From contig RDYN01000033.1 of assembly GCA_004293365.1 (NCBI GenBank), positions 14,696 through 78,695 on the forward strand: a stretch of 64,000 bases of DNA. Direction: 5' to 3'. Origin of the DNA: Oscillatoriales cyanobacterium. Lineage in GTDB: Bacteria > Cyanobacteriota > Cyanobacteriia > Cyanobacteriales > Microcoleaceae. The notes beneath the pieces were generated by a model. The model ran no database searches. It worked only from the letters and a program-made list of their open reading frames with translations, and had not been told where the DNA came from. Shown piece by piece: positions 1 to 64,000 of the stretch. The translations under genes were made by a program, and so were the position numbers. Every line of letters begins with the position of its first letter. Positions within the stretch are counted from its first letter, which is position 1.

Positions 1-120
1 GTAGTGTGGACTTTAGTCCGCAAAAAGAAGGACTGAAGTCCTCACTACGAACCTCAGATAAAGGTTGGTAGTGTGGACTTTAGTCCGCAAAAAGAAGGAA
101 TGAAGTCCACACTACGAACC
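1..120. repeat. Two REP-like palindromic repeats upstream of rayT
   Basis: Two near-identical copies lie at 1-53 and 68-120. Each can fold through GGACTTTAGTCC-type arms flanked by GTAGTG/CACTAC ends. They differ at a few bases. Related copies follow the transposase at 793-874, and a variant lies at 10652-10713. Palindromes on both sides of a RayT gene are the usual context for REP elements mobilised by that enzyme. Confidence 0.8.
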
Positions 121-183
121 AGGGATAATTATATTTATAATGATCGCTCAAGTCCTTACTACAAAATTTAAAATCAAAATATC

Positions 184-783
184 ATGTACGAGTACCGGAT
201 GCTAACACCAGAACAACGTGCTGAATTAGTTAGACAACGCTTAGCCAAAGGCTACCCACCCCATAGACCACCACATCTAATACGCGATCGCACTTTTTAC
301 CTGCTGACAGCCACTTGTTACGAACATAAGTATTACATGGTAGATACATCCCGCCGCCAGCAACTTCTAGATCGGCTATTTGAGGCATTTGTAACTAAAG
401 GTATGGAAATACTGGCATGGGTTGTATTGCCCAATCACTATCATCTTTTGGTGCAGGTTGCGGACTTTAACGATTTAAGTAAATTATTTCATTCGGTTCA
501 TGGCGCAACCTCTCGTCAATGGAATCTTGAAGATGGAGCTACAGGTGGTCGAACAGTTTGGTATAGTTACAGTGATAGAGCTATTCGTTCGGAACGCCAT
601 TACTATACAACGCTGAATTATATCCACAACAATCCTGTCAAACACCTATGGGTAAAGTCTCCTTATGATTACGCTCAAAGTAGTATTCACTGGTATTTAC
701 AATATTATGGACGGGAATGGGTGCATCATTTGTGGACTCAATATCCAGTTAGAGACTATGGTCGCACTTGGGACAATATTTAG
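184..783 (+). CDS. rayT: REP-associated tyrosine transposase (RayT, IS200-like Y1 family)
   Basis: The 199-residue protein matches single-domain Y1/HUH transposases of the REP-associated group. The metal-binding HUH motif appears as PNHYHLLVQV near residues 86-95, and a conserved tail segment YIHNNPVKHLW follows near 147-157, with tyrosines before it that could include the nucleophile. RayT enzymes cut single-stranded REP palindromes and are thought to spread them. REP-like copies flank this gene within 65 bases upstream and 10 bases downstream. The length is typical and the frame is intact, so the enzyme may still be active. The N-terminal residues contain the common YRMLTPEQRAEL-type start of cyanobacterial copies, which supports the ATG at 184. 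Confidence 0.88.
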   Translation: MYEYRMLTPEQRAELVRQRLAKGYPPHRPPHLIRDRTFYLLTATCYEHKYYMVDTSRRQQLLDRLFEAFVTKGMEILAWVVLPNHYHLLVQVADFNDLSKLFHSVHGATSRQWNLEDGATGGRTVWYSYSDRAIRSERHYYTTLNYIHNNPVKHLWVKSPYDYAQSSIHWYLQYYGREWVHHLWTQYPVRDYGRTWDNI

Positions 784-792
784 CAATAGGTT

Positions 793-874
793 GAGGACTA
801 AAGTCCTCACTACAAACCTTCGTAGTAAGGACTTTAGTCCTTCTAATGAGAGAGGACTTTAGTCCTCACTACAA
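793..874. repeat. REP-like repeats downstream of rayT
   Basis: Three short palindromic arms of the GGACTTTAGTCC type with CTCACTAC tails sit between the rayT stop and the next gene. They are the same family as the copies at 1-120 and could be both substrate for RayT and a transcription stop. Confidence 0.7.
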
Positions 875-892
875 ACTAATTAAATTACAAAA

Positions 893-1654
893 ATGAGAAA
901 TTTATCAGATTTAGACAATGCACCGGAAATAGAAGAAGAGGAAGACTCCAGCGTACTGCTCTCGATCGGCGATTTAATGTCCGGCTTGCTGATGTTATTC
1001 GCCCTCCTGTTCATCACCGTCCAAATTCAACTCAGCGAAAAGGCGAAAAGGCTCGATGAGAAAATCCTTCAGGTGGAAAAACTGCGGCAGGAATTGCAGC
1101 AATATCAAAAGGCTTTTGAAGGACTGCCACAAATTATTGTCAATGCTTTAGAAGGAAAAATTGGAGACAAAGATATTTTTACTGTTGACCCCGGAACCGG
1201 AGATGTCAGCATTCGCGATCGCATTTTGTTTGATAATAACAGTTCCGTCCTCAAACCCGAAGGAAAAAAGTTTCTCCAAGCCTTCATTCCCATTTACAGC
1301 CAAGTGCTTTTTGCTAACAAACAGTTTGAAAAACAAATTTCTCGCGTTGTCATCGAAGGACATACAAGTTCCGCAGGTTCCGATCCAAAAAATTTGGAAC
1401 TGAGTTTGCGTAGGGCTTTAGCTGTTTCTAATTATATGTTTTCCGATGAGGTTAATTTTCCTAAAAAAGCCGAATTGCAGCAGAAAGTATTAGTTTCGGG
1501 ACGGGGAGAATTAGACGCGAATCCGACTCAAAATGCAGCGGGCGATCGCAAAGTCGTTTTCCGCTTCCAATTCCGCCGCGAAAACTTGAATGTTGACTTA
1601 AACCGCCAATTACCCTCGCCCGAAAGCAAAAGCCCAAATTCTACCCCTAGATAA
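893..1654 (+). CDS. Orphan MotB/OmpA-family membrane protein (ZorB-like layout)
   Basis: The 253-residue protein has an acidic N terminus, one membrane helix at about residues 28-47 preceded by SIGDLMSGLL, a coiled-coil linker (50-90) and a C-terminal OmpA-like peptidoglycan-binding domain. The last shows the family motif as EGHTSSAG...LSLRRALAV. Asp27 sits just before the helix, where MotB and ZorB carry their proton-binding Asp. Stator B subunits normally pair with a MotA/ZorA-type protein, but none is encoded nearby: rayT lies upstream and potB downstream. It is probably an envelope-anchoring protein or an orphan stator subunit. The OmpA domain assignment is firm; ion conduction is inference. 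Confidence 0.75.
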   Translation: MRNLSDLDNAPEIEEEEDSSVLLSIGDLMSGLLMLFALLFITVQIQLSEKAKRLDEKILQVEKLRQELQQYQKAFEGLPQIIVNALEGKIGDKDIFTVDPGTGDVSIRDRILFDNNSSVLKPEGKKFLQAFIPIYSQVLFANKQFEKQISRVVIEGHTSSAGSDPKNLELSLRRALAVSNYMFSDEVNFPKKAELQQKVLVSGRGELDANPTQNAAGDRKVVFRFQFRRENLNVDLNRQLPSPESKSPNSTPR

Positions 1655-1734
1655 ATGCTGCGGCTTGACCTGCGGATTTGATATAAAATGTGTGGGATTA
1701 TTAGTCCTATACGCACGGGTAGCCAAACACCCTG

Positions 1735-2610
1735 ATGAAATCGCTCTTTCCCAATCGAAAATCGAACAGCGAACATAGAAAACTGTATAACCTGTTGCTG
1801 TTATTATTTCCCGCCAGCGCATGGCTGATCGTTTTCTTCATTCTGCCGGTGCTAATTGTACTGTTGTACAGTTTCTTAGAGCGCGGTACCTACGGCGGCG
1901 TTACTTGGGTATTTACTCTCAGTAACTACCAGCGTTTGTTTAGCTGGGTTTTTTTAGGGGTAATTGGTCGATCGCTCTTTTTAGCTTTTCTCACAACCAC
2001 CGCTTGCTTGTTAGTCGGCTATCCCCTAGCATTTTTCATCGCCACCCGTCCTCCCCGCTGGCGAAATGCCTTGCTTTTGCTGATAATTATTCCATTTTGG
2101 ACTAACTTTTTAGTGAGAACCTACGCCTGGATCATTCTGCTGCGAAGCGAAGGAGTAGTGAACATAGCCCTGCAAAACCTGCAAATAATTACCGAACCGT
2201 TAAACTTGCTGTTTACGCCTTTCGCTGTGGCGATCGGTCTGATTTACGGCTATTTACCTTTCATGGTTCTGCCTTTATATTCTAGCATAGAACGCTTCAA
2301 CTTTTCATTAATAGAAGCCGCTCAAGATTTAGGTGCAAATGATATTCGGACTTTTTGGCGCGTATTTTTGCCGCTGACAACTCGCGGCATTGTTGCGGGT
2401 TCTATCCTCGTGTTTGTTCCCGCAGTCGGCGCTTTTATTACACCCGATATATTGGGCGGATCTAAAACAATCATGGTGGGAAATTTGATTCAAAATCAGT
2501 TCATGAAATCTCGGGATTGGCCTTTTGGTTCGGCGCTTTCTATGCTATTGACGGTAATCATATTAGTTCCTGTTTTAATTTACTTCCGCGTCTCCGACGA
2601 AACTCAATAA
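1735..2610 (+). CDS. potB: Spermidine/putrescine ABC transporter permease PotB
   Basis: The 291-residue protein has about six membrane helices and the permease EAA loop (EAAQDLGANDIRTFWRVFLP, from about residue 195) that docks onto the ATPase. The late segment FITPDILGGSKTIMVGNLI is typical of PotB. It forms one half of the inner-membrane channel for polyamine uptake with PotC. It is the first gene of the order B-C-D-A on the same strand. A 112-base gap with a palindromic repeat separates it from potC. No strong ribosome site is visible before the chosen ATG. Confidence 0.9.
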   Translation: MKSLFPNRKSNSEHRKLYNLLLLLFPASAWLIVFFILPVLIVLLYSFLERGTYGGVTWVFTLSNYQRLFSWVFLGVIGRSLFLAFLTTTACLLVGYPLAFFIATRPPRWRNALLLLIIIPFWTNFLVRTYAWIILLRSEGVVNIALQNLQIITEPLNLLFTPFAVAIGLIYGYLPFMVLPLYSSIERFNFSLIEAAQDLGANDIRTFWRVFLPLTTRGIVAGSILVFVPAVGAFITPDILGGSKTIMVGNLIQNQFMKSRDWPFGSALSMLLTVIILVPVLIYFRVSDETQ

Positions 2611-2637
2611 GCGGTGCCCGCAGCGCACCCCACGTTT

Positions 2638-2683
2638 AGTAGGGTGCGCACTGCGCACCGAGGTGCGCACTGCGCACCCTACT
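2638..2683. repeat. Palindromic repeat in the potB-potC gap
   Basis: An inverted repeat with arms AGTAGGGTGCGCA and TGCGCACCCTACT can form a strong hairpin. The core GTAGGGTGCG recurs at 4842-4953 and 30778-30787, so this is a dispersed family. Short TAATGAC/CAATGAC heptamers fill the rest of the gap to potC. In an operon it might reduce, but need not stop, transcription into potC. Confidence 0.65.
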
Positions 2684-2722
2684 AATAATGACTAATGACC
2701 AATGACCAATGACTATTGACTG

Positions 2723-3580
2723 ATGACTAAAACAAAACTAGATTTATTTGTTCGGGCGATCGCCAAAAAGTGGCTTTGGGTACAAGCAGCCCTAGCATTT
2801 GCCTTTCTCTACTTGCCAATTCTCATCTTAATTATTTACTCCTTCAATGCTTCCAAATTTAACGCAGTTTGGCGCGGTTTTACCCTCGATTGGTACAGCA
2901 GCTTGTTTAGCAATGCAGGTGCGACGATTGCTACCAGCAGCAGCGCCGGAATTTTGCCAGCACTTAGCAATAGCTTGCTAATTGCAGCTATTTCGACGGT
3001 TGTAGCGACTATTTTCGGTACCATGCTCGCGCTAGCGCTGGAACGCTTTCATTTTCCGGGACGCAAAGCAGTGGAAGCTTTGCTGTTTTTGCCGGTGATT
3101 ATGCCCGAAATTACGATCGGCATTTCGCTGCTAGTTTTCTTTACCCTCGCATTTCGGATCGTAGAAAATCTCACGGGAATCCGCCTCAATCTCGGCTTAC
3201 CTACAGTAATTATCGGTCACGTTGTCTTTAATATTTCATTCGTAACGATTACCGTCAGGGCGCGTTTAGCCGAACTCGATCCTCAATTAGAACAAGCAGC
3301 CTTTGACTTGGGCGCTAACGAAGGTTGGACTTTTTGGCGGATTACTTTCCCTCTAATTTGGCCAGGTATTTTCAGCGCAGCACTGCTGGCTTTTACTTTG
3401 TCGCTGGACGATTTTGTCGTGACATTCTTTACCACCGGCGTCGGTTCCATGACTCTGCCGCTATTGGTTTACGGCATGATAAAATTTGCAGTGACGCCAG
3501 CAATTAATGCGATCTCAACTTTGATGTTGTTGGCTTCCTTGTTGCTGGTTGTATCATCGCTAAGAGTTCAAAAAAGTTGA
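2723..3580 (+). CDS. potC: Spermidine/putrescine ABC transporter permease PotC
   Basis: The 285-residue protein is the second permease subunit. It has about six membrane helices, an N-terminal periplasmic segment typical of PotC (FNASKFNAVWRGFTLDWY), and the EAA loop as QAAFDLGANEGWTFWRITFP from about residue 191. It pairs with PotB to form the transmembrane channel. The gene precedes potD by 51 bases, consistent with co-transcription. Length and motifs are complete. Confidence 0.9.
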   Translation: MTKTKLDLFVRAIAKKWLWVQAALAFAFLYLPILILIIYSFNASKFNAVWRGFTLDWYSSLFSNAGATIATSSSAGILPALSNSLLIAAISTVVATIFGTMLALALERFHFPGRKAVEALLFLPVIMPEITIGISLLVFFTLAFRIVENLTGIRLNLGLPTVIIGHVVFNISFVTITVRARLAELDPQLEQAAFDLGANEGWTFWRITFPLIWPGIFSAALLAFTLSLDDFVVTFFTTGVGSMTLPLLVYGMIKFAVTPAINAISTLMLLASLLLVVSSLRVQKS

Positions 3581-3631
3581 AACAATTGCTTTTTGTGTCA
3601 TAATTAATGTCGCGTACAACTAACAAAACCC

Positions 3632-4693
3632 ATGAAACGCCTGCTGACTTTCTTACTTTTGTTTGTGATGAGTGCAACGGTGGTTTTCGGCTGTAACCGC
3701 ATAGGTAGCAACCCGCAGCAAGTGCTCAGCATTTACAATTATGCAACTTATGTCGCTCCAGAAGCGATCGCCCAATTCGAGAAAGAGAACAATGTTAAAA
3801 TTCAATACGACACTTTCGAGAACAGCGACGCACTCTATGCCAAACTAAAACAGGGAAATCCAGGTTACGATGTAATATTTCCCGCTGATTACATGGTGAA
3901 AATCATGGCAGCAGATAATATAATTGAGCCGTTAGATTTGCCAAAAATTCCTAACCAAACAAATCTGGATTCGAGATTTATCAACCAAACATTTGACCCT
4001 GGCAATAAATATTCGTTGCCTTATCAGTGGGGAACAATGGGCATTGGCTACAACATCAAAGCAACCAAGGGCGAAATTAACAGTTGGGGGGCGATGTTCG
4101 ATCCTAAATATACGGGAAAAATAGCATGGCAAGATGATGCCCGATACACTTTTGCCGCAGTTTTAATGTATTTAGGATTTGACCCCAATACAACTAATCC
4201 CGAAGAAATTAACAAAGCCCGCGACTTGCTGATTAAAAATAAAAATATCATTGCCGCTTTTGTCCCCGACACGGGTCAAACTCTGCTAGATCAAGGAGAA
4301 GTTAATCTGACAATGGAATGGAGCGGTGATATTTTTCAGGTGATGAAAGAGAATCTCAATCTCCGCTACGCTATTCCCAAAGAAGGAACAATCATTTTTT
4401 CTGACAACATGGCAATTCCCAAAGATGCGGCTCACAAAGAGTTAGCCCATAAATTTATTAACTTCATTTTGCAGCCTGAAGTAGGTGCTAAAATTTCCAA
4501 TTTTACCCACTATGGCTCGCCAAATAAAGCAGCAATAGACAAAGGTTTAATTGACCCGAAAGATTTGAATAATCCCCAAATTTATCCGCCGGCTGAGATT
4601 TTTGGTAAGATGAAATTCTTGCAAGATGTTGGCAAAGCAACCGCATTGTACGATGGAGCTTCGACGGAAGTTAAAGCAGGAGCTGGAAAGTAA
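3632..4693 (+). CDS. potD: Spermidine/putrescine-binding lipoprotein PotD
   Basis: The 353-residue protein starts with a lipoprotein signal (hydrophobic stretch ending VVFG, lipidated Cys21), followed by the bacterial extracellular solute-binding fold. The early segment LSIYNYATYVAPEAIAQFEK and the aromatic-rich sites match polyamine-binding PotD/PotF proteins. It captures polyamine outside the inner membrane and delivers it to PotBC. It lies directly after potC, and potA follows 352 bases later. Spermidine versus putrescine preference cannot be read from the sequence. Confidence 0.9.
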   Translation: MKRLLTFLLLFVMSATVVFGCNRIGSNPQQVLSIYNYATYVAPEAIAQFEKENNVKIQYDTFENSDALYAKLKQGNPGYDVIFPADYMVKIMAADNIIEPLDLPKIPNQTNLDSRFINQTFDPGNKYSLPYQWGTMGIGYNIKATKGEINSWGAMFDPKYTGKIAWQDDARYTFAAVLMYLGFDPNTTNPEEINKARDLLIKNKNIIAAFVPDTGQTLLDQGEVNLTMEWSGDIFQVMKENLNLRYAIPKEGTIIFSDNMAIPKDAAHKELAHKFINFILQPEVGAKISNFTHYGSPNKAAIDKGLIDPKDLNNPQIYPPAEIFGKMKFLQDVGKATALYDGASTEVKAGAGK

Positions 4694-4750
4694 GCTGTTT
4701 CACATTTAAATTGCATATTTGGGGTGATGCTCAGAGCATCGCCCCACAAG
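4692..4750. repeat. MITE-end-like sequence after potD, with hairpin
   Basis: From the potD stop codon onward the sequence AAGCTGTTTCACATTTAAAT closely matches the terminal inverted repeats of the element at 24787-24999. It is followed by a hairpin (4721-4745) with GGGG(T)GATGCTC arms. It is probably a solo end or decayed copy of that element and could terminate potBCD transcription. Confidence 0.5.
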
Positions 4751-4762
4751 AAAGAGTTTGAT

Positions 4763-4812
4763 TATAGTCTTTCAAGCGAAAGATGAGGTACGTTGTTGGG
4801 CTTCAGCCCTCT
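4763..4812. repeat. Partial copy of the 34973-35078 palindromic element
   Basis: The segment containing GAAAGATGAGGTACGTTGTT and GGGCTTCAGCCCTCT matches the right half, in reverse complement, of the palindromic element at 34973-35078. This shows the family is dispersed within the window. Confidence 0.6.
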
Positions 4813-4830
4813 GAGCGTGGTTATATAGTA

Positions 4831-4953
4831 AGTAACTAACTGTAGGGTGCGTCAGGGAGAAAATTATTCAGTAACTAACTGTAGGGTGCGTCAGGGACAA
4901 AATTATTCAGTAGATGGTCGTCATATTCAGCCCTGGCGCACCCTACAATAACT
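4831..4953. repeat. 39-base tandem repeat plus inverted copy before potA
   Basis: Two direct copies (4831-4869, 4870-4908) contain CTGTAGGGTGCGTCAGGGA and differ at one base. An inverted partial copy (4927-4953, CCCTGGCGCACCCTAC) follows. With the two repeats before it, this fills most of the 352-base potD-potA gap, so potA may have its own promoter. None was identified with confidence. Confidence 0.7.
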
Positions 4954-5045
4954 TGTGGGCTGTTGCTCCGACGCCGCCCCAAAATTAAATTAAAATGCAT
5001 AACAATAAACTAATCGCGTTCCGCACCCTACTAGGATAGATAATA

Positions 5046-6134
5046 ATGCACGCCGTCGAAATTTTAGACGTTTCCAAAGTATTTAAAAGCGCTCGCAGTC
5101 AAGATTTCTTGGCTGTAGACAACATTAACCTGCAAATTGGCGATCGCGAATTCTTTTCTTTGCTGGGGCCTTCCGGCTGCGGCAAAACTACAACTTTGCG
5201 AATGATAGCGGGTTTTGAAACTCCCACAGCGGGCGAAATTTACATTCACGGCCAACCGATGCAAAATCGCCCGCCATTTCACCGCCCTGTGAATACGGTA
5301 TTTCAAAATTATGCTTTATTTCCGCACATGACTGTAGCACAAAATGCTGCATTTGGGTTGGAAATGGAGAATTTGCCTCCGCAAACAATTCGCGATCGCG
5401 TGGCGGGAGCTTTAGGATTAGTACAGTTAACGGATGTAGAAAAACGCTATCCCCGCCAACTGTCAGGGGGACAGCAGCAGCGAGTAGCGCTGGCGAGGGC
5501 GTTGGTCAAAGAGCCTTCTGTTTTGCTGTTGGATGAACCCCTAGGAGCGCTGGATTTGAAGTTGCGTAAAGAGATGCAATTAGAATTAAAAAAGATGCAG
5601 CGCCAATTGGGGATTACGTTTATTTATGTAACTCACGACCAAGAAGAAGCTCTCACAATGTCGGACAGAATTGCAGTGATGGAGGGAGGAAAACTGCAAC
5701 AAGTCGGGACGCCTGTTGATATTTATGAATATCCTAAAACGCGGTTTGTGGCTGATTTTATTGGGGACAGCAATTTTTTAACCGGGCGAGTAGTAGAAAA
5801 GCAACAGGGTAAAATAATCGTGTTGGTTGACCAGCAGTTGCCCGTGTTAGTTGCAACATCAGAAAATTTGCCCGCTGGGAAAGTTGTTACTCTGGTGTTG
5901 CGGCCGGAAAAAGCTGCTATTTATCCGGCTAATTATGAGGCTGAACATAGCTGGCCGGGAGTAGTTGAAGAGGCGATTTATATTGGCACTGACACGCGCT
6001 ATACGGTGCGCCTGACTGCTAAAAGCTCGATCGCCCTTCGCCGACAAAACTTGCACAGAGATGACTTGCAGCGGCACAAAATTGGCGACAGCGTTCGAGT
6101 CGCCGTGCCCCCGGAAAGTATCTGTATTTGTTGA
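5046..6134 (+). CDS. potA: Polyamine ABC transporter ATP-binding protein PotA
   Basis: The 362-residue protein has all ABC ATPase motifs: Walker A GPSGCGKTT (about residue 40), signature LSGGQQQR (139), Walker B VLLLDEP (159) and switch THDQEEAL (196). A C-terminal TOBE-type regulatory domain follows (about 240-355). It hydrolyses ATP to drive polyamine import through PotBC. Its place after potBCD completes the transporter. It converges on the PP2C gene with only 25 bases between stops. Confidence 0.92.
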   Translation: MHAVEILDVSKVFKSARSQDFLAVDNINLQIGDREFFSLLGPSGCGKTTTLRMIAGFETPTAGEIYIHGQPMQNRPPFHRPVNTVFQNYALFPHMTVAQNAAFGLEMENLPPQTIRDRVAGALGLVQLTDVEKRYPRQLSGGQQQRVALARALVKEPSVLLLDEPLGALDLKLRKEMQLELKKMQRQLGITFIYVTHDQEEALTMSDRIAVMEGGKLQQVGTPVDIYEYPKTRFVADFIGDSNFLTGRVVEKQQGKIIVLVDQQLPVLVATSENLPAGKVVTLVLRPEKAAIYPANYEAEHSWPGVVEEAIYIGTDTRYTVRLTAKSSIALRRQNLHRDDLQRHKIGDSVRVAVPPESICIC

Positions 6135-6159
6135 AACCTCCTGCTGAATTCGCTCTCCT

Positions 6160-8316
6160 TTACTGGGGTGATGGCGAGGGAATCTCGGCCCCGGGCGCGG
6201 GAATTTCTGGAGGAGTTGATTCTGGGGAGGGCGCGGGAATCTCGGCAGGAGTTGATTCTGGGGAGGGCGAGGGACTCTCGGCACCGTTTGAGGGAATATC
6301 GGCACCCGGGGAGGGAATATCCGCAGGAGTTGGGGCGGTAGTTTCCGGCGGTGGCGGCAGTTGTTCCGGCTCGGGGTTCGGGTTTTGGAGGCCGCGCACC
6401 CACAAACCTAAACCCGCGAAGACTAGCATCAGCACCAACAGTCCCAACATTGGCCCCAAGCGATTGGGCTTCTGTTTTTGAACTGGTTCCGAGGCGGGGG
6501 CAGTTTCCGGGTAAAGCAACTGTTTGGAGGATTCAGAAAGCTGAGATTCTGGCATCCTCCCCGTCTTCTGGAGGGATGCCGAACCTGACACCGAGGGTGG
6601 CACCGGCAGCGACACCGAGGGTGACATGGGTAGCGATATCGACGGCGACACCGAGGGTGCCGACGCCGTATCGAACAGTACCACTTTCTCCGGCGACATC
6701 CGACAGTGAGTCACCACCACAGAAGTGTTATCGTAACCATTTTTCTCGTTGGCGAGGCGAACCCAAGAGACAGCAGCGGCTTCCAAGGACATTTTGCCCT
6801 CAAGTACCTCGGGGCCGTAATTTTGCCAAGATTGCTCTACCCAGTCGTTGTCGCTCAAACCGTCGGAGCACAGCAGCAGCAAGCCTTCCTCTTCGACAAT
6901 AAATCGCTGAATCGTCGGGCGCAGGAAATCGCCGTCCCGCGTGCCCAAGGCTTGAGTCAGGGCTCCGGCATCCGATCGCAATTGAGTCTCCCAGTATAAA
7001 CTGTGTCCTAGGTGTACTTCCCTTGAGGCCACATCGTCGTCCACAGTCAGCCGCTGACAGTAATTGTTGCCAATCCAATAGGCGCGGCTGTCTCCAACAT
7101 TAACTAGATAAAGTTCGTGACTGTTATTCGCCGGTACATCCTGGGAAACTTTCACTTTTTGAGGCAACTGGAGGGCCATTATCAAAGTGGTTCCCATGCG
7201 CTCGCGCAACTCTTTTCCCTGCTCGTTATTTTGAGCAGAAATCACATTATTCACAACTTTCACTATTTCTTCAAGTTGTTTGATGACCATTACTGGGGCC
7301 ATTAACTCTTCTTGTTCGGCGATTTCGGCGAGCAAATTTTGGATTAAAGCTTTCAGTGACTGCACGGCTAATTGACTGGCAACTTCTCCTCCTTCGTGGC
7401 CTCCAACGCCGTCGCAAACCATTGTCAAGTAAGGAATTAGTTTGTCGTTTCCGCCTGTTTTGAGCGATTGAAAATCAGCAGCAGTCGGATAGCAACTATC
7501 TTCATTGTGGGTGCGCTGCGGCCCGGTATCGGTGATGCCGACTACTTCTAAATGCAGGGGCAATTTTGCAGCTTGTTCTAATAGTAAATCGTTGAGTTCC
7601 AGGGCGATCGCATCTAAATTCATGCTGCTGCGGCGCATAAATACACAAATCTCGGATAGTTTCGACTGTACCTCAGGCCTTGCCGATTCCACCAAACCAG
7701 ACCACACATCTCCCAAATCCTTCAGCGTCGGTACAAAATTACCCCGATGCAGTTCTAAAAGACGCACCCGCCAACCTTCCACGCGCAAATTTTCCGGTAC
7801 CAGCAAACTCGCAGCGACTCCCTGTTCCGAAAGCGGCGTCCACAGTTGGAGCATTTGCCACAGCCAGTAAACTTGGCGCGCGGCACTTGTCTGAGCCCAA
7901 GCTTGTAGAATAGAAGGATAAAGGCTACCGAAATTATTGACCGGCACATTTTCCAACAACAGCACCTCTGTGGCTTCTGCTGCTTCCCCCAGGGAACAAA
8001 AGCCGTATACTTCGGGGGTATGCAGCCGCTGGGGATACAAATGCAGGTAAGGCATAATCCTATCCGGCAGTTGTTCGGGGACGCCCGGAGGGATAGACGG
8101 ACGACTGTCGAGCCAGATTTGGGGTGCAATGACAAAATATCGATCGGCGATTACCTTACCCGTCGGCACTTCATCGACTGCGGGGCCCACCGCCCACAAA
8201 TAGCGATAAATTAAATCGGTTTCGCAAGCTGCACACTTCTGGCTGCCAAAGCTATTGCGCGGTTCGGGACAGCTCAGATTCGGGCAATAAATCGGTTCGG
8301 AGAAACTACTGATCAT
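6160..8316 (-). CDS. PP2C-type protein phosphatase with zinc ribbon, kinase-like segment and C-terminal membrane helix
   Basis: The 718-residue protein has a clear PP2C domain at about 255-515 with metal-binding and catalytic motifs: R..NED (268-273), DGVGGH (302-307), GDSRAY, LLLLCSDGLSDND and GYDNTS. Before it are a four-Cys ribbon (Cys11, 16, 28, 31) and a region (about 55-195) that resembles a degenerate Ser/Thr kinase fold: DRYFVIAPQ, VLLLENVP, LLVPENLRV. After it come a Ser/Pro-rich linker, one membrane helix (about 634-652) and a Pro/Glu/Ser tail of PAPSPEST-like repeats. It should remove phosphate from Ser/Thr on proteins; the substrate is unknown. The kinase-like part lacks recognisable catalytic residues, which is inference. 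PP2C activity is well supported. Confidence 0.88.
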   Translation of the reverse strand: MISSFSEPIYCPNLSCPEPRNSFGSQKCAACETDLIYRYLWAVGPAVDEVPTGKVIADRYFVIAPQIWLDSRPSIPPGVPEQLPDRIMPYLHLYPQRLHTPEVYGFCSLGEAAEATEVLLLENVPVNNFGSLYPSILQAWAQTSAARQVYWLWQMLQLWTPLSEQGVAASLLVPENLRVEGWRVRLLELHRGNFVPTLKDLGDVWSGLVESARPEVQSKLSEICVFMRRSSMNLDAIALELNDLLLEQAAKLPLHLEVVGITDTGPQRTHNEDSCYPTAADFQSLKTGGNDKLIPYLTMVCDGVGGHEGGEVASQLAVQSLKALIQNLLAEIAEQEELMAPVMVIKQLEEIVKVVNNVISAQNNEQGKELRERMGTTLIMALQLPQKVKVSQDVPANNSHELYLVNVGDSRAYWIGNNYCQRLTVDDDVASREVHLGHSLYWETQLRSDAGALTQALGTRDGDFLRPTIQRFIVEEEGLLLLCSDGLSDNDWVEQSWQNYGPEVLEGKMSLEAAAVSWVRLANEKNGYDNTSVVVTHCRMSPEKVVLFDTASAPSVSPSISLPMSPSVSLPVPPSVSGSASLQKTGRMPESQLSESSKQLLYPETAPASEPVQKQKPNRLGPMLGLLVLMLVFAGLGLWVRGLQNPNPEPEQLPPPPETTAPTPADIPSPGADIPSNGAESPSPSPESTPAEIPAPSPESTPPEIPAPGAEIPSPSPQ

Positions 8317-8491
8317 ATCGAAATAGTTTGTGTAAAAACATTCTGAAGATATATGATTGCCACGCTCAAATTCAGGAACTTGAGAATAAACTGATTTTAG
8401 CCCCTATCAATTTCTTAACTGCCTTTGGGGCACGAGAAATTGTAGTTGCTGCCGGTGGACACCGGCTAAAATTGTAATTTAAGCTAGTGAA

Positions 8492-9718
8492 CTACCCACC
8501 GTCAAGCGGAGTACCGCTATGACGGGGGCTTCTCCCTTCAACAACCACAGCCGCTACAGTAGTAGACTTGCGTCCATACTGCTTTGGTCTTACATAGCCT
8601 TCAGGAGCAATAACGCTGGTTCCCAACGCCAATAATCGCAAACCTTCATTTTTGATATTTATCGCCGCGTTAATGTCTCTGTCGTGTCTTTGGCCGCAGT
8701 GAGGGCAATCAAATGCACGCACTGATAGATCCATTGAGGGCAGTAGTTTCAAAGTATTAGAGCAAAGATGAGTTGAGGCAAAGAATCTACCTATTTCTAG
8801 ATAAATTTTACCCACCATTTCGGCTTTGTACTTGAGCATAGTACAGAACATCCCCCAGCCAGCATCAGAGATTGATGAAGCTAGGCAGTGGTTTTTGACC
8901 AGGTTTCTTACTGCCAGATTTTCTACTACTATGACTTGGTTTTCGTCTACTATCTTGCGCGATAGTTTGTGTAAAAAATCTTCGCGGACTCTTTTAATTT
9001 TAGAATGAACCTTGGCTACCGCAAGCTTTGCTTTGCGCCGGTTCTTAGTTGTTTTGTCCTTTTTACGGGCTAGCTTTTTTTGCTTGCGGGCTAGATTCTT
9101 CTCATATTTCTTTGTCGCTCTAGGATGCTGATACTTCGAGCCGTCAGATGTAACAGCAAAATCAGTTAGGCCTAGATCTAGACCGATTAGTTTGCCCTCA
9201 GAACTAGGTTCTGGACATTCAATCCCATCATCTACCAGCATCGAAGCAAAGTATCTACCATCAGAATTTTTGGAGACAGTCACAGTTTTGACTTTACCCT
9301 CAATATCTCGATGAACCTTCGCTATGACAGTACCCAACTTACCCGGAAACTTAATCTCGCGATCGCTCAAGACTGTGACATTTTGAGGATACTGGATTGA
9401 CTGTTTTCCTTGGCGTTTCTTGAATGTCGGATACATTGCTCGACCATCAAAGAAGTTGCCAAAAGCCACACCTAGATTTAAAACTGACTGTTGAAGGCAT
9501 TGTGAGTAACACTCAGACAACCATTTATATTCAGCTTTCCATAAAGGTATGAACTTCTTCATTGTCATTGCCGTAACGCCCCTGCCTGTTTCTTGGTAGG
9601 TGGCACTCATCGTAGCCAAAGACTGATTCCAGACCCAGCGCACACAACCGAAAGCCTGAGCAAGGTGAGCTTGCTGGGCAACAGTTGGATAGATGCGGAT
9701 TTTGACAGCTTTTAACAC
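8492..9718 (-). CDS. tnpB: IS200/IS605-family TnpB RNA-guided endonuclease
   Basis: The 408-residue protein shows the TnpB layout: N-terminal HTH (YPTVAQQAHLAQAFGCVRWV), and a RuvC nuclease with catalytic residues in GLDLGLTDFA (Asp181), VVVENLAV (Glu266) and HDRDINAAIN (Asp346/348). TnpB proteins cut DNA guided by an omega-RNA made from the 3' end of their own element. No tnpA transposase gene is nearby. The zinc-ribbon is odd: the first CxxC is CSNT (Cys319, Thr322), while the second, CPHC (338, 341), is intact. The catalytic triad is complete, so activity is possible but uncertain. A decayed NfeD-upstream region lies beyond its 5' end. Confidence 0.9.
   Translation of the reverse strand: MLKAVKIRIYPTVAQQAHLAQAFGCVRWVWNQSLATMSATYQETGRGVTAMTMKKFIPLWKAEYKWLSECYSQCLQQSVLNLGVAFGNFFDGRAMYPTFKKRQGKQSIQYPQNVTVLSDREIKFPGKLGTVIAKVHRDIEGKVKTVTVSKNSDGRYFASMLVDDGIECPEPSSEGKLIGLDLGLTDFAVTSDGSKYQHPRATKKYEKNLARKQKKLARKKDKTTKNRRKAKLAVAKVHSKIKRVREDFLHKLSRKIVDENQVIVVENLAVRNLVKNHCLASSISDAGWGMFCTMLKYKAEMVGKIYLEIGRFFASTHLCSNTLKLLPSMDLSVRAFDCPHCGQRHDRDINAAINIKNEGLRLLALGTSVIAPEGYVRPKQYGRKSTTVAAVVVEGRSPRHSGTPLDGG
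8499..8525 (-). ncRNA. Right-end hairpin of the tnpB element, possible omega-RNA 3' part
   Basis: A hairpin with arms CCGTCA/TGACGG and AGCGG/CCGCT and a four-base loop overlaps the last codons of tnpB. In IS605-type elements this is the position of the right-end hairpin and of the omega-RNA scaffold, with the guide following downstream. The guide would come from about 8450-8490, but its border cannot be set here. Confidence 0.4.
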
Positions 9719-10128
9719 GACAGCTTTTAATCAGATACTTAGATTGCTTGTAGAATTGCTCTAAGACTACGATAGCAAAGAACATTGCCAAAAGCAAGGA
9801 ATTTGTGGGCGACAACATCCACCCGCGATCGCTCACTACCAGAATGCTTCGTGTCTTGTGGCGGGTGGAATCGTCCCTTCACTGGCCTGTTATCCCATAC
9901 CAACCGAGGCGGTATGGTATGGGGATTCCCGTCTGCCTAGCTAAAACTCTGAGTTTGAGTGCGATCGAACTTGCAGCCCGGTGGTTGCAGGCTCAACCTG
10001 TTACTGCGACACGATTTTTCGCTCTCCAAGGGCTAGCAACTCGCAAACCCTTGCAAACTCAGTTGTTCGCAATTGTTACATCTCAAATTTCAAATCTAAG
10101 ATATTTTATAGTATCACCAATTCTTTTT
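9719..10128. other. Gap between tnpB and nfeD without a supported gene
   Basis: A frame open from 9805 joins the NfeD gene, but its first 108 codons show no NfeD similarity and include low-complexity stretches, so I treat them as noncoding. A hairpin CCCATACC...GGTATGG lies near 9894-9924. The left end of the tnpB element should be here; I cannot define it. Confidence 0.4.
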
Positions 10129-10560
10129 ATGTTCTGGACTCCCACGCTCCTTTGGTTGCTAGTTGGGGCTTTGCTCTGTTTGGCAGAGCTATTTCTCCCC
10201 ACTGCTTTTGTTGCTTTTATCCTGGGACTGAGTGCCTTCGCCGTCGCTGGATGCTCTCTAGTTTTACCTTACGTTAATTTACAAATATTCCTGTGGATGG
10301 TATTTTCGACAGTTTTTGTGCTGCTGTCCCGGCGATTGATACCAAAAGGCAAGGCATGGGCGATCGCAGATTCTGACGAAGCTAAAACTTTAACAGAAAT
10401 TCTCCCAGGAGAATCGGGGCGAGTGATTTATGAGGGGAATTCTTGGCAAGCTCGCTGCGAAGACACTTCTACCGCCATCCCCCCCAACCAAAATGTCATT
10501 GTCGTCGGCAGGAAAGGCACTACTCTGATAGTTTTACCCGAAAATTTATTGCATTCTTAA
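10129..10560 (+). CDS. NfeD-like membrane protein
   Basis: The 143-residue protein has about three membrane helices in the first 70 residues (starting FWTPTLLWLLVGALLCLAEL) and a C-terminal OB-fold domain with GESGRVIYEGNSWQAR and the late IVVGRKGTTLIVLP strand, as in short NfeD proteins. NfeD proteins pair with SPFH/stomatin partners in membrane quality control. The SPFH gene follows on the same strand at 10929, which supports the call. The start at 10129 was chosen because it precedes the first helix; a start at 9805 would add 108 unrelated residues. Confidence 0.8.
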   Translation: MFWTPTLLWLLVGALLCLAELFLPTAFVAFILGLSAFAVAGCSLVLPYVNLQIFLWMVFSTVFVLLSRRLIPKGKAWAIADSDEAKTLTEILPGESGRVIYEGNSWQARCEDTSTAIPPNQNVIVVGRKGTTLIVLPENLLHS

Positions 10561-10928
10561 ACAAAATGCGAAATCGCTCGCAGAAAATTAGTAGTTAGTG
10601 ATTAGTCATTAGTCATCATATCAGGTCTGCAGCCACAATCGTAATCAAATTGGTTTGATCGTTCGGACTTTAGTCCTCTGGATTATGCGGACTAAAGTCC
10701 GAACGATCAAACCGTTTTGATGACAGGTAATTTAGCGGACATGATATCAGTCATTAGTTAACAGTTTAGTCTTGGACTGGAGACCAGAAACCGGGTTTAT
10801 TAGCCCATACTTGCTGAAAACCTTCTTGGGAGAGTTAAGAAACCCGTTTATTTGTTGGGAGTGCGTCCCAAACTACAGTTAACAATCAAGAAACAGTCAA
10901 CAGTCAACATTATTTATAGGAGACGACC
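10561..10928. other. nfeD-SPFH intergenic region with REP-like palindrome
   Basis: This 368-base gap holds the long palindrome at 10652-10713 and a half-copy of the AAACCGGGTTT repeat near 10790. A ribosome site AGGAG at 10918-10922 precedes the GTG at 10929. No gene is seen. Confidence 0.55.
10652..10713. repeat. Long perfect palindrome related to the REP family
   Basis: Arms beginning GGTTTGATCGTTCGGACTTT and their exact complement flank a short loop. The core CGGACTTTAGTCC is shared with the REP copies around rayT at 1-120 and 793-874, so it is probably a remote copy of the same family. Confidence 0.75.
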
Positions 10929-11897
10929 GTGGAACAACTTTTTTTACTCGTATTTTTGGCACTGGGCGGATCGGCCATCGCAGGTTCCGTCAAGATTATC
11001 AATCAGGGAAATGAAGCGCTGGTGGAAACTTTAGGAAAATACAGCGGCAAGAAACTCGAACCAGGTTTGAATTTTGTCACACCGTTTCTCGATCGCGTAG
11101 TTTACGAACAAACAATTCGCGAAAAAGTCTTAGATATTCCGCCGCAAGCTTGTATCACGCGCGATAACGTTTCCTTCACCGTAGATGCTGTGGTTTACTG
11201 GCGGATTGTGGACTTGGAAAAAGCCTGTTACAAAGTCGAAAATCTTCAGTCAGCAATGGTGAATATGGTGCTGACTCAAATTCGCGCCGAAATGGGTCAA
11301 CTCGACCTCGAACAAACGTTTACAGCCCGTTCTCAAATTAATGAAATCTTGCTCAGAGATTTAGATATTGTGACCGATCCTTGGGGAGTGAAAGTAACGC
11401 GGGTGGAATTGCGCGATATTATCCCTTCTAAAACTGTACAGGAATCGATGGAATTGCAGATGGCAGCCGATCGCCGAAAACGAGCTGCAATTCTGACATC
11501 CGAAGGCGAACGCGAGTCAGCAGTTAACAGCGCCAAAGGTAAGGCGGAAGCGCAGGTTTTGGATGCGGAAGCACGGCAAAAAGCGACTATTTTGGAGGCG
11601 GAAGCTCAACAAAAGGCGATCGTCCTAAAAGCGCAAGCAGAACGCCAAAGTCAGGTTTTGAAAGCTCAAGCTACTTCTGAGGCTTTGCAAATTATCGGCA
11701 AAACTCTGCAAAATGACGCCAATGCGCGGGAAGCTTTACAGTTTTTGTTAGCTCAAAACTATCTGGATATGGGCTTAAAAATTGGCAGCAGCGACAGCAG
11801 CAAGGTGATGTTTATGGATCCGCGCAGTATCCCGGCTACGATGGAAGGATTGCGATCGATCGTTGGGGAAGCGAATAATAATGAGGTGAACAAATAG
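10929..11897 (+). CDS. SPFH/Band 7 protein (paraslipin, QmcA-like)
   Basis: The 322-residue protein has an N-terminal membrane anchor, an SPFH domain (about 20-190, with [20 protein letters not shown] and [13 protein letters not shown]) and an Ala/Glu/Gln-rich coiled coil (about 190-265, repeats of AEAQQKAI type). Such proteins oligomerise into membrane microdomain rings and act with NfeD partners and membrane proteases. The upstream nfeD fits this pairing. A GTG start at 10929 with AGGAG just upstream is used. Length is normal for the paraslipin group. Confidence 0.88.
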
Positions 11898-12116
11898 AAA
11901 GGGCGGTTGAAATCGCAACTGCACAAAAAGAAAGAAAGAAAGAAACGGCGATTGAAATCGTTTGTATAGCAGCGATTTCAATCGCCGAGTAAGTATCTTC
12001 TTCCTTCTTCCTTCTTCCGACTTCCCTCGAACGACGGACATCGGACTTCCATCTGTTACATCCGTTACATCCGTTACAGAATCCGTTGCCGAACTTCCTT
12101 ATTCCTTCTTCCTTCT

Positions 12117-12509
12117 CTAAGATTCTTGAGCGAGAGTACACCGATCGCACAATCCGAAAAATTCCAATGTGTGATAATAAATCTTGAAAGAGTGAGATTG
12201 TTGCAGTTGGCCTTCTAAGTGGTGGACGGGGCATTCGTCGATCGTAATAGACGCACCGCATTCGAGACAAGTGAGGTGATGTTGGTCTTGGTGGGCGGCA
12301 CCGTAGAGAGACTCACCGCTAGCAAGGGTTCTGACGTGAACGAAGCCCTCCCGCTTTAAACCGTCGAGGGAGCGGTAAACTGTTGCTAAGCCCATGCTTT
12401 GGTCGCTGTTACGCAGTTCTAGGTAGATATCTTGCGCTGAGAGCGATCGATTTAAGGTCTTGAGCAAGTTTAAAATACGCTCCTGACTGCGGGTGCGGTT
12501 GGTTCTCAT
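12117..12509 (-). CDS. Fur-family metal regulator, probably Zur
   Basis: The 130-residue protein has the Fur fold: an N-terminal winged helix (about 5-70, with GLATVYRSLDGLKREGFV) and a C-terminal dimerisation domain. Structural zinc ligands appear as Cys81/Cys84 and Cys121/Cys124, and metal-sensing His residues in QDQHHLTC. The short length and two CxxC pairs fit Zur (FurB) better than iron-sensing Fur in cyanobacteria, but paralog assignment needs phylogeny. It is transcribed away from purS; the 145-base gap between them should hold its promoter. The downstream side contains CTTCTTC tracts and no gene. Confidence 0.85.
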   Translation of the reverse strand: MRTNRTRSQERILNLLKTLNRSLSAQDIYLELRNSDQSMGLATVYRSLDGLKREGFVHVRTLASGESLYGAAHQDQHHLTCLECGASITIDECPVHHLEGQLQQSHSFKIYYHTLEFFGLCDRCTLAQES

Positions 12510-12654
12510 AATTTTTTTGTGTAGTCTGCTGGAATCACATTTGTCCCTATTTCTAGGCTATCTTACTTGGGGGCTGTGCAAATGGCGATCGCGCGCAGCC
12601 TGGTTGTAGAATACAATGGCGCTAACTTGCACATCACCTACCGCAACATTTCCC

Positions 12655-12939
12655 GTGACTCAGAAATATCTTGCCCAAATCTATGTTACCCTCCGCCCTT
12701 CGGTTTTAGATCCCGCCGGCACTGCCGTACAGTCTGGTTTGCAACACATGGGCTACGACAATGTGGAGCGCGTGCGGATCGGAAAGTACGTTGAATTGAC
12801 GCTGACTGCTGCTGATGAGGCCCAGGCCCGCGAACAACTCGATCGCGTTTGCGACCAACTTTTAGCGAATCCAGTTATTGAGAATTATCGCTTTGATTTG
12901 ACTGAAATTGCTGTACCTGTTGAGACAATAGGGGCTTAA
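12655..12939 (+). CDS. purS: Phosphoribosylformylglycinamidine synthase subunit PurS
   Basis: The 94-residue protein matches PurS: YVTLRPSVLDPAGTAVQSGL followed by VRIGKYVELTL. PurS bridges PurL and PurQ in the FGAM synthase complex of purine synthesis. The GTG at 12655 (VTQKYLAQIYVTL) gives a normal PurS length. An in-frame ATG at 12616 would add 13 residues without PurS similarity. purQ follows on the same strand after 360 bases of repeats, as expected for a purSQ pair. Confidence 0.88.
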   Translation: MTQKYLAQIYVTLRPSVLDPAGTAVQSGLQHMGYDNVERVRIGKYVELTLTAADEAQAREQLDRVCDQLLANPVIENYRFDLTEIAVPVETIGA

Positions 12940-12943
12940 GTGC

Positions 12944-13198
12944 GATCCCCCCTAACCCCCCTTAATAAGGGGGGGACAAGAGCGTTCAGAGTCTCTCTTA
13001 CAGGTATAAATTGGATACCCCTAACCCCCCTTATTAAGGGGGAGACAAGAGCGTTCAGAGTGTCTGTTAAAGATATAAATTCGATCCCCCCTAACCCCCC
13101 TTCTTAAGGGGGGGACAAGAGTTTTTAAAGTCTGTCTTAAAAAGAAAGAAACTCGGAACACTCAAAGTCCCCCTTCTTAAGGGGGATTTAGGGGGATC
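12944..13198. repeat. Three tandem ~70-base repeats and inverted copy between purS and purQ
   Basis: Units start at 12944, 13014 and 13083 with GATcCCCCTAACCCCCCTT, an AAGGGGG-rich arm, then ACAAGAGCGTTCAGAGT. An inverted version (CTTCTTAAGGGGGATTTAGG) lies at about 13172-13198. Related sequence occurs at 62751-62815. No spacer-repeat pattern of a CRISPR array is present. The block interrupts an otherwise usual purSQ operon. Confidence 0.8.
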
Positions 13199-13299
13199 TA
13201 GGCTTCGATACAAACAAAAGAAACAGAGGATTTAAGTCTTAAGTTGACACCTCTTCCTTCTTCCTTCTTCCCTCTTCCCTCTTCCTTCAACATCTGCTT

Positions 13300-14001
13300 A
13301 TGAAATTTGGAGTTATTGTTTTTCCGGGTTCAAATTGCGATCGCGATGTGGTGTGGGTAACTCAAGGGTTACTGCACCAACCGACGCGGATGATTTGGCA
13401 CGAAGATACCGATATTTCGGATATTGACATCATTGTAGTTCCCGGCGGTTTCAGTTATGGAGATTATTTGCGGTGCGGTGCGATCGCCCGTTTTTCTCCA
13501 GCGATGCAGGCTACGGCGGAACACGCGAAACAAGGAAAGCTTGTACTCGGCATCTGCAACGGTTTTCAGGTGCTGACTGAAGCTGGTTTGCTCCCCGGTG
13601 CCCTGGTGCGGAATGCGGGATTGCATTTTATTTGCGATCGCACTTCGTTGAAAGTCGAACGCGGTAACACTCCTTGGACTTCCGCCTATACTTCTGGTGA
13701 AATCATCGATCTTCCCATTGCTCACGGTGAAGGAAACTATTATGCCGATGCGGATACTTTGGCCGAGTTAGAAGATGGCGATCGAGTGCTGTTTCGCTAC
13801 TGTACGAGTGCCGGAGAAATTAGCGCTGCGGGGAATCCCAACGGTTCGTTAAATAATATTGCCGGGATTTGCAATCGTCAGGGAAATGTGTTAGGAATGA
13901 TGCCGCATCCTGAGAGGGCATCCGATCCGATGTTGGGGGAAACTGATGGGATGAAATTGTTTCAAGGGTTGCTGATGGCAACAGTTGCTGCTGTTTTGTA
14001 G
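13300..14001 (+). CDS. purQ: Phosphoribosylformylglycinamidine synthase subunit PurQ
   Basis: The 233-residue class I glutamine amidotransferase has the nucleophile Cys86 in LGICNGFQ, and the catalytic His203/Glu205 in [10 protein letters not shown]. It makes ammonia from glutamine for FGAM synthase in purine synthesis together with PurS and PurL. The N terminus [15 protein letters not shown] is typical. purS lies upstream on the same strand. Confidence 0.93.
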
Positions 14002-14049
14002 TTGGGTGAAATTTACAACTTAGCGGGAAAGACTGCTTAGCCGAAAAGG

Positions 14050-14168
14050 CCGCCAGGGGTTTCAACCCCTGGCTAATAGCGAAAGTCCTCTTGCATAGGA
14101 CTAATGAGTTCTTGAGTCCTCTAAAAAGGACTTTCGCTTTGAGGCGGGGGTTTGAACCCCCGCCGGAC
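14050..14168. repeat. 119-base palindromic element after purQ
   Basis: Outer arms CCGCCAGGGGTTTCAACCCC and GGGGGTTTGAACCCCCGCCGG are inverted, and inner arms GCGAAAGTCCTCT/AAGGACTTTCGC are also inverted. A related 151-base element is at 18446-18596, so the two flank STAND module 1. Confidence 0.75.
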
Positions 14169-14277
14169 TGAGGGTTTAACCCGTTTGTTGACACCACGAC
14201 CTTTTTGCACATTTCTACCTTGTAGCAATTCTCTCGCCGCGCTAAACTACGCCAAAGTGAGAAAAATATTTAATTCT

Positions 14278-16320
14278 ATGCCACAGATAGATTTAGCAAA
14301 TATTAAAACTAGGTTGGTTGGATGCAGCGCGGTGATGACTGTCGGCCAGGTTCTTTCTAGTGTGCTCGGCGGGCCGGGATCTGAAGCTGCTGCCGCGATG
14401 ATGGGCGGCCCGATCGCAGTTGTGGGTGTTTCTGCCTTAGCGACGATTGCTGCTAGTTTGGCTGGCGATATGGTGTCTGCGGAACTAGGCAACCATATAG
14501 TCGATCGCTTGGCTAAGAATAAGCATATCCTGGACAATCACGATTTAACTCGGGCGGCGGGTGAGGCGATCGGCTATATTCTCAAGTCCGTGGCGCGATC
14601 GACTGAATTAATAGAACTTGCCAAATCCAAGCATTTGCCCGACCATAAAAAAGCACTCAACGAATTAGCCGAGAAAAGTATTACATATTGGCTCAATATT
14701 AACACAGAAATTACCGATTCGTCAAGTGTTTTAAAGATTTCCGAAGACCAACTTACTAAGATTTTTTCTGCTGATAATTTTGATGAAGTTACGGGATTGA
14801 CTGCGGAAGATTGGGGAATTTTTGTCAGCGGATTCGCGGCGATTGAGGGCAAATCCTTCGATGGTGAAATCGTGCAGTTTGCGGCGCAAAAACTGCACGC
14901 AACTTTCCCGCAAGCGTTTCGCGAAGTGCTGAAACAGGATGCGGAGACTGGCGGGCAGAAGTTTGCGGCGATGGTGTTGAACCTGCACCAAGTTGCTTTG
15001 GTCGAGCTCAAAGATTTGGGGCTGCAAAATGGCGAAATCCTCGATAAATTGGAGGCGGTAGCCAGTCAGCAGCAGATTTGTCAAGTCATGGTGCGGCTGG
15101 AGGCGATCGAATTTGGCATCCGATCCGATTTAGGGCAAATCCAGGATTTGTTGCAAAGATTAGTTGATACTTCCGCGCCCAGATTGCCACTTCCCTACGA
15201 GTGCGAGACGATTATTAATGATAAAGTTCAAGACTTTACCGGCCGGAAATTTGTATTTGAAGAAATCAGCCGCTTCTTGCAGCAAAATCCCAAAGGTTAC
15301 TTTGTTTTAGAAGCCGATCCGGGTGTCGGGAAAAGTTCGATTATGGCAATGTGCGTGCTGCTGCTGAAGCGCCGCTGCGTTGCCCATTTTAACTCGCAAT
15401 CTCAAGGCATTGTCCGCGCCGAACAATTCCTGGAAAATGCCTGCACTCAGTTAATTCAAGGCTTTAAACTCAATCATCCAAAATTGCCGGAGAATGCGAC
15501 AAGAGATTGCAATTTTTTAGGGCGGTTATTGGGGGAAGTTAGCGCTAAGTTGAACGGCAAAAAGTTGATTTTTGTGGTGGATGCGCTGGATGAAGTGGAT
15601 TTGAGTTTGCAGGGGCGGGGTAGCAATGTCCTCTATTTGCCGGATGCTTTGCCCGATAACGTTTATTTTATTGTTTCCAAGCGGCCGGAATCTCTGCCAA
15701 TGCCCGCGAATCATCGGGTTTTTGATTTGATGCAGTTCAGTTCAGAAAGTCTGGAAGATGTCAAGGCTTATATTGAAAAACGCACGAGCAATAGTTCGTC
15801 TATTCAGGATTGGATTAACCGTCAAAATTTGAGCCGGGAACAGTTTGTGGCGGCGGTGGCTGCAAAAAGTCAGAATAATTTTATGTACCTCCGTTACGTG
15901 CTGAATGATATCGACAGCGGCAAGTACAGCGATGTGACTTTGAACAATTTGCCTGTGGAGTTGGAAGGATATTATGAGAAGCACTGGGCGCGGATGGAAA
16001 TGGCGGTTAAGGATAAAGAATTGCGCCGCCGGAAGTTGAAGGTTATTTATTTGTTGACTAAAACTCGCAAGCCGGTTTCTTGCGATATTTTGGTGGATTT
16101 TGCTGAGGAAGATGCCTTAGACGTGCAGGAAGTTCTGGAAGATTGGGAGCAGTTTTTGCGGCGCAGCGGCGATCGTTCTCCTGATTACAGTATCTATCAC
16201 GCGAGTTTCCAAAGATTTCTGCACCGCAAAGATGTGGTGCAGATAGCTGGGGTGTCGCTGCGGGATATCGAAACGGCGATTTCTGATAATTTGTGGGAGG
16301 ATTTGTACGGCGATGAGTAA
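14278..16320 (+). CDS. STAND NTPase with hydrophobic N-terminal domain (module 1 ATPase)
   Basis: The 680-residue protein has a P-loop NTPase at about 315-560: DFTGRKFVFEEI entry, Walker A DPGVGKSS (347-354), Walker B LIFVVDALDEVD (430-441). A C-terminal winged-helix-like region ends in YSIYHASFQRFLHR. Residues 15-68 are hydrophobic and Gly/Ala-rich (GGPIAVVGVSALATIAASLA), then a helical region runs to about 300. STAND NTPases form ligand-triggered oligomers, usually with a repeat sensor in the same chain; here the WD40 sensor is the next gene, overlapping by eight bases (ATGAGTAA). A homolog lies at 48617. The ATG at 14278 was chosen over 14152, because the upstream 42 codons overlap a repeat. 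Effector function of the N terminus is inference. Confidence 0.8.
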   Translation: MPQIDLANIKTRLVGCSAVMTVGQVLSSVLGGPGSEAAAAMMGGPIAVVGVSALATIAASLAGDMVSAELGNHIVDRLAKNKHILDNHDLTRAAGEAIGYILKSVARSTELIELAKSKHLPDHKKALNELAEKSITYWLNINTEITDSSSVLKISEDQLTKIFSADNFDEVTGLTAEDWGIFVSGFAAIEGKSFDGEIVQFAAQKLHATFPQAFREVLKQDAETGGQKFAAMVLNLHQVALVELKDLGLQNGEILDKLEAVASQQQICQVMVRLEAIEFGIRSDLGQIQDLLQRLVDTSAPRLPLPYECETIINDKVQDFTGRKFVFEEISRFLQQNPKGYFVLEADPGVGKSSIMAMCVLLLKRRCVAHFNSQSQGIVRAEQFLENACTQLIQGFKLNHPKLPENATRDCNFLGRLLGEVSAKLNGKKLIFVVDALDEVDLSLQGRGSNVLYLPDALPDNVYFIVSKRPESLPMPANHRVFDLMQFSSESLEDVKAYIEKRTSNSSSIQDWINRQNLSREQFVAAVAAKSQNNFMYLRYVLNDIDSGKYSDVTLNNLPVELEGYYEKHWARMEMAVKDKELRRRKLKVIYLLTKTRKPVSCDILVDFAEEDALDVQEVLEDWEQFLRRSGDRSPDYSIYHASFQRFLHRKDVVQIAGVSLRDIETAISDNLWEDLYGDE

Positions 16321-18142
16321 GTTTAAACAAAACTTGGGGAAAATGTCGCCGGAAAAGCGGCTTTATGCTTTGGAAACTCTGCCGGGGCATTTGGTGGAGA
16401 GCGTTCAAGGGGAAAGGCTGCATCAGTTGTTGACGGATTTTGATTTTATTGAGGCGAAGTTGGATGCGATCGGGGTTCAAGCGTTAATTGAGGATTACAA
16501 TTTAGCGAGAGTTTCTGATGTTTTGCTGTCAGAGGAGCAAGCGGAAACACTGAAATTGATTCAAGGGGCAATTCGGAAGTCGGCGCACGTTTTGGATAGG
16601 GATGAAACGCAATTGGCTGGGCAATTGTTGGGGAGGTTACTCTATTTTGAAAGGCCACAGATTCAGGGGTTGCTGGAGATGGCAAAGCAGTGGAAAGATA
16701 GTCCTTGGCTGCGGCCTTTGAAGGCTAATTTAGAGCGGGCAAATGAAGGGGCATTGCGGACGCTTGTCGGTCATACTGGGTCGGTAACAGCAGTGGCGAT
16801 CGCGCCCGATGGTAAAACAGCGATTTCCGCTTCATACGATAAAACCCTGAAAATCTGGGACACCGAGACAGGCTCGGAACTCAAAACTCTCACCGGTCAT
16901 AGTTACGTAAATGCAGTGGCGATCGCGCCCGATGGTAAAACAGCGATTTCCGCTTCTGATGATAAAACCCTGAAAATCTGGGACACCGAGACAGGCTCGG
17001 AACTCAAAACTCTCACCGGTCATAGTGACTCGGTAAGAGCAGTGGCGATCGCACCCAACGGAAAAACAGCGATTTCCGCATCCTGGGATCGTACCCTCAA
17101 AATTTGGGACACGGAGACAGCCTCAGAACTGAAAACTCTCACGGGTCATAGTCGTGAGGTACTAGCACTGGCGATCGCACACGACGGAAAAACAGCGATT
17201 TCCGCTTCAAATGATAACACCCTGAAAATGTGGGATACCGAGACAGGGAGACAACTCAAAACTCTCATCGGTCATAGTAACTGGGTAAGAGCAGTGGCGA
17301 TCGCACGCGACGGAAAAACAGCGATTTCCGCATCTTCGGATCGTACACTGAAAATATGGGACACCGAGACAGGGAGACAACTCAAAACTCTCACGGGTCA
17401 TAGTGACTCTGTAAATGCAGTAGCCATCGGGCGCGACGGAAAAACAGCGATTTCTGCATCCTCGGATCGTACCCTAAAAATCTGGGACACCGAGACAGGC
17501 TCAGAACTGAAAACTCTCACGGTTCATAGCGACTGGGTAAATGCAGTGGCGATCGCACTCGACGAAAAAACAGCGATTTCCGTTTTTTGGGATCATACCT
17601 TGAAAATCTGGGACACCGAGACAGGCAGACAACTCAAAACTCTCACTGGTTATAGTTCCGATGTATATGCAGTGGCGATCGCACCCGATGGCAAAATAGC
17701 GATTTCCGCATTCTCGAATCATAGCCTGAAAATCTGGGACACCGAGACAGGCAGACAACTCAAAACTCTCATCGGTCATAGTAACTGGGTAAGAGCAGTG
17801 GCGATCGCCCCCAACGGCAAAGAAGCGGTTTCAGCTTCAGGAGATAAAACCTTGAAACTCTGGGATCTTGACAAAGGCATCAAACTGAAAACTCTCATCG
17901 GTCATACTTGGTTGGTAAATGCAGTCGCAATCGCCCCTAACGGCAAAATAGCGGTTTCCGGTTCATCGGATAACACCCTCAAAGTCTGGGATCTGCTTAT
18001 CGGCAAAGAGGTTGCTAGTTTCAGCGGAGAACATGAGTTCAATTGCTGTGCGATCGCGCTTGATGGAGTGACAGTTGTAGCGGGCGATAGATCGGGCCGG
18101 GTGCATTTCCTGCGATTGGAGGGAGTTAGTGGCGATCGATAA
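16313..18142 (+). CDS. WD40 repeat protein, partner of STAND module 1
   Basis: The 609-residue protein has a helical N-terminal part (about 1-145, with LTDFDFIEAKL and PWLRPL) and about 11 WD40 repeats of 42 residues, most ending LKIWDTETG. The last blade ends GRVHFLRLEG. In single-chain cyanobacterial STAND proteins the same helical and WD40 parts follow the NTPase directly, so this looks like a split version. The start ATG overlaps the STAND stop as ATGAGTAA, implying translational coupling. The repeats are nearly identical in DNA (126-base unit), and blade 2 is one residue short. It probably senses a ligand and controls the ATPase; the ligand is unknown. Confidence 0.85.
   Translation: MSKFKQNLGKMSPEKRLYALETLPGHLVESVQGERLHQLLTDFDFIEAKLDAIGVQALIEDYNLARVSDVLLSEEQAETLKLIQGAIRKSAHVLDRDETQLAGQLLGRLLYFERPQIQGLLEMAKQWKDSPWLRPLKANLERANEGALRTLVGHTGSVTAVAIAPDGKTAISASYDKTLKIWDTETGSELKTLTGHSYVNAVAIAPDGKTAISASDDKTLKIWDTETGSELKTLTGHSDSVRAVAIAPNGKTAISASWDRTLKIWDTETASELKTLTGHSREVLALAIAHDGKTAISASNDNTLKMWDTETGRQLKTLIGHSNWVRAVAIARDGKTAISASSDRTLKIWDTETGRQLKTLTGHSDSVNAVAIGRDGKTAISASSDRTLKIWDTETGSELKTLTVHSDWVNAVAIALDEKTAISVFWDHTLKIWDTETGRQLKTLTGYSSDVYAVAIAPDGKIAISAFSNHSLKIWDTETGRQLKTLIGHSNWVRAVAIAPNGKEAVSASGDKTLKLWDLDKGIKLKTLIGHTWLVNAVAIAPNGKIAVSGSSDNTLKVWDLLIGKEVASFSGEHEFNCCAIALDGVTVVAGDRSGRVHFLRLEGVSGDR
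16770..17900 (+). repeat. 126-base tandem DNA repeats inside the WD40 gene
   Basis: About nine consecutive units share long identical stretches such as AAAATCTGGGACACCGAGAC and GTGGCGATCGC, including silent positions. The nucleotide conservation is higher than protein constraint needs, which points to recent duplication or gene conversion between blades. The WD40 gene of module 2 lacks it. Confidence 0.85.
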
Positions 18143-18145
18143 TCC

Positions 18146-18328
18146 AAGAAACCGGGTTTTTGCCCGAATCTGTGGGTTGTAGCCAAGTATTTCGGAAAAA
18201 ACCCGGTTTCTGGGGCCTGGCCTCCCACCAAAGAAACCGGGTTTGGCCTCCCACCAAAGAAACCGGGTTTTTGCCCGAATCTGTGGGTTGTAGCCAAGTA
18301 TTTCGGAAAAAACCCGGTTTCTGGGGCC
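18146..18328. repeat. Direct pair of 72-base hairpin repeats (AAACCGGGTTT family)
   Basis: Copies at 18146-18217 and 18257-18328 are nearly identical, each with arms AGAAACCGGGTTTTT and AAAAAACCCGGTTTCT. A third half-copy lies between them. Other members are at 29925-29957 and 57617-57688. The position right after the WD40 stop suggests a terminator role for the first copy. Confidence 0.75.
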
Positions 18329-18445
18329 CCGCGGTCGGTTTTTTTTGTGGATGGGCGATCTGGTTTTTGGGTGGATGGGCGATCGAATTTGATTTGTTAG
18401 TCCGTTAGTTAGTCCGCGCACTCGGGGTTAGTTGGTTCGTCGCCG

Positions 18446-18596
18446 AGTCCGCCAGGGGTTTAAACCCCTGTCTCATAGCGAAAGTCCTCTCAAAGAGGAC
18501 TGAAGAGTTAGGTGATGTACGTTCCTTTGAGGCGAATCTTCAGTCGGTTTCAACCGACTTGCGCTATGAGACGGGGGTTTGAACCCCCGGCGGACT
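18446..18596. repeat. 151-base palindromic element, relative of 14050-14168
   Basis: Outer inverted arms AGTCCGCCAGGGGTTTAAAC and GTTTGAACCCCCGGCGGACT enclose CTCATAGCGAAAGTCCTCT and GCGCTATGAG. No coding potential is seen. It looks like a non-autonomous MITE-type element. Confidence 0.72.
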
Positions 18597-18654
18597 GTGC
18601 CACAAAGCAGACAAATTTTCAGTCGGTTTCAGGGCGATCGAATTTGAGAGAAAT

Positions 18655-18848
18655 GTGCGATCGGGTTTTTTGTGGATGGGGGCGATCGGGTTTTTTGTGG
18701 ATGGGCGATGGATGGAGCCCCGCTACGCTACGGGTTTTTTGTGGATGGGCGATCGACTTTTGGGAAACGGGCGATCGGGTTTTTTGTGGATGGGCGATGG
18801 ATGGAGCCCCGCTACGCTACGGGTTTTTGGGTGGATGGGCGATCGGGC
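18655..18848. repeat. GGTTTTTTGTGGATGGGCGATC repeats before the toxin-antitoxin pair
   Basis: Short units built from GTTTTTTGTGGATGGGCGAT and GGAGCCCCGCTACGCTAC occur several times here, and the second unit recurs at 19468-19538 after the toxin gene, so the pair is bracketed by the same repeat. The open frames across it encode only repeat-derived Trp/Gly-rich peptides and are not believed. Confidence 0.65.
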
Positions 18849-18854
18849 TATAAT
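18826..18854 (+). promoter_or_regulatory. Possible promoter of the toxin-antitoxin pair
   Basis: TATAAT at 18849-18854 lies 30 bases before the antitoxin ATG, with a weak TTGGGT about 17 bases upstream inside the repeat. The -10 is perfect; the -35 is only partly matching. Confidence 0.4.
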
Positions 18855-18884
18855 ACAGAAAACTTGACAACAAAAGTAAGTGTC

Positions 18885-19115
18885 ATGAAAGAGTTAATCC
18901 AACAAGACTTAGAAAAGCTCGATCGAGAACAACTCAAACAAGTATTTGAATTTATTGCCTTTCTGAAATTCCGTGCCAGATTAGTTGCCATTCCTGCGAT
19001 CGATGAAACCAACTTAGCTGCACTCTACAGCGAATTTGCCGAAGAAGACCGACAACTTGCAGAACTGGGAATCAGCGAATATGCAGAACTTCTCAAACAT
19101 GAGGATTTGGCATGA
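18885..19115 (+). CDS. Antitoxin of a MazF/PemK-type pair
   Basis: The 76-residue acidic protein (KELIQQDLEKLDREQLKQVF start, GISEYAELLKHEDLA end) precedes a MazF-like toxin gene and overlaps it by four bases (ATGA). The N-terminal helix resembles the DNA- or dimer-binding helix of cyanobacterial antitoxins of this class; no exact family is claimed. The ATG at 18885 was chosen because upstream codons are encoded by repeats. Function as antitoxin rests mainly on gene order and coupling. Confidence 0.72.
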   Translation: MKELIQQDLEKLDREQLKQVFEFIAFLKFRARLVAIPAIDETNLAALYSEFAEEDRQLAELGISEYAELLKHEDLA

Positions 19116-19459
19116 CAACCAGGCGAGGTGAAATCTGGATTGCCGACTTAGATCCGACACAAGGTTCCGAACAGGCTGGTGTACGTCCCACAATCGTTTT
19201 TCAGAACGATACTATTTCGAGGTACACGACTACTGTTATCAGTATTCCTCTCACAACTAATCTGCGCCGTGCCTCTCTTCCTTCCTGTGTGTTGATTCCC
19301 GGCGGTGAGGGAGAATTACCTCAAGATTCTGTTGCATTGCGCCATCAAATGCGAGTTTTGGATAAAACAAGATTGCGAAATAAAATTGGTGAACTAAATC
19401 CAGAGATACTGGTACAATTAGAAAATATCGTATTATTTACCTTGGGTTACTTACCTTAA
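19112..19459 (+). CDS. MazF/PemK-family toxin (mRNA interferase)
   Basis: The 115-residue protein matches MazF-type endoribonucleases: RRGEIWIADLDPTQGSEQAG with the conserved RPTIVFQND, then VISIPLTTNLRR and the late SVALRHQMRVLDKTRL. Such toxins cut mRNA and halt growth when the labile antitoxin decays. It is coupled to the antitoxin gene at 18885. Length and motifs are complete. The cleavage site cannot be predicted from sequence. Confidence 0.88.
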   Translation: MTTRRGEIWIADLDPTQGSEQAGVRPTIVFQNDTISRYTTTVISIPLTTNLRRASLPSCVLIPGGEGELPQDSVALRHQMRVLDKTRLRNKIGELNPEILVQLENIVLFTLGYLP

Positions 19460-19465
19460 AAAAGA

Positions 19466-19540
19466 GCGATGGATGGAGCCCCGCTACGCTACGACTTGGA
19501 GGCAAACGGGCGATGGATGGAGCCCCGCTACGCTACGACT
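19466..19540. repeat. GGAGCCCCGCTACGCTACG repeats after the toxin gene
   Basis: Two copies of GATGGATGGAGCCCCGCTAC occur 38 bases apart, matching units at 18706-18822 before the antitoxin. They are followed by a GGTTTCAACCGCC segment of another repeat family. Confidence 0.6.
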
Positions 19541-19617
19541 CTTCAACCTGCTCCCGTCAGGTTTCGTCTGTGTAGACGCGGTTTCAACCGCCGTCTCAAC
19601 CACCGACAAACACCACA

Positions 19618-22197
19618 TCAATCAACCCTAGATTCATCCAATCCCAGCGGCACAAAATATTGACTGTAAACCACACTATCCGGTGCCCAAAGCGGCCGCC
19701 AATAAACATTCTGGATCACCGCCTTCTCCCCATCACCATCAGCCGGCCACTGAAAACTGACGATCGCCATATTGCCATAACCCACAATCTCATCACCCTC
19801 TTGCAGCCACCGATTCCGCCACAACAGCGCTATCAAATTCCACAAACGACGCAACAGTAACAACAGTTTATTTTTAGGTAATATACTTGACGACTCACCA
19901 CTTTCATGCTGCAAAAACACCCGAGATTTTTGCCGCTTCATCCAATCAACTCGATAACCCCAATCAGGCAAAGATTGCCTATCCCTCACAACAGCAGCCA
20001 CAGCCTTCTTCCTGCCACGTCTCGGAATCTTCACCAACGACCGCGGCTCATTCCATCCCAAACATTCGTGCGATCGCTCGGGAAACAGCGACTTAATCTT
20101 AGTATGAATTACATGAGTTGTCCACTCCTCATTAATAAAAGCACTAGCCGTTAACTGTGCCAAAACAGACAATCTTTGACTAGCAATTTTCAACTCTCCA
20201 TTCACCTGAGATACAGACGACAAATGCTCAATCTCAGGGCGAGAATCGCCAAAATGACAATCAGACCAATAACTCAGCCGCACAGCAGCAGCATAGTGAA
20301 TATCCCCCGTCAAAACAATCACCCGATCGCGCTGCTTAAAAAACTCCGACAACAGCTTCACAAAAGCCAACTCATGAAAATTCCAAGCATCCCCCGCATC
20401 AGTATTAAAAACCTTCCCCTGTTCCACATCCCGCCTTTGCACCGCATCAATAATCCACAAACCCACCAAATTAGTCGGCACCACAACCAGCGTCGCCTCG
20501 ATCGCAAATTCCCCAGATTTATTCAGCAACTCAGTCTCCCGCAAAGGCTGCTGAATTTGCTCCTCAAAACCCTTGTGAGTCAAAAGCATTGGCGGATCGA
20601 TCGCGCTTTCTGTCGGATAGCCCCGCCAAGTCCGCGTATCCAGCACAATCACCTCATGCTTAAAACTTCTCACCGTAAAATGCCAACTCAAAACCTCACT
20701 CACACCCCCGCCATCCCGATCCAAAATCAAAACATCATCATCCAACTTAAATTTCGGCAAACCTGTGTCAATATCAACCGCCGGAATCCCCAAATACGAA
20801 GCCGCCTCCTCCCAAACAGCAACATCAGTCCCCGCAGAATTCGACCACTTTTCAGTAGCCCTTAATAACTTATCTCCTACTCTTCCATCCTCGAACTGTG
20901 CGGGCGTATTTCCCCAAGCCTGAAACACAGCATAAGCCAGCAAAGCATTTTGCACCACGCGGCGGCCCAGCGGCTTACCCAGCACCCGGTAACACCACTC
21001 TCGATTCAAAAAGCAATCATCGCTAACATCATGGTCATCGCAAATCATATAAGTCGGAATATTTGCCAGCGCCCGCCTCACCCTCCACAAATTGCGACAA
21101 AAACCGTCAAGTTCAACAACTTCTCTATCCCAAACTTTTGCCTCCTTAGAATCTGGACAAATATCCTTACCCTTGGGAAAACTATCGCACCAAAGCACAG
21201 GAGACCAAACTAACAAATACATCGCGCAATATTCGCCCAAACCAAACAAGTGACTTTTAGCCTTATCCGGTTTATTCACCAACATCGCCGTAAAGCCGCC
21301 AAAATCTCTAGCAATATCGCTGCGAGTCCCCGGCTGCAACTCAATTGGTTTTTTGTATTCAGACTCAGCATCAGACGCTTTCTGAATTGGCGTCTCTCTA
21401 AAAATTTCCCTTTCAGCGCGAATTACATTTTTATTTGGCGACTTCTTAGGTATACTGGTACACAAATTCTTTTTTATTTGGGCATCATCCATCAGGGGCA
21501 GATTCTCTTCCCAGCCCAACAGTGTATCGCCAGCATCAGTCAAGGCCCACAGCATCGCATCGGCAACGTCGTCGCCGTAAATTTGGTCGCCCGTTAAAAA
21601 CAGTTGGTGGGGGCGGAAATTTGCCATTCCTGCAAACTGTTCGATCGAATTATCCAAGATTGGCAGCGCATCTCTGCCGTCTCCGTGGGGCTTGCGACAA
21701 GAGCCGTGCGCTATACGCAAATAGTTTAAATCCTGCGGTGGCAGGGCAAAAGTAGGCAACCCGTGAGCGAAATAACCGATCGTCTGCGGCCCCAAAACTG
21801 ACAAATCAGCAGCAGTCGGCCACAGACAAGAAAGGAGATTTTCTTTCTCATTTTCTGGGACTCCCACCGACGGCGACTCGCCACCCCCCGCAAACTCAAT
21901 GTCATAAGCATAAATTTGCCCGGATGTCAAGAGATTGCTGTCGATCGGTTTAGCAGTCACCGCAACTACGTGCAGGTATTTGCCGAGCTGCACGGTAAAG
22001 TTCGCACCTTCCAGCAAGGGCATACCGACAATTTCTCCGGTGCCGCCCTGGGTCGAAAAAACCTTGAGTTCGACTTGGCGGGGTGCTTTCAGAGCCAGCC
22101 AAACTGTCACGGCCCCACTTTGGGTGCGGCGCAAAATCGGGCCCGCAAGGATGAGCGGCAAGTGATGAATTCGATGATTTAAGGGCGTCCACGACAT
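19618..22197 (-). CDS. PhoD-like metallophosphatase
   Basis: The 859-residue protein has PhoD-type motifs: an N-terminal Ig-like part (GAVTVWLALKAPRQVEL), then AHGSCRKPHGDG (about 185), TGDQIYGDD (about 215), a central DDHDVSDD, and VLTGDIHYAAAVRLSYW near 625. These residues bind the catalytic metals of alkaline phosphodiesterase/phosphatase. No export signal is evident, so it is probably cytoplasmic. The C-terminal 200 residues are less familiar and include a basic segment. The substrate is unknown. Confidence 0.8.
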   Translation of the reverse strand: MSWTPLNHRIHHLPLILAGPILRRTQSGAVTVWLALKAPRQVELKVFSTQGGTGEIVGMPLLEGANFTVQLGKYLHVVAVTAKPIDSNLLTSGQIYAYDIEFAGGGESPSVGVPENEKENLLSCLWPTAADLSVLGPQTIGYFAHGLPTFALPPQDLNYLRIAHGSCRKPHGDGRDALPILDNSIEQFAGMANFRPHQLFLTGDQIYGDDVADAMLWALTDAGDTLLGWEENLPLMDDAQIKKNLCTSIPKKSPNKNVIRAEREIFRETPIQKASDAESEYKKPIELQPGTRSDIARDFGGFTAMLVNKPDKAKSHLFGLGEYCAMYLLVWSPVLWCDSFPKGKDICPDSKEAKVWDREVVELDGFCRNLWRVRRALANIPTYMICDDHDVSDDCFLNREWCYRVLGKPLGRRVVQNALLAYAVFQAWGNTPAQFEDGRVGDKLLRATEKWSNSAGTDVAVWEEAASYLGIPAVDIDTGLPKFKLDDDVLILDRDGGGVSEVLSWHFTVRSFKHEVIVLDTRTWRGYPTESAIDPPMLLTHKGFEEQIQQPLRETELLNKSGEFAIEATLVVVPTNLVGLWIIDAVQRRDVEQGKVFNTDAGDAWNFHELAFVKLLSEFFKQRDRVIVLTGDIHYAAAVRLSYWSDCHFGDSRPEIEHLSSVSQVNGELKIASQRLSVLAQLTASAFINEEWTTHVIHTKIKSLFPERSHECLGWNEPRSLVKIPRRGRKKAVAAVVRDRQSLPDWGYRVDWMKRQKSRVFLQHESGESSSILPKNKLLLLLRRLWNLIALLWRNRWLQEGDEIVGYGNMAIVSFQWPADGDGEKAVIQNVYWRPLWAPDSVVYSQYFVPLGLDESRVD

Positions 22198-22473
22198 AGG
22201 AATTAAGAATTAAAAATAAAATAAGGGGTTTTTTAGCAGTGAGATTTCAGGCGATCGAGCATCTGTGAGTCGATTTTAGATTTTAGATTTTAGATTTACT
22301 TGCAGCATTCAATCTGGGAGTTTGAACAAGAGTCTAAAATTTGGGACTCTCCACAAGGCGAGTCTCAGGGGCTTGTATCCGTTTCTCGGGGGACACCCCT
22401 TAACTAATGCTAAGTCTGCCAACCCATGTCTGCAAAATTGTAACAATTCATTAAGTAAAATTAATAATCAACC

Positions 22474-24627
22474 ATGCTACAAGAAGAACAATTACAGCAT
22501 TTCCTAGATTCAGCCCCGCAGCTAGCAATTAAACCGTCAGAACCCCCTGTAGAAGCCAACAGCCTGCCGATTTACTCGTCACCTTTAGATCGATCGATCG
22601 ACCGCCATCCCCTCACAGTGGCTCCAGAAACGCCGATCGCCGAAGTATTGGCTCTCATGAACCCGATGCGCGTCTCCTGTCAGCTTTGTAGCGAAAAACA
22701 AAAGAGTCTTAAGAACACGGCCAAGCGCAGTTGTGTCATAGTCGTGGAGGACGATCGCCCGATCGGCATTTTCACAGAACGGGATATCGTCAAGCTAACT
22801 ACCATCGAAGCTTGTGCGATCGGACTGACAATTGCTGACGTAATGACTCGATCGCCCATTACCCTCAAACAATCCGAGTCTCAAGATATCTTCACAGCAA
22901 TGTTCACCTTGCGCCAGCACTCGATCCGGCACTTACCCGTAATCGATGAGGAATCGCGACTTCTCGGAATCATCACCCGCGAAGCCATTCACGAAGCCCT
23001 ACAACCAGTGAACTTGCTAGCAAATTTGCGCTGTGCGGGAGATGTCATGACAAAAGAAGTCATTTGTGCCCCAAAGACTGCCTCAGCCCTCGAATTAGCC
23101 CAGCTCATGGTCAAAAATCGATCCCGTTGCGTCGTCATTGTCGAAGACCAAATTCAGCATCCACAGCGGATCGTACCAATAGAAAAGTATCAAATCCCGA
23201 TCGGCATTGTCACCGAGCGCGACATCGTGCAGTTTCACGCCCTCGAATTAAACCTCTCGGAAATCTCAGCGGCTGATGCCATGAGTTGGCCTTTATTTTG
23301 CATATCTCCCGGCGATTCCCTCTTTTGCGCCCACCAGGAAATGCAGCGGCACTCCGTGCGCCGTTTGGTAGTAACTGGCAGTCAGGGAGAGCTTTTGGGC
23401 GTTATCTCCATGACAAGTTTGCCGCAAGTTTTTAACCAATCTGAAATGTACGGGACGATCGAGCTTTTGCAGCAAGCCGTAGACGACAGAGCCGCCCAAT
23501 TGCACAAAACCAACGAACTTTTACAGCAAGAAATTTTAGAGCGGCAGCGGGCCCAAGAAGCCCTGCACCAAGCTCACGACGACTTAAAAAAACAAGTAGA
23601 AGAACGCACCGCCCAACTTTTAGAATCAAATGAATTATTGAGACGGGATATTATCAAGCGCCAGCGAGTAGAAGAAGTGCTGCGGAAAAAGCAAACCTGC
23701 TTAAAAAATCAAGCGGAGCAATTGGAGGAAACAGTGCGGAAGTTGCAGCAAACTCAAACTCAATTAGTCCACACCGAAAAAATGTCTTCTTTGGGACAAA
23801 TGATTGCCGGCATTGCACACGAAATTAACAATCCGGTTAATTTTATCTACGGCAATCTTTCCCACACCAGTCATTACATTAAAGAATTGACTCAACTGTT
23901 GGAACTTTACCAGCAGCACTATCCCGAACCAGTCTCGGAAATTCGGGAAGCAGCAGCAGATATGGAAATCGATTTTTTGGTGGAAGACTTATCTAAGATC
24001 GTGTCTTCGATGCAAGTTGGCACCGATCGCATCCGCCAAATAGTCCTGTCAATGCGAAATTTTTCGCGATCGGATCAATCCAATATCAAACTCGTTGACA
24101 TTCACGAAGGACTCGAAAGCACTTTGTTGATTTTGCAGCATCGGCTCAAAGCTCAAGGCGGACATCCAGGTATTCAAATTATTAAGGAATACGGCGATTT
24201 GCCACGCATCGAGTGCTGTCCCGGTCAGCTCAATCAAGTGTTTATGAATATTCTCGGCAATGGTATTGATGCTTTGGATGAAGCAATCCAGAAGGGCCAA
24301 TGGGGAAAGGGAAATGGGAAAAATTCACTGCCGTCAATTGCTAGTTTTCCGACTCTTCCCGCTATTACAATTCGCACTGAAGTTGTTGCTGGCGGTTTTG
24401 TGGCGATCCGCATTTCCGACAACGGCGGGGGAATACCGGATGACATTCGCCGCCAATTATTTGACCCGTTTTTTACAACGAAACCAGTCGGGAAGGGGAC
24501 GGGCTTGGGACTGTCGATTTCTTACCATTTAGTTGTGGAAAAGCACGGGGGACGACTAAACTGCGTTTCGGAAGTTGGGCTGGGTACTGAATTTGCGATC
24601 GAAATTCCGATCGTCAGAAGTCATTAG
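22474..24627 (+). CDS. Sensor histidine kinase with four CBS domains
   Basis: The 717-residue soluble protein has two CBS pairs (about residues 25-310, with motifs [40 protein letters not shown]), a long coiled coil (about 315-430), the HisKA H-box [13 protein letters not shown] (His449) and a HATPase domain with [11 protein letters not shown] and [13 protein letters not shown] domains usually bind adenine nucleotides, so it may couple energy state to phosphotransfer. No response regulator gene is adjacent. The last codons (SH, stop) lie within the heptamer repeat that follows. Confidence 0.88.
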
Positions 24628-24787
24628 TCATCAGTCATCAGTCATCAGTCATTAGTCATCAGTCATTAGTCATTAGTCATCAGTCATCAGTCATCAGTCA
24701 TTAGTCATCAGTCATCAGTCATCAGTCATTAGTCATCAGTCATTAGTCATCAGTCATCAGTCATCAGTCATTAGTCATTAGTCATTA
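24619..24787. repeat. Heptamer tandem repeat (AGTCATC/AGTCATT)
   Basis: About 24 uninterrupted seven-base units begin within the kinase stop region. The unit never changes beyond T/C at its end. It is a simple repeat, not CRISPR, and its copy number should vary by strand slippage. Shorter runs are at 2687-2722 and 10595-10618. Confidence 0.9.
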
Positions 24788-24999
24788 AGCTGTTTTATAT
24801 TTAAATTGTGCGTCAAAAATCAATAAAAATATTGTGGAATGGTATGCGCTCAATAAATCGGGGGAAATCACTCACTGACGAGCCTCAAACATCGTAAAAT
24901 CGTTCCTAACACGGTAGTCTACCCCGATTTATTGAACGGATACGTGGGACGTTGCTCTGAGCATCGTTCCGAACATTCAATTTAAATGCAAAACAGTTT
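24787..24999. repeat. 213-base MITE-like element with 22-base inverted ends
   Basis: Left end AAGCTGTTTTATATTTAAAT and right end ATTTAAATGCAAAACAGTTT form imperfect terminal inverted repeats. Inside, CAATAAATCGGGG and CCCCGATTTATTG form a second inverted pair. No gene is encoded. A related end lies at 4692-4711. Confidence 0.65.
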
Positions 25000-25695
25000 A
25001 TTCATTAATCATTAAAAAATAATAAATATTCTCCAAATCTGCCCCGCGATCCCCATCGGACACTCGGAGATTCTCGCTCTCGCCGATCGCGGTTCAATTC
25101 CAAAAAATTCACAATTTTTTACATAACACCAGAAACCCGGGCAAAATCAATATCTCCCAATCTAAAATCCCAAATCCAAAACCTAAAATCGTCTAAGTTT
25201 GCCACCCCCAGGCCGAATTAATCGAACTCACTCTCCGGTTTTGCCGATCCAACAGCGCCTTAGTGCCCGTTCCAGTTACCCGCACAAGCCATCCACTGCC
25301 TGCATCCTAGCCTCAGAGCCAAAAGCCGAGATTGTTTGAGAAGTTAAATTTTGTTTTGTTTTTGTACCTCTTTATATTAAGAAAGTATTCTAAAATTTAG
25401 TAAAAATGTAAAATAATTCTAAAAATAGATTTGTAAATCCCAAAAACAGCTAAGATGCCCAAAGATGCAAAATAAACCAATTTACTAGCATTTTTATTTA
25501 GATGCCCCCTTTCTTTTCCTCGCAAGTTAGCTAATAATGCTTTCAACGAGGTAACGCACCGCCGACTCCCAAATTGACAAAAATGGCATTGCAGTAAGGG
25601 CATTGGAGTAAAGGCTATTGCATTTGGGCGATCGCAACATCAAAGCGTGAAACCCCAGCCCGATGTTTTGATAGAAACCTATAGGAGAACAAAGA
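25000..25695. other. Leader region upstream of chlL
   Basis: About 690 bases contain AT-rich stretches and no supported gene. On the minus strand, 25193-25301 encodes a 35-codon open tail (WLVRVTGTGTKALLDRQNRR) bounded by upstream stops, perhaps a gene remnant. The chlL promoter should lie here; I could not place it. A ribosome site AGGAG at 25683 precedes the GTG start. Confidence 0.45.
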
Positions 25696-26562
25696 GTGAA
25701 ACTCGCAGTTTACGGAAAAGGTGGAATTGGCAAATCGACAACAAGCTGCAACATCTCCGTTGCCCTAGCCAAACGCGGCAAAAAAGTTTTGCAAATCGGT
25801 TGCGATCCAAAGCACGACAGCACATTTACCCTGACAGGCTTTTTAATCCCCACAATTATTGACACCCTTCAAGAAAAGGACTATCACTACGAAGACGTTT
25901 GGCCCGAAGATGTCATCTACAAAGGCTACGGCGGCGTTGACTGCGTAGAAGCAGGCGGCCCGCCCGCAGGAGCTGGTTGCGGTGGCTACGTAGTCGGAGA
26001 GACCGTTAAACTGCTCAAAGAACTAAATGCCTTCGAGGAATACGATGTCATCCTGTTCGACGTACTCGGCGACGTAGTGTGCGGCGGTTTTGCAGCCCCA
26101 TTGAACTACGCCGACTACTGCATGATTGTCACCGACAACGGATTCGACGCATTATTCGCAGCCAACCGCATCGCCGCCTCAGTCCGCGAAAAAGCCCGCA
26201 CTCACCCGTTGCGCCTCGCCGGTTTAATTGGCAACCGCACCTCCAAGCGCGATTTGATCGACAAGTACATCGACACCGTACCGATGCCAGTGCTGGAAGT
26301 GCTGCCGCTAATTGAAGACATCCGCGTTTCTCGCGTCAAAGGCAAAACATTGTTTGAGATGGCCGAGTCTGACCCATCCCTGAACTACGTCTGCGATTAC
26401 TACCTCAACATCGCCGACCAGATTTTGGCAATGCCAGAAGGAGTAGTGCCCAACGACACGCCCGATCGCGAATTATTCTCCTTGTTGTCAGATTTTTATC
26501 TAAATCCTGTGCAACCAGTGGTCAAGAAGGAGGAAGATGAGCTAGACCTGATGATGGTTTAA
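25696..26562 (+). CDS. chlL: Light-independent protochlorophyllide reductase iron-sulfur ATP-binding protein ChlL
   Basis: The 288-residue protein is a NifH-like dimeric ATPase. It has the P-loop [11 protein letters not shown] (residues 8-18) and the cluster ligands Cys95 (AGAGCGG) and Cys129 (DVVCGGF), which hold one [4Fe-4S] between subunits. It passes electrons to ChlNB to reduce protochlorophyllide in the dark. The GTG start has AGGAG eight bases upstream. It heads the cluster with a DUF5331 gene and chlN downstream; chlB is not in this window. Confidence 0.96.
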
Positions 26563-26596
26563 TAGGTCTAGCGATCAGGATGAGGATAAAGAGGTT

Positions 26597-28114
26597 ATGG
26601 CTTTTTTTGATACTTTTTCAGTTGCTCTCAAACAGAAGTGGTTGGACTACTACCAGGCAAATCGGACTTGGCTGCTCCTGCACATGACGGCTGACAACAC
26701 GGTCGCCACACCCGACGGCGGGAAAAGGCCTGTTTCTTACCTCATCCTGGGAATTGCGGCTGCCCTGGAGCCGGAACTCCAGCAATTAATGCTGCCCTTC
26801 TCAAAACTCAAGCCGGATGCAGACAGCCTGATCGAAGTCTTGGGTCTAAATTTTGACCCGGACATAGCACTGGGTATGCCTTCAAGTACCGTGCCACAAA
26901 TGGCCGGTCAACCTCCAACTGCAACTGCTGCACCCGCAGCCGCTCCAACTGCAACTGCTGCACCCGCAGCCGCTCCAACTGCAACTGCTGCACCCGCAGC
27001 CGCTCCAACTGCAACTGCTGCACCCGCAGCCGCACCCGAAACGGCAACTGCTGCACCCGCAGCCGCACCCGAAACGGCAACTGCTGCAACTGCTGCACCC
27101 GAAACGGCCAAATCTAATAAATTAGGCGGTGCGGCCTTAACAGCAGCCGGAGTAGTCGCCGGAGTCGCCGGAGTCGCAGGTCTGGCTGCTGCTGCTAACG
27201 CACTGAGACCGGATGAGGAAGAAGCAGTCTCCGACTTCGACATGGACGAGGACGAGGCAGAAGCAGTCTCCGACTTCGACATGGACGAGGACGAGGCAGA
27301 ATCTATCTCCGACTTCGGCATGGACGAGGATGAGGAAGAATCTGTCTCCGACTTCGACATGGACGAGGATGAGGAAGAAGAAGCCTCGGCTTTGGACGGT
27401 CTCGCTCTCGGGGACGATGAGGAAGACTCCATATCAGACTTTGATATGAGCGAGGATGAGGAAGACGGCATATCTGGCTTCGATATGGGCGAGGATGAGG
27501 AAGACGCCATATCAGACTTCGATATGGGCGACGACGAGGAAGATGAAGCGTCAGCTTTGGGCGGTCTCGACCTTGATGATGAGGAAGATGAAGCCTCGGC
27601 TTTGGGCGGTCTCGACCTTGATGACGAGGAAGATGAAGCCTCGGCTTTGGGCGGTCTCGACCTTGATGACGAGGAAGATGAAGCCTCGGCTTTGGGCGGT
27701 CTCGACCTCGATGACGAGGAAGATGAAGCCTCGGCTTTGGGCGGTCTCGACCTCGACGATGAGGAAGAAGAAGCCTCAGAATTTGGGACTTTGACCTCTG
27801 GGGATCTCGAAGCGGGAATATCCGATCCGTTTGGGGAAGAAGATGCAGAGTTTGTCGCTGAAGCAATACCCGATCCGTTTGGGGAAACGACCTCAGATGA
27901 CCTAGATATGGATCTGGGCGACTTGGACGAAGACGGTCTTGACGATTTCTCTGTATCTGATGACGATGACCTCGACGATCTCGGACTTGACGATTTGGGG
28001 GAAGCAACTACCGGAGATCCTGATGAAGATGATTTAGATGCTCTAGGTCTCGGCGATTTGGATTCTGATGATGAGGATGAAGAGATTTCGGGCTTTTTGT
28101 CGGATTTTAAGTAA
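26597..28114 (+). CDS. DUF5331-type acidic repeat protein between chlL and chlN
   Basis: Of 505 residues, only the first 95 (start AFFDTFSVALKQKWLDYYQ) look like a folded domain and resemble the cyanobacterial DUF5331 family. Then come Ala/Pro/Thr repeats (about 110-175, unit PTATAAPAAA), a hydrophobic Ala/Gly stretch (about 176-200, GGAALTAAGVVAGVAGVAGL) that might enter membrane, and a highly acidic tail of Asp/Glu repeats. The tail includes five copies of a 15-residue unit EDEASALGGLDLDDE. It lies 34 bases after chlL with chlN downstream, a conserved place for this family in cyanobacteria. A role in dark chlorophyll synthesis is suggested by position only. Confidence 0.72.
   Translation: MAFFDTFSVALKQKWLDYYQANRTWLLLHMTADNTVATPDGGKRPVSYLILGIAAALEPELQQLMLPFSKLKPDADSLIEVLGLNFDPDIALGMPSSTVPQMAGQPPTATAAPAAAPTATAAPAAAPTATAAPAAAPTATAAPAAAPETATAAPAAAPETATAATAAPETAKSNKLGGAALTAAGVVAGVAGVAGLAAAANALRPDEEEAVSDFDMDEDEAEAVSDFDMDEDEAESISDFGMDEDEEESVSDFDMDEDEEEEASALDGLALGDDEEDSISDFDMSEDEEDGISGFDMGEDEEDAISDFDMGDDEEDEASALGGLDLDDEEDEASALGGLDLDDEEDEASALGGLDLDDEEDEASALGGLDLDDEEDEASALGGLDLDDEEEEASEFGTLTSGDLEAGISDPFGEEDAEFVAEAIPDPFGETTSDDLDMDLGDLDEDGLDDFSVSDDDDLDDLGLDDLGEATTGDPDEDDLDALGLGDLDSDDEDEEISGFLSDFK
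26920..27100 (+). repeat. 30-base Ala/Pro/Thr coding repeats
   Basis: About five copies of CAACTGCAACTGCTGCACCC-type units encode PTATAAPAAA. The near-perfect DNA identity implies recent expansion and possible length variation. Confidence 0.85.
27530..27775 (+). repeat. 45-base acidic coding repeats
   Basis: Five tandem units encode EDEASALGGLDLDDE with almost identical DNA (GAAGCCTCGGCTTTGGGCGG in each). They differ mainly at GAT/GAC codons. Diverged acidic units of about 14-20 residues precede them from 27215. Confidence 0.88.
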
Positions 28115-29905
<1,791 letters not shown>

Positions 29906-29924
29906 TTACTTTTAGCCTTGAATT

Positions 29925-29957
29925 AAAAACCCGGTTTCTTGGAGAAACCGGGTTTTT
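29925..29957 (+). terminator. Rho-independent terminator after chlN
   Basis: Perfect arms AAAAACCCGGTTTCT and AGAAACCGGGTTTTT with a three-base centre, beginning 20 bases after the chlN stop and ending in a T run. The stem is the AAACCGGGTTT repeat family seen at 18146-18328 and 57617-57688. Confidence 0.85.
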
Positions 29958-29987
29958 ATTAAAAAATTACTGAAATTTTCAGATTAA

Positions 29988-30320
29988 ATGAGTGGTATTA
30001 ACCGCGAACTAACTATAGACAATAGACACATTGCCAAGCATCTCCCAGATACACTACAAATGCAAAGGTTATTGCAGCGAGGGGGAGCTGCTCATGTATT
30101 TAACAATGAAGCTACAATGATTAGGGTGGCACAAGCCATAATAGAAAATGGGGAATTCACAGGCATTATTCGCAATCACGAACGATATGGACTCTACTTT
30201 GCCAGCCCAATCGGTTATAGAATTGAGAGTGATGGCAGCAAAATTCCTTTACATTACGGTGAAATTAAAGTGATAGGAGATAAATATCATGTCATCCCCC
30301 GTACCCAACCTAGCAAATAA
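29988..30320 (+). CDS. Small uncharacterised protein, possible toxin-like domain (DUF6972-type)
   Basis: The 110-residue protein (start SGINRELTIDNRHIAKHLPD, end KYHVIPRTQPSK) resembles a small cyanobacterial family I recall as DUF6972. Its AQAIIENGEFTG...GLYFASPIGYRI pattern is like C-terminal domains of polymorphic toxins. It overlaps the next gene by 32 bases and is the first of three coupled small genes after the chlN terminator. Function is unknown; the toxin idea is inference from organisation. Confidence 0.6.
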   Translation: MSGINRELTIDNRHIAKHLPDTLQMQRLLQRGGAAHVFNNEATMIRVAQAIIENGEFTGIIRNHERYGLYFASPIGYRIESDGSKIPLHYGEIKVIGDKYHVIPRTQPSK

Positions 30321-30537
30321 CTGGCAGTTTACAGAAATATGGGTTGATCCTACCTCTGTTCCTCCTTATGTTTTGATGTTGCTCGGTGATGATAAAAATA
30401 ATTTTTGCATTTTCGACCCGACTGAAGACTATAAGATTGTTTTTGCTTGTTCTAGCTATGAGGAAGCAAGACTTTGGCTGCTTGAAGATGAATATGAGCG
30501 GGTTGAAGGGCGACTAAATATTGAGCAAGTGGCTTAA
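30289..30537 (+). CDS. Small acidic protein, possible immunity partner
   Basis: The 82-residue acidic protein (PPYVLMLLGDDKNNFCIFDP, SSYEEARLWLLEDEYERVEG) overlaps the previous gene by 32 bases in another frame, which implies translational coupling. I do not recognise a family. Small size, acidity and coupling resemble an immunity or antitoxin partner, which is inference only. Confidence 0.6.
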   Translation: MSSPVPNLANNWQFTEIWVDPTSVPPYVLMLLGDDKNNFCIFDPTEDYKIVFACSSYEEARLWLLEDEYERVEGRLNIEQVA

Positions 30538-30544
30538 GTTATTG

Positions 30545-30775
30545 ATGATGAAAGTCAATTTTAAATCTCTAGATTATTACTTGGGTCTGAAATATCCTAT
30601 CAGTTTTTACCCAGAATCTGAAGGTTATACAGCGATAATAAAAGACCTTCCGGGCTGTATGTCTCAGGGTGAAACTTTGTCGGAAGCGATGGAGAACATT
30701 GAGGAAGCTAGGGAATTGTGGATAGAGACTGCTTATGAGTGTGGCGATGAGATTCCTTTACCTGCTAAAAGTTAA
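30545..30775 (+). CDS. HicB-like antitoxin-family protein
   Basis: The 76-residue protein fits the HicB partial RNase H-like fold: YPISFYPESEGYTAIIKDLP then GCMSQGETLSEAMENIEEAR and LWIETAYECGDEIPLP. HicB proteins neutralise HicA RNases, but no HicA gene is seen beside it, so it may be an orphan or serve the small genes upstream. ATG at 30545 or 30548 is used rather than a TTG at 30521. Its end overlaps the DUF3800 gene on the other strand by 11 bases. Confidence 0.75.
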   Translation: MMKVNFKSLDYYLGLKYPISFYPESEGYTAIIKDLPGCMSQGETLSEAMENIEEARELWIETAYECGDEIPLPAKS

Positions 30776-31949
30776 AGTAGGGTGCGTCGCTTCGACAATT
30801 CTCGGCAATAGTAGCTATCCGATTGCTCGGATTGAGACTTAAATCATGAGTAACCGCCGATAAAAACTCTTCTATTCCATCAAGCAATGGCTGTTTGTTG
30901 ATACTTTTCTCCGCCAAATATCTTAACAATATCAAATTTCTGGTGGCATCCAATGTATTTGGGTCGATGTAACTCAAATCAGGAATCACTGAGTGGCCAC
31001 CCATAATACCAGGTATATGCTCTATCCAGCTCTCTGTTTTTTCGTTGTTACCTTCTCTAAAAGCACAGGCACAAGCAGCCGCAGCAACATCAGCTATTTG
31101 TATGCCAGGAAATTTATGAGATTCCACAAATTGAACTTCTTGGGATAGATTAAATGTAATGGGTTCTTCTACTCCTTGAAAAAAGTCAATATAAATCTTA
31201 TCCTCTCTCCCAATCCAACCATCGAACACTTCTTTGTCTCCTTTGAGTGGTTTACTAACATCACAAAAAACTTTAAGTTGGTTAAACTCTTTTCCCCAGT
31301 CACACAGAATAGAAAACAAAGCCGAGCTCGAAAGCTCTAAAATCCACTTACCTGTATGAGTTCCTCGTAAAGAGTTTAATTCTTGATTAATAGTATCTCT
31401 ATGATGAATACAGAAAGTCTTTATGTCGTCGAATGGTAAAATATCAGGTGTTTTTAAAGAATCAAAAAGATAGTTAAGTTCTGTGTCCTCCAAATCTCTC
31501 ATAAGCTTCTGAAAATCGCTAAATATTTTTTCAGCATCCGCGCTCTGAGATACAAAGTATACATATAAAAGGTTGCTGATAAATCTGTGAAATTTTATCT
31601 GATAAAATAGAGAATTTTTTTGTGCTAAAGCTGGCTCAAATATATATTCATAAAATTTGCAAGATAAGTTAAATTTTTTATGATAAACAGCTACTTTTAT
31701 GCGATTATTAAAATCTTTTAATACCTCAGCTATTACCTTTTTACCATTTGGAGATTTAAGAAGGTTTCGACCTTTTAATTCACCACCTTGTATCTTATAT
31801 TTTTTGATTATATTATCTACATATTCGGTAGCTTCTTCATGGTCAATTGCTACACTTGCATAAGCGAAGAAACTTGACTCTTGGTCAAGAAGATTGTTAC
31901 CACTAAAACCAGATTCATCGCAGTAAATTTCTTGAACAGTTGGTTTCAT
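30765..31949 (-). CDS. DUF3800 domain protein
   Basis: The 394-residue protein shows DUF3800 hallmarks: EIYCDESGFSGNN near residue 10 and a late IQIADVAAAACACAF motif near 280. The family has an RNase H-like fold, often beside mobile or defence genes; activity is not established. The ATG at 31947-31949 was chosen; the longer frame to 32192 adds 81 residues without similarity. The last residues (SDAPYFNF) are encoded by a GTAGGGTGCG repeat, so the C terminus has been extended by repeat insertion. Low GC in the gene body differs from neighbours and suggests transfer. Confidence 0.78.
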   Translation of the reverse strand: MKPTVQEIYCDESGFSGNNLLDQESSFFAYASVAIDHEEATEYVDNIIKKYKIQGGELKGRNLLKSPNGKKVIAEVLKDFNNRIKVAVYHKKFNLSCKFYEYIFEPALAQKNSLFYQIKFHRFISNLLYVYFVSQSADAEKIFSDFQKLMRDLEDTELNYLFDSLKTPDILPFDDIKTFCIHHRDTINQELNSLRGTHTGKWILELSSSALFSILCDWGKEFNQLKVFCDVSKPLKGDKEVFDGWIGREDKIYIDFFQGVEEPITFNLSQEVQFVESHKFPGIQIADVAAAACACAFREGNNEKTESWIEHIPGIMGGHSVIPDLSYIDPNTLDATRNLILLRYLAEKSINKQPLLDGIEEFLSAVTHDLSLNPSNRIATIAENCRSDAPYFNF

Positions 31950-32249
31950 AGGAATTCTCTGTTTAATTTTGAGGATTATATTGCACGTCAATTTTGTAGT
32001 ATAACATGAAATTACAGAACCAGACACTTCAAAAAAGAGACTTAACAACCTGTTTTGACAAAATAAAATTAACAATAAGACAGGACTTGGTATTTGATTC
32101 CGCTTAGAAAAACTGCTTGCTATAATAAGAGAGTGGGGCGATCGCCCTTTCCCCCAACCTTTGCAGAATCCCAGCCCACACCGACGTAACACAATTCAGG
32201 AAGCGCCGTCTATAATCAAAACTAGCCTCTCATCAATTGAGCAACCGCC
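31950..32249. other. Divergent promoter region 31950-32249
   Basis: The gap separates divergent genes. TATAAT at 32121-32126 faces right. A minus-strand extension of the DUF3800 frame into this region was rejected. No repeat was recognised. Confidence 0.35.
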
Positions 32250-33308
32250 ATGAATCAGGACAAGGAAAAAATTACCTATTCACAGAAAACACAGCGCCTC
32301 AAAGTCATCACCCAGTTTATCAAAACCGTCACACCGATGATTTGGACAGTTGTAATTCTAGTAGTCATCATTCCCCTACTAGGCAACTTTCTCATATCCC
32401 AGTCGCTAACAAATACCGCAACCACAACCGTTGTAGTCTCCCCGCCCCACGACTTCAGCAAAGTCAACCAAGACATTAAAAACGCCATTCAAAAAGCCAA
32501 TACAACAGCCGAGACTTTCGCATCAAAAGAATTGGACAAATGGGAAACCGAAGTAATAGCACGAGTAGACAACAGCTTCCTCGATTGGTACTTCGATTAC
32601 TTCAACCAAAAAAAGATGGAGTTTACAGTACCTTTCAACTTCGTCAAATCCGCCGTACTCAACCGATTTGACATGACAGCAGCATCTCGCGCTGTTTCCG
32701 AAAAATTAACAGAAGACTTCCAAAGAGAATTTGCTAACCGCGTGCTGGTTCCCAAAAATGCTCAATTGAAATTTCAATTAATCACTCAAGATACTGCTAA
32801 CTTGTACATAGCCGAAGTCAGCAAAAATGTCAAAGTAGTTCAAAACAACTATAACATCCCACAAGTACAGTGGGACAAATATCTGAACGACATTGCCACC
32901 ACAATTAGCGACAAAGGAAACGTCTCAAATTTATCATTAAAAGTATTAGTTGGCGGCAGCGGTTACTTAATTGCTAAACCATTAATATTGGGAGTAGCAA
33001 CCAAAGTCGGCAGCAAAGTTACAGCAAAAGTTGCCAGCAAAGCCGCCGCCAAAATAGCAACAAAAACAGGCGGTACAGTTGCAAGTCAGCTAGGAGTAGG
33101 TTTAATCGACCCGATTGTCGGTGTCGGGATTATCATGTGGGATTTGTGGGATTACAATCATACAGTCACAATAGAAAGACCAATTTTGCGCGAACACCTT
33201 GTAAGTTACTTGAAAGATGTCAAAAAATCCCTGTTAACCAATCCTGAAACTGGAATTATGGCAGCGATTTATCAATTAGAAAGTGGCATTTTAAAGTCAC
33301 TTTCCTAG
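32250..33308 (+). CDS. Uncharacterised membrane protein
   Basis: The 352-residue protein has a cytoplasmic N terminus, one clear membrane helix (about 29-49, MIWTVVILVVIIPLLGNFLI), a long helical extracytoplasmic part (about 65-225), and a hydrophobic Ala/Lys/Thr-rich region (about 230-295, KVASKAAAKIATKTG) with further possible helices. I do not recognise a family. It stands alone between the DUF3800 and DUF5009 genes. Confidence 0.7.
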   Translation: MNQDKEKITYSQKTQRLKVITQFIKTVTPMIWTVVILVVIIPLLGNFLISQSLTNTATTTVVVSPPHDFSKVNQDIKNAIQKANTTAETFASKELDKWETEVIARVDNSFLDWYFDYFNQKKMEFTVPFNFVKSAVLNRFDMTAASRAVSEKLTEDFQREFANRVLVPKNAQLKFQLITQDTANLYIAEVSKNVKVVQNNYNIPQVQWDKYLNDIATTISDKGNVSNLSLKVLVGGSGYLIAKPLILGVATKVGSKVTAKVASKAAAKIATKTGGTVASQLGVGLIDPIVGVGIIMWDLWDYNHTVTIERPILREHLVSYLKDVKKSLLTNPETGIMAAIYQLESGILKSLS

Positions 33309-33452
33309 AAGTTACGCATGGGAGACCAAAAACCAGGTTTATGAACCCCGTGCGTAAGTCACGATCCATTCTCTCCCTCTGCGTCCTCTGTGTTCTCTGC
33401 GGTTAAATCATTCCGCTACAATAGCTGAAGATAAACTCGCCCTTTAATTAAC

Positions 33453-34943
33453 TCACGTCCTCAAAAATAGTTTCAACCTCGTAAACACCACCACAATTAA
33501 CGCCAAAATTGCCGTATATCCAAAACCCCTCAAAAAACCCATAAACGGATCGGTGGAAGTCATCTCAATAATCACCGGTTCCCATTCATTTAACACCAGA
33601 ATTGGCCAGATAATATTGGCAAATCCCGCATAGCCAATCATCGGATTCACCCCGTTATCAATAAACAACTGCAAAAACCATCTCTTCTGAAAAACATCGA
33701 TAATTATCGTCAATCCTATTAACAAAAAAATTGCCATTCCAGTAGTTACAAAAAAGTAACTCATCGTCGCCGAATCTTTCTTAATTCCACCCTCATAAGG
33801 CTCAAACAGCAAACCCAGAACCAGCCAATAAAACCCCCATTTGTAAAGGCGGTTCAAGACATTTTCTGTGACATTCCGAGGGTTTTTTAACAAAAGAAAA
33901 CCGCACAAACACAGTACCACCGTCACTAAAGTCGCCTGCCACACCAATCTAGCTTGCAGTCCAACTAACAAAACTAAATTGATAGCAAACATCAAAATCA
34001 TAATGCTAAAATAGCGCCAACTCTTCCAGCTAGCATAACTCGCCTCTTCCGGCGAACGATACTCTATCCACCTTGCAAGTAAATCTCCAACAATTGTACC
34101 GGGAATCACTACAAACAAATACTTTAAATAATCAAATTGAAACAGCCAAGGTGCAGGAGAGTACAGCCAAACAGACTTAATCCAACCAGCATCATGAGAA
34201 GACAGGCGCGCCGCCAATAGCAAGCCCAAAAATCCGACTCGCAACCACACATTTGAACGAGTAAACAGCCAAATTATCGATCCGAAAACCGCCACATTTG
34301 CCAGTACCATCAAGATAATATCATTGCGTTCAAAAGAAATCCCCCTACCATCGGGATATTTGATATGAGAGATGAAGGTAATCCCGGCACTCCAACCAGC
34401 AATTGTCATCCCTCGCCACAGCCGAGTTGACCATTTTTGGGGCCAGCGAACGTACATTAAAAATAATAGAAAAAAACCGCCCAAAGCCAACCACCACTTT
34501 TGAAGACTGGGTTCGTTAGGATTAATTGTGCCGGGGCGAATATGCTGGAGAAATATGGCAAATGATGCTAATAAAAAGCCTCTTTGCAAAATAGAGAATA
34601 TTACTTTTTTTAAATCCCCTCCTTTGGCGATGCGACGCGACAAAGCTAGGGGTATGGCGGCGCCCATTGCAAACAAAAAGAAGGGGAAAACTAAGTCAAC
34701 CCAGGTTAATCCTGGCAGTTGGTTATTGAAAATATGGTCTGGTGGTGGTAATTGGGCGTGATACATCCACGCTGGTAAGGTTTTGCGGGCTATTGTACCT
34801 GATAAAACCATTGCTAATACTGCTATTCCGCGCAGGGCATCCAGGGCGTCGGCGCGTTGGGAAAGGGCAGCAATTGCTAAGGGTTTTTGGTTTTTGATGC
34901 TATTTTGTGACTCTGATGTTGTGTGTTCCAATGCACTTACCAA
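33453..34943 (-). CDS. DUF5009/HGSNAT-like membrane acyltransferase-family protein
   Basis: The 496-residue protein has about ten membrane helices. The N-terminal motif RADALDALRGIAVLAMVLSG and the loop GLTWVDLVFPFFLFAMGAAI match the DUF5009 family, related to heparan-alpha-glucosaminide N-acetyltransferase. Members probably transfer acetyl groups across membranes to sugars; the target here is unknown. The adjacent polysaccharide genes from 35 kb on give a plausible context. Confidence 0.75.
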   Translation of the reverse strand: MVSALEHTTSESQNSIKNQKPLAIAALSQRADALDALRGIAVLAMVLSGTIARKTLPAWMYHAQLPPPDHIFNNQLPGLTWVDLVFPFFLFAMGAAIPLALSRRIAKGGDLKKVIFSILQRGFLLASFAIFLQHIRPGTINPNEPSLQKWWLALGGFFLLFLMYVRWPQKWSTRLWRGMTIAGWSAGITFISHIKYPDGRGISFERNDIILMVLANVAVFGSIIWLFTRSNVWLRVGFLGLLLAARLSSHDAGWIKSVWLYSPAPWLFQFDYLKYLFVVIPGTIVGDLLARWIEYRSPEEASYASWKSWRYFSIMILMFAINLVLLVGLQARLVWQATLVTVVLCLCGFLLLKNPRNVTENVLNRLYKWGFYWLVLGLLFEPYEGGIKKDSATMSYFFVTTGMAIFLLIGLTIIIDVFQKRWFLQLFIDNGVNPMIGYAGFANIIWPILVLNEWEPVIIEMTSTDPFMGFLRGFGYTAILALIVVVFTRLKLFLRT

Positions 34944-34972
34944 TTCTTCATTGAATAACTATAAAAGCTGTA

Positions 34973-35078
34973 TATAGCCTTTCTCAAAGAGATGAGGTAT
35001 AACTGACAGCTTCTATAACTTTTAAATTAAGAGGGCTTCAGCCCAACTACGTACCTCATCTTTCTGAGAAAGGCTATA
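34973..35078. repeat. 106-base palindromic element
   Basis: Inverted arms TATAGCCTTTCTCAAAGAGA and TCTTTCTGAGAAAGGCTATA enclose TGAGGTA/TACCTCA and a loop with GGGCTTCAGCCC. A partial copy lies at 4763-4812. It sits between two minus-strand genes and may stop transcription of one or both. Confidence 0.72.
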
Positions 35079-35080
35079 GC

Positions 35081-36010
35081 TTATTTTTTGCCAATTAGTT
35101 TGTGTAGCCAGCTTCCTGATGCTAGGCTGCTGAGTCTTTCTGCGGAGTGTTTTTTGTTGACTGTTAATCTCGAAATCCGGTATTTATTGGGTGGAAAAAA
35201 CCGCAATTTTAATTTGAGACTGTCGTACAAGTATCCTGATGAGAAGTATTTGACGAGGTATTTGTCAACTTCTTTGTTGACGGCGCCAAAGGGGTAGGCT
35301 ATGTGAGAAGCCACGATTTGATTTGGATCTATGTCTTTGGTGCATTTTCTGAGTATAATTTGGTCTTGAGATAGTTCTCTGTCTAATGCTGTCATAGAAA
35401 TTTTGGTGAGATTTTCGTGGTTCAGTCCGTGGGATTGAATATCATAAAAACCTTTTTGCATTCCGTCTCTTAAGTCTTGACAAGTTACCTTTTTTATGAG
35501 TGAGTCTTGACGACCTAAGAAGCCGGAGTTGACAAATACAACTACTTTGGTTTTTTTGCCGTATTTATTTTCGAGTCTTTCTAAAATCGGCAGTAAGTGC
35601 GTATAAATGCTTTTGTTTCCATCGTCAAAGGAAATCATAACTTTTTTGCGATCGCGATATTCACTCGGTAGGGGCTTTTTGGGATTGGCGATGAAATACT
35701 CGTAAAGTTCTTGGGTTGACAAAAACCAATAGTTCTGCCTAACTAAGTCATCTAAAAAAGGTTCCAAGTTTTGCTGGCTGTAGTCGCCGGGAAAGTCTCG
35801 CCGCTGCGGCGGTATTTCCTGGGGATTCTGAAGGTCAACTATATCGTGAAAGCCGAAAATCGGAATTTCTACTGTGATAATTTCTAGGATTGTTTGATAG
35901 GTGATGAAAGTTAGGAGGAATGCTAGTAAAAATCTAATAATACGTTTTTTTCGGGGCGTCATACCGGGTTTAAAATACTCCGGCCATTTGTTGACTAAAT
36001 AATTTAGCAT
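35081..36010 (-). CDS. Polysaccharide deacetylase-family protein (NodB fold), membrane-anchored
   Basis: The 309-residue protein has an N-terminal membrane helix (about 26-45), then a NodB-type domain with metal motif ISFDDG (about 133-138) and QSHGLNHENL (about 195), in which the His residues bind metal. It probably removes acetyl groups from an extracellular polysaccharide. The ATG at 36010 is preferred over a TTG two codons upstream. It faces away from the GT2 gene at 36297. Confidence 0.82.
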   Translation of the reverse strand: MLNYLVNKWPEYFKPGMTPRKKRIIRFLLAFLLTFITYQTILEIITVEIPIFGFHDIVDLQNPQEIPPQRRDFPGDYSQQNLEPFLDDLVRQNYWFLSTQELYEYFIANPKKPLPSEYRDRKKVMISFDDGNKSIYTHLLPILERLENKYGKKTKVVVFVNSGFLGRQDSLIKKVTCQDLRDGMQKGFYDIQSHGLNHENLTKISMTALDRELSQDQIILRKCTKDIDPNQIVASHIAYPFGAVNKEVDKYLVKYFSSGYLYDSLKLKLRFFPPNKYRISRLTVNKKHSAERLSSLASGSWLHKLIGKK

Positions 36011-36296
36011 TGACAATTACGACTTGATGAGGTATGTGGTTCAGGTAGCAGTATGACGGTTTTTCGAGTTCAGGTGTTGGGAGTGTCTGGATTGTCGATC
36101 GCCCGTATCTTCCGCAAAGATGAGCTAGGTCAAGTCTAACATGATACAATTTATGGCGATCGCACTTTTCCCGCAGCCCCCCTTCAAACTTGACAATGTT
36201 TATTTGTTGCCACAATATTTTCCCGGTGATTTTCTTGGCTTGTGATTTCCCGCCCGAGGTGGTAGCATATTTCTGCGAAAGCGCGATCGAACAACC

Positions 36297-37025
36297 ATGA
36301 TGAAAATCGCAGTAATTCTGCCTGTTTACAACGAAACAAATTGCATAGAGCAAACCTTTGACAGAATTTTAGAATTTTCTCAAAAAAATCACGCTTACAA
36401 TTTTATCATTGTTAATGACGGCTCGACCGACAATACACTGCAAATTACAGAAAATAAACTCCAAACTTTCCCCACACATCACATCAAACTAATTTCTTAC
36501 AGCAACCGTCAAGGCAAAGGGTATGCCGTCAAAAAAGGATGCGAAGATGCAGACGCTGACTGCATTTGCTTCATGGATGGCGACTTAGCATACTCCCTCG
36601 AACATCTCGAACCCTTAGTAGAAAAATTAGAAAAATTTGATGTCGTAATTGGTTGCCGAAATCTCGATCGAGAAAACTTCCGAAATCTTACCTTACTCAG
36701 AAAAATAGCAGGCAAAATATTTAACTTTATTTCCAGAGTCATCCTCAATTTAAAATATAAAGATATGCAAGCAGGACTCAAAGGCTTCAAGAAAATACCA
36801 GCCCAAGAAATATTTAAAAGACAAACACTTACTGGGTTTTCGTTTGATGCAGAACTGCTTTTCTTAGCCAAAAAGAAAGGATATACAATTGGTGAGATAC
36901 CCGCCAGAGTTTCACAAGAACACCTCTACAAACTTTCTCAAGTCAATATACTGAAAGATTCCCTAAAAATGCTGAGCTGCTTATTTAAGATTAGATGCAA
37001 CGACCGCGCAGGCTACTATGAATAA
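36297..37025 (+). CDS. Family 2 glycosyltransferase (dolichol-phosphate mannosyltransferase-like)
   Basis: The 242-residue GT-A protein has AVILPVYNETNCIEQTF, the NDGSTDNT nucleotide-sugar motif, a metal-binding DGD in FMDGDLAYS (about residue 100) and GFSFDAELLFLAKKKGY. Such enzymes load a lipid phosphate with a sugar for use outside the membrane. It overlaps the deacetylase gene downstream by eight bases, and DUF2079 follows, so the three likely form an operon. Confidence 0.85.
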   Translation: MMKIAVILPVYNETNCIEQTFDRILEFSQKNHAYNFIIVNDGSTDNTLQITENKLQTFPTHHIKLISYSNRQGKGYAVKKGCEDADADCICFMDGDLAYSLEHLEPLVEKLEKFDVVIGCRNLDRENFRNLTLLRKIAGKIFNFISRVILNLKYKDMQAGLKGFKKIPAQEIFKRQTLTGFSFDAELLFLAKKKGYTIGEIPARVSQEHLYKLSQVNILKDSLKMLSCLFKIRCNDRAGYYE

Positions 37026-37815
37026 ATCAATATTGTTGAGTTTTGATATAGAAGAATTTGACATCCCCGAAGAATACGGTCAACACCTGGAAGAGGAAAT
37101 TAAATTTGAAATATCTAGCCGAGGATTGTCAAATATTATAGCACTTCTCGACAGATTAGAGATTAAAGCCACATTTTTTGTGACAGCCAACTTTGCACTT
37201 CACCACCGAGACACAATTAAAGAACTCTCAAAAAAACACGAAATCGCCTCCCACGGCTTTTACCACTCTCGATTTTGCGTCGAAGATTTGCAAAAATCTA
37301 AGCTAACCCTAGAACAAATAACCAATACTCAAGTCACCGGATTCAGAATGGCAAGACTTCAGCCAGTGGACGATATAGAAATAGAGAAAGCAGGGTACGA
37401 ATACAACTCGTCAATGAATCCAACCTACATCCCAGGCAGATACAATAATCTATCTAAACCCAGAACAGCATATTATACGAATAAACTGCTCAACCTTCCC
37501 ATTTCAGTGACTCCTCTGATCAGATTTCCCTTATTTTGGTTGAGCTTTAAAAACTTTCCTCTGTCAATGATACAATTGGCCACCAAGCTAACGCTAGAAA
37601 CAGACTCGTATCTCAACATCTATTTTCACCCGTGGGAATTCACAGATATTTCCCAGTTTAAATTACCCGGTTACGTCAAAAAAGACTCAGGTAACAAAAT
37701 GGTTGACAAACTCGAAAAATACCTGACAATTCTGCAAACTCAAGGTAAATTTATTTCTATTGCCGAATTCAAACACAACTTCAGTCAACGTGAGAAAAAA
37801 TATCGGGTTCAGTAA
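37018..37815 (+). CDS. Polysaccharide deacetylase-family protein
   Basis: The 265-residue protein has the NodB pattern LSFDIEEFD (residues 6-14) and EIASHGFYHSRF (about 77), with a late YFHPWEF typical of the cytoplasmic PEP-CTERM-type deacetylase group. The start overlaps the GT2 stop by eight bases. It probably deacetylates a lipid-linked sugar or glycan made by this cluster. No signal peptide is seen. Confidence 0.82.
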   Translation: MNKSILLSFDIEEFDIPEEYGQHLEEEIKFEISSRGLSNIIALLDRLEIKATFFVTANFALHHRDTIKELSKKHEIASHGFYHSRFCVEDLQKSKLTLEQITNTQVTGFRMARLQPVDDIEIEKAGYEYNSSMNPTYIPGRYNNLSKPRTAYYTNKLLNLPISVTPLIRFPLFWLSFKNFPLSMIQLATKLTLETDSYLNIYFHPWEFTDISQFKLPGYVKKDSGNKMVDKLEKYLTILQTQGKFISIAEFKHNFSQREKKYRVQ

Positions 37816-37820
37816 AAACC

Positions 37821-39449
37821 ATGAAATTCAAACCTATTGATTCCTGGAACAGTCAAACAGGATTGCGTCAAGCTACAATCCTAGCAACTATATTTTTTAT
37901 AATAGTTTTAACTTTTAGCATCATCCGCTACGAAAGCTTTTTATCTACCTACGATCACGGTCTATTTAACCAAGTATTTTGGAACAGCGTACACGGCAAT
38001 CTTTTTCAAAGTTCAATGTCCTCCGCTGCATCTAGCGCCTCGTTGATAGACCGACAACTGTCATACCCATCTTACATCCATTTAGGGCAACACTTTGTCA
38101 TCGATTTTCTGATTTGGCTGCCGATTTATGCTTTGTTTCCATCTCCTGTCACCCTGATTGTTCTACAAGTAGCTTTAATTGCTGCCGCCGGAATAGTGCT
38201 GTATTTCTTAGCAAGACACTATCTATCTGTTCCGATGTCAGTAATGATAGTTGCTAGCTATTACGGAGCAAATGGTGTCATCGGCCCGACGCTGGGAAAT
38301 TTTTACGAGCACTGCCAGATTCCTCTATTTATGTTTAGTTTGCTCCTAGCTTTAGAAAAGCAGCGCTGGCCGCTGTTTTGGCTGTTCGCAGTTTTAACAT
38401 TAGGAACTCGTGAAGATGCTGGAATTAGCTTGTTTGGCATCGGAGCGTATTTAATTGTTAGCCGTCGCTATCCCCGGGCGGGTATAGCTTTGTGCGCGCT
38501 CAGTTTTAGCTATGTGGTGTTTATAACTAATACAATTATGCCGAGGTTTTCGGTTGACAATTCCCGCTTGTACATAGCAAGTTACTTTAGTAAATTTGTC
38601 AAAACAGAGAATCCGTCAACACTAGAACTGTTGTGGGCAATTATCACTCAACCTCAGATAATTATTGAAGTATTTTTTAAGGATGCAAGCAGGCGGATTT
38701 TATATGTTTTAGGTCATTGGTTGCCGCTAGGATTTGTGCCTGCGATTACTCCTAGTGCCTGGTTAATGACTATTTTTCCTTTACTGGTTCTGTTGCTGCA
38801 AGTTGTTAATAAGTCGGCTACTTCTATCAACACCCGCTACACATTTGCGATAATTCCGGGGTTGTTTTACGGTACAATCCTGTGGTGGTCGCAAAATCAA
38901 GATAAATTTAAACCAAGGTTCCATCGCTTCTGGATTGGGTGCATTGCTTTGTCGATCGTACTTACCTACACTTCTAATCCGAGTAAAGCTTTGTATTCTA
39001 TTTCTCCTTATTCTTTCCAACCTTGGGTTTATCAATCTTTGTCGGCTCAACTGGGCCATGCAGCTAATGTCAAAAAAGTCTTGAGTTTGATTCCCCAAGA
39101 TGCTAGTGTTTCTACTAGCGGTTATATAGTTTCTCACCTTTCGGGCCGCCGGAACCTGATTCGTTTAGAGGTGATGCAGATGAAAGATGAAGGGGGAGAA
39201 GTTGTTGATATTGATTATGCGCTGTTAGATTTGTGGCAGTTGAAGCAAAATAATTTGAAAGCTGAGGTTGACCGAGGTAGGGTTCGGGGGGCAGTGCGTT
39301 TTACAGACGAAGCTCTGCGGAACGGTTCTTACGGAATTGCTGAAGTATTGGACGGGGTGGTTTTGGTGCAAAAAGGGATTACTTCTAAGCCGGATGTTTT
39401 GGCGGCTTGGTCGAAATTGCGGCAGGAAATTCAACCGTTGATGAAATAG
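37821..39449 (+). CDS. DUF2079 multi-spanning membrane protein
   Basis: The 542-residue protein has about ten to twelve membrane helices. The early STYDHGLFNQVFWNS and HLGQHFVIDFL motifs are characteristic of DUF2079, which resembles GT-C glycosyltransferases that use lipid-linked sugars. It follows the deacetylase by five bases, so it is probably the acceptor-side transferase for the sugar loaded by the GT2 enzyme. The role is inference; the family call is confident. Confidence 0.82.
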   Translation: MKFKPIDSWNSQTGLRQATILATIFFIIVLTFSIIRYESFLSTYDHGLFNQVFWNSVHGNLFQSSMSSAASSASLIDRQLSYPSYIHLGQHFVIDFLIWLPIYALFPSPVTLIVLQVALIAAAGIVLYFLARHYLSVPMSVMIVASYYGANGVIGPTLGNFYEHCQIPLFMFSLLLALEKQRWPLFWLFAVLTLGTREDAGISLFGIGAYLIVSRRYPRAGIALCALSFSYVVFITNTIMPRFSVDNSRLYIASYFSKFVKTENPSTLELLWAIITQPQIIIEVFFKDASRRILYVLGHWLPLGFVPAITPSAWLMTIFPLLVLLLQVVNKSATSINTRYTFAIIPGLFYGTILWWSQNQDKFKPRFHRFWIGCIALSIVLTYTSNPSKALYSISPYSFQPWVYQSLSAQLGHAANVKKVLSLIPQDASVSTSGYIVSHLSGRRNLIRLEVMQMKDEGGEVVDIDYALLDLWQLKQNNLKAEVDRGRVRGAVRFTDEALRNGSYGIAEVLDGVVLVQKGITSKPDVLAAWSKLRQEIQPLMK

Positions 39450-40055
39450 TCGGAAGAAATCGATCGCCCACAACGACTAAAATCTAGTAAAATTGCCAAA
39501 AGGTCGATCGACCCCCGCCACGAGGCTATATTTGGATTCAAGGTTTGCTATAACGCTTCGCGTGAGAACCCCGGTCTTTTCCGCAGGGTATGAAACGCAG
39601 CAGCCGTTTGAAGGCTGCCAATAAGATATAATTAATCTGTGGGAAGTAGGCGTATCAACTACGTGTAGAACCAATCCTAGAACGGTGAGATACCGGGCAG
39701 TAAGACACCCTCAGCATTTATGCCTGAGAAAGACTATGGCACAGCCAAGCAATGCAGGATGGGGAGCGTACCGAACTGGCGAAAGTGTTGATGCATTGCG
39801 AAACCACGATCGACTCGAACGTAGACCCAATGGCAGCACTGCAAAGTAGCTGTTCTGAGGTGAGTAGGGGCGCTTTGACTCGCCCCCAGAAACAGAGACA
39901 CTGGTCAGCTAACCGGAAAATATTGAAGCGTGTGAAGTGTGGCTTCAGCCCACGTAGCAGTATCCGTTTAGAATCCCCTCGCGTTTAGGCAGGGGAGAAG
40001 TCAAACTCCAGAAATAGACACATATTAACCTTTGGAAAATCAATAGGCCGGAGCT
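39450..40055 (+). other. Gap with an IS200/IS605-like right-end relic or structured RNA
   Basis: No credible full gene is present. The segment ends in a hairpin (39975-39995, CCCC(T)CGCGTTTAGGCAGGGG) followed by AGAAGTCAA, which resembles the right end of TnpB-bearing insertion sequences; the preceding frame ends RLESPRV, as TnpB C termini often do. The middle (about 39640-39960) contains several short inverted pairs. It may be a tnpB remnant with its omega-RNA region. Group II intron domain V was not found. Confidence 0.4.
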
Positions 40056-40724
40056 ATGACATCCTATGCAACCTCTACAGCAAGAGCCGAGATGAGTGAG
40101 ATCCGGCGCTTGAAAAATATACTGCCCCCAGAACTCCAAAGTTGGGTAACAGTAGAAAAAACAATAGAAGTTAATCCCACCCTAATCCGTAGCGAAGAGA
40201 TAGGCAAAGACCAGGTAGAAATACAGATAGACCTGATCCGCTGGGAACAGCTAGCAATGGATCAGCGCAACCTCCTATTTTGGCATGAAGTCGCCCGCAT
40301 CCAAAACGACACCATCCCCAGAGACGGTTGGGAAATGGCGGCTCTGGCGATCGGTTTAGGCGGCGCCGTCGGCGAACTTTGGGTGCAAGACGGCTTGCTG
40401 CTGGTACTGGCCCTATCTTTGTGCGGCGTCTCCGGCTGGAGACTTTACCAAAAAAACAACGGAGACAAAAGTTTAAAAGAAGCAGTAGACGCTGACGAAA
40501 AAGCTCTCACCCTCGCCACTCGCTTCGGCTACACTCTGCCAAACGCTTATAAAAGCCTCGGTAGTGCCTTAAAAACCTTAATCGAGCAAACCTCCAAAAA
40601 AACTCAACGGGCTAAATACGAAGCTCGTCTCCAGGCCCTGAAACGCAACGCAGCCAAAGCCAAAGCCAAAGTCCAACCCATCAGCCGCGAAACCTCCCAG
40701 TCAGAAAACGTCTACAATTCTTGA
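40056..40724 (+). CDS. DUF3318 protein
   Basis: The 222-residue protein (SEIRRLKNILPPELQSWV start) matches a conserved cyanobacterial family known as DUF3318. It has two central hydrophobic segments (about 103-130), a helical region and a basic Ala/Lys-rich tail. Its function is not known. It stands alone with a perfect inverted repeat just after its stop. Confidence 0.78.
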   Translation: MTSYATSTARAEMSEIRRLKNILPPELQSWVTVEKTIEVNPTLIRSEEIGKDQVEIQIDLIRWEQLAMDQRNLLFWHEVARIQNDTIPRDGWEMAALAIGLGGAVGELWVQDGLLLVLALSLCGVSGWRLYQKNNGDKSLKEAVDADEKALTLATRFGYTLPNAYKSLGSALKTLIEQTSKKTQRAKYEARLQALKRNAAKAKAKVQPISRETSQSENVYNS

Positions 40725-40756
40725 CCTACTCCTCTGACTTCTGGTGCGGAGTTTTC

Positions 40757-40807
40757 AAGTTAACGGTTAACTGTTGACATTCCTGTTACACAGTTAACCG
40801 TTAACTT
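40757..40807 (+). terminator. Perfect 18-base inverted repeat after the DUF3318 gene
   Basis: Arms AAGTTAACGGTTAACTGT and ACAGTTAACCGTTAACTT flank a 15-base loop, 32 bases after the stop. No T run follows directly, so it may be a stem protecting the mRNA end or a protein site rather than a classic terminator. It is not GC-rich. Confidence 0.45.
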
Positions 40808-41167
40808 TTAGCTGTTCGCTGCGGTAACTTTCCCCCTGCAAGACAGGCTCGAAAATTCTTAACGACAAAATTAATCGCTCTGAATCCACAAAAATCTTGA
40901 TTCAGATTTGACAGATACTTCCAGCCCGGACAGTTGGGTAGCTGATGGGTTCAAAATTTTTCCGCCAAAACTTGGACGGGTTGATGACCGGTAGACTTGA
41001 GTCTACCCTGACCTGTGATATGGCGAGGCTCGGCGGCCACATTTTTACGGGTTTTTGTAAAGTTTGTATAAAGCTGGGCTTTAGATCGGAACAATATTTG
41101 GTAAACGTGGAGCGGCTAGGACACAATAGGCTAAAGACATCAGCTTGAAATTTGAAACTAGGACTTC
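40808..41167. other. Region upstream of the STAS-sugar transferase gene
   Basis: About 360 bases without a convincing gene. Short inverted pair GTAGACTTGAGTCTAC lies at 40991-41006. A promoter for the downstream gene is expected but no clear -10/-35 pair stands out. Confidence 0.35.
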
Positions 41168-42166
41168 ATGGTCAGCCAAACCCCAGAGACAGATTTTCGG
41201 GTTACATACTTGGACGAGATTCCCTCGGTTCACATACCCGTGCGCTTGAGCGTACTTGAAGCCGTAAACTTCAAGACAACCTGCCAGCAACTTTTCTCTG
41301 AAAACACCGTTCCCAGCAAAATTGTCCTAGACTTCAGTCAGACGACATTCATTGACAGTAGCGGGATCGGTGCTTTAGTCAGCAATCTGAAATTTGCCAA
41401 ACAGCGCGGCAGCGACTTGGTGCTCCGAAGCCTCAAGCCACAGGTGATGGCAGTATTTGCTCTCACCAGCCTAGATCAAGTGCTGACAATCGAGCAGCCT
41501 TCTGCAACGTCAACTCCCATAGAGACACACCCCTCCGACAATCAGCTACCGATGACGCATCCCTCGGTGCAGTCGTTGGTGAAACGGGTGATAGATGTCG
41601 TTGGGGCGATCGTCGGTTTGATAATTACAGGAATTTTGTTTGTACCCATAGCGGCAGCCATCACGATTAACGATCCGGGCCCGATATTGTTTGCACAAAC
41701 CCGCTGCGGCTGGATGGGCAGAAGATTTCGGATTTGGAAATTTCGATCGATGTGTACTAATGCCGAAGCCATGAAAGCCGAAATTAAAAACCAAGCTTCT
41801 GGCGCATTTTTCAAAAATGACAACGACCCGCGGATTACCAAAGTCGGACGCATCTTGCGGAAAACGAGTCTCGACGAACTGCCACAGTTTTGGAACGTGC
41901 TCAAAGGCGAAATGAGTCTAGTCGGCACTAGACCGCCTACTCCAGACGAAGTTGAGCGCTACGAAGTCCCTCAGTGGCAGCGTTTTGATGTCAAACCTGG
42001 AATGACAGGCGAATGGCAAGTCAACGGTCGCTCTAAAGTCCGCGATTTTGAAGATGTCATCCGTTTAGATTTAAAATACCAACAAGACTGGAGCCTGATG
42101 TATGACCTGAAACTAATTGTTAAAACCATAACTGTGCTGTTTAACAAAAATAGTGGCGCTATGTAG
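41168..42166 (+). CDS. STAS domain fused to a bacterial sugar transferase
   Basis: The 332-residue protein joins two domains. Residues about 10-105 form a STAS (anti-anti-sigma) domain with the phospho-site motif IDSSGIGALVSN. Residues about 135-332 form a lipid-carrier sugar-phosphate transferase: VKRVIDVVGA, FAQTRCGWMG, WKFRSM, LRKTSLDELPQFWNVLKG, SLVGTRPP and KPGMTGEWQVNGRS. The latter starts exopolysaccharide synthesis on undecaprenyl phosphate. The STAS serine could be phosphorylated by the HATPase protein encoded at 42710. Both domains look complete. Coupling of partner switching to polysaccharide initiation is inference. Confidence 0.88.
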   Translation: MVSQTPETDFRVTYLDEIPSVHIPVRLSVLEAVNFKTTCQQLFSENTVPSKIVLDFSQTTFIDSSGIGALVSNLKFAKQRGSDLVLRSLKPQVMAVFALTSLDQVLTIEQPSATSTPIETHPSDNQLPMTHPSVQSLVKRVIDVVGAIVGLIITGILFVPIAAAITINDPGPILFAQTRCGWMGRRFRIWKFRSMCTNAEAMKAEIKNQASGAFFKNDNDPRITKVGRILRKTSLDELPQFWNVLKGEMSLVGTRPPTPDEVERYEVPQWQRFDVKPGMTGEWQVNGRSKVRDFEDVIRLDLKYQQDWSLMYDLKLIVKTITVLFNKNSGAM

Positions 42167-42302
42167 AGCGGTCAACAACCGATTGCTGAAATTTTAGTTG
42201 CTGTTGATTTCTCGACAGCCGGAACTCGAACTTGATACTTAGTCAAGTAGGCGATCGATCGCGATACTTACGTTAGTATTAAGTGTTAAAATTCACACAG
42301 AA

Positions 42303-42383
42303 AATGTGCATCTATTTACCAGCTCTGCGATCGGAGCATTAATTAGCAATTGGCGAGTTCGAGGTCGTACTCGAATGACTCCA
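42303..42383 (+). pseudogene. Decayed STAS-domain fragment
   Basis: In one frame this stretch reads FTSSAIGALISNWR, close to the FIDSSGIGALVSN motif of the gene just upstream, but the frame is short and stops follow by about 42420. The 543-base gap to the next gene may therefore hold a decayed second STAS gene. The rest of the gap shows no recognised protein. Confidence 0.45.
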
Positions 42384-42709
42384 GCAGGGTTTTCGAGGAC
42401 GACAAGAACTCAGGTGTGTTGAGAAAAGTACCGACTGCTAACACGGTCGAAGCTGAAATAACTCATCGCAAGCTGCTGAGTCGGGAAATTTTCCGATTTA
42501 AACGTCCTACCGAAGCGGGTTACAGTATCGGAAGTCTCTCATTTTCGCGATCGAGTAAATGGTGCGAAAGGAATGCTCACCTTGAGGCAAAACGGGCTTC
42601 TTCAATTCAAGCTTGACTAAACTAATATGTTGCCAAGACCTTGCCCTCCTTTTCCTCTCCAACCTGCGCTGGCTACAGCGGTGGTGGGGGGCGACCAGGG
42701 AGAAGAAAA

Positions 42710-43147
42710 ATGAAAGACGAGCAACCAATTGCCGAGTTTGACCTTCAGGTTACAACAGACCTGAACGCTCTGACACAAGTTTCGGAATGGTTGGAGAATA
42801 TTGTTCTGCCGCTGATACCACAGGACTTGTGGTGGCAGTGCAGCCTGATTGTTAATGAAGGGTTTACAAATGCTGTCCGCCATGCTCACCAGAACTTGCC
42901 CCCCGAGACGCCGATCGACATTGACGTAAAAGTGTTTGCAGACTACTTAGAAATTAGGATTTGGGACAGAGGTCAACCCTTCAACCTGGAATCAAAGCTG
43001 CGCTCGATCCTGCAAGAGCAGCGCGATCCGTTGGATAGAGAAGGAGAAAGGGGACTGGTGTTTATGTACAAGCTCACCGACGAGCTGCACTATATCCGTA
43101 CCGACGATCGCTCCAACTGCCTGGTAATGCGTAAAAACCTTATCTAA
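42710..43147 (+). CDS. Anti-sigma factor-type serine kinase (HATPase, RsbW-like)
   Basis: The 145-residue protein has GHKL ATPase boxes: VNEGFTNAVRHAH (N box), WDRGQPF (G1) and EGERGLVFMYKL (G2), ending DRSNCLVMRKNL. Such proteins phosphorylate STAS partners or hold sigma factors. The ATG at 42710 has GGGAGAAG about six bases before it; an upstream frame start at 42641 is disfavoured. Its likely partner is the STAS-sugar transferase upstream, or the lost STAS copy between them. Confidence 0.83.
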   Translation: MKDEQPIAEFDLQVTTDLNALTQVSEWLENIVLPLIPQDLWWQCSLIVNEGFTNAVRHAHQNLPPETPIDIDVKVFADYLEIRIWDRGQPFNLESKLRSILQEQRDPLDREGERGLVFMYKLTDELHYIRTDDRSNCLVMRKNLI

Positions 43148-43311
43148 GGGCGCGATGCGGGCCCTCCCCTGGGCGGCTTCTGGCGATCGTCGGCAGGGCC
43201 GGGCGCCGCCCCTGCGATGCTCCCTGACACCCAACCACATCCTCTGCAAATCACCGGGTGGACGATGGAGTAGAGGAGCGGCAGGACTATTTGCTTCAAA
43301 ATAAATATATT

Positions 43312-44580
43312 ATGCGTATTCTAATTTATTCCTATAACTACTATCCAGAGCCGATCGGCATTGCCCCCTTGATGACAGAACTAGCCCAAGGCCTAGTCAA
43401 GCGAGGGCACCAAGTTCGAGTCGTCACCGGAATGCCCAACTATCCCCAGCGGCGAATTTATCCGCAATATCGGGGCAAATTTTACCTCACCGAAGAACAC
43501 AACGGCGTCACTATTCAGCGCAGCTACCTGCGCGTCAACGGCCCTCACCCCAGCCTGCTAGACCGACTTTTGCTAGACGGTAGTTTTGTCGTATCCAGCG
43601 CCGTCCAAGCATTCAGAGGCTGGCGTCCCGACGTGATTTTCTCCACAATGCCACCTTTACCGATTTGCGTCCCAGTGGCCTTTTACGGCTGGATTCGCAA
43701 TATCCCGATCGTCCTCAATGTTCAGGATATCGTCTCAGAAGCAGCCGTGCGCGTCGGCTTGGTGAAAAAAAACGGAATGCTAATTAAGATTGCTGACGCC
43801 CTAGAAAAATTAGCCTACAGCACAGCCAGCCAAGTCAGCGTCATCGACAGCGGTTTTGTCAGCAAATTGCACTCTCAGGGAGTACCCCCGGAAAAAATAG
43901 TTTGCGTTCCGAATTGGGTTGATGTGAATTTCATCCGCCCTTTACCAAAAGAAAATAACCCTTTTCGCGAAGCCCACAAACTAAATGGCAAGTTTGTGGT
44001 TCTTTATGCTGGAAATATTGCCCTTACCCAAGGCTTACAAACAGTTGTCAAAGCAGCAGCCCGTTTGAAACACATACCCGAAATTGCTTTTTTAATTGTG
44101 GGGGAATCAACAGCACTGACGCGCTTGCAAAAAGATTGCGAAACTTACAAAGCTACTAATGTAATGTTACTGTCGTTTGAACCGCGAGAAAAATTGCCCG
44201 AAATGTTAGCTGCTGCGGATGTTAGTTTAGTCGTACAAAAGCGCCGGGTAACTAACTTTAATATGCCTTCAAAAATTCAAGTGCTGCTGGCGAGCGGCCG
44301 GGCAATTTTGGCGTCGGTTCCCGAAACTGGTACGGCGCATAAAGCAGTGCAGCAAAGCGGCGGCGGGGTTGTGGTAGCGCCGGAAGATCCGCAGGCTTTG
44401 GCTGATGCTGTTGAGGATTTGTTCTTAAATTGCGATCGGGTGGATGCGTTGGGGGAGCAAGGTAGAAAGTATGCTGTGGAGAATTACGGATTTGAGGAAG
44501 CTTTGAATCATTATGAGGCTTTATTTGCGGCGGTGGCGGCGAGTCATGCTGAGAAAATCTTGCAACCTCTGCCAAAGTAG
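43312..44580 (+). CDS. Family 4 glycosyltransferase (WcaI-like)
   Basis: The 422-residue GT-B enzyme has YNYYPEPIGIAPLM at the N terminus, VVTGMPNYPQRRIYP, FSTMPPLPICVP and a C-terminal donor-binding half with KFVVLYAGNIALTQGL and FNMPSKIQVLLASGRAIL. The N-terminal motif matches colanic acid WcaI-type transferases. It probably adds a sugar to a lipid-linked exopolysaccharide repeat begun by the transferase at 41168. The ATG at 43312 starts the Rossmann fold directly; the frame from 43258 adds 18 unrelated residues. Confidence 0.87.
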   Translation: MRILIYSYNYYPEPIGIAPLMTELAQGLVKRGHQVRVVTGMPNYPQRRIYPQYRGKFYLTEEHNGVTIQRSYLRVNGPHPSLLDRLLLDGSFVVSSAVQAFRGWRPDVIFSTMPPLPICVPVAFYGWIRNIPIVLNVQDIVSEAAVRVGLVKKNGMLIKIADALEKLAYSTASQVSVIDSGFVSKLHSQGVPPEKIVCVPNWVDVNFIRPLPKENNPFREAHKLNGKFVVLYAGNIALTQGLQTVVKAAARLKHIPEIAFLIVGESTALTRLQKDCETYKATNVMLLSFEPREKLPEMLAAADVSLVVQKRRVTNFNMPSKIQVLLASGRAILASVPETGTAHKAVQQSGGGVVVAPEDPQALADAVEDLFLNCDRVDALGEQGRKYAVENYGFEEALNHYEALFAAVAASHAEKILQPLPK

Positions 44581-44639
44581 GCGGTTGAAACCGGGTCTCT
44601 AGTCGAAATAAGTAGGCGGTTGAAACCGCGTCTCTAGTC
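44576..44639. repeat. 29-base direct repeat overlapping the GT4 stop
   Basis: Copies at 44576-44604 and 44611-44639 read AGTAGGCGGTTGAAACCG and CTCTAGTC with one base different. The GGTTGAAACCG core recurs near 19580 and 60982. The first copy includes the GT4 stop codon. Confidence 0.7.
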
Positions 44640-44759
44640 AAACTTTCGTCCGCCGACGCGGACTCAAAAATTAAGAGCGGACTAAAGAATCAAGGGGGTA
44701 TTTAAGTTAGATTAGAGCTTACCAATTACCCATTACCAATTCCCAATTCCCAAAATACT

Positions 44760-45530
44760 ATGAAATTCACCCTAGATGTAGAAAACAACCCTACAGGCTG
44801 GCCAGACCACACTCAGCTACCAGAATCCGACGGTACTTTTGTGAAAAATTTTCAAGAACATCCCCAAAGCATTCTGTTAACCGATTCCATTACTCCCGTC
44901 CTCGAAAGAATTCATCCAGATGCAAACTATTGTATCGGTCAAGATAGCGGCATTTATTGGCGGTTAACTGAGCCGCTAGAACGGGGCGCGGAAGCACCCG
45001 ACTGGTTTTATGTGCCGAATGTGCCGCCAACGCTTGATGGTCAATCGCGCCGTTCTTATGTGATGTGGCAAGAATTTGTATCACCGTTAATTGTGTTGGA
45101 GTTTGTATCGGGGAATGGGGCGGAGGAACGGGACAGAACGCCTTTATTGCGAACTGGTCAACAGGAAACTAAGCCTGGTAAATTCTGGATTTATGAAAAT
45201 GTGATTCATGCGGGATTTTATGCCATTTATGAAGTGAGTAAGGCGAGTGTTGAAGTTTATGCTCTGATGAACAATAGCTATCGATTGGTTGCTGCAAATG
45301 AACGCGGTCATTATCCGATTGAACCGTTGGGTGTTGAATTGGGAATTTGGCAGGGAAGGTATCAAAATATGGAGTTACCTTGGTTGCGCTGGTGGGATAG
45401 TAAAGGGAATTTGTTGTTGGCGGGGGCTGAAAGGGCTGATGTACAAGAACAAAGGGCCAATCGCGCTGAACAAGAATTAGAGCAGTTGCGGGCTCAATTG
45501 CGATCGATCCTAATTCAACCGGACTTGTGA
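44760..45530 (+). CDS. Uma2-family protein (DUF820, PD-(D/E)xK-like)
   Basis: The 256-residue protein has the Uma2 restriction-endonuclease-like core: GAEAPDWFYVPNV and SPLIVLEFVSGNG with conserved acidic residues, then a basic/Glu-Arg-rich C-terminal coiled coil (EQRANRAEQELEQLRAQL). The family is abundant in cyanobacteria; activity is unproven. It is separated from the EPS genes by the repeat block. A second family member starts at 63901. Confidence 0.85.
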   Translation: MKFTLDVENNPTGWPDHTQLPESDGTFVKNFQEHPQSILLTDSITPVLERIHPDANYCIGQDSGIYWRLTEPLERGAEAPDWFYVPNVPPTLDGQSRRSYVMWQEFVSPLIVLEFVSGNGAEERDRTPLLRTGQQETKPGKFWIYENVIHAGFYAIYEVSKASVEVYALMNNSYRLVAANERGHYPIEPLGVELGIWQGRYQNMELPWLRWWDSKGNLLLAGAERADVQEQRANRAEQELEQLRAQLRSILIQPDL

Positions 45531-45637
45531 GGGAAACCTTGACTGGGAGGGGATTGGGGGACAAAGGGCGATCGCCCGAATTTGATGATTGAGGGAATCA
45601 AGGGCGATCGGGATCAATCCAACCTACAAGAAAATGG

Positions 45638-46339
45638 CTAAGCTTTGTGCTTGACAAAAAAAATACCTTCAGGTAGGCGCACACCTGTCAAAGTCGTGAA
45701 CAGAGTATGAGCAAATTGGGGGTTAGAACCTTCCAAATCAGCATAACTTAAATTTGCCATTGTCAGGTCAGCTTCACCCACATTCGTATTGCTAAGGTCA
45801 GCCCAAGTCAAGTTTGCTCGACTCAAATTAGCACGGCTAAGATTTGCTCCTTTTAAATCAGCCTTGCTCAAGTCAGCAGCGTATAATTGAGCATCGGGCA
45901 ATTCTGCTCCTACTAAGAAAGCATGGTATAAATTGGCATAGCTCAAATTAGCTTTGCCGAAGTTTACTCCATTTAGATTTGCGCCTCTCAAGTCAGTTCC
46001 TACAAGTACAGCTTCGTATAAATTAGCGTTACTCATATCTATCCCCTGTAAATTCATTCCACTGAGTGTTACCCCACTTAAGTCAGCACCTTTTAGTTGT
46101 ACTGCATTATGTAACTCGACCATCCGAAAATCAGACCCCCGGAAATCAATTCCTCGCAGATTAATTTGTTGCAAATTAACCTTCTCAAAAATTAAGTTGC
46201 GAAAATCTCTCCGACCGTAGTTGTAGTCTCGATAAAATTCTGTCTCGATAATTTTACGCAATTTAGGAGGTTGAGGAGGAAGCGTGGCACTATCATTACC
46301 TACAATTGTGCGAAAGCTTTTTAACCATTTGAGTAGCAT
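45638..46339 (-). CDS. Pentapeptide repeat protein
   Basis: The 233-residue protein is mostly A(D/N)LXX pentapeptides (about 50-215, for example NLSRANLSRANLTWADLSN), which form a right-handed quadrilateral beta helix. The start has a short basic region. Such proteins are common in cyanobacteria and mostly of unknown function. No membrane segment is seen. Confidence 0.88.
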   Translation of the reverse strand: MLLKWLKSFRTIVGNDSATLPPQPPKLRKIIETEFYRDYNYGRRDFRNLIFEKVNLQQINLRGIDFRGSDFRMVELHNAVQLKGADLSGVTLSGMNLQGIDMSNANLYEAVLVGTDLRGANLNGVNFGKANLSYANLYHAFLVGAELPDAQLYAADLSKADLKGANLSRANLSRANLTWADLSNTNVGEADLTMANLSYADLEGSNPQFAHTLFTTLTGVRLPEGIFFVKHKA

Positions 46340-46456
46340 AATTTTTCTCCGATTCTGTCTGTCAAGTTAATTCAACGTCAAACTCTTTCCAAGTTTAGAA
46401 ACCCAGTTTATGTAAGAAACAGGGTTTCTCTATCTTCGTTTTTTTTAGTGAAGCTA

Positions 46457-47242
46457 TTACGCTTCTAAATCATCAGATTGGGTTCCCGGAACCTTATCAA
46501 AAATGTTTCGGCGGGTACGAGCAGCTAATTCTCCACAATATCTTGGCAAAAAGTCGAGATAATTTAAGCTGCGACGCAGGTAAGCTTTAGGATGAGGACT
46601 TTGCTCAAAAAAGACAACTGATATGTGGGCTTGTTCGACCAAAAACCTCCGAATATAATCGATGTCATTCACTAGCTTTTGGTAACGTAGGTTATCAGCG
46701 TTTTGTTCGGGAGTTAGTTTACCTGTTGTGGGTTGAGGATGTTTTTTTGCAATGTTAAAGAGGCGATAAATTCCCTGAGCGAGGTCTTTTTGCTCTAACT
46801 CCAGCCTTTGTTCGATCGCTTTGATATAGTCATCTTGGATCGGCTCTGGCTGCTCTTGCAGGTAAAGCCCTACAAGCTGGAGATTGTACCCTAAAGAATA
46901 GGCTGCTTTTTCAACAATTTCTACATTCTGAGTAAGAGCCTGAGTTAACCTTTTAGCTCTTGACGGGGATATCACTTCCTTGCCTGAACGGAGAAGTTTA
47001 ACAACCTGTTTTAATTTGGGATCGTCACATTTACCAGTGCTCCGGTATTGATCGGCTTTGCTGGTATCAATGTACTTGTTTTGAGGATCGGTTCTGGAAT
47101 GACCTCGAAAGTCAATCACATTTTCAGGTTGAGTGTCATTGGGATTTTTTGCTGTCATAACAATTACTTGTGAGTGTTGAGTGACTGTTTTTTCGGTATT
47201 TGGTTGTTGCGTACCCCAGGGTGAATAGGGTACACTTTGCAT
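46457..47242 (-). CDS. Uncharacterised soluble protein, second gene of a two-gene operon
   Basis: The 261-residue hydrophilic protein (KLLRSGKEVISPSRAKRLTQ, KAAYSLGYNLQLVGLYLQEQ, SPHPKAYLRRSLNYLDFLPR) has no family I recognise. Its start directly abuts the stop of the membrane protein gene upstream with no gap, so the two are coupled. A weak hairpin with AGAAACCC arms (46397-46429) lies downstream. It may act with the membrane partner and, by divergence, with STAND module 2. Confidence 0.7.
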   Translation of the reverse strand: MQSVPYSPWGTQQPNTEKTVTQHSQVIVMTAKNPNDTQPENVIDFRGHSRTDPQNKYIDTSKADQYRSTGKCDDPKLKQVVKLLRSGKEVISPSRAKRLTQALTQNVEIVEKAAYSLGYNLQLVGLYLQEQPEPIQDDYIKAIEQRLELEQKDLAQGIYRLFNIAKKHPQPTTGKLTPEQNADNLRYQKLVNDIDYIRRFLVEQAHISVVFFEQSPHPKAYLRRSLNYLDFLPRYCGELAARTRRNIFDKVPGTQSDDLEA

Positions 47243-48337
47243 TTAGCTATCTTCCAAAAATTCATCAAGTTCCATTTGGAGAGACTCGTCAAACGACATT
47301 TTAATGTCTTCACGGTACGAATGAGCGATCGCCAACGCGCAAGCCCCCGCAGATGTAATAACTGATGTCGCGAAAAAGAAAAGTGAAAAGCCGAGACTAT
47401 TCCAATTTCCTGTCATCAGTTTTGAAGTCGTACTTTGTATCGCTAAGCGAGTCGCTTCTGTCCCAGAAATTAACTGACCGTTAGCGTCGAAGTGCTGTTG
47501 GTAAAGAGCGGGCATGATTTGCTTGACTCCTGCTGTATAGCTAGCCGATTTTACGACCTGAGCTTTTTGCTTTTCCCAGTCAGCTTTAGCGACTTGAGAG
47601 ACTTTGAAAGCATCTTCTGTTAAAAGCTTAGCTAAGGGGCAGAAGGGTACTTTAGCTTGACCTTCTTGAGCCAACACCGATTTCCAGTCGCGGTTTTGTT
47701 CTTGATACAAACCGTTAGCTTTGATAAAGTAGTCATTCCGTGCGGTGCTGCCTTCAGGATAAGTCGCAGCCTTTTCTTGAAACTCTTTACATTTGGCTTC
47801 TGCATCTTTAACCGCTCTTAAATCCGGCTGAACGTCGTTAACCTTAATTTCTTGTTCGGCGACCAATTCTTTTGCTCTTAACTCGGCTAAATGACTTTGG
47901 TTGAGCGATAATTCAGGTGCGACTAAAGAGGTTCCCGACATCAATACATTCATTGCCAACATCGGCACGGTGGCACAGGCAGACCAAATTCGGTTTCCCG
48001 GTTTGCGGGTAGCAACTGCTTTGCCCATACCGTTGGTAAATTTGGTCATAGCAAGAGCAAGGGCAAGGGCGAAAATGAATCCTAAAAGTCCCATGTCTTT
48101 GCAGGAGTACAACAGCAAGGGGAATATACTCACGCCGTCAATCGTGTTGCTGACGTTCATCGCTGTTGCTGTAACTGTCGAAGCTTGTGTGACTTCTTCA
48201 GTAACGTAATTAGAGCCGTGGAGTTCTTTGGGGCTAGTCAAGATCAAATCTTTCGACTTTTTGAACCATGTTTTGCTCTTTTTCAACCAAATATTAGGGT
48301 TGGCAGAAGTTTCATAAGGGTGATTTAGTTCGTGCAT
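47243..48337 (-). CDS. Uncharacterised membrane protein, first gene of a two-gene operon
   Basis: The 364-residue protein has about three membrane regions: residues about 75-105 (LLGFIFALALALAMTKF), 115-145, and 310-340 (LGFSLFFFATSVITSAGACA), with a large helical part between (145-300). The topology recalls DUF4407 proteins, but I do not claim membership. The ATG at 48337 is used; a TTG at 48400 would add 21 residues. It diverges from the STAND ATPase gene at 48617 across 279 bases that hold both promoters. Confidence 0.68.
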   Translation of the reverse strand: MHELNHPYETSANPNIWLKKSKTWFKKSKDLILTSPKELHGSNYVTEEVTQASTVTATAMNVSNTIDGVSIFPLLLYSCKDMGLLGFIFALALALAMTKFTNGMGKAVATRKPGNRIWSACATVPMLAMNVLMSGTSLVAPELSLNQSHLAELRAKELVAEQEIKVNDVQPDLRAVKDAEAKCKEFQEKAATYPEGSTARNDYFIKANGLYQEQNRDWKSVLAQEGQAKVPFCPLAKLLTEDAFKVSQVAKADWEKQKAQVVKSASYTAGVKQIMPALYQQHFDANGQLISGTEATRLAIQSTTSKLMTGNWNSLGFSLFFFATSVITSAGACALAIAHSYREDIKMSFDESLQMELDEFLEDS

Positions 48338-48616
48338 TTCTCTTTTCTCGCTGGGACATCTGTACTCTGACACGGGTGACAAAAATATGACAGAGGGCAA
48401 AAGGGGGGTCTTTTTTCTGCCCCTTTTGCCCCCTTTTGCCCCCTTGCCACGATTTGAGCGATCGCCCTACACTACTGCTATCAGTCACAAATACGCAGTT
48501 GCGTCGATCGGTAGCAGACATGAATAACAGAGAAAGCCTTGGAAACCCCGAAACAGGAGTAGTAGAGAAAAATTTGCTATCTTTAAGAGAATTTAGTATG
48601 AACTGGAGTACAGTCT
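48338..48616. promoter_or_regulatory. Divergent control region of the membrane operon and STAND module 2
   Basis: It contains a CCCCTTTTGCCCCCTTTTGC block near 48420 and a HIP1-like site near 48460. A 40-codon ORF (48520-48642, starting NNRESLGNPETGVVEK) could be a leader overlapping the STAND start, but is unproven. GGAG at 48605 lies eight bases before the STAND GTG. No promoter is placed with confidence. Confidence 0.4.
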
Positions 48617-50218
48617 GTGAGTCCAACATCCAGCAACATTAACGTGCCGTTAACCCTAGAAGGCGTGGAACTGCTGAAGAACAGGATGAAAGATATAGCA
48701 AGAGAAGTGGATAAAATGTCCGATCCACACCTGGCAAGACTGGCAGGTGTAAAAACTGAAGTTATTGGTCAGCACCGTAAAAATCGGAATTCCGTTACTC
48801 TAGACGATGCTGAGAAAATTGAACAGGCTAAGGACAAAGCGTCAAAAAAATGGACTCAACCAGTCCTTATAACTGTCGCAGGGGTTAGTAAAGATACGAT
48901 TGAGCGAATGTTCAAGTGTAACCGAGTGCGTGTTGATTCTATCAAGAGCGTTGCCAGTGCCTTGCGTGTAGATGAGCGCGACCTTGTTGATCGAATTTAT
49001 TGGCCGAGATTTGCTACAACAGTTGATTTGTCTGAAGACGCTGAACCTAAGCTAGATGATGATCGGCAAGCGCGAGCTCCTTTTGCTCATCCTTTTCAAA
49101 CGATAATCGAGCAGAAAACCAAAGATTTCGTCGGGCGTGAATATGTATTCACCGAAATAGCAAAATTTATTAATAGCAAAACAAGCGGCTATTTCACTAT
49201 CATCGGCGATCCGGGAATTGGGAAAAGTACGATTCTGGCGAAATATGTGCAGGATACTGGGTGCGTGGCTCATTTTAATGTAGAAAATGACGGCGAGAAT
49301 CGCGCCGACCAATTCTTAGAAAGTGTCTGCAAACAACTAATCAAACAGTATCAACTATCCTATTCTTTGCCTTTACCTGCCGATGCCAAGAGCGACGGTG
49401 TTTTTCTCAAAAAGTTGTTAGATGAAGTTGCCATAAAGAGAAACGGTAAACCCGTGGTGATTGCGGTTGATGCCTTAGATGAAGTTGACCAGTCCAGTCA
49501 AACAAACAAAAATGCCAATATTCTTTACTTTCCGCGCTATTTACCAAGCGGGATTTATTTTGTCACAACAGTTAGACGTGGTGTTGATGTACAATTAGTG
49601 ACTGATGCAGCACAACAAATATTTAACTTTATGGACTATCAATCTCAAAGTCATGAAGATGTCTGCACCTATATTAGAAATCGAGTTGACGGTAGTGATA
49701 AGCTACGTCAATGGATTCAAAGCCAGAACCTGACAGAACAAAATTTCATTGACGAAATTGCAGCTAGAAGTGAAAACAATTTCATGTATTTGTACTATGT
49801 TTTGTATGGAATTGAGGAGGATATATATCCAGACTTGAACCTCGATAGTTTACCTCTAGGCTTGCAGCAATACTATCAATTCCACTGGCAGAAAATGGGG
49901 ATGAATGATATACCGCGTTCAAACGTCAAAATTAATGTTATGTATCATTTGGCAGAAAGCCGTCAGCCAATTTCATGCCAGCTAATCTCTGGGTATATTG
50001 GCGAAACTCCTTTGAAAGTACAGGAGGTCTTAAAAGCATGGCTACAATTTTTACACAAGCGTACTATTGAAGGTGAAGTTTGCTACAGCATCTATCACCC
50101 TGATTTTTGGAGATTTTTACATAAGCATGAAACTATAGAGGCTGCACGGGTTTCGATTCCAAAAATTAATAAACAAAAGTCAGATTATTTATGGAAGGGA
50201 TTGCTTGGAGATGAGTAA
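48617..50218 (+). CDS. STAND NTPase with HTH-like N terminus (module 2 ATPase)
   Basis: The 533-residue protein has two XRE-like helix-turn-helix segments at about 34-70 and 79-125 (LITVAGVSKDTIERMFKC, then SVASALRVDERDLVD), then a P-loop NTPase with DFVGREYVFTEI, Walker A GDPGIGKST (197-205) and Walker B VIAVDALDEVD (about 285-296). The C-terminal part ends YSIYHPDFWRFLHK. The NTPase and tail align along their length with the module 1 protein at 14278, but the N termini are unrelated. A GTG start is used, with GGAG eight bases upstream. The WD40 partner overlaps by ATGAGTAA. DNA binding is predicted, not shown. Confidence 0.8.
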   Translation: MSPTSSNINVPLTLEGVELLKNRMKDIAREVDKMSDPHLARLAGVKTEVIGQHRKNRNSVTLDDAEKIEQAKDKASKKWTQPVLITVAGVSKDTIERMFKCNRVRVDSIKSVASALRVDERDLVDRIYWPRFATTVDLSEDAEPKLDDDRQARAPFAHPFQTIIEQKTKDFVGREYVFTEIAKFINSKTSGYFTIIGDPGIGKSTILAKYVQDTGCVAHFNVENDGENRADQFLESVCKQLIKQYQLSYSLPLPADAKSDGVFLKKLLDEVAIKRNGKPVVIAVDALDEVDQSSQTNKNANILYFPRYLPSGIYFVTTVRRGVDVQLVTDAAQQIFNFMDYQSQSHEDVCTYIRNRVDGSDKLRQWIQSQNLTEQNFIDEIAARSENNFMYLYYVLYGIEEDIYPDLNLDSLPLGLQQYYQFHWQKMGMNDIPRSNVKINVMYHLAESRQPISCQLISGYIGETPLKVQEVLKAWLQFLHKRTIEGEVCYSIYHPDFWRFLHKHETIEAARVSIPKINKQKSDYLWKGLLGDE

Positions 50219-52838
50219 TTTAAAAGCACGGTTAGCCAATATGCCACCTGCCCAGCGACGAGATACTTTGGAAATACCAATTTATCTAGCGAATGCAAGA
50301 GAGGCAAAGCGATTGCAGAGTTTGTTAACCAATTTTGATTTCATTGATGCTAAGATTTCTCACAAAGAGTTTGGAGTACAGGCACTAATTACAGATTACG
50401 ACTTAGCTTTGCAACCTGATATTGAGATTGTTGAAGAGATCAAGGAAAATCTGAAATTAATTCAAGATGCGATTAGGATGTCGGCCAATGTTTTAACTGA
50501 TGATCCCAGTCAACTCCCTAGTCAACTGCTTGGGCATTTGATGCCTTACAAGAGTGTAGACGAGTCTGAATTTAAGTCGAAGTCTTGGACACAAATTCTG
50601 TTAATAAAAGTGATTAGTTATTGGAAACAGCCACCTGAATTTGTTGAAACATTAATGTTATTTGCTTGGTCGCTAACATTCAATATCCTCACTCGTCCGT
50701 TACAATTTATTAACGATAAATTGCCTTCAAGATTCTCCCTTTATCCATTTTTGTATTGGTGGTATAAGTTTGTTGAAGTAGCTACTAACTGGATAGTCAA
50801 GCTGATTTTTATATATCCATGTGTTTCCTATCAAGTTAGTGATTTGATGAAAAAACGTTATTTCAAACAAAAACCTCCATACTTTTTTACAATAGATGTA
50901 CTTCTCGAACAAGTAGAAAAGTCTAAAGATAGACCTTGGCTGCGTCCATTAACACCCAGCTTAACCCCAGCAGGCGAAATTTTAATACGCACTCTTTCTC
51001 TTGAAGATGATGATTTTTTGTTCCAGGGAATAATTGCTATCACTCCTGACGGAACAAAAATGGTTTCAGGTTCAAAGAGTCTTATCGTTTGGGATATGAA
51101 GACAGGAACTATTTTAAAGACTATTACAGGCCATAAGTCAGTTAATGCAGTCGTTATTACATCAGATGGAAAGCAAATTGTTTCAGGTTCAACTGATAGC
51201 ACCATCAAGATTTGGGATATTGAAACTGGCAAAAATATAAATACTTTGATAGGTCATAATTCATCTATAAGAGCTATTGCGATTACACCTGATGGTAAAA
51301 ATATTGTTTCAGCATCACAGGATACTACTCTTAAAGTTTGGGACTTACAAACAGGTGAGTGCTTATGTACTTGTATCGAACACCAAAAATCTGTCAGTGT
51401 TTTAGCTATTCATCCAGATGGAGATAAAGTGATTTCCGGTGACGACGACAAAAGACTCATCATTTGGAATTTGAAAAATGGGCAGTTACTAAGAGAAATA
51501 AGAACTTTTGAGGGATATCTTTATGCTATAGCTATTAGTAATTATGGTTTTAGTTTTACAGGAGATGAGAAAAAAATCCTGGTATCAACACGAGTAAGAG
51601 AACGAGATAATCCATTTGAAGTTTGCGATATATCGACAGGTGAAGTTTTGAAAAACCTTACAGATGAAACTTGGCTTGGCACTTATATTACTCATGTTGC
51701 TATTACTCCAGATAAAACTAAAGTTGTTGCAGCTTCTAAAGATCGAAATCAAATAAAAATCTTGGATTTAAGAACAGGTATCCCAAGGGGATCTTTTGAG
51801 GCTCATTACGGTCAATATGTAACAGCATTGGCTATTACTCCCGATAGTAAACAGGTAGTTACCGGAGCGCACAAAACTATTAAAATTTGGGACTTAACAT
51901 TAATACAAAAAAAATCCAAAATCAAATCCATCACAAAGCACAATAGTTCTGTTCAGGCAGTAGCTATTACCCCAGATGGAAAACAAGCTATTTCAGGTGA
52001 CGGAAACGGTACTATAATCATTTGGGATATTGATTCTCAAAAACCCCTCAAAACTCTCGGAGGGGGCTACAACGGAATAAAATCAATCGCTGTTACCCCA
52101 GATGGTCAAAAATTTGTATCAACTTTTGTGTCAGGTGAAGGAAGCTATAAAGGGGTTCAAATTTGGAACTTGCATAATACAAAAAAACTATTTGGAAATT
52201 GCAGGGCAGAAAGAGAAGTTGAAACAGTAGCTATTACTCCTGATTCCAAGTACATTGTCTCAGGAGTATACAATAGCATAATTATTTGGAATTTAGAGTC
52301 TCAAAATATTTTTAGAGAGTTATACGATCCAGATTTAAGGCCGATTACTTCAGTTGCGATTACCCCTGACGGCAAGTATATTATTGCTGGAACAGTGGGA
52401 AATTTATTAGTTGTTTGGGATTTTAAGTCTGGTCATAAAATTAAGGTTATAGAGTTATTAAACGAATGGAATGGACACGATAGTGGCAAGTCAATTATGA
52501 GTATAGCCGTTACTCCCAACAGCCAACAACTAATTTCAGCATCAAGCGATAATTCTCTAAGACTTTGGGACATCGCCCAAGGGATAGAATTAAAAAAGTT
52601 TTTTATTCATAATAATTCTGCTGATGCAGTGGTTGTTACTCCATCTGGAGAATTTGCCATCTCAGCAGATGACACTATTAAAGTTTGGCATATACAAACT
52701 GGCAAAATAGTTGCAAGTTTTTCTGTAGAGTCTAGTGTACTTTCTGTTGCTGTTGCTCCAGATGGTTTAACAATTGTGGCTGGTGAGCTTTCAGGACGAG
52801 TACATTTCCTGCGATTGGAAGGTATAGATATATCCTAA
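50211..52838 (+). CDS. WD40 repeat protein, partner of STAND module 2
   Basis: The 875-residue protein begins with the helical region shared with module 1 (TNFDFIDAKIS; KLIQDAIRMSANVL), then an insertion of about 110 residues (113-228) with hydrophobic stretches (LMLFAWSLTFNILTRPLQFI), the RPWLRPLTPSLTP motif, and about 13-14 diverged WD40 blades ending GRVHFLRLEG. The ATG overlaps the ATPase stop as ATGAGTAA; a TTG two codons upstream was discarded. The hydrophobic insertion may attach it to membrane. Blades differ in DNA, unlike module 1. Likely sensor half of a split STAND receptor. Confidence 0.82.
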   Translation: MSNLKARLANMPPAQRRDTLEIPIYLANAREAKRLQSLLTNFDFIDAKISHKEFGVQALITDYDLALQPDIEIVEEIKENLKLIQDAIRMSANVLTDDPSQLPSQLLGHLMPYKSVDESEFKSKSWTQILLIKVISYWKQPPEFVETLMLFAWSLTFNILTRPLQFINDKLPSRFSLYPFLYWWYKFVEVATNWIVKLIFIYPCVSYQVSDLMKKRYFKQKPPYFFTIDVLLEQVEKSKDRPWLRPLTPSLTPAGEILIRTLSLEDDDFLFQGIIAITPDGTKMVSGSKSLIVWDMKTGTILKTITGHKSVNAVVITSDGKQIVSGSTDSTIKIWDIETGKNINTLIGHNSSIRAIAITPDGKNIVSASQDTTLKVWDLQTGECLCTCIEHQKSVSVLAIHPDGDKVISGDDDKRLIIWNLKNGQLLREIRTFEGYLYAIAISNYGFSFTGDEKKILVSTRVRERDNPFEVCDISTGEVLKNLTDETWLGTYITHVAITPDKTKVVAASKDRNQIKILDLRTGIPRGSFEAHYGQYVTALAITPDSKQVVTGAHKTIKIWDLTLIQKKSKIKSITKHNSSVQAVAITPDGKQAISGDGNGTIIIWDIDSQKPLKTLGGGYNGIKSIAVTPDGQKFVSTFVSGEGSYKGVQIWNLHNTKKLFGNCRAEREVETVAITPDSKYIVSGVYNSIIIWNLESQNIFRELYDPDLRPITSVAITPDGKYIIAGTVGNLLVVWDFKSGHKIKVIELLNEWNGHDSGKSIMSIAVTPNSQQLISASSDNSLRLWDIAQGIELKKFFIHNNSADAVVVTPSGEFAISADDTIKVWHIQTGKIVASFSVESSVLSVAVAPDGLTIVAGELSGRVHFLRLEGIDIS

Positions 52839-52851
52839 AATTAGTGTTTCA

Positions 52852-53127
52852 CTATTGATGGGTTTTCATATATTCTCTGAGTAAGGCGTTGATCTGGGTT
52901 TGATAACCACGACCTTGAGATTTAAACCACTCCTAAACATCACTGTCAATGCGTAAGGTAACTTGAGCTTTAGTCTTAGGGTTGGCCAAGCCTCGCCGAA
53001 CTACTGCTTTAGCGAACATTTCAGGCGTAATTTCAGGGCAATCAGAGAAATCAATATCTTCATCAGTCATGGCATCTAGGCGTTCCCAATCAGTTTGAGA
53101 TTTGCTCGAAGTAAATTCGTTGTTCAT
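52852..53127 (-). pseudogene. BrnA-like antitoxin gene broken by one stop codon
   Basis: The frame encodes 64 residues (to QVTLRIDSDV), then TAG, then 26 more in the same frame (EWFKSQGRGYQTQINALLRE) that complete a BrnA-type ribbon-helix-helix domain, ending in a stop at 52852-52854. BrnA proteins usually have Leu or Val at the stop position; a Leu TTG to TAG change would explain it. No BrnT toxin gene is adjacent. A sequencing error or suppression is the alternative. Confidence 0.75.
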
Positions 53128-53289
53128 ATTTAGTTGCTTTTCTAACAGATTTTTGAATGGTTTAGGTAGAACCGATCGCCCCCTTCACCCCAATCATCCC
53201 AGATATCACCACACCCCTGCGTGCCCGACACCGCACTCTATTAAAACAAAACGCTAAAATAATAGATCCTACAATTTGGGAGTTAATAT

Positions 53290-53928
53290 TTGACACTTGC
53301 ACTCGATCGCGAAAAAGTCCTAGCTTGGCTCACACAGCGCGTTCCTGCCGCCCGCATCACACACATCCTCGGAGTCGAACAGACAGCAGGAGACTTGGCC
53401 CGCCGTTACGGCCTCGACGAAGCAAAAGCCCGATCCGCAGGACTTCTGCACGACGCAGCAAAATACTTCAAACCCCAAATGCTGCTACAAATGGCTCAGA
53501 ACGAAGGTTTAGAGTTAGACTCAGTGTTGGAAGCACACCCGCATTTGCTGCACGCAGACGCGAGCGCGATCGTCGCTAGAGACGAATTCGGGGTGGTCGA
53601 TCGAGAAATTTTGGACGCAATCGCCAATCACACCCTCGGCCGACCAAACATGAGCCAGCTCAGTTGTACCGTATTTGTAGCAGATACTATAGAACCGAGC
53701 CGCGGCAACACAGCCGAACTAGCAGCACTGCGCGAAACAAGCTGCCAAAATCTTTATGCAGCCGTGTGGCAAACTAGCGATGATTCTCTCAAATATTTGG
53801 TAGAAACTCGCTGCTACATCCACCCCCGCACCGTACTTACCCGCAATTGGGCGCTGCAAATGGCCCGCGCCCAATCGCGCGAAATAGGAAATTCGACATC
53901 CAAGTCGATCGAACAAATCAAAAGTTAA
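53290..53928 (+). CDS. yqeK: YqeK-type HD-domain bis(5'-nucleosyl)-tetraphosphatase
   Basis: The 212-residue HD-domain protein has RITHILGVEQTA (His25) and SAGLLHDAAKYF (His54-Asp55), then EAHPHLLHADASAI and ANHTLGRPNMSQLSCTVFVAD, the YqeK signature. YqeK hydrolyses Ap4A symmetrically. It precedes rsfS by 137 bases; this pairing is common in cyanobacteria. A TTG start is used because it gives the usual N terminus. Confidence 0.88.
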   Translation: MTLALDREKVLAWLTQRVPAARITHILGVEQTAGDLARRYGLDEAKARSAGLLHDAAKYFKPQMLLQMAQNEGLELDSVLEAHPHLLHADASAIVARDEFGVVDREILDAIANHTLGRPNMSQLSCTVFVADTIEPSRGNTAELAALRETSCQNLYAAVWQTSDDSLKYLVETRCYIHPRTVLTRNWALQMARAQSREIGNSTSKSIEQIKS

Positions 53929-54065
53929 AAGTAAAATTTACCAGCAATCCTGTACTTACTTTTGGCTTGAATTTAACTCCTATTTCCCCGATCGAAGTGC
54001 CAACAACCGCAAGCCAATAGCGCACCAATTCCCCTTACCGTATCAATTAGGAACTTAAACACTTA

Positions 54066-54500
54066 ATGTCAGATCTAACCCAACTCGAATACTCCAAGGC
54101 CCAGTCCACAGTAACGGACGCCACCACCCCAGACGAAGCCCGCAGCCTGATAATGACCGCTGCACAAGCAGCCGATGACCGCAAAGCAGTTGATATTGTA
54201 TTGCTGAGCGTGGCAGAAGTATCCTATCTTGCTGACTACTTTGCAATCTTCACCGGATTTTCTAACGTCCAGGTACGAGCCATCTCCCAAGCGATCGCAG
54301 ACGAAGTAGAAGAAGAATGGGGACGCTTGCCTGTGCGTACACAAGGCCTATCAGACGCCAGTTGGGTTGTCATGGACTACGGCGACGCGATTATCCACAT
54401 CATGAAACCTCAAGAGCGCGAATTTTACAATTTAGAAGCCTTCTGGGGACACGCCGAACGAATTGAATTTTCCACCGCGCCGAGAGGAATGCTGATGTGA
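54066..54500 (+). CDS. rsfS: Ribosomal silencing factor RsfS
   Basis: The 144-residue protein has ADDRKAVDIVLLSVAEVSYLADYF and FTGFSNVQVRAISQAIADEV, then YGDAIIHIMKPQEREFYNLE, all typical of RsfS. It binds L14 on the large subunit and blocks joining with the small subunit during starvation. The next gene overlaps its stop by four bases (GTGA), so they are co-translated. The C-terminal tail is slightly longer than E. coli RsfS, as usual in cyanobacteria. Confidence 0.92.
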   Translation: MSDLTQLEYSKAQSTVTDATTPDEARSLIMTAAQAADDRKAVDIVLLSVAEVSYLADYFAIFTGFSNVQVRAISQAIADEVEEEWGRLPVRTQGLSDASWVVMDYGDAIIHIMKPQEREFYNLEAFWGHAERIEFSTAPRGMLM

Positions 54501-54997
54501 AAAACGCTTCTATTTCTATTTGTCCTGTTCCAGAAGAACAGCGCCCGGTTAATGAATATCAAGAACTTACAGAATCCTGGTTTTTTAGCTGGGTAACTCT
54601 CGATTGGCCCGCATATCTGACAAAACTCGCTTGGGTATGGGGTTGGAGTTGCTTGGTATCCGGGCCCTTAGCAGCAGCCAGCTTTGCTCCCCTCAAGTAT
54701 CCAGTTCAGTTTGCCCTGTGCGCTGCCGCTGGTGCCGGTTTTATTCTAGGATTAGCTTTGCTGCGGCTTTACTTGGGTTGGTTCTACGTGCGATCGCGCC
54801 TTGCAAATCCCACAGTCGTCTACGAAGAGTCTGGCTGGTACGATTGTCAATCTTGGCCTAAAACTCCCGAAGTTTTAGCTCAAGACCAACTGATAGTAAA
54901 CTACGAACTAGAACCAATTCTCAGGCGTCTGCGGCAGACATTTTATGGTTTGACAGTATTGCTGGTTGCCGGGGGAGTAATTTGGAGTTTTGTGTAA
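54497..54997 (+). CDS. CGLD27-family (DUF1230) membrane protein
   Basis: The 166-residue protein has CPVPEEQRPVNEYQELTESW near the start, two membrane segments (about 43-92) and a late SWPKTPEVLAQDQLIVNYEL, matching CGLD27, a family conserved in cyanobacteria and plastids. Function is uncharacterised beyond a link to photosynthetic organisms. GTG start overlapping rsfS by four bases. A final hydrophobic segment ends the protein. Confidence 0.85.
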   Translation: MKNASISICPVPEEQRPVNEYQELTESWFFSWVTLDWPAYLTKLAWVWGWSCLVSGPLAAASFAPLKYPVQFALCAAAGAGFILGLALLRLYLGWFYVRSRLANPTVVYEESGWYDCQSWPKTPEVLAQDQLIVNYELEPILRRLRQTFYGLTVLLVAGGVIWSFV

Positions 54998-55013
54998 TCG
55001 TTCGTGGTAACAG

Positions 55014-55078
55014 GGAAGTTTTGAGTAGGGGCGGTGCCCCGTGTCCGCCCCGTTGCGACATAGGGTCTCAAAACTTCC
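55014..55078. repeat. Inverted repeat between CGLD27 and asparaginase genes
   Basis: Perfect 12-base arms GGAAGTTTTGAG and CTCAAAACTTCC flank a loop containing GGGGCGG and CCGCCCC, which could pair as well. It may terminate the rsfS-CGLD27 transcript. AATCTAAAATCT heptamer-like units follow just before the asparaginase gene. Confidence 0.6.
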
Positions 55079-55121
55079 TTCACCCCAATCTAAAATCTAA
55101 AATCTAAAATCTAAAATTGAT

Positions 55122-56075
55122 ATGACAAGGGGAAAACGAACCCAAGCTCCAGAACTCGAAGTCACACTGCTGCGCGAAGGTATTCCCGAATCGAAGCACC
55201 GCGCCCAGGCCGCTGTCTGCGACAAACGCGGCCGCGTTCTTTCCGTTGCCGGTAACTCGGAAACCGCGACATTTGTCCGTTCTTCACTCAAACCTTTTCA
55301 AGCTTTGGCTGTGACGGCGACGGGATCTTTAGAACGCTACGAATTGACCGATCGAGATTTAGCGATTATTTGCAGTTCCCATCAAGGTACGATCGAGCAA
55401 TCGCGACAGGTGTTTAACGTTCTGTGGCGCTGCGACATAGATCCATCTAAACTTCAATGCCCCATTCCCGAAGGCAAAAAGAGCGCCCTGCAATACAACT
55501 GTTCCGGGAAACACGCCGGAATGCTGGCTGTTTGTCAGCAACTCCACTGGCCGCTGGAAACTTATTTGCGGCGCAAACATCCCGTCCAGCAGCTTATTTT
55601 GGGCAAAGTGGCTGACTTGCTAGCAATGCCTGCCGAAGAGTTTATCAGCGCTCGCGACGACTGCGGCGCTCCTACCTATCTGTTGCAGTTGGGACAAATG
55701 GCGTCTTTGTACGCTCGGTTAGCCTCTGGGGACAATGTGGATATGGAGCGGATTGTGCGCGCTATGACTCACCACCCGATGATGGTTGCGGGTGAGGGAA
55801 GATTTGACACGGAACTGATGCGCTTGACTCAAGGGGAATTGGTGAGCAAGTCCGGCGCCGAAGGGGTGCAGTGCATCGGCCGCGTTGGTGAAGGCATGGG
55901 CTTGGCAATTAAGGTGACTGATGGCGGCAAGCGCGCTCAGTTTGCAGTGGCGATTCACTTGCTCAAGCAGTTGGGTTGGATTACTGCGACGATCGCGGAA
56001 ACTCTCTCGGACACTTACCTGACTCTCAGCGAGTTTAAGCGTTTGGAGGTGGTCGGCGAAGTCTGTATGCTTTAG
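55122..56075 (+). CDS. Asparaginase (asparaginase II-like family)
   Basis: The 317-residue protein matches the Asparaginase_II family: VTLLREGIPESKHRAQAAVC, FVRSSLKPFQALAV, AIICSSHQGT and the central YNCSGKHAGMLAVCQ. It should hydrolyse asparagine to aspartate and ammonia. Length is typical for this non-Ntn group. It stands alone between a repeat and the tRNA genes. Confidence 0.88.
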   Translation: MTRGKRTQAPELEVTLLREGIPESKHRAQAAVCDKRGRVLSVAGNSETATFVRSSLKPFQALAVTATGSLERYELTDRDLAIICSSHQGTIEQSRQVFNVLWRCDIDPSKLQCPIPEGKKSALQYNCSGKHAGMLAVCQQLHWPLETYLRRKHPVQQLILGKVADLLAMPAEEFISARDDCGAPTYLLQLGQMASLYARLASGDNVDMERIVRAMTHHPMMVAGEGRFDTELMRLTQGELVSKSGAEGVQCIGRVGEGMGLAIKVTDGGKRAQFAVAIHLLKQLGWITATIAETLSDTYLTLSEFKRLEVVGEVCML

Positions 56076-56145
56076 TGCGATCGATACTTCTTCACCAATT
56101 TCAGCAACCCCTACCACAACCTCAAAAGTTTTTTTGATTGAGGGG

Positions 56146-56175
56146 TTGCAATTTCCAGAAAGATATGTTTATATT
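56146..56175 (+). promoter_or_regulatory. Promoter of the initiator tRNA genes
   Basis: TTGCAA (56146-56151) and TATATT (56170-56175) are 18 bases apart and end 18 bases before the first tRNA. This fits a sigma-70-type promoter. Confidence 0.55.
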
Positions 56176-56193
56176 AGAGAGCAGACAAAGCGA

Positions 56194-56270
<77 letters not shown>

Positions 56271-56282
56271 ACTTGAAACAAA

Positions 56283-56317
56283 CCCTGCAATCTTTGAGGT
56301 TGCAGGGCTTAGTTTTT
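56283..56317 (+). terminator. Terminator after tRNA copy 1
   Basis: Arms CCCTGCAA and TTGCAGGG with a nine-base loop, followed by CTTAGTTTTT, lie 12 bases after the tRNA. Confidence 0.75.
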
Positions 56318-56340
56318 AAGACTAAACAAAGACAAAGCGA

Positions 56341-56417
<77 letters not shown>

Positions 56418-56429
56418 AATTCAATCAGA

Positions 56430-56468
56430 CAAGCCCCGGCACACCTAAAAGTTGCTGGGGCTTGTTTT
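56430..56468 (+). terminator. Terminator after tRNA copy 2
   Basis: Arms CAAGCCCC(G)GCA and TGC(T)GGGGCTTG with a loop of about ten bases, followed by TTTT, lie 12 bases after the tRNA. The sequence differs from the terminator of copy 1. Confidence 0.72.
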
Positions 56469-56490
56469 AGGGCGTCTGAAGCCCGAACAA

Positions 56491-56517
56491 TAGGGACACA
56501 GCAGTGCTGTGTCCCTA
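56491..56517. repeat. Perfect 27-base palindrome
   Basis: TAGGGACACAGCA and TGCTGTGTCCCTA meet around one central G. No other copy is seen in the window. Confidence 0.7.
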
Positions 56518-56677
56518 CCGTATATTGGATCTTACCCATAAGGTAAAAAATCAAACAGAACCTCAACCTCAACCTCAACACTCAACCCTATACTTTTCGA
56601 CGACCGTTTGTGCAAGCTTTATTTCTCAAAAATCTGGAATCAGATATCCATATTTTTAAACTCGGAATTTTAAATTC

Positions 56678-56866
56678 TTAAGCCGACTGAGTTTCCAGCC
56701 AATCAAAAATCAGGTCTAACTCTTCGAGGGTAACTAACCCGTACTGCCACAGCACCATCGGCAGTTGGCCGGCATCTTGTTCGTCGTGTCTCAGAGCAAC
56801 GGCGATCGCAGAATTCGATATCGCCAACTCTCCCCGCAAATAATCGATTAGTTGAGCCTTTCCCAT
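56678..56866 (-). CDS. DUF2949 small protein
   Basis: The 62-residue protein (GKAQLIDYLRGELAISNSAI start, LWQYGLVTLEELDLIFDWL end) matches the cyanobacterial DUF2949 family. The ATG at 56866 gives the usual length; the frame to 56989 adds 41 residues without similarity. Function is unknown. It is monocistronic. Confidence 0.8.
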   Translation of the reverse strand: MGKAQLIDYLRGELAISNSAIAVALRHDEQDAGQLPMVLWQYGLVTLEELDLIFDWLETQSA

Positions 56867-57100
56867 GACCTTCACCGCCAGTTTTATGCGATATTGTAAA
56901 GATACGTATCTAATTGGGATGCGTCTGATGTTTAATAGCCCCAATTGTAGATTGAGAATCAAGACTCTCCTGTGATGGAAGCCGCACAAAACTTGTGATA
57001 AAATTCATCGAAACGAGCGATCGCAGTCACAACAGCTTAGAGCCTCAAAAATCGGGCTGTGCGATCGCTCGTTTGTTTCAAATTAATTAATTCAAAATTG

Positions 57101-57475
57101 CTAAAGTCCTAGCTGAAGCTGAACTCCAGCTCCTGTGCCACTGTCGTTGGGTTTGAGAGGAACGGGATTTCCCAGGCGCCCGGCATCGGAAGGAGTAGTG
57201 ATAAATTCCAATTCGCGATTGATTTTGAGGCGAAATGTATCCCCCAAGCTGCGCTGCCTTCTAGCAGCCGTTTCTGATTTACCAATCAAGTCTTGGTAGT
57301 CCGAGTCTACACTTCTGTCCTCAACAGTCCTGAGGGAATCCCCTGATAAAGTCGTTTCTGAATTTTGGGGCGCTGGTTGTAGCCTTTGTTGGGCTATAAC
57401 CGCCGGGGTAAAACCGATAAAAATTGAACTCAGTCCCAGAGCAGTGCCAAGAGTAGCAATAACTGCGTTCATCAT
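57101..57475 (-). CDS. Uncharacterised exported protein
   Basis: The 124-residue protein starts with a signal-peptide-like stretch (NAVIATLGTALGLSSIFIGF, likely cleaved near AVIAQQ) and then a low-complexity hydrophilic region with no family I recognise. GGAGG sits five bases before the ATG at 57475, which decides the start over 57544. Confidence 0.6.
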   Translation of the reverse strand: MMNAVIATLGTALGLSSIFIGFTPAVIAQQRLQPAPQNSETTLSGDSLRTVEDRSVDSDYQDLIGKSETAARRQRSLGDTFRLKINRELEFITTPSDAGRLGNPVPLKPNDSGTGAGVQLQLGL

Positions 57476-58092
57476 CCATGCCTCCGCTAGTTGCATCCTA
57501 CTATACTTATTGTACCCAGCCGGAATTAACTTGCGCTCTATCAAAAGTAGCTGCTTGTGGAGATATCAATTAAATTTATTGTAAATATTTATAACTTGCG
57601 ATCGCGCTGGGAGTCTCAGAAACCTGGTTTTTTAGTGCATCTGCAGGATGCAGCGAAGTGTTGCTGTGAAAAAAACCCGGTTTCTGGGCCCTGCGACTGC
57701 GCTCGCAAACTACCCAATCTAAAATCTCAAATCTCAAATAGTATCAGCGCTTACATTCAGTCCACGAGCGATCAGTAAATCCACCTAATTAAACATAAAA
57801 TACAGATCGCGCTCAAGCAAGCTTGAGTATGTCTTCTCCCGACTTCCTTCTTCCTTCTTCCGACTTCCATCGGACTTCTTCCTTCTTCTTACTGCATTAA
57901 TCTCGATCGCCCTGACAAAGCGCGCGATCGCGCTAAGATGGCGGTGGCAGCCGTTAAAAATTCAGTTACCAGCGGCAGATTATGAGTTCTTAACAGCACA
58001 TTGCCACAGAAAACGAGCTCAACTTCAAAATCTGCGCTCATCAGGTTGTACTCTACTGAAATGCTGTGGGTTCGTTATAGTTCTGCTTCATC
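57476..58092. other. Gap before the Cache histidine kinase
   Basis: The 617-base gap has the hairpin repeat at 57617-57688, CTTCCTTCTTCC tracts near 57835-57890 like those near 12000 and 13255, and two HIP1-type sites near 57910. No gene is supported. Confidence 0.5.
57617..57688. repeat. AAACCGGGTTT-family hairpin repeat
   Basis: Arms CAGAAACCTGGTTTTTT and AAAAAAACCCGGTTTCTG flank a loop with CATCTGCAGGATG. It belongs to the family at 18146-18328 and 29925-29957, with one arm base changed. Confidence 0.7.
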
Positions 58093-61029
58093 ATGCCAAT
58101 TAGACATCTGAGAGACCAGATTTTCAAAACGTCGCGCAAAGTGCCAATTCGCATCGTCCTTGTAGTGCCTTTTGCTATCCAGACTTTCGCTGCGGTAGGG
58201 CTGACGGGGTGGCTGTCGCTGCGGAACGGGCGCATAGCTGTCAACGATGTTGCCGCGCAACTGCGGGGCGAAGTCACATCGCGCATCCAGCAACACATTC
58301 ATAGTTATATCGAAACGCCGCACCAAATCAATCAGCTCAATCTCGACGCCATCCGTCTCGGCATTTTGAACGTGCAGGATGAAGTTAGTTTACGCAACTA
58401 CTTCTCCAAACAACTCCAAACGTTTGATAAAATTAGCTACATTCAATTCGGCTCCGAACAAAAAACTTTTACGGGAGTTGAACGCCTCGATGATGGCAAG
58501 TTGCAAGTTAGGATTTCTAATAAATCTACTGGCTATAACTTTCACAGCTACACGCCGTCCTTGGACGGCGAATCAACCAAGTTAGTAAAAACTACTCCTA
58601 ACTACGACCCCCGCACCCGGCCTTGGTACATAGCTCCAGTGCGGGTTCGCAAGCCGACATGGACTAAAATTTATACTTATTTTGACACTCCCAAACTAGC
58701 GATTACGGCGGCTCAACCTGTTTATGGCAAGGATAACAAACTGATTGGCATCCTGGGTTCTGACTTGACACTTTCCCAGCTCAATCAATTCTTGGAAAGT
58801 CTCAAAATTGGTAAATCAGGACAGACTTTTATTGTAGAAAGGTCGGGAGAATTGGTGGCAAATTCTACTCCCGAAGCGCCATTTATTATTAGCAACGGCG
58901 TTCCGAAACGGATTGCCGCAGTCAGCAGCCAGAATGTTCTAATTCGATCGACTGGCCGCTATTTGAAAGAACGCTTTGGGAAGTTGAGCAAGATTGACAG
59001 CGCTTACCAGCTAGATTTTACGATCGACGGAAAACGACAATTTTTACAGGTGACGCCCTTCTCAGACAGCAGGGGCCTCGACTGGTTGATTGTGGTGGTG
59101 GTTCCCGAAGCCGATTTTATGGAAGCGATTAACGCCAACACTCGCTACACAATTTTGCTGTGTTTTGGTGCTTTGGTGCTGGCGACGGCTCTAGGATGTG
59201 TGACTTCGAGGTGGATTGTAATGCCGATTCAGCGTCTGAGCAAGGCTGCGGAGGCTTTGTCGCGGGGAGAATGGGATTCAGTGGCGGTAGATCCCCGCTT
59301 GATGGCGTCTGTAGAGCGGGAGGATGAGGTGGGTGTCCTGGCTCGCTCTTTTAATACGATGGCAGATCAATTGGAAGAGTCGTTTACTACTCTCGAAGAG
59401 CGGGTGGAAGCTGCGATTGCTGATAAAACTAAATTAATTGGCTCTCTGAAACTATCTCAGGAAAAACTCGCTTTTCACCTCTATCAAACTCCTTTGGGGG
59501 CGATCGAATGGGATCTCAACTTTGCAGTGGCAGATTGGAATTTGTCAGCAGAAAGAATTTTTGGATACAACCGCTTGGAAGCAATTGGACGCCACGGAGT
59601 CGATCTCATAGTTCCTGAAAGTGCCAAGGAGTATGTCAGGCAACTATCTATAACTTTGCTCACTAATCAAGGAGGCATTAGTAGCATTAATGAGAACCTT
59701 AGAAAGGACGGCAAAATTATTCTTTGCGAGTGGTACAATACGACTTTGGTTGATGCTGACGGCTGTATAATTGGGGTGGCATCGCTAGTTCAAGACGTGA
59801 CAGAGTTTCACCGTGCTGTGGATCAGTTGCGCGCCAGCGAGGAACGGTTTCGCCAGTTGGCAGAAAATATTCATGAGGTATTTTGGATTAGAGAACCGAA
59901 TCAACAGCAGATAATTTATGTCAGCCCTGCTTGCGAGAAAATATGGAATTTAAGCTATCGGAGTTTGCTGTCAAATCCGGAGGCTTTTTGGGATGCTATT
60001 CACCGGGACGATCGCGATCGCGTTAGGGCTGCCTTTGAAAAACAGGTGCAGGGGGATTATGATGAGGAGTATCGGGTAGTGCGATCCGACGGTTCAGTTT
60101 GCTGGGTGCGCGATCGGGCTTTTCCAGTCCGCAACGAAACAGGAGAAATTTACCGCATCGTCGGCATTGCTGAAGACATTACCCAGCGCAAATTAGCAGA
60201 AGAATTCCAAAAAGTCGCTCAAACCGCTCAAGCCGCCAACCAAGCCAAAAGCTCATTCTTAGCCAATATGAGCCACGAATTGCGGACTCCCCTCAACGCC
60301 ATTATCGGTTACAGCGAGATGCTCAAAGAAGACGCGGAGGATTTGGGCTGCGAAGATTTTATCCCCGACTTGCACAAAATTCAAACAGCAGGCAAACACT
60401 TGCTATCTTTAATTAGCGACATTCTCGATATTTCTAAGATTGAAGCGGGGCGGATGGAACTTTATTTAGAAACTTTCAACCCGGTTAATTTAATTGACGA
60501 GGTAGTTTCGACTGTCGAACCATTGGTAGAGAAAAATTCTAATAAGTTTGAAGTTAATTGTGCTAAGGACTTGGGAACGATGTATGCTGACATTACCAAA
60601 ACTCGTCAAATATTGCTCAACCTGCTGAGCAATGCAGCAAAATTTACGGAAGGCGGGACTATTACCCTGTCCATTGAAAGAGTCAAACATGACAGCTTAA
60701 CAACTCAAGAAATAGCAGAACCTTCCGATTTAATAATTTTCCGCGTAGCTGATACGGGCATTGGAATTCCTCCCGAACAAATGCAGCATTTATTTCAAGC
60801 CTTTATGCAGGGTGACGCCTCAACTACGCGCAAGTACGGCGGCACGGGTTTGGGATTGACTATTAGCCGTCACTTTTGTTTGATGATGGGCGGTGATATG
60901 CAAGTTCAAAGCCAGTTAGGTGGCGGTTCGGTTTTTACTGTGTGCTTGCCGGCGCAAGTTGAATTATTATTAGATAAAACGGCGGTTGAAACCGCTTCTT
61001 GTCAGACAAAACCCGCCGACGCGGGTTGA
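58093..61029 (+). CDS. Transmembrane sensor histidine kinase (dCache-HAMP-PAS-PAS)
   Basis: The 978-residue protein has an N-terminal helix (about 20-42), a double-Cache extracytoplasmic sensor (about 50-350, with TRPWYIAPV and IGILGSDLTLSQL), a second helix (about 352-376), HAMP (about 376-440), two PAS/PAC regions (about 460-710), HisKA with ANMSHELRTPLNAIIGYSEM (His728), and HATPase (VADTGIGIPPEQM, KYGGTGLGLTISRHF). It senses a small molecule outside the cell and signals by phosphotransfer; ligand and regulator are unknown. The last 18 or so residues (from DKTAVETASCQ) are encoded by a dispersed GGTTGAAACCG repeat, so the original stop was probably lost. Confidence 0.9.
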   Translation: MPIRHLRDQIFKTSRKVPIRIVLVVPFAIQTFAAVGLTGWLSLRNGRIAVNDVAAQLRGEVTSRIQQHIHSYIETPHQINQLNLDAIRLGILNVQDEVSLRNYFSKQLQTFDKISYIQFGSEQKTFTGVERLDDGKLQVRISNKSTGYNFHSYTPSLDGESTKLVKTTPNYDPRTRPWYIAPVRVRKPTWTKIYTYFDTPKLAITAAQPVYGKDNKLIGILGSDLTLSQLNQFLESLKIGKSGQTFIVERSGELVANSTPEAPFIISNGVPKRIAAVSSQNVLIRSTGRYLKERFGKLSKIDSAYQLDFTIDGKRQFLQVTPFSDSRGLDWLIVVVVPEADFMEAINANTRYTILLCFGALVLATALGCVTSRWIVMPIQRLSKAAEALSRGEWDSVAVDPRLMASVEREDEVGVLARSFNTMADQLEESFTTLEERVEAAIADKTKLIGSLKLSQEKLAFHLYQTPLGAIEWDLNFAVADWNLSAERIFGYNRLEAIGRHGVDLIVPESAKEYVRQLSITLLTNQGGISSINENLRKDGKIILCEWYNTTLVDADGCIIGVASLVQDVTEFHRAVDQLRASEERFRQLAENIHEVFWIREPNQQQIIYVSPACEKIWNLSYRSLLSNPEAFWDAIHRDDRDRVRAAFEKQVQGDYDEEYRVVRSDGSVCWVRDRAFPVRNETGEIYRIVGIAEDITQRKLAEEFQKVAQTAQAANQAKSSFLANMSHELRTPLNAIIGYSEMLKEDAEDLGCEDFIPDLHKIQTAGKHLLSLISDILDISKIEAGRMELYLETFNPVNLIDEVVSTVEPLVEKNSNKFEVNCAKDLGTMYADITKTRQILLNLLSNAAKFTEGGTITLSIERVKHDSLTTQEIAEPSDLIIFRVADTGIGIPPEQMQHLFQAFMQGDASTTRKYGGTGLGLTISRHFCLMMGGDMQVQSQLGGGSVFTVCLPAQVELLLDKTAVETASCQTKPADAG

Positions 61030-61043
61030 AGAATGAGCGGTTA
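60979..61043. repeat. GGTTGAAACCG repeat overlapping the kinase C terminus
   Basis: Arms GGCGGTTGAAACCGC and AACCCGCCGACGCGGGTT match the family at 44576-44639 and 19565-19605. The kinase reading frame runs through it. Confidence 0.6.
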
Positions 61044-61121
61044 AAATGCGGACAAGTCTTCCTTCTATCCTTTACATCCGTTACATCCCGTACATTGCGA
61101 GTAAGCCAGAACTTCCGAATG

Positions 61122-61709
61122 CTATACTTCCCGTTTCTGCCGCCCCAAAAGTTGAGCTGCTAATACGCCGCCGACAAAGCCAAAGAAATGCGCTTGCCAG
61201 GAAACTCCGCGCTGTGATGGCAAAACTCCCCAAATTAAGCTGCCGTAGAAGAAACCGACAATTAAAGATATCATAATAGATGTAAAGCTGCGTTCAAAAT
61301 AGCCCCGCAACAGCAAAAATCCGAAGTAACCAAAGATTAATCCGCTGGCACCAATGTGTACGGAATTGGGCGCGCCTGTCAGCCAAACTCCCAATCCGCT
61401 GACTAGCACAGTGATAGCACTGACAACAAAAAAGTCGCTAACTTCTCGCAGCATTATCAGCCAACCAAATGTCAGAAACGGGAGGGTATTGGCGGCTAAG
61501 TGAGCAAAACTGCCGTGCAGAAAAGGCATGAAGAGGATGCCTTCAAGTCCGTCGATGCTGCGGGGGCGGACTCCGTAGGAATTCAGCGCGCCTCCAAATA
61601 CGAAGACATCGAGAATCTCAATAATCCAGAGGAGGGAGACGAAGCCGCCGAGAATGGCGGCGTGGCTTTGCAATTCGCGGGCGATAGATTTGGTTTCTGG
61701 GTTGCTCAT
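61122..61709 (-). CDS. Rhomboid-family intramembrane serine protease
   Basis: The 195-residue protein has about six membrane helices with the catalytic serine in HIGASGLIFGY (Ser122) and the partner His in SWQAHFFGF (His174); the HGSFAHLAANTLPFL segment is also family-typical. Rhomboids cut membrane helices. It converges with the kinase gene, with about 90 bases between. Substrates are unknown. Confidence 0.88.
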   Translation of the reverse strand: MSNPETKSIARELQSHAAILGGFVSLLWIIEILDVFVFGGALNSYGVRPRSIDGLEGILFMPFLHGSFAHLAANTLPFLTFGWLIMLREVSDFFVVSAITVLVSGLGVWLTGAPNSVHIGASGLIFGYFGFLLLRGYFERSFTSIMISLIVGFFYGSLIWGVLPSQRGVSWQAHFFGFVGGVLAAQLLGRQKREV

Positions 61710-61993
61710 GGGTTGTGAGGGCGGTAATGCCGGTTATTTGTAATTGTATGAGTTTTTTGCCGATTCACGCTCGGGATAGCTGCGCTCGCGCGCGCGCAGC
61801 GACTCTTGGCACTGGGTTTCAGACTTTTTTGCAGCCGAGCTTATTTGAAACTATTATAACTTTGATTGAAAATTCCGCATTTTCACGTATGGAATAATTC
61901 AGCTCGATGCGCCATTATCGTAGAGGAACTACAAAAGGAGAGTTAACTGAAGGTTAAAGCTTGAATGTAAAAGGTAGAGTTTTTACCCCATAG
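61710..61993. other. Gap downstream of the rhomboid start
   Basis: About 280 bases without a supported gene. It contains a GC hairpin GCTGCGCTCG...GCGCAGC at 61779-61800, and AT-rich sequence after it. Confidence 0.4.
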
Positions 61994-62191
61994 ATAAATC
62001 CTTGGGCTGGCAATGAGGACACTTTTGCGATCGCACACCGTCTCTCGAAAAAAATCAGGAACTACTTTTCTCGGATTAAGTCATTAATTCAAGAAGTTTC
62101 ATCCGGTAAAGCAAAACGAGCTGCTGTAGGTACTTATTGTAGACAAAATCTCGCACAAGCTCTACAAAGAGTTCTTGGCACCTCGTTGTAA
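61994..62191 (+). pseudogene. Start-less open frame, possible gene remnant
   Basis: A 65-codon frame (KKIRNYFSRIKSLIQEVSSG, then KRAAVGTYCRQNLAQALQRV) looks protein-like but has no ATG, GTG or TTG before its late part and an in-frame stop just upstream. It is either a 5'-truncated gene or a chance frame. It lies 17 bases before the Mo-nitrogenase C-terminal-domain gene. Confidence 0.35.
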
Positions 62192-62208
62192 AAGAGGAAC
62201 AGAGAAAT

Positions 62209-62586
62209 ATGAAGGTATTTGAGCATACAGTGCCCCATGGAATTCTGCCAATTTGGGTATGGCACGGCAAAGAAGAAACCCCAGTTAGTGTCGCTACAAA
62301 TCCTCAACCTTACGGCCACAAGCCGCGCTTTGACTTGTTGCATCCGCTGAAACAGTGGCTTGATAACACTGCAATTAAAAGTCAAAAGTTAGCTCGGTTT
62401 CTGTGCATGTTTATTCCCAGCCAGTGTCCGTTTGAGCGGGAAGTCAAAATTTGCGATCGCACTTTATTTCACATTCCGCCGCTGTGCAAGTTAAATCCGC
62501 TTTACGAGCAAGTGGTTGGGCTGCGCTTTCGTGCTTTGTGTTATTTGGCCGATGAGTGCGGCGTGGATGTGACTCCCTATTGTTAA
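62209..62586 (+). CDS. Mo-dependent nitrogenase C-terminal domain protein
   Basis: The 125-residue protein matches the small cyanobacterial Mo-nitro_C family: HPLKQWLDNTAIKSQKLARF, MFIPSQCPFEREVKI and LCKLNPLYEQVVGLRFRALC, ending DECGVDVTPYC. The domain name is historical; role is not established and no nitrogenase genes are nearby. An AGAGGAAC site precedes the ATG. Confidence 0.82.
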   Translation: MKVFEHTVPHGILPIWVWHGKEETPVSVATNPQPYGHKPRFDLLHPLKQWLDNTAIKSQKLARFLCMFIPSQCPFEREVKICDRTLFHIPPLCKLNPLYEQVVGLRFRALCYLADECGVDVTPYC

Positions 62587-63131
62587 TTTTGCAAAAGCCT
62601 GAATTTCTAACTCTATTTTATGTGCGCCCTCCCTCTTCCTTGTTGGGGAGGGTTTTTTGGGTTTTGGGGATTAGTTGAAATATGGGCGAGTTGCGATAGA
62701 CATGGGATGTATACCGCAATACGCCTGGGTTAAAACTGTTTACTCCGAGGAGTTCCCCCTAAATCCCCCTTAAGAAGGGGGACTTTGAGAAGATTCCGGT
62801 TCCCCCCTTAAGAAGCTCTGCGTTATAAGGATTTTTCTTAACATTTGAGAGCGAGCGCGAGCGAGGCTATCAAACCCTTATTCCTCGATTGCCAATTCTC
62901 AATAAACGCAAGCTGCTTTCAATAAATAAAGTTGTTAAATTGTCAAGGCTTGTGTCACAACTTCTCCTGAAATTTTTGCTGTACAAAGCTTTCAAGATTG
63001 TCAAGAAAGATGTTTATAAAGCATAGCTTCTTAAGGCGAGCTAGGGGGGGATCTAAGTTTAATACTTAAACAGCAGTCTGTCGATGGGTTTGAACTTAAG
63101 TTGCCACCAATGTAACCCACGAGGGAACTCT
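62587..63131. other. Gap with C-tract repeats
   Basis: The segment 62751-62815 carries CCCCCTAAATCCCCCTTAAG and its inverse, related to 12944-13198. A partial form is near 63033. The rest is AT-rich and I see no gene. Confidence 0.5.
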
Positions 63132-63314
63132 TTACTTGTCACTTTTGGGATCTTCCGGCCCAGGGGGTACTTCTCCCTTTTGTTGGGCTTCCAATAAAGC
63201 CGTTTCCACGAGAAAGGCTATCAGGTTAGCCGTGGATCGGCCTTGTTTGTCAGCCCATCGATCCAAAGCTTCATATACGTAATCAGGAAACGTAACGTGA
63301 ACGCGCTTGCTCAA
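63132..63314 (-). CDS. Ribbon-helix-helix (CopG-like) DNA-binding protein
   Basis: The 60-residue protein has the RHH pattern: a short strand (KRVHVTFPDYVYEALDRWAD) and helices ending TANLIAFLVETALLEA, then an acidic tail. Such proteins are repressors or antitoxins. No toxin gene adjoins it on the same strand; a small ORF diverges at 63528. Confidence 0.75.
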   Translation of the reverse strand: MSKRVHVTFPDYVYEALDRWADKQGRSTANLIAFLVETALLEAQQKGEVPPGPEDPKSDK

Positions 63315-63398
63315 TGTAAATATTTGTTGGTTTACTAACGCTTTTAATGGTACAAGCTTACGCTCCCGATCGTGTTGTTGCCCTCTTATTCAAAATAA

Positions 63399-63494
63399 TT
63401 GACACATATTTGGGCTTATTATGTTATAATTCCTCTAATCCCATCAATACACAGTCAAAAGCCAGTCCCCCGCCATGGAAAGCAAGGACTGGCT
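63399..63494 (+). promoter_or_regulatory. Promoter-like site and leader hairpin before the small ORF
   Basis: TTGACA (63399-63404) and TATAAT (63425-63430) are perfect hexamers, but 20 bases apart. A nine-base-pair hairpin (AGCCAGTCC/GGACTGGCT, 63460-63494) follows in the leader. Confidence 0.45.
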
Positions 63495-63527
63495 ATGGCT
63501 CCAATTAACAAAGGAGATACACCTATT

Positions 63528-63653
63528 ATGCCGTATAAGAAACGTCTCAGACCGTGGATCCTGGTTCGTTTGCTTCCGAACCTGCAAAGGGTCGTTGTTG
63601 GTCGCTTTCGCAGTTGGTCTGATGCAGAGGGTCATTTGCGTGCGATCAAATAA
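63528..63653 (+). CDS. Small basic uncharacterised protein
   Basis: The 41-residue basic protein (PYKKRLRPWILVRLLPNLQR, then VVVGRFRSWSDAEGHLRAIK) has AAAGGAG 11 bases before its ATG and resembles short cyanobacterial proteins with SDAEGHLR-type ends. An in-frame ATG at 63495 is the alternative start. Function is unknown. It diverges from the RHH gene and follows a structured leader. Confidence 0.55.
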   Translation: MPYKKRLRPWILVRLLPNLQRVVVGRFRSWSDAEGHLRAIK

Positions 63654-63900
63654 CTGCTTCCGGCTGCGAGATTGACTTTAGTTTTCGATCCGATCGACTA
63701 ATTTTGGTTGCGAGTTATTGAAGTGCGATCGCCCGCTTGTTATTGAAGGGCGATCGCAGATGTTGGAATCTTATCGAGAACAGGCAAGATGCCTCTTCCA
63801 CAAAAAATGGTTTTTGTTGTGGGGTGGGCATCCTGCCCGCCCGCAATTTAGGGCAATGTTAAACTAGATGCAAGATATCAATTGAGTTGGGGAAAAAACC

Positions 63901-64000
63901 GTGACGGCTATTCTACAAGTAACAGAACAGCAAACAGCACAAGACTACTTCACTCCCGAAGAATATCTCGCCCTGGAAGAAGCAGCAGAGTACAAAAGTG
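63901..64000 (+). CDS. Uma2-family protein, 5' part only
   Basis: The window ends 33 codons into this gene. TAQDYFTPEEYLALEEAAEY is the typical Uma2 N terminus. A GTG start at 63901 is used. It is a second family member besides 44760, and the catalytic part lies beyond the window. Confidence 0.8.
   Translation, partial: MTAILQVTEQQTAQDYFTPEEYLALEEAAEYKS

Follow-up and report, generated by a model that had tools for sequence, protein, structure and literature searches.

The window, a 64,000-nucleotide stretch of the genome of an Oscillatoriales cyanobacterium, encodes a protein in which a STAS domain with a D-S-S-G acceptor loop is fused to a phosphoglycosyl transferase (PGT) predicted to prime polysaccharide synthesis, and the next recognisable gene on the same strand codes for an RsbW-like serine kinase. 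We consider it rather probable that partner switching acts directly on the priming transferase via its STAS domain, in which case a signalling module known mainly from the control of transcription would here act directly on an enzyme. Direct control had been raised in an earlier note on this DNA together with an alternative, titration of the kinase by the transferase. It is favoured because the kinase gene is linked to the fusion in other genomes, the acceptor serine is invariant, the kinase co-diverges with the STAS half, phosphatase genes are present in complete loci and no sigma factor gene was seen near the linked pairs inspected.

The fusion gene and the adjoining kinase gene

The fusion gene (41168..42166, forward strand) is a single open reading frame of 332 amino acids with full-length relatives in other genomes. 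It comprises a STAS domain at residues 26-109 (41243..41494; PF01740, 1.7e-13) and a PGT domain at residues 139-325 (41582..42142; PF02397, 1.5e-66), and the motif DSSGIGAL occupies residues 63-70, so that the sugar transferase with a fused, motif-bearing STAS domain described in the earlier note is confirmed. The match to the Bac_transf family PF02397 spans positions 1-178 of 179, representing a full domain, and together with an Asp-Glu pair it places the protein in the monotopic PGT family, for which transfer of a sugar phosphate to polyprenyl phosphate is predicted. Ser64 (codon 41357..41359) is the predicted phospho-acceptor, a role which we assume by analogy with SpoIIAA and RsbV, while Asp236-Glu237 (41873..41878) is taken to be the catalytic dyad following the PglC and WbaP literature. 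WbaP and PglC resemble the fusion in their catalytic domain and Asp-Glu pair; WbaP has other N-terminal domains and PglC has none, and neither is known to carry STAS.

Comparison of a 30-relative profile with the PDB assigned the C-terminal half to WbaP and PglC, and the N-terminal half to TM1442, SpoIIAA and RsbV. A Foldseek search with the AlphaFold model of the fusion agreed with this result for both folds: the STAS half aligned to chains of TM1442, SpoIIAA and RsbV with TMt values of 0.74-0.88 (among the best 13 matches), and the solved structures nearest to the PGT half by both methods were those of WbaP and PglC (PDB 9s7s, 8t53, 8g1n and 8e37). The model has a mean pLDDT of 77.9 and a pTM of 0.62, and the arrangement of the two domains in it is uncertain. 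The interdomain linker, including the THPSV junction, extends over 41495..41581; its residues 112-127 are modelled with pLDDT below 50, while H131 and P132 of the junction are invariant in both the 30-row and the 57-row alignments. Pfam, Foldseek and conservation together assign to the N-terminal half a STAS fold with an acceptor loop of the RsbV/SpoIIAA type. The score for the superfamily model TIGR00377 lies narrowly above the cut-off (53.7 bits against 53.45), and that for the equivalog SpoIIAA model falls short (39.2 against 114.75); the STAS region here is one domain of a two-domain protein and does not have the status of a stand-alone anti-sigma antagonist.

The kinase gene (42710..43147, forward strand) codes for a protein of 145 amino acids of the HATPase_c_2 family (PF13581, 4.5e-24). 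The listed start, TTG at 42641, is probably too early; the ATG at 42710 fits the relatives and is preceded by a purine-rich stretch. The protein contains the features of its fold, namely, the conserved Glu/Asn, the D-x-G motif and the glycine box. In a 36-row alignment, E50, N54, G88 and G115 are invariant and D86 is conserved in at least 90% of the rows, and all five residues are invariant in an alignment of 19 rows. The model of the kinase (pLDDT 91.8) finds its best solved matches in SpoIIAB and RsbW, ahead of histidine kinases, and several of the matching structures come from complexes with STAS partners. However, the protein is called RsbW-like rather than RsbW because it scores far under the curated cut-offs for RsbW (36.3 bits against 145, and 33.8 against 155), as it does for SpoIIAB (26.7 against 135). 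The RsbW-like gene downstream of the fusion had thus been recognised correctly in the earlier note, but not its distance, which was given as two loci.

Distribution, conservation and linkage

A full-length fusion was found in 55 of the 59 family genomes searched; the exceptions are G001, G018, G035 and G052, the last of which retains an N-terminal fragment where a contig ends. Across the phylum, 86 of 386 sampled cyanobacterial genomes match the fusion at 1e-92; this search gave 96 rows, among which those of G229, G149 and G132 cover part of the query only. The family and phylum searches gave 141 matches, 120 of which were taken with long flanks, and the locus of G229 (L167) was dropped since it has no intact full-length fused frame, leaving 119 loci. 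Among the best 80 of 441 confirmed stretches are relatives from Microcoleus, Planktothrix, Microcystis, Moorena, Spirulina, Leptolyngbya and Pseudanabaena. The same 80 stretches contain intact fusion loci in two metagenome-assembled genomes (MAGs), L239 in one with the label Thiohalomonas and L247 in one with the label gamma proteobacterium symbiont, and a frame-broken fusion in a third labelled Chloroflexaceae (L225); these may reflect contamination or transfer. The set of distinct fusions numbers 176, including 58 from loci fetched with a DSSG-containing pattern. Fusions that are frame-broken or cut by a contig end (L193, L220, L225, L237, L246 and L250) were left unmended, and L220, which passed the length filter, is counted among the 176.

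The occurrence of the motif in 176 of 176 fusions was set aside as evidence because 58 of them had been fetched with a pattern containing DSSG, and conservation was judged on the 119 matches of the whole-protein search. In these, D63 and S64 are invariant, position 65 holds Ser in 113 fusions and Cys in the other 6, and G66 and T59 are kept in 117 and 118, respectively. The predicted catalytic residues D236 and E237 are likewise present in all 119; in the 57 rows of alignment A4 they occur in 57 and 56, with Lys at position 237 in L234. STAS folds also depend on the DSSG motif structurally, so its invariance does not by itself prove phosphorylation.

The kinase gene is located directly downstream of the fusion, on the same strand, in 89 of the 176 distinct fusions, which bears out its expected linkage in other genomes; the remaining 87 have no adjoining kinase. 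In the whole-protein-search set this arrangement occurs in 61 of 119 loci. With the fusion present in 55 of 59 family genomes and the kinase adjoining it in 61 of 119 loci, the arrangement is not a product of chance. Linkage was found in 11 families of the cyanobacterial sample; in family f6 it occurs in 5 of 45 loci, against 56 of 74 outside this family. The stop-to-stop frames of the two genes overlap in 41 of the 89 linked pairs, while the gap exceeds 250 bp in 23, including the window.

At the genome level, a kinase relative at an E-value of 1e-20 was found in 83 of the 86 fusion genomes and in 36 of the 300 others, a difference confounded by relatedness and genome size; the fusion genomes without a relative at this threshold are G072, G132 and G149. 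All 31 genomes with a kinase of the linked type (at least 180 bits) carry the fusion. The kinase bit scores are partly circular because the profile was built from linked kinases, but the presence of the fusion is not. One of the 31, G153, shows only the C-terminal part of the fusion, next to the kinase and close to where the contig stops; in another, G126, fusion and kinase are unlinked. Family f6 retains the acceptor serine mostly without a linked kinase, and kinase relatives were found elsewhere in the seven such genomes examined. Four of these kinases (L254-L257, 143-156 bits) are parts of modules with STAS and PP2C genes, while three (L258-L260, 127-128 bits) have neither STAS nor PP2C genes beside them. 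At L157, L220 and L238, STAS, PP2C and kinase genes share the locus of the fusion but are not directly downstream of it. The half of the fusions that have no adjoining kinase, the figure of 5 in 45 for f6 and the three genomes without a kinase relative count against direct control, as do three points described below: the raised control of the co-divergence analysis, the faster STAS evolution where no kinase is linked, and the lack of a phosphatase gene on the contig of the window.

The divergence of the kinase was compared with that of the two halves of the fusion in 42 non-redundant pairs. Kinase distance correlates with STAS distance at 0.614 and with PGT distance at 0.433; the partial correlation with STAS after removal of PGT is 0.487, which none of 2000 permutations reached, while that with PGT after removal of STAS is 0.076. 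For control, the calculation was repeated with the most variable PGT columns, conditioned on the remaining ones, and yielded 0.18 (60 columns) and 0.39 (98 columns), and the kinase-STAS partial correlation given the variable columns was 0.56 and 0.49 for the same numbers of columns. Smaller subsets of 25-33 pairs gave kinase-STAS partial correlations of 0.34-0.54. Since the PGT-column control is itself raised, the co-divergence is real yet smaller than the raw figure. The relative rates of the two halves were also compared between fusions with and without a linked kinase. The STAS/PGT rate ratio of unlinked versus linked fusions is 2.2-2.7 versus 0.7-0.8 in the two shortest distance bins, 2.75 versus 2.68 in the middle bin, and 3.1-3.4 versus 2.6-2.9 in the two longest, and the STAS domain without a linked kinase evolves faster relative to PGT in four of the five bins and at about the same relative rate in the middle one. 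The pairs behind these ratios are non-independent, and few clades, we presume, contribute to the short bins.

These data bear on an alternative in which the STAS domain would serve only for structure or dimerisation, in place of the N-terminal part found in WbaP/WcaJ-type enzymes, and the kinase would be an old neighbour that acts elsewhere. STAS domains have structural roles in SulP transporters, the EPS_sugtrans model aligns to residues 59-328 of the fusion, starting in the middle of the STAS domain, and a purely structural module would suit the fusions that have no kinase beside them. However, the only invariant residues in the STAS half of 30 diverse fusions, D55, T59, D63 and S64, cluster at or before the acceptor loop, the divergence of the kinase tracks STAS above PGT, and the linkage recurs across the 11 families. 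A purely structural role, with a kinase that acts elsewhere, is thus distinctly unlikely.

Phosphatases, sigma factors and the target of the proposed switch

A profile of four SpoIIE-type proteins detected a PP2C phosphatase gene in 18 of the 176 fusion loci. In six loci (L140, L145, L150, L151, L156 and L187) a kinase, an extra STAS gene and a PP2C gene occur together with the fusion. At L150 the fusion belongs to an EPS-type operon, and the genes are ordered as follows: pyruvyltransferase, GT4 glycosyltransferase, Wzx-type flippase, two GT2 glycosyltransferases, PssD-like and PssE-like proteins, the STAS-PGT fusion, the kinase and a STAS protein; on the other strand, beyond the STAS gene, follow a receiver-SpoIIE (PP2C) protein and a hybrid histidine kinase carrying HNOBA, PAS and GAF domains. 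An H-NOX gene comes next. Judged by sequence cluster, the gene order is the same in L140, L145 and L151; of the genes of these three loci, scanning covered the hybrid kinases of L140 and L145. The fusion and the kinase of Oscillatoria sp. PCC 10802 (L187) are followed by a long frame ending in a PP2C-like domain and then by a STAS gene on the opposite strand. A PAS-SpoIIE protein is encoded at L156 and L241. The contig of the window contains no SpoIIE match, all nine matches of the genome being on other contigs, and any phosphatase serving the pair of the window would be encoded away from it.

Inspection of 14 genomes showed no sigma-70 gene closer than 10 kb to the linked pair, the contig of G171 ending 5.5 kb away on one side; the nearest one lies about 11 kb from the pair, in G085. 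None was found on the contig of the window; all ten sigma-70 matches of its genome belong to other contigs. The location of these genes bears on titration, according to which the kinase would be an anti-sigma factor as in SigC-like control, and the STAS domain of the transferase would compete for it, by which the level of transferase would be signalled to transcription. A precedent exists in the SpoIIAB-like kinase Slr1861 of Synechocystis, which is reported to bind SigC and to phosphorylate several STAS proteins (PMC12329169). The model of the kinase also resembles anti-sigma kinases. On the other hand, titration needs no fusion, yet the catalytic residues are kept in all 119 proteins, some of the complete loci have a separate STAS protein for that role, and no sigma factor gene was seen near the pair in the genomes inspected, though a more distant one may be involved. 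The Slr1861 precedent stands, but the evidence leans to direct control, and titration, the second suggestion of the earlier note, is unlikely.

Under direct control, the fusion would be the PGT that starts a surface polysaccharide by placing the first sugar phosphate onto the polyprenyl carrier, and its RsbV/SpoIIAA-like STAS domain would be a built-in control input. The neighbouring RsbW/SpoIIAB-like kinase would bind the STAS domain and phosphorylate Ser64, and a SpoIIE-type PP2C with fused sensor or receiver domains, encoded beside the pair or elsewhere depending on the genome, would remove the phosphate. Either the phosphorylated or the kinase-bound state could gate the transferase, and a signal would set the start of polysaccharide synthesis without transcription. 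We infer the phosphorylation, its site and its effect on the enzyme from these gene sets and conserved residues; as for direction, analogy with SiaC, SypA and HmpV suggests that the unphosphorylated form would be active and that the kinase would be the off-switch.

Partner switching on enzymes is already known. In the SiaABCD system of Pseudomonas aeruginosa, a phosphatase, a kinase and the STAS-like protein SiaC (DUF1987) directly control the diguanylate cyclase SiaD; SiaC is active when unphosphorylated, and its phosphorylation blocks the activation of SiaD (PMC8457831). The same paper cites HsbA/HsbD and BgrV/BgrR as further cases of partner switching on diguanylate cyclases. SiaABCD is like the fusion in that the switch acts on an enzyme, but differs in that its output is a diguanylate cyclase and its STAS-like component a separate polypeptide, whereas here STAS and the predicted priming enzyme share one covalent chain. 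In Vibrio fischeri, a STAS protein of the polysaccharide locus, SypA, is under the control of a serine kinase/phosphatase, SypE (PMC4517449, PMC10120452 and PMC11112999); SypA is described as a downstream component which is active when unphosphorylated, and its target is called unknown (PMC10120452). Unlike the fusion, SypA is a stand-alone STAS protein, and SypE, a response regulator, combines kinase and phosphatase activities in one protein. The cyanobacterial partner switch HmpUVW of Nostoc punctiforme has HmpV as its STAS output, whose effector is termed undefined or unknown (PMC8256260 and PMC6495340); HmpV, also a stand-alone STAS protein in contrast to the fusion, is active when unphosphorylated (PMC8256260). 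In the SigC-Slr1861-Ssr1600 system of Synechocystis, a SpoIIAB-like kinase phosphorylates a STAS-type anti-sigma antagonist (PMC12329169), but the output is a sigma factor and thus transcription; the likeness of Slr1861 to the kinase of the window is one of description.

A literature search that covered few subscription journals found no paper on a STAS domain fused to a PGT. The polysaccharide and hormogonium STAS proteins SypA and HmpV have no known target in the papers cited, and the fusion makes the priming enzyme a candidate class of target. It may be, though we hold this more loosely than direct control in the window itself, that the priming PGT is a partner-switch output with STAS as the phospho-input, forming a post-translational gate on polysaccharide initiation that is widespread in cyanobacteria, and that SypA and HmpV have targets of the same class. 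If so, each of the two may act on the priming transferase of its own system, and the gate would offer a handle on the rapid switching of slime and biofilm production in cyanobacteria. The fusion provides a single-protein system for testing STAS control of a priming transferase.

Neighbouring genes and the intergenic interval

Downstream of the kinase, a WcaI-type GT4 glycosyltransferase is encoded on the forward strand (43258..44580, likely start ATG at 43312; NF007640, 3.2e-90, above cut-off), and a member of its sequence cluster is found near 52 of the 119 fusions. Upstream of the fusion, a DUF3318 gene (40056..40724, forward strand; PF11780, 2.3e-45) is a conserved neighbour, its sequence cluster occurring on the same strand near 77 of the 119.

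Other glycosyltransferase partners accompany some fusions. In L150 and L165 the fusion has PssD- and PssE-like genes immediately before it; of the two in L165, the PssD-like one scores above the PssD cut-off and the PssE-like one below its own. STAS-PGT is preceded within the same protein by a PssE-like domain in L154 (24.1 bits against a cut-off of 22) and by PssE- and PssD-like domains in L251, from Pseudanabaena. Such arrangements would fit a switch in which phosphorylation controls the location of the transferase or its contact with a partner glycosyltransferase (PssDE-like or WcaI-like) rather than catalysis. However, Pss-like partners were recognised only in these four loci and in those sharing their sequence clusters, and control of location or partner contact is very unlikely compared with direct control of the enzyme.

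The interval of 543 bp between the fusion and the kinase (42167..42709), in which no gene was recognised, is kept in most close relatives. Its forward strand contains no open reading frame of at least 90 amino acids except the 5' extension of the kinase frame, and the frame in the gap of one relative, L063, the sole one scanned, has no Pfam match. The interval is present in a single copy in the genome, which speaks against a mobile repeat. A HEARO RNA was rejected at 20.3 bits against a gathering score of 83. The stretch SSAIGALISN may be a remnant of a decayed STAS gene, but 9 of 500 mononucleotide shuffles score as high, and the gaps of most relatives score near the shuffle mean in this comparison. 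In the MAG labelled gamma proteobacterium symbiont, the fusion is preceded by a receiver-like gene and followed by glycosyltransferase-like genes, as judged by eye from their translations.

Segments flanking the STAS-transferase fusion

The gap between the gene of the STAS-phosphoglycosyl transferase fusion (STAS-PGT) and the RsbW/SpoIIAB-like kinase gene gives, when translated in one of its frames, the sequence SSAIGALISN (window 42321-42350), which resembles the acceptor loop of the fusion, DSSGIGAL. The score of this stretch was equalled or exceeded by 9 of 500 mononucleotide shuffles. The segment is possibly a decayed STAS copy. The same gap also contains a weak full-length match to the HEARO RNA (window 42203-42462), scoring 20.3 bits versus a gathering score of 83.

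Upstream of the DUF3318 gene, no plus-strand ORF is listed in window 39500-40040, and an Rfam scan of this segment returned nothing at the gathering score. A short GC-rich inverted repeat is visible by eye close to its end. The part spanning 39560-40040 is single copy, except for a 38-base piece found on another contig. Elsewhere in the window, two tRNA genes with identical Rfam scores form a tandem pair (56194-56267 and 56341-56414).

Fusions in other genomes

In Pseudanabaena, a single chain of 735 aa (L251:2978-5182) combines a GT28-C (PssE-like), an Alg14 (PssD-like), a STAS and a Bac_transf domain. STAS-PGT fusions were also found in MAGs labelled as Thiohalomonas (L239) and as a gamma proteobacterium symbiont (L247); the latter fusion is preceded, as judged by eye, by a receiver-like gene and followed by glycosyltransferase-like genes.

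Other STAS, PP2C and kinase loci

A second recurrent module comprises a STAS gene, a PP2C gene on the opposite strand and a kinase gene (loci L254-L257, L261, L263-L265 and L268-L271), and no transferase match was present in the fetched stretches of these loci.

At the EPS-type locus L150, an H-NOX gene (PF07700; L150:14049-14711) adjoins the genes of an HNOBA hybrid kinase and a receiver-PP2C protein. According to titles cited in PMC11112999, the biofilm of Vibrio fischeri is under the control of the NO sensor HnoX.
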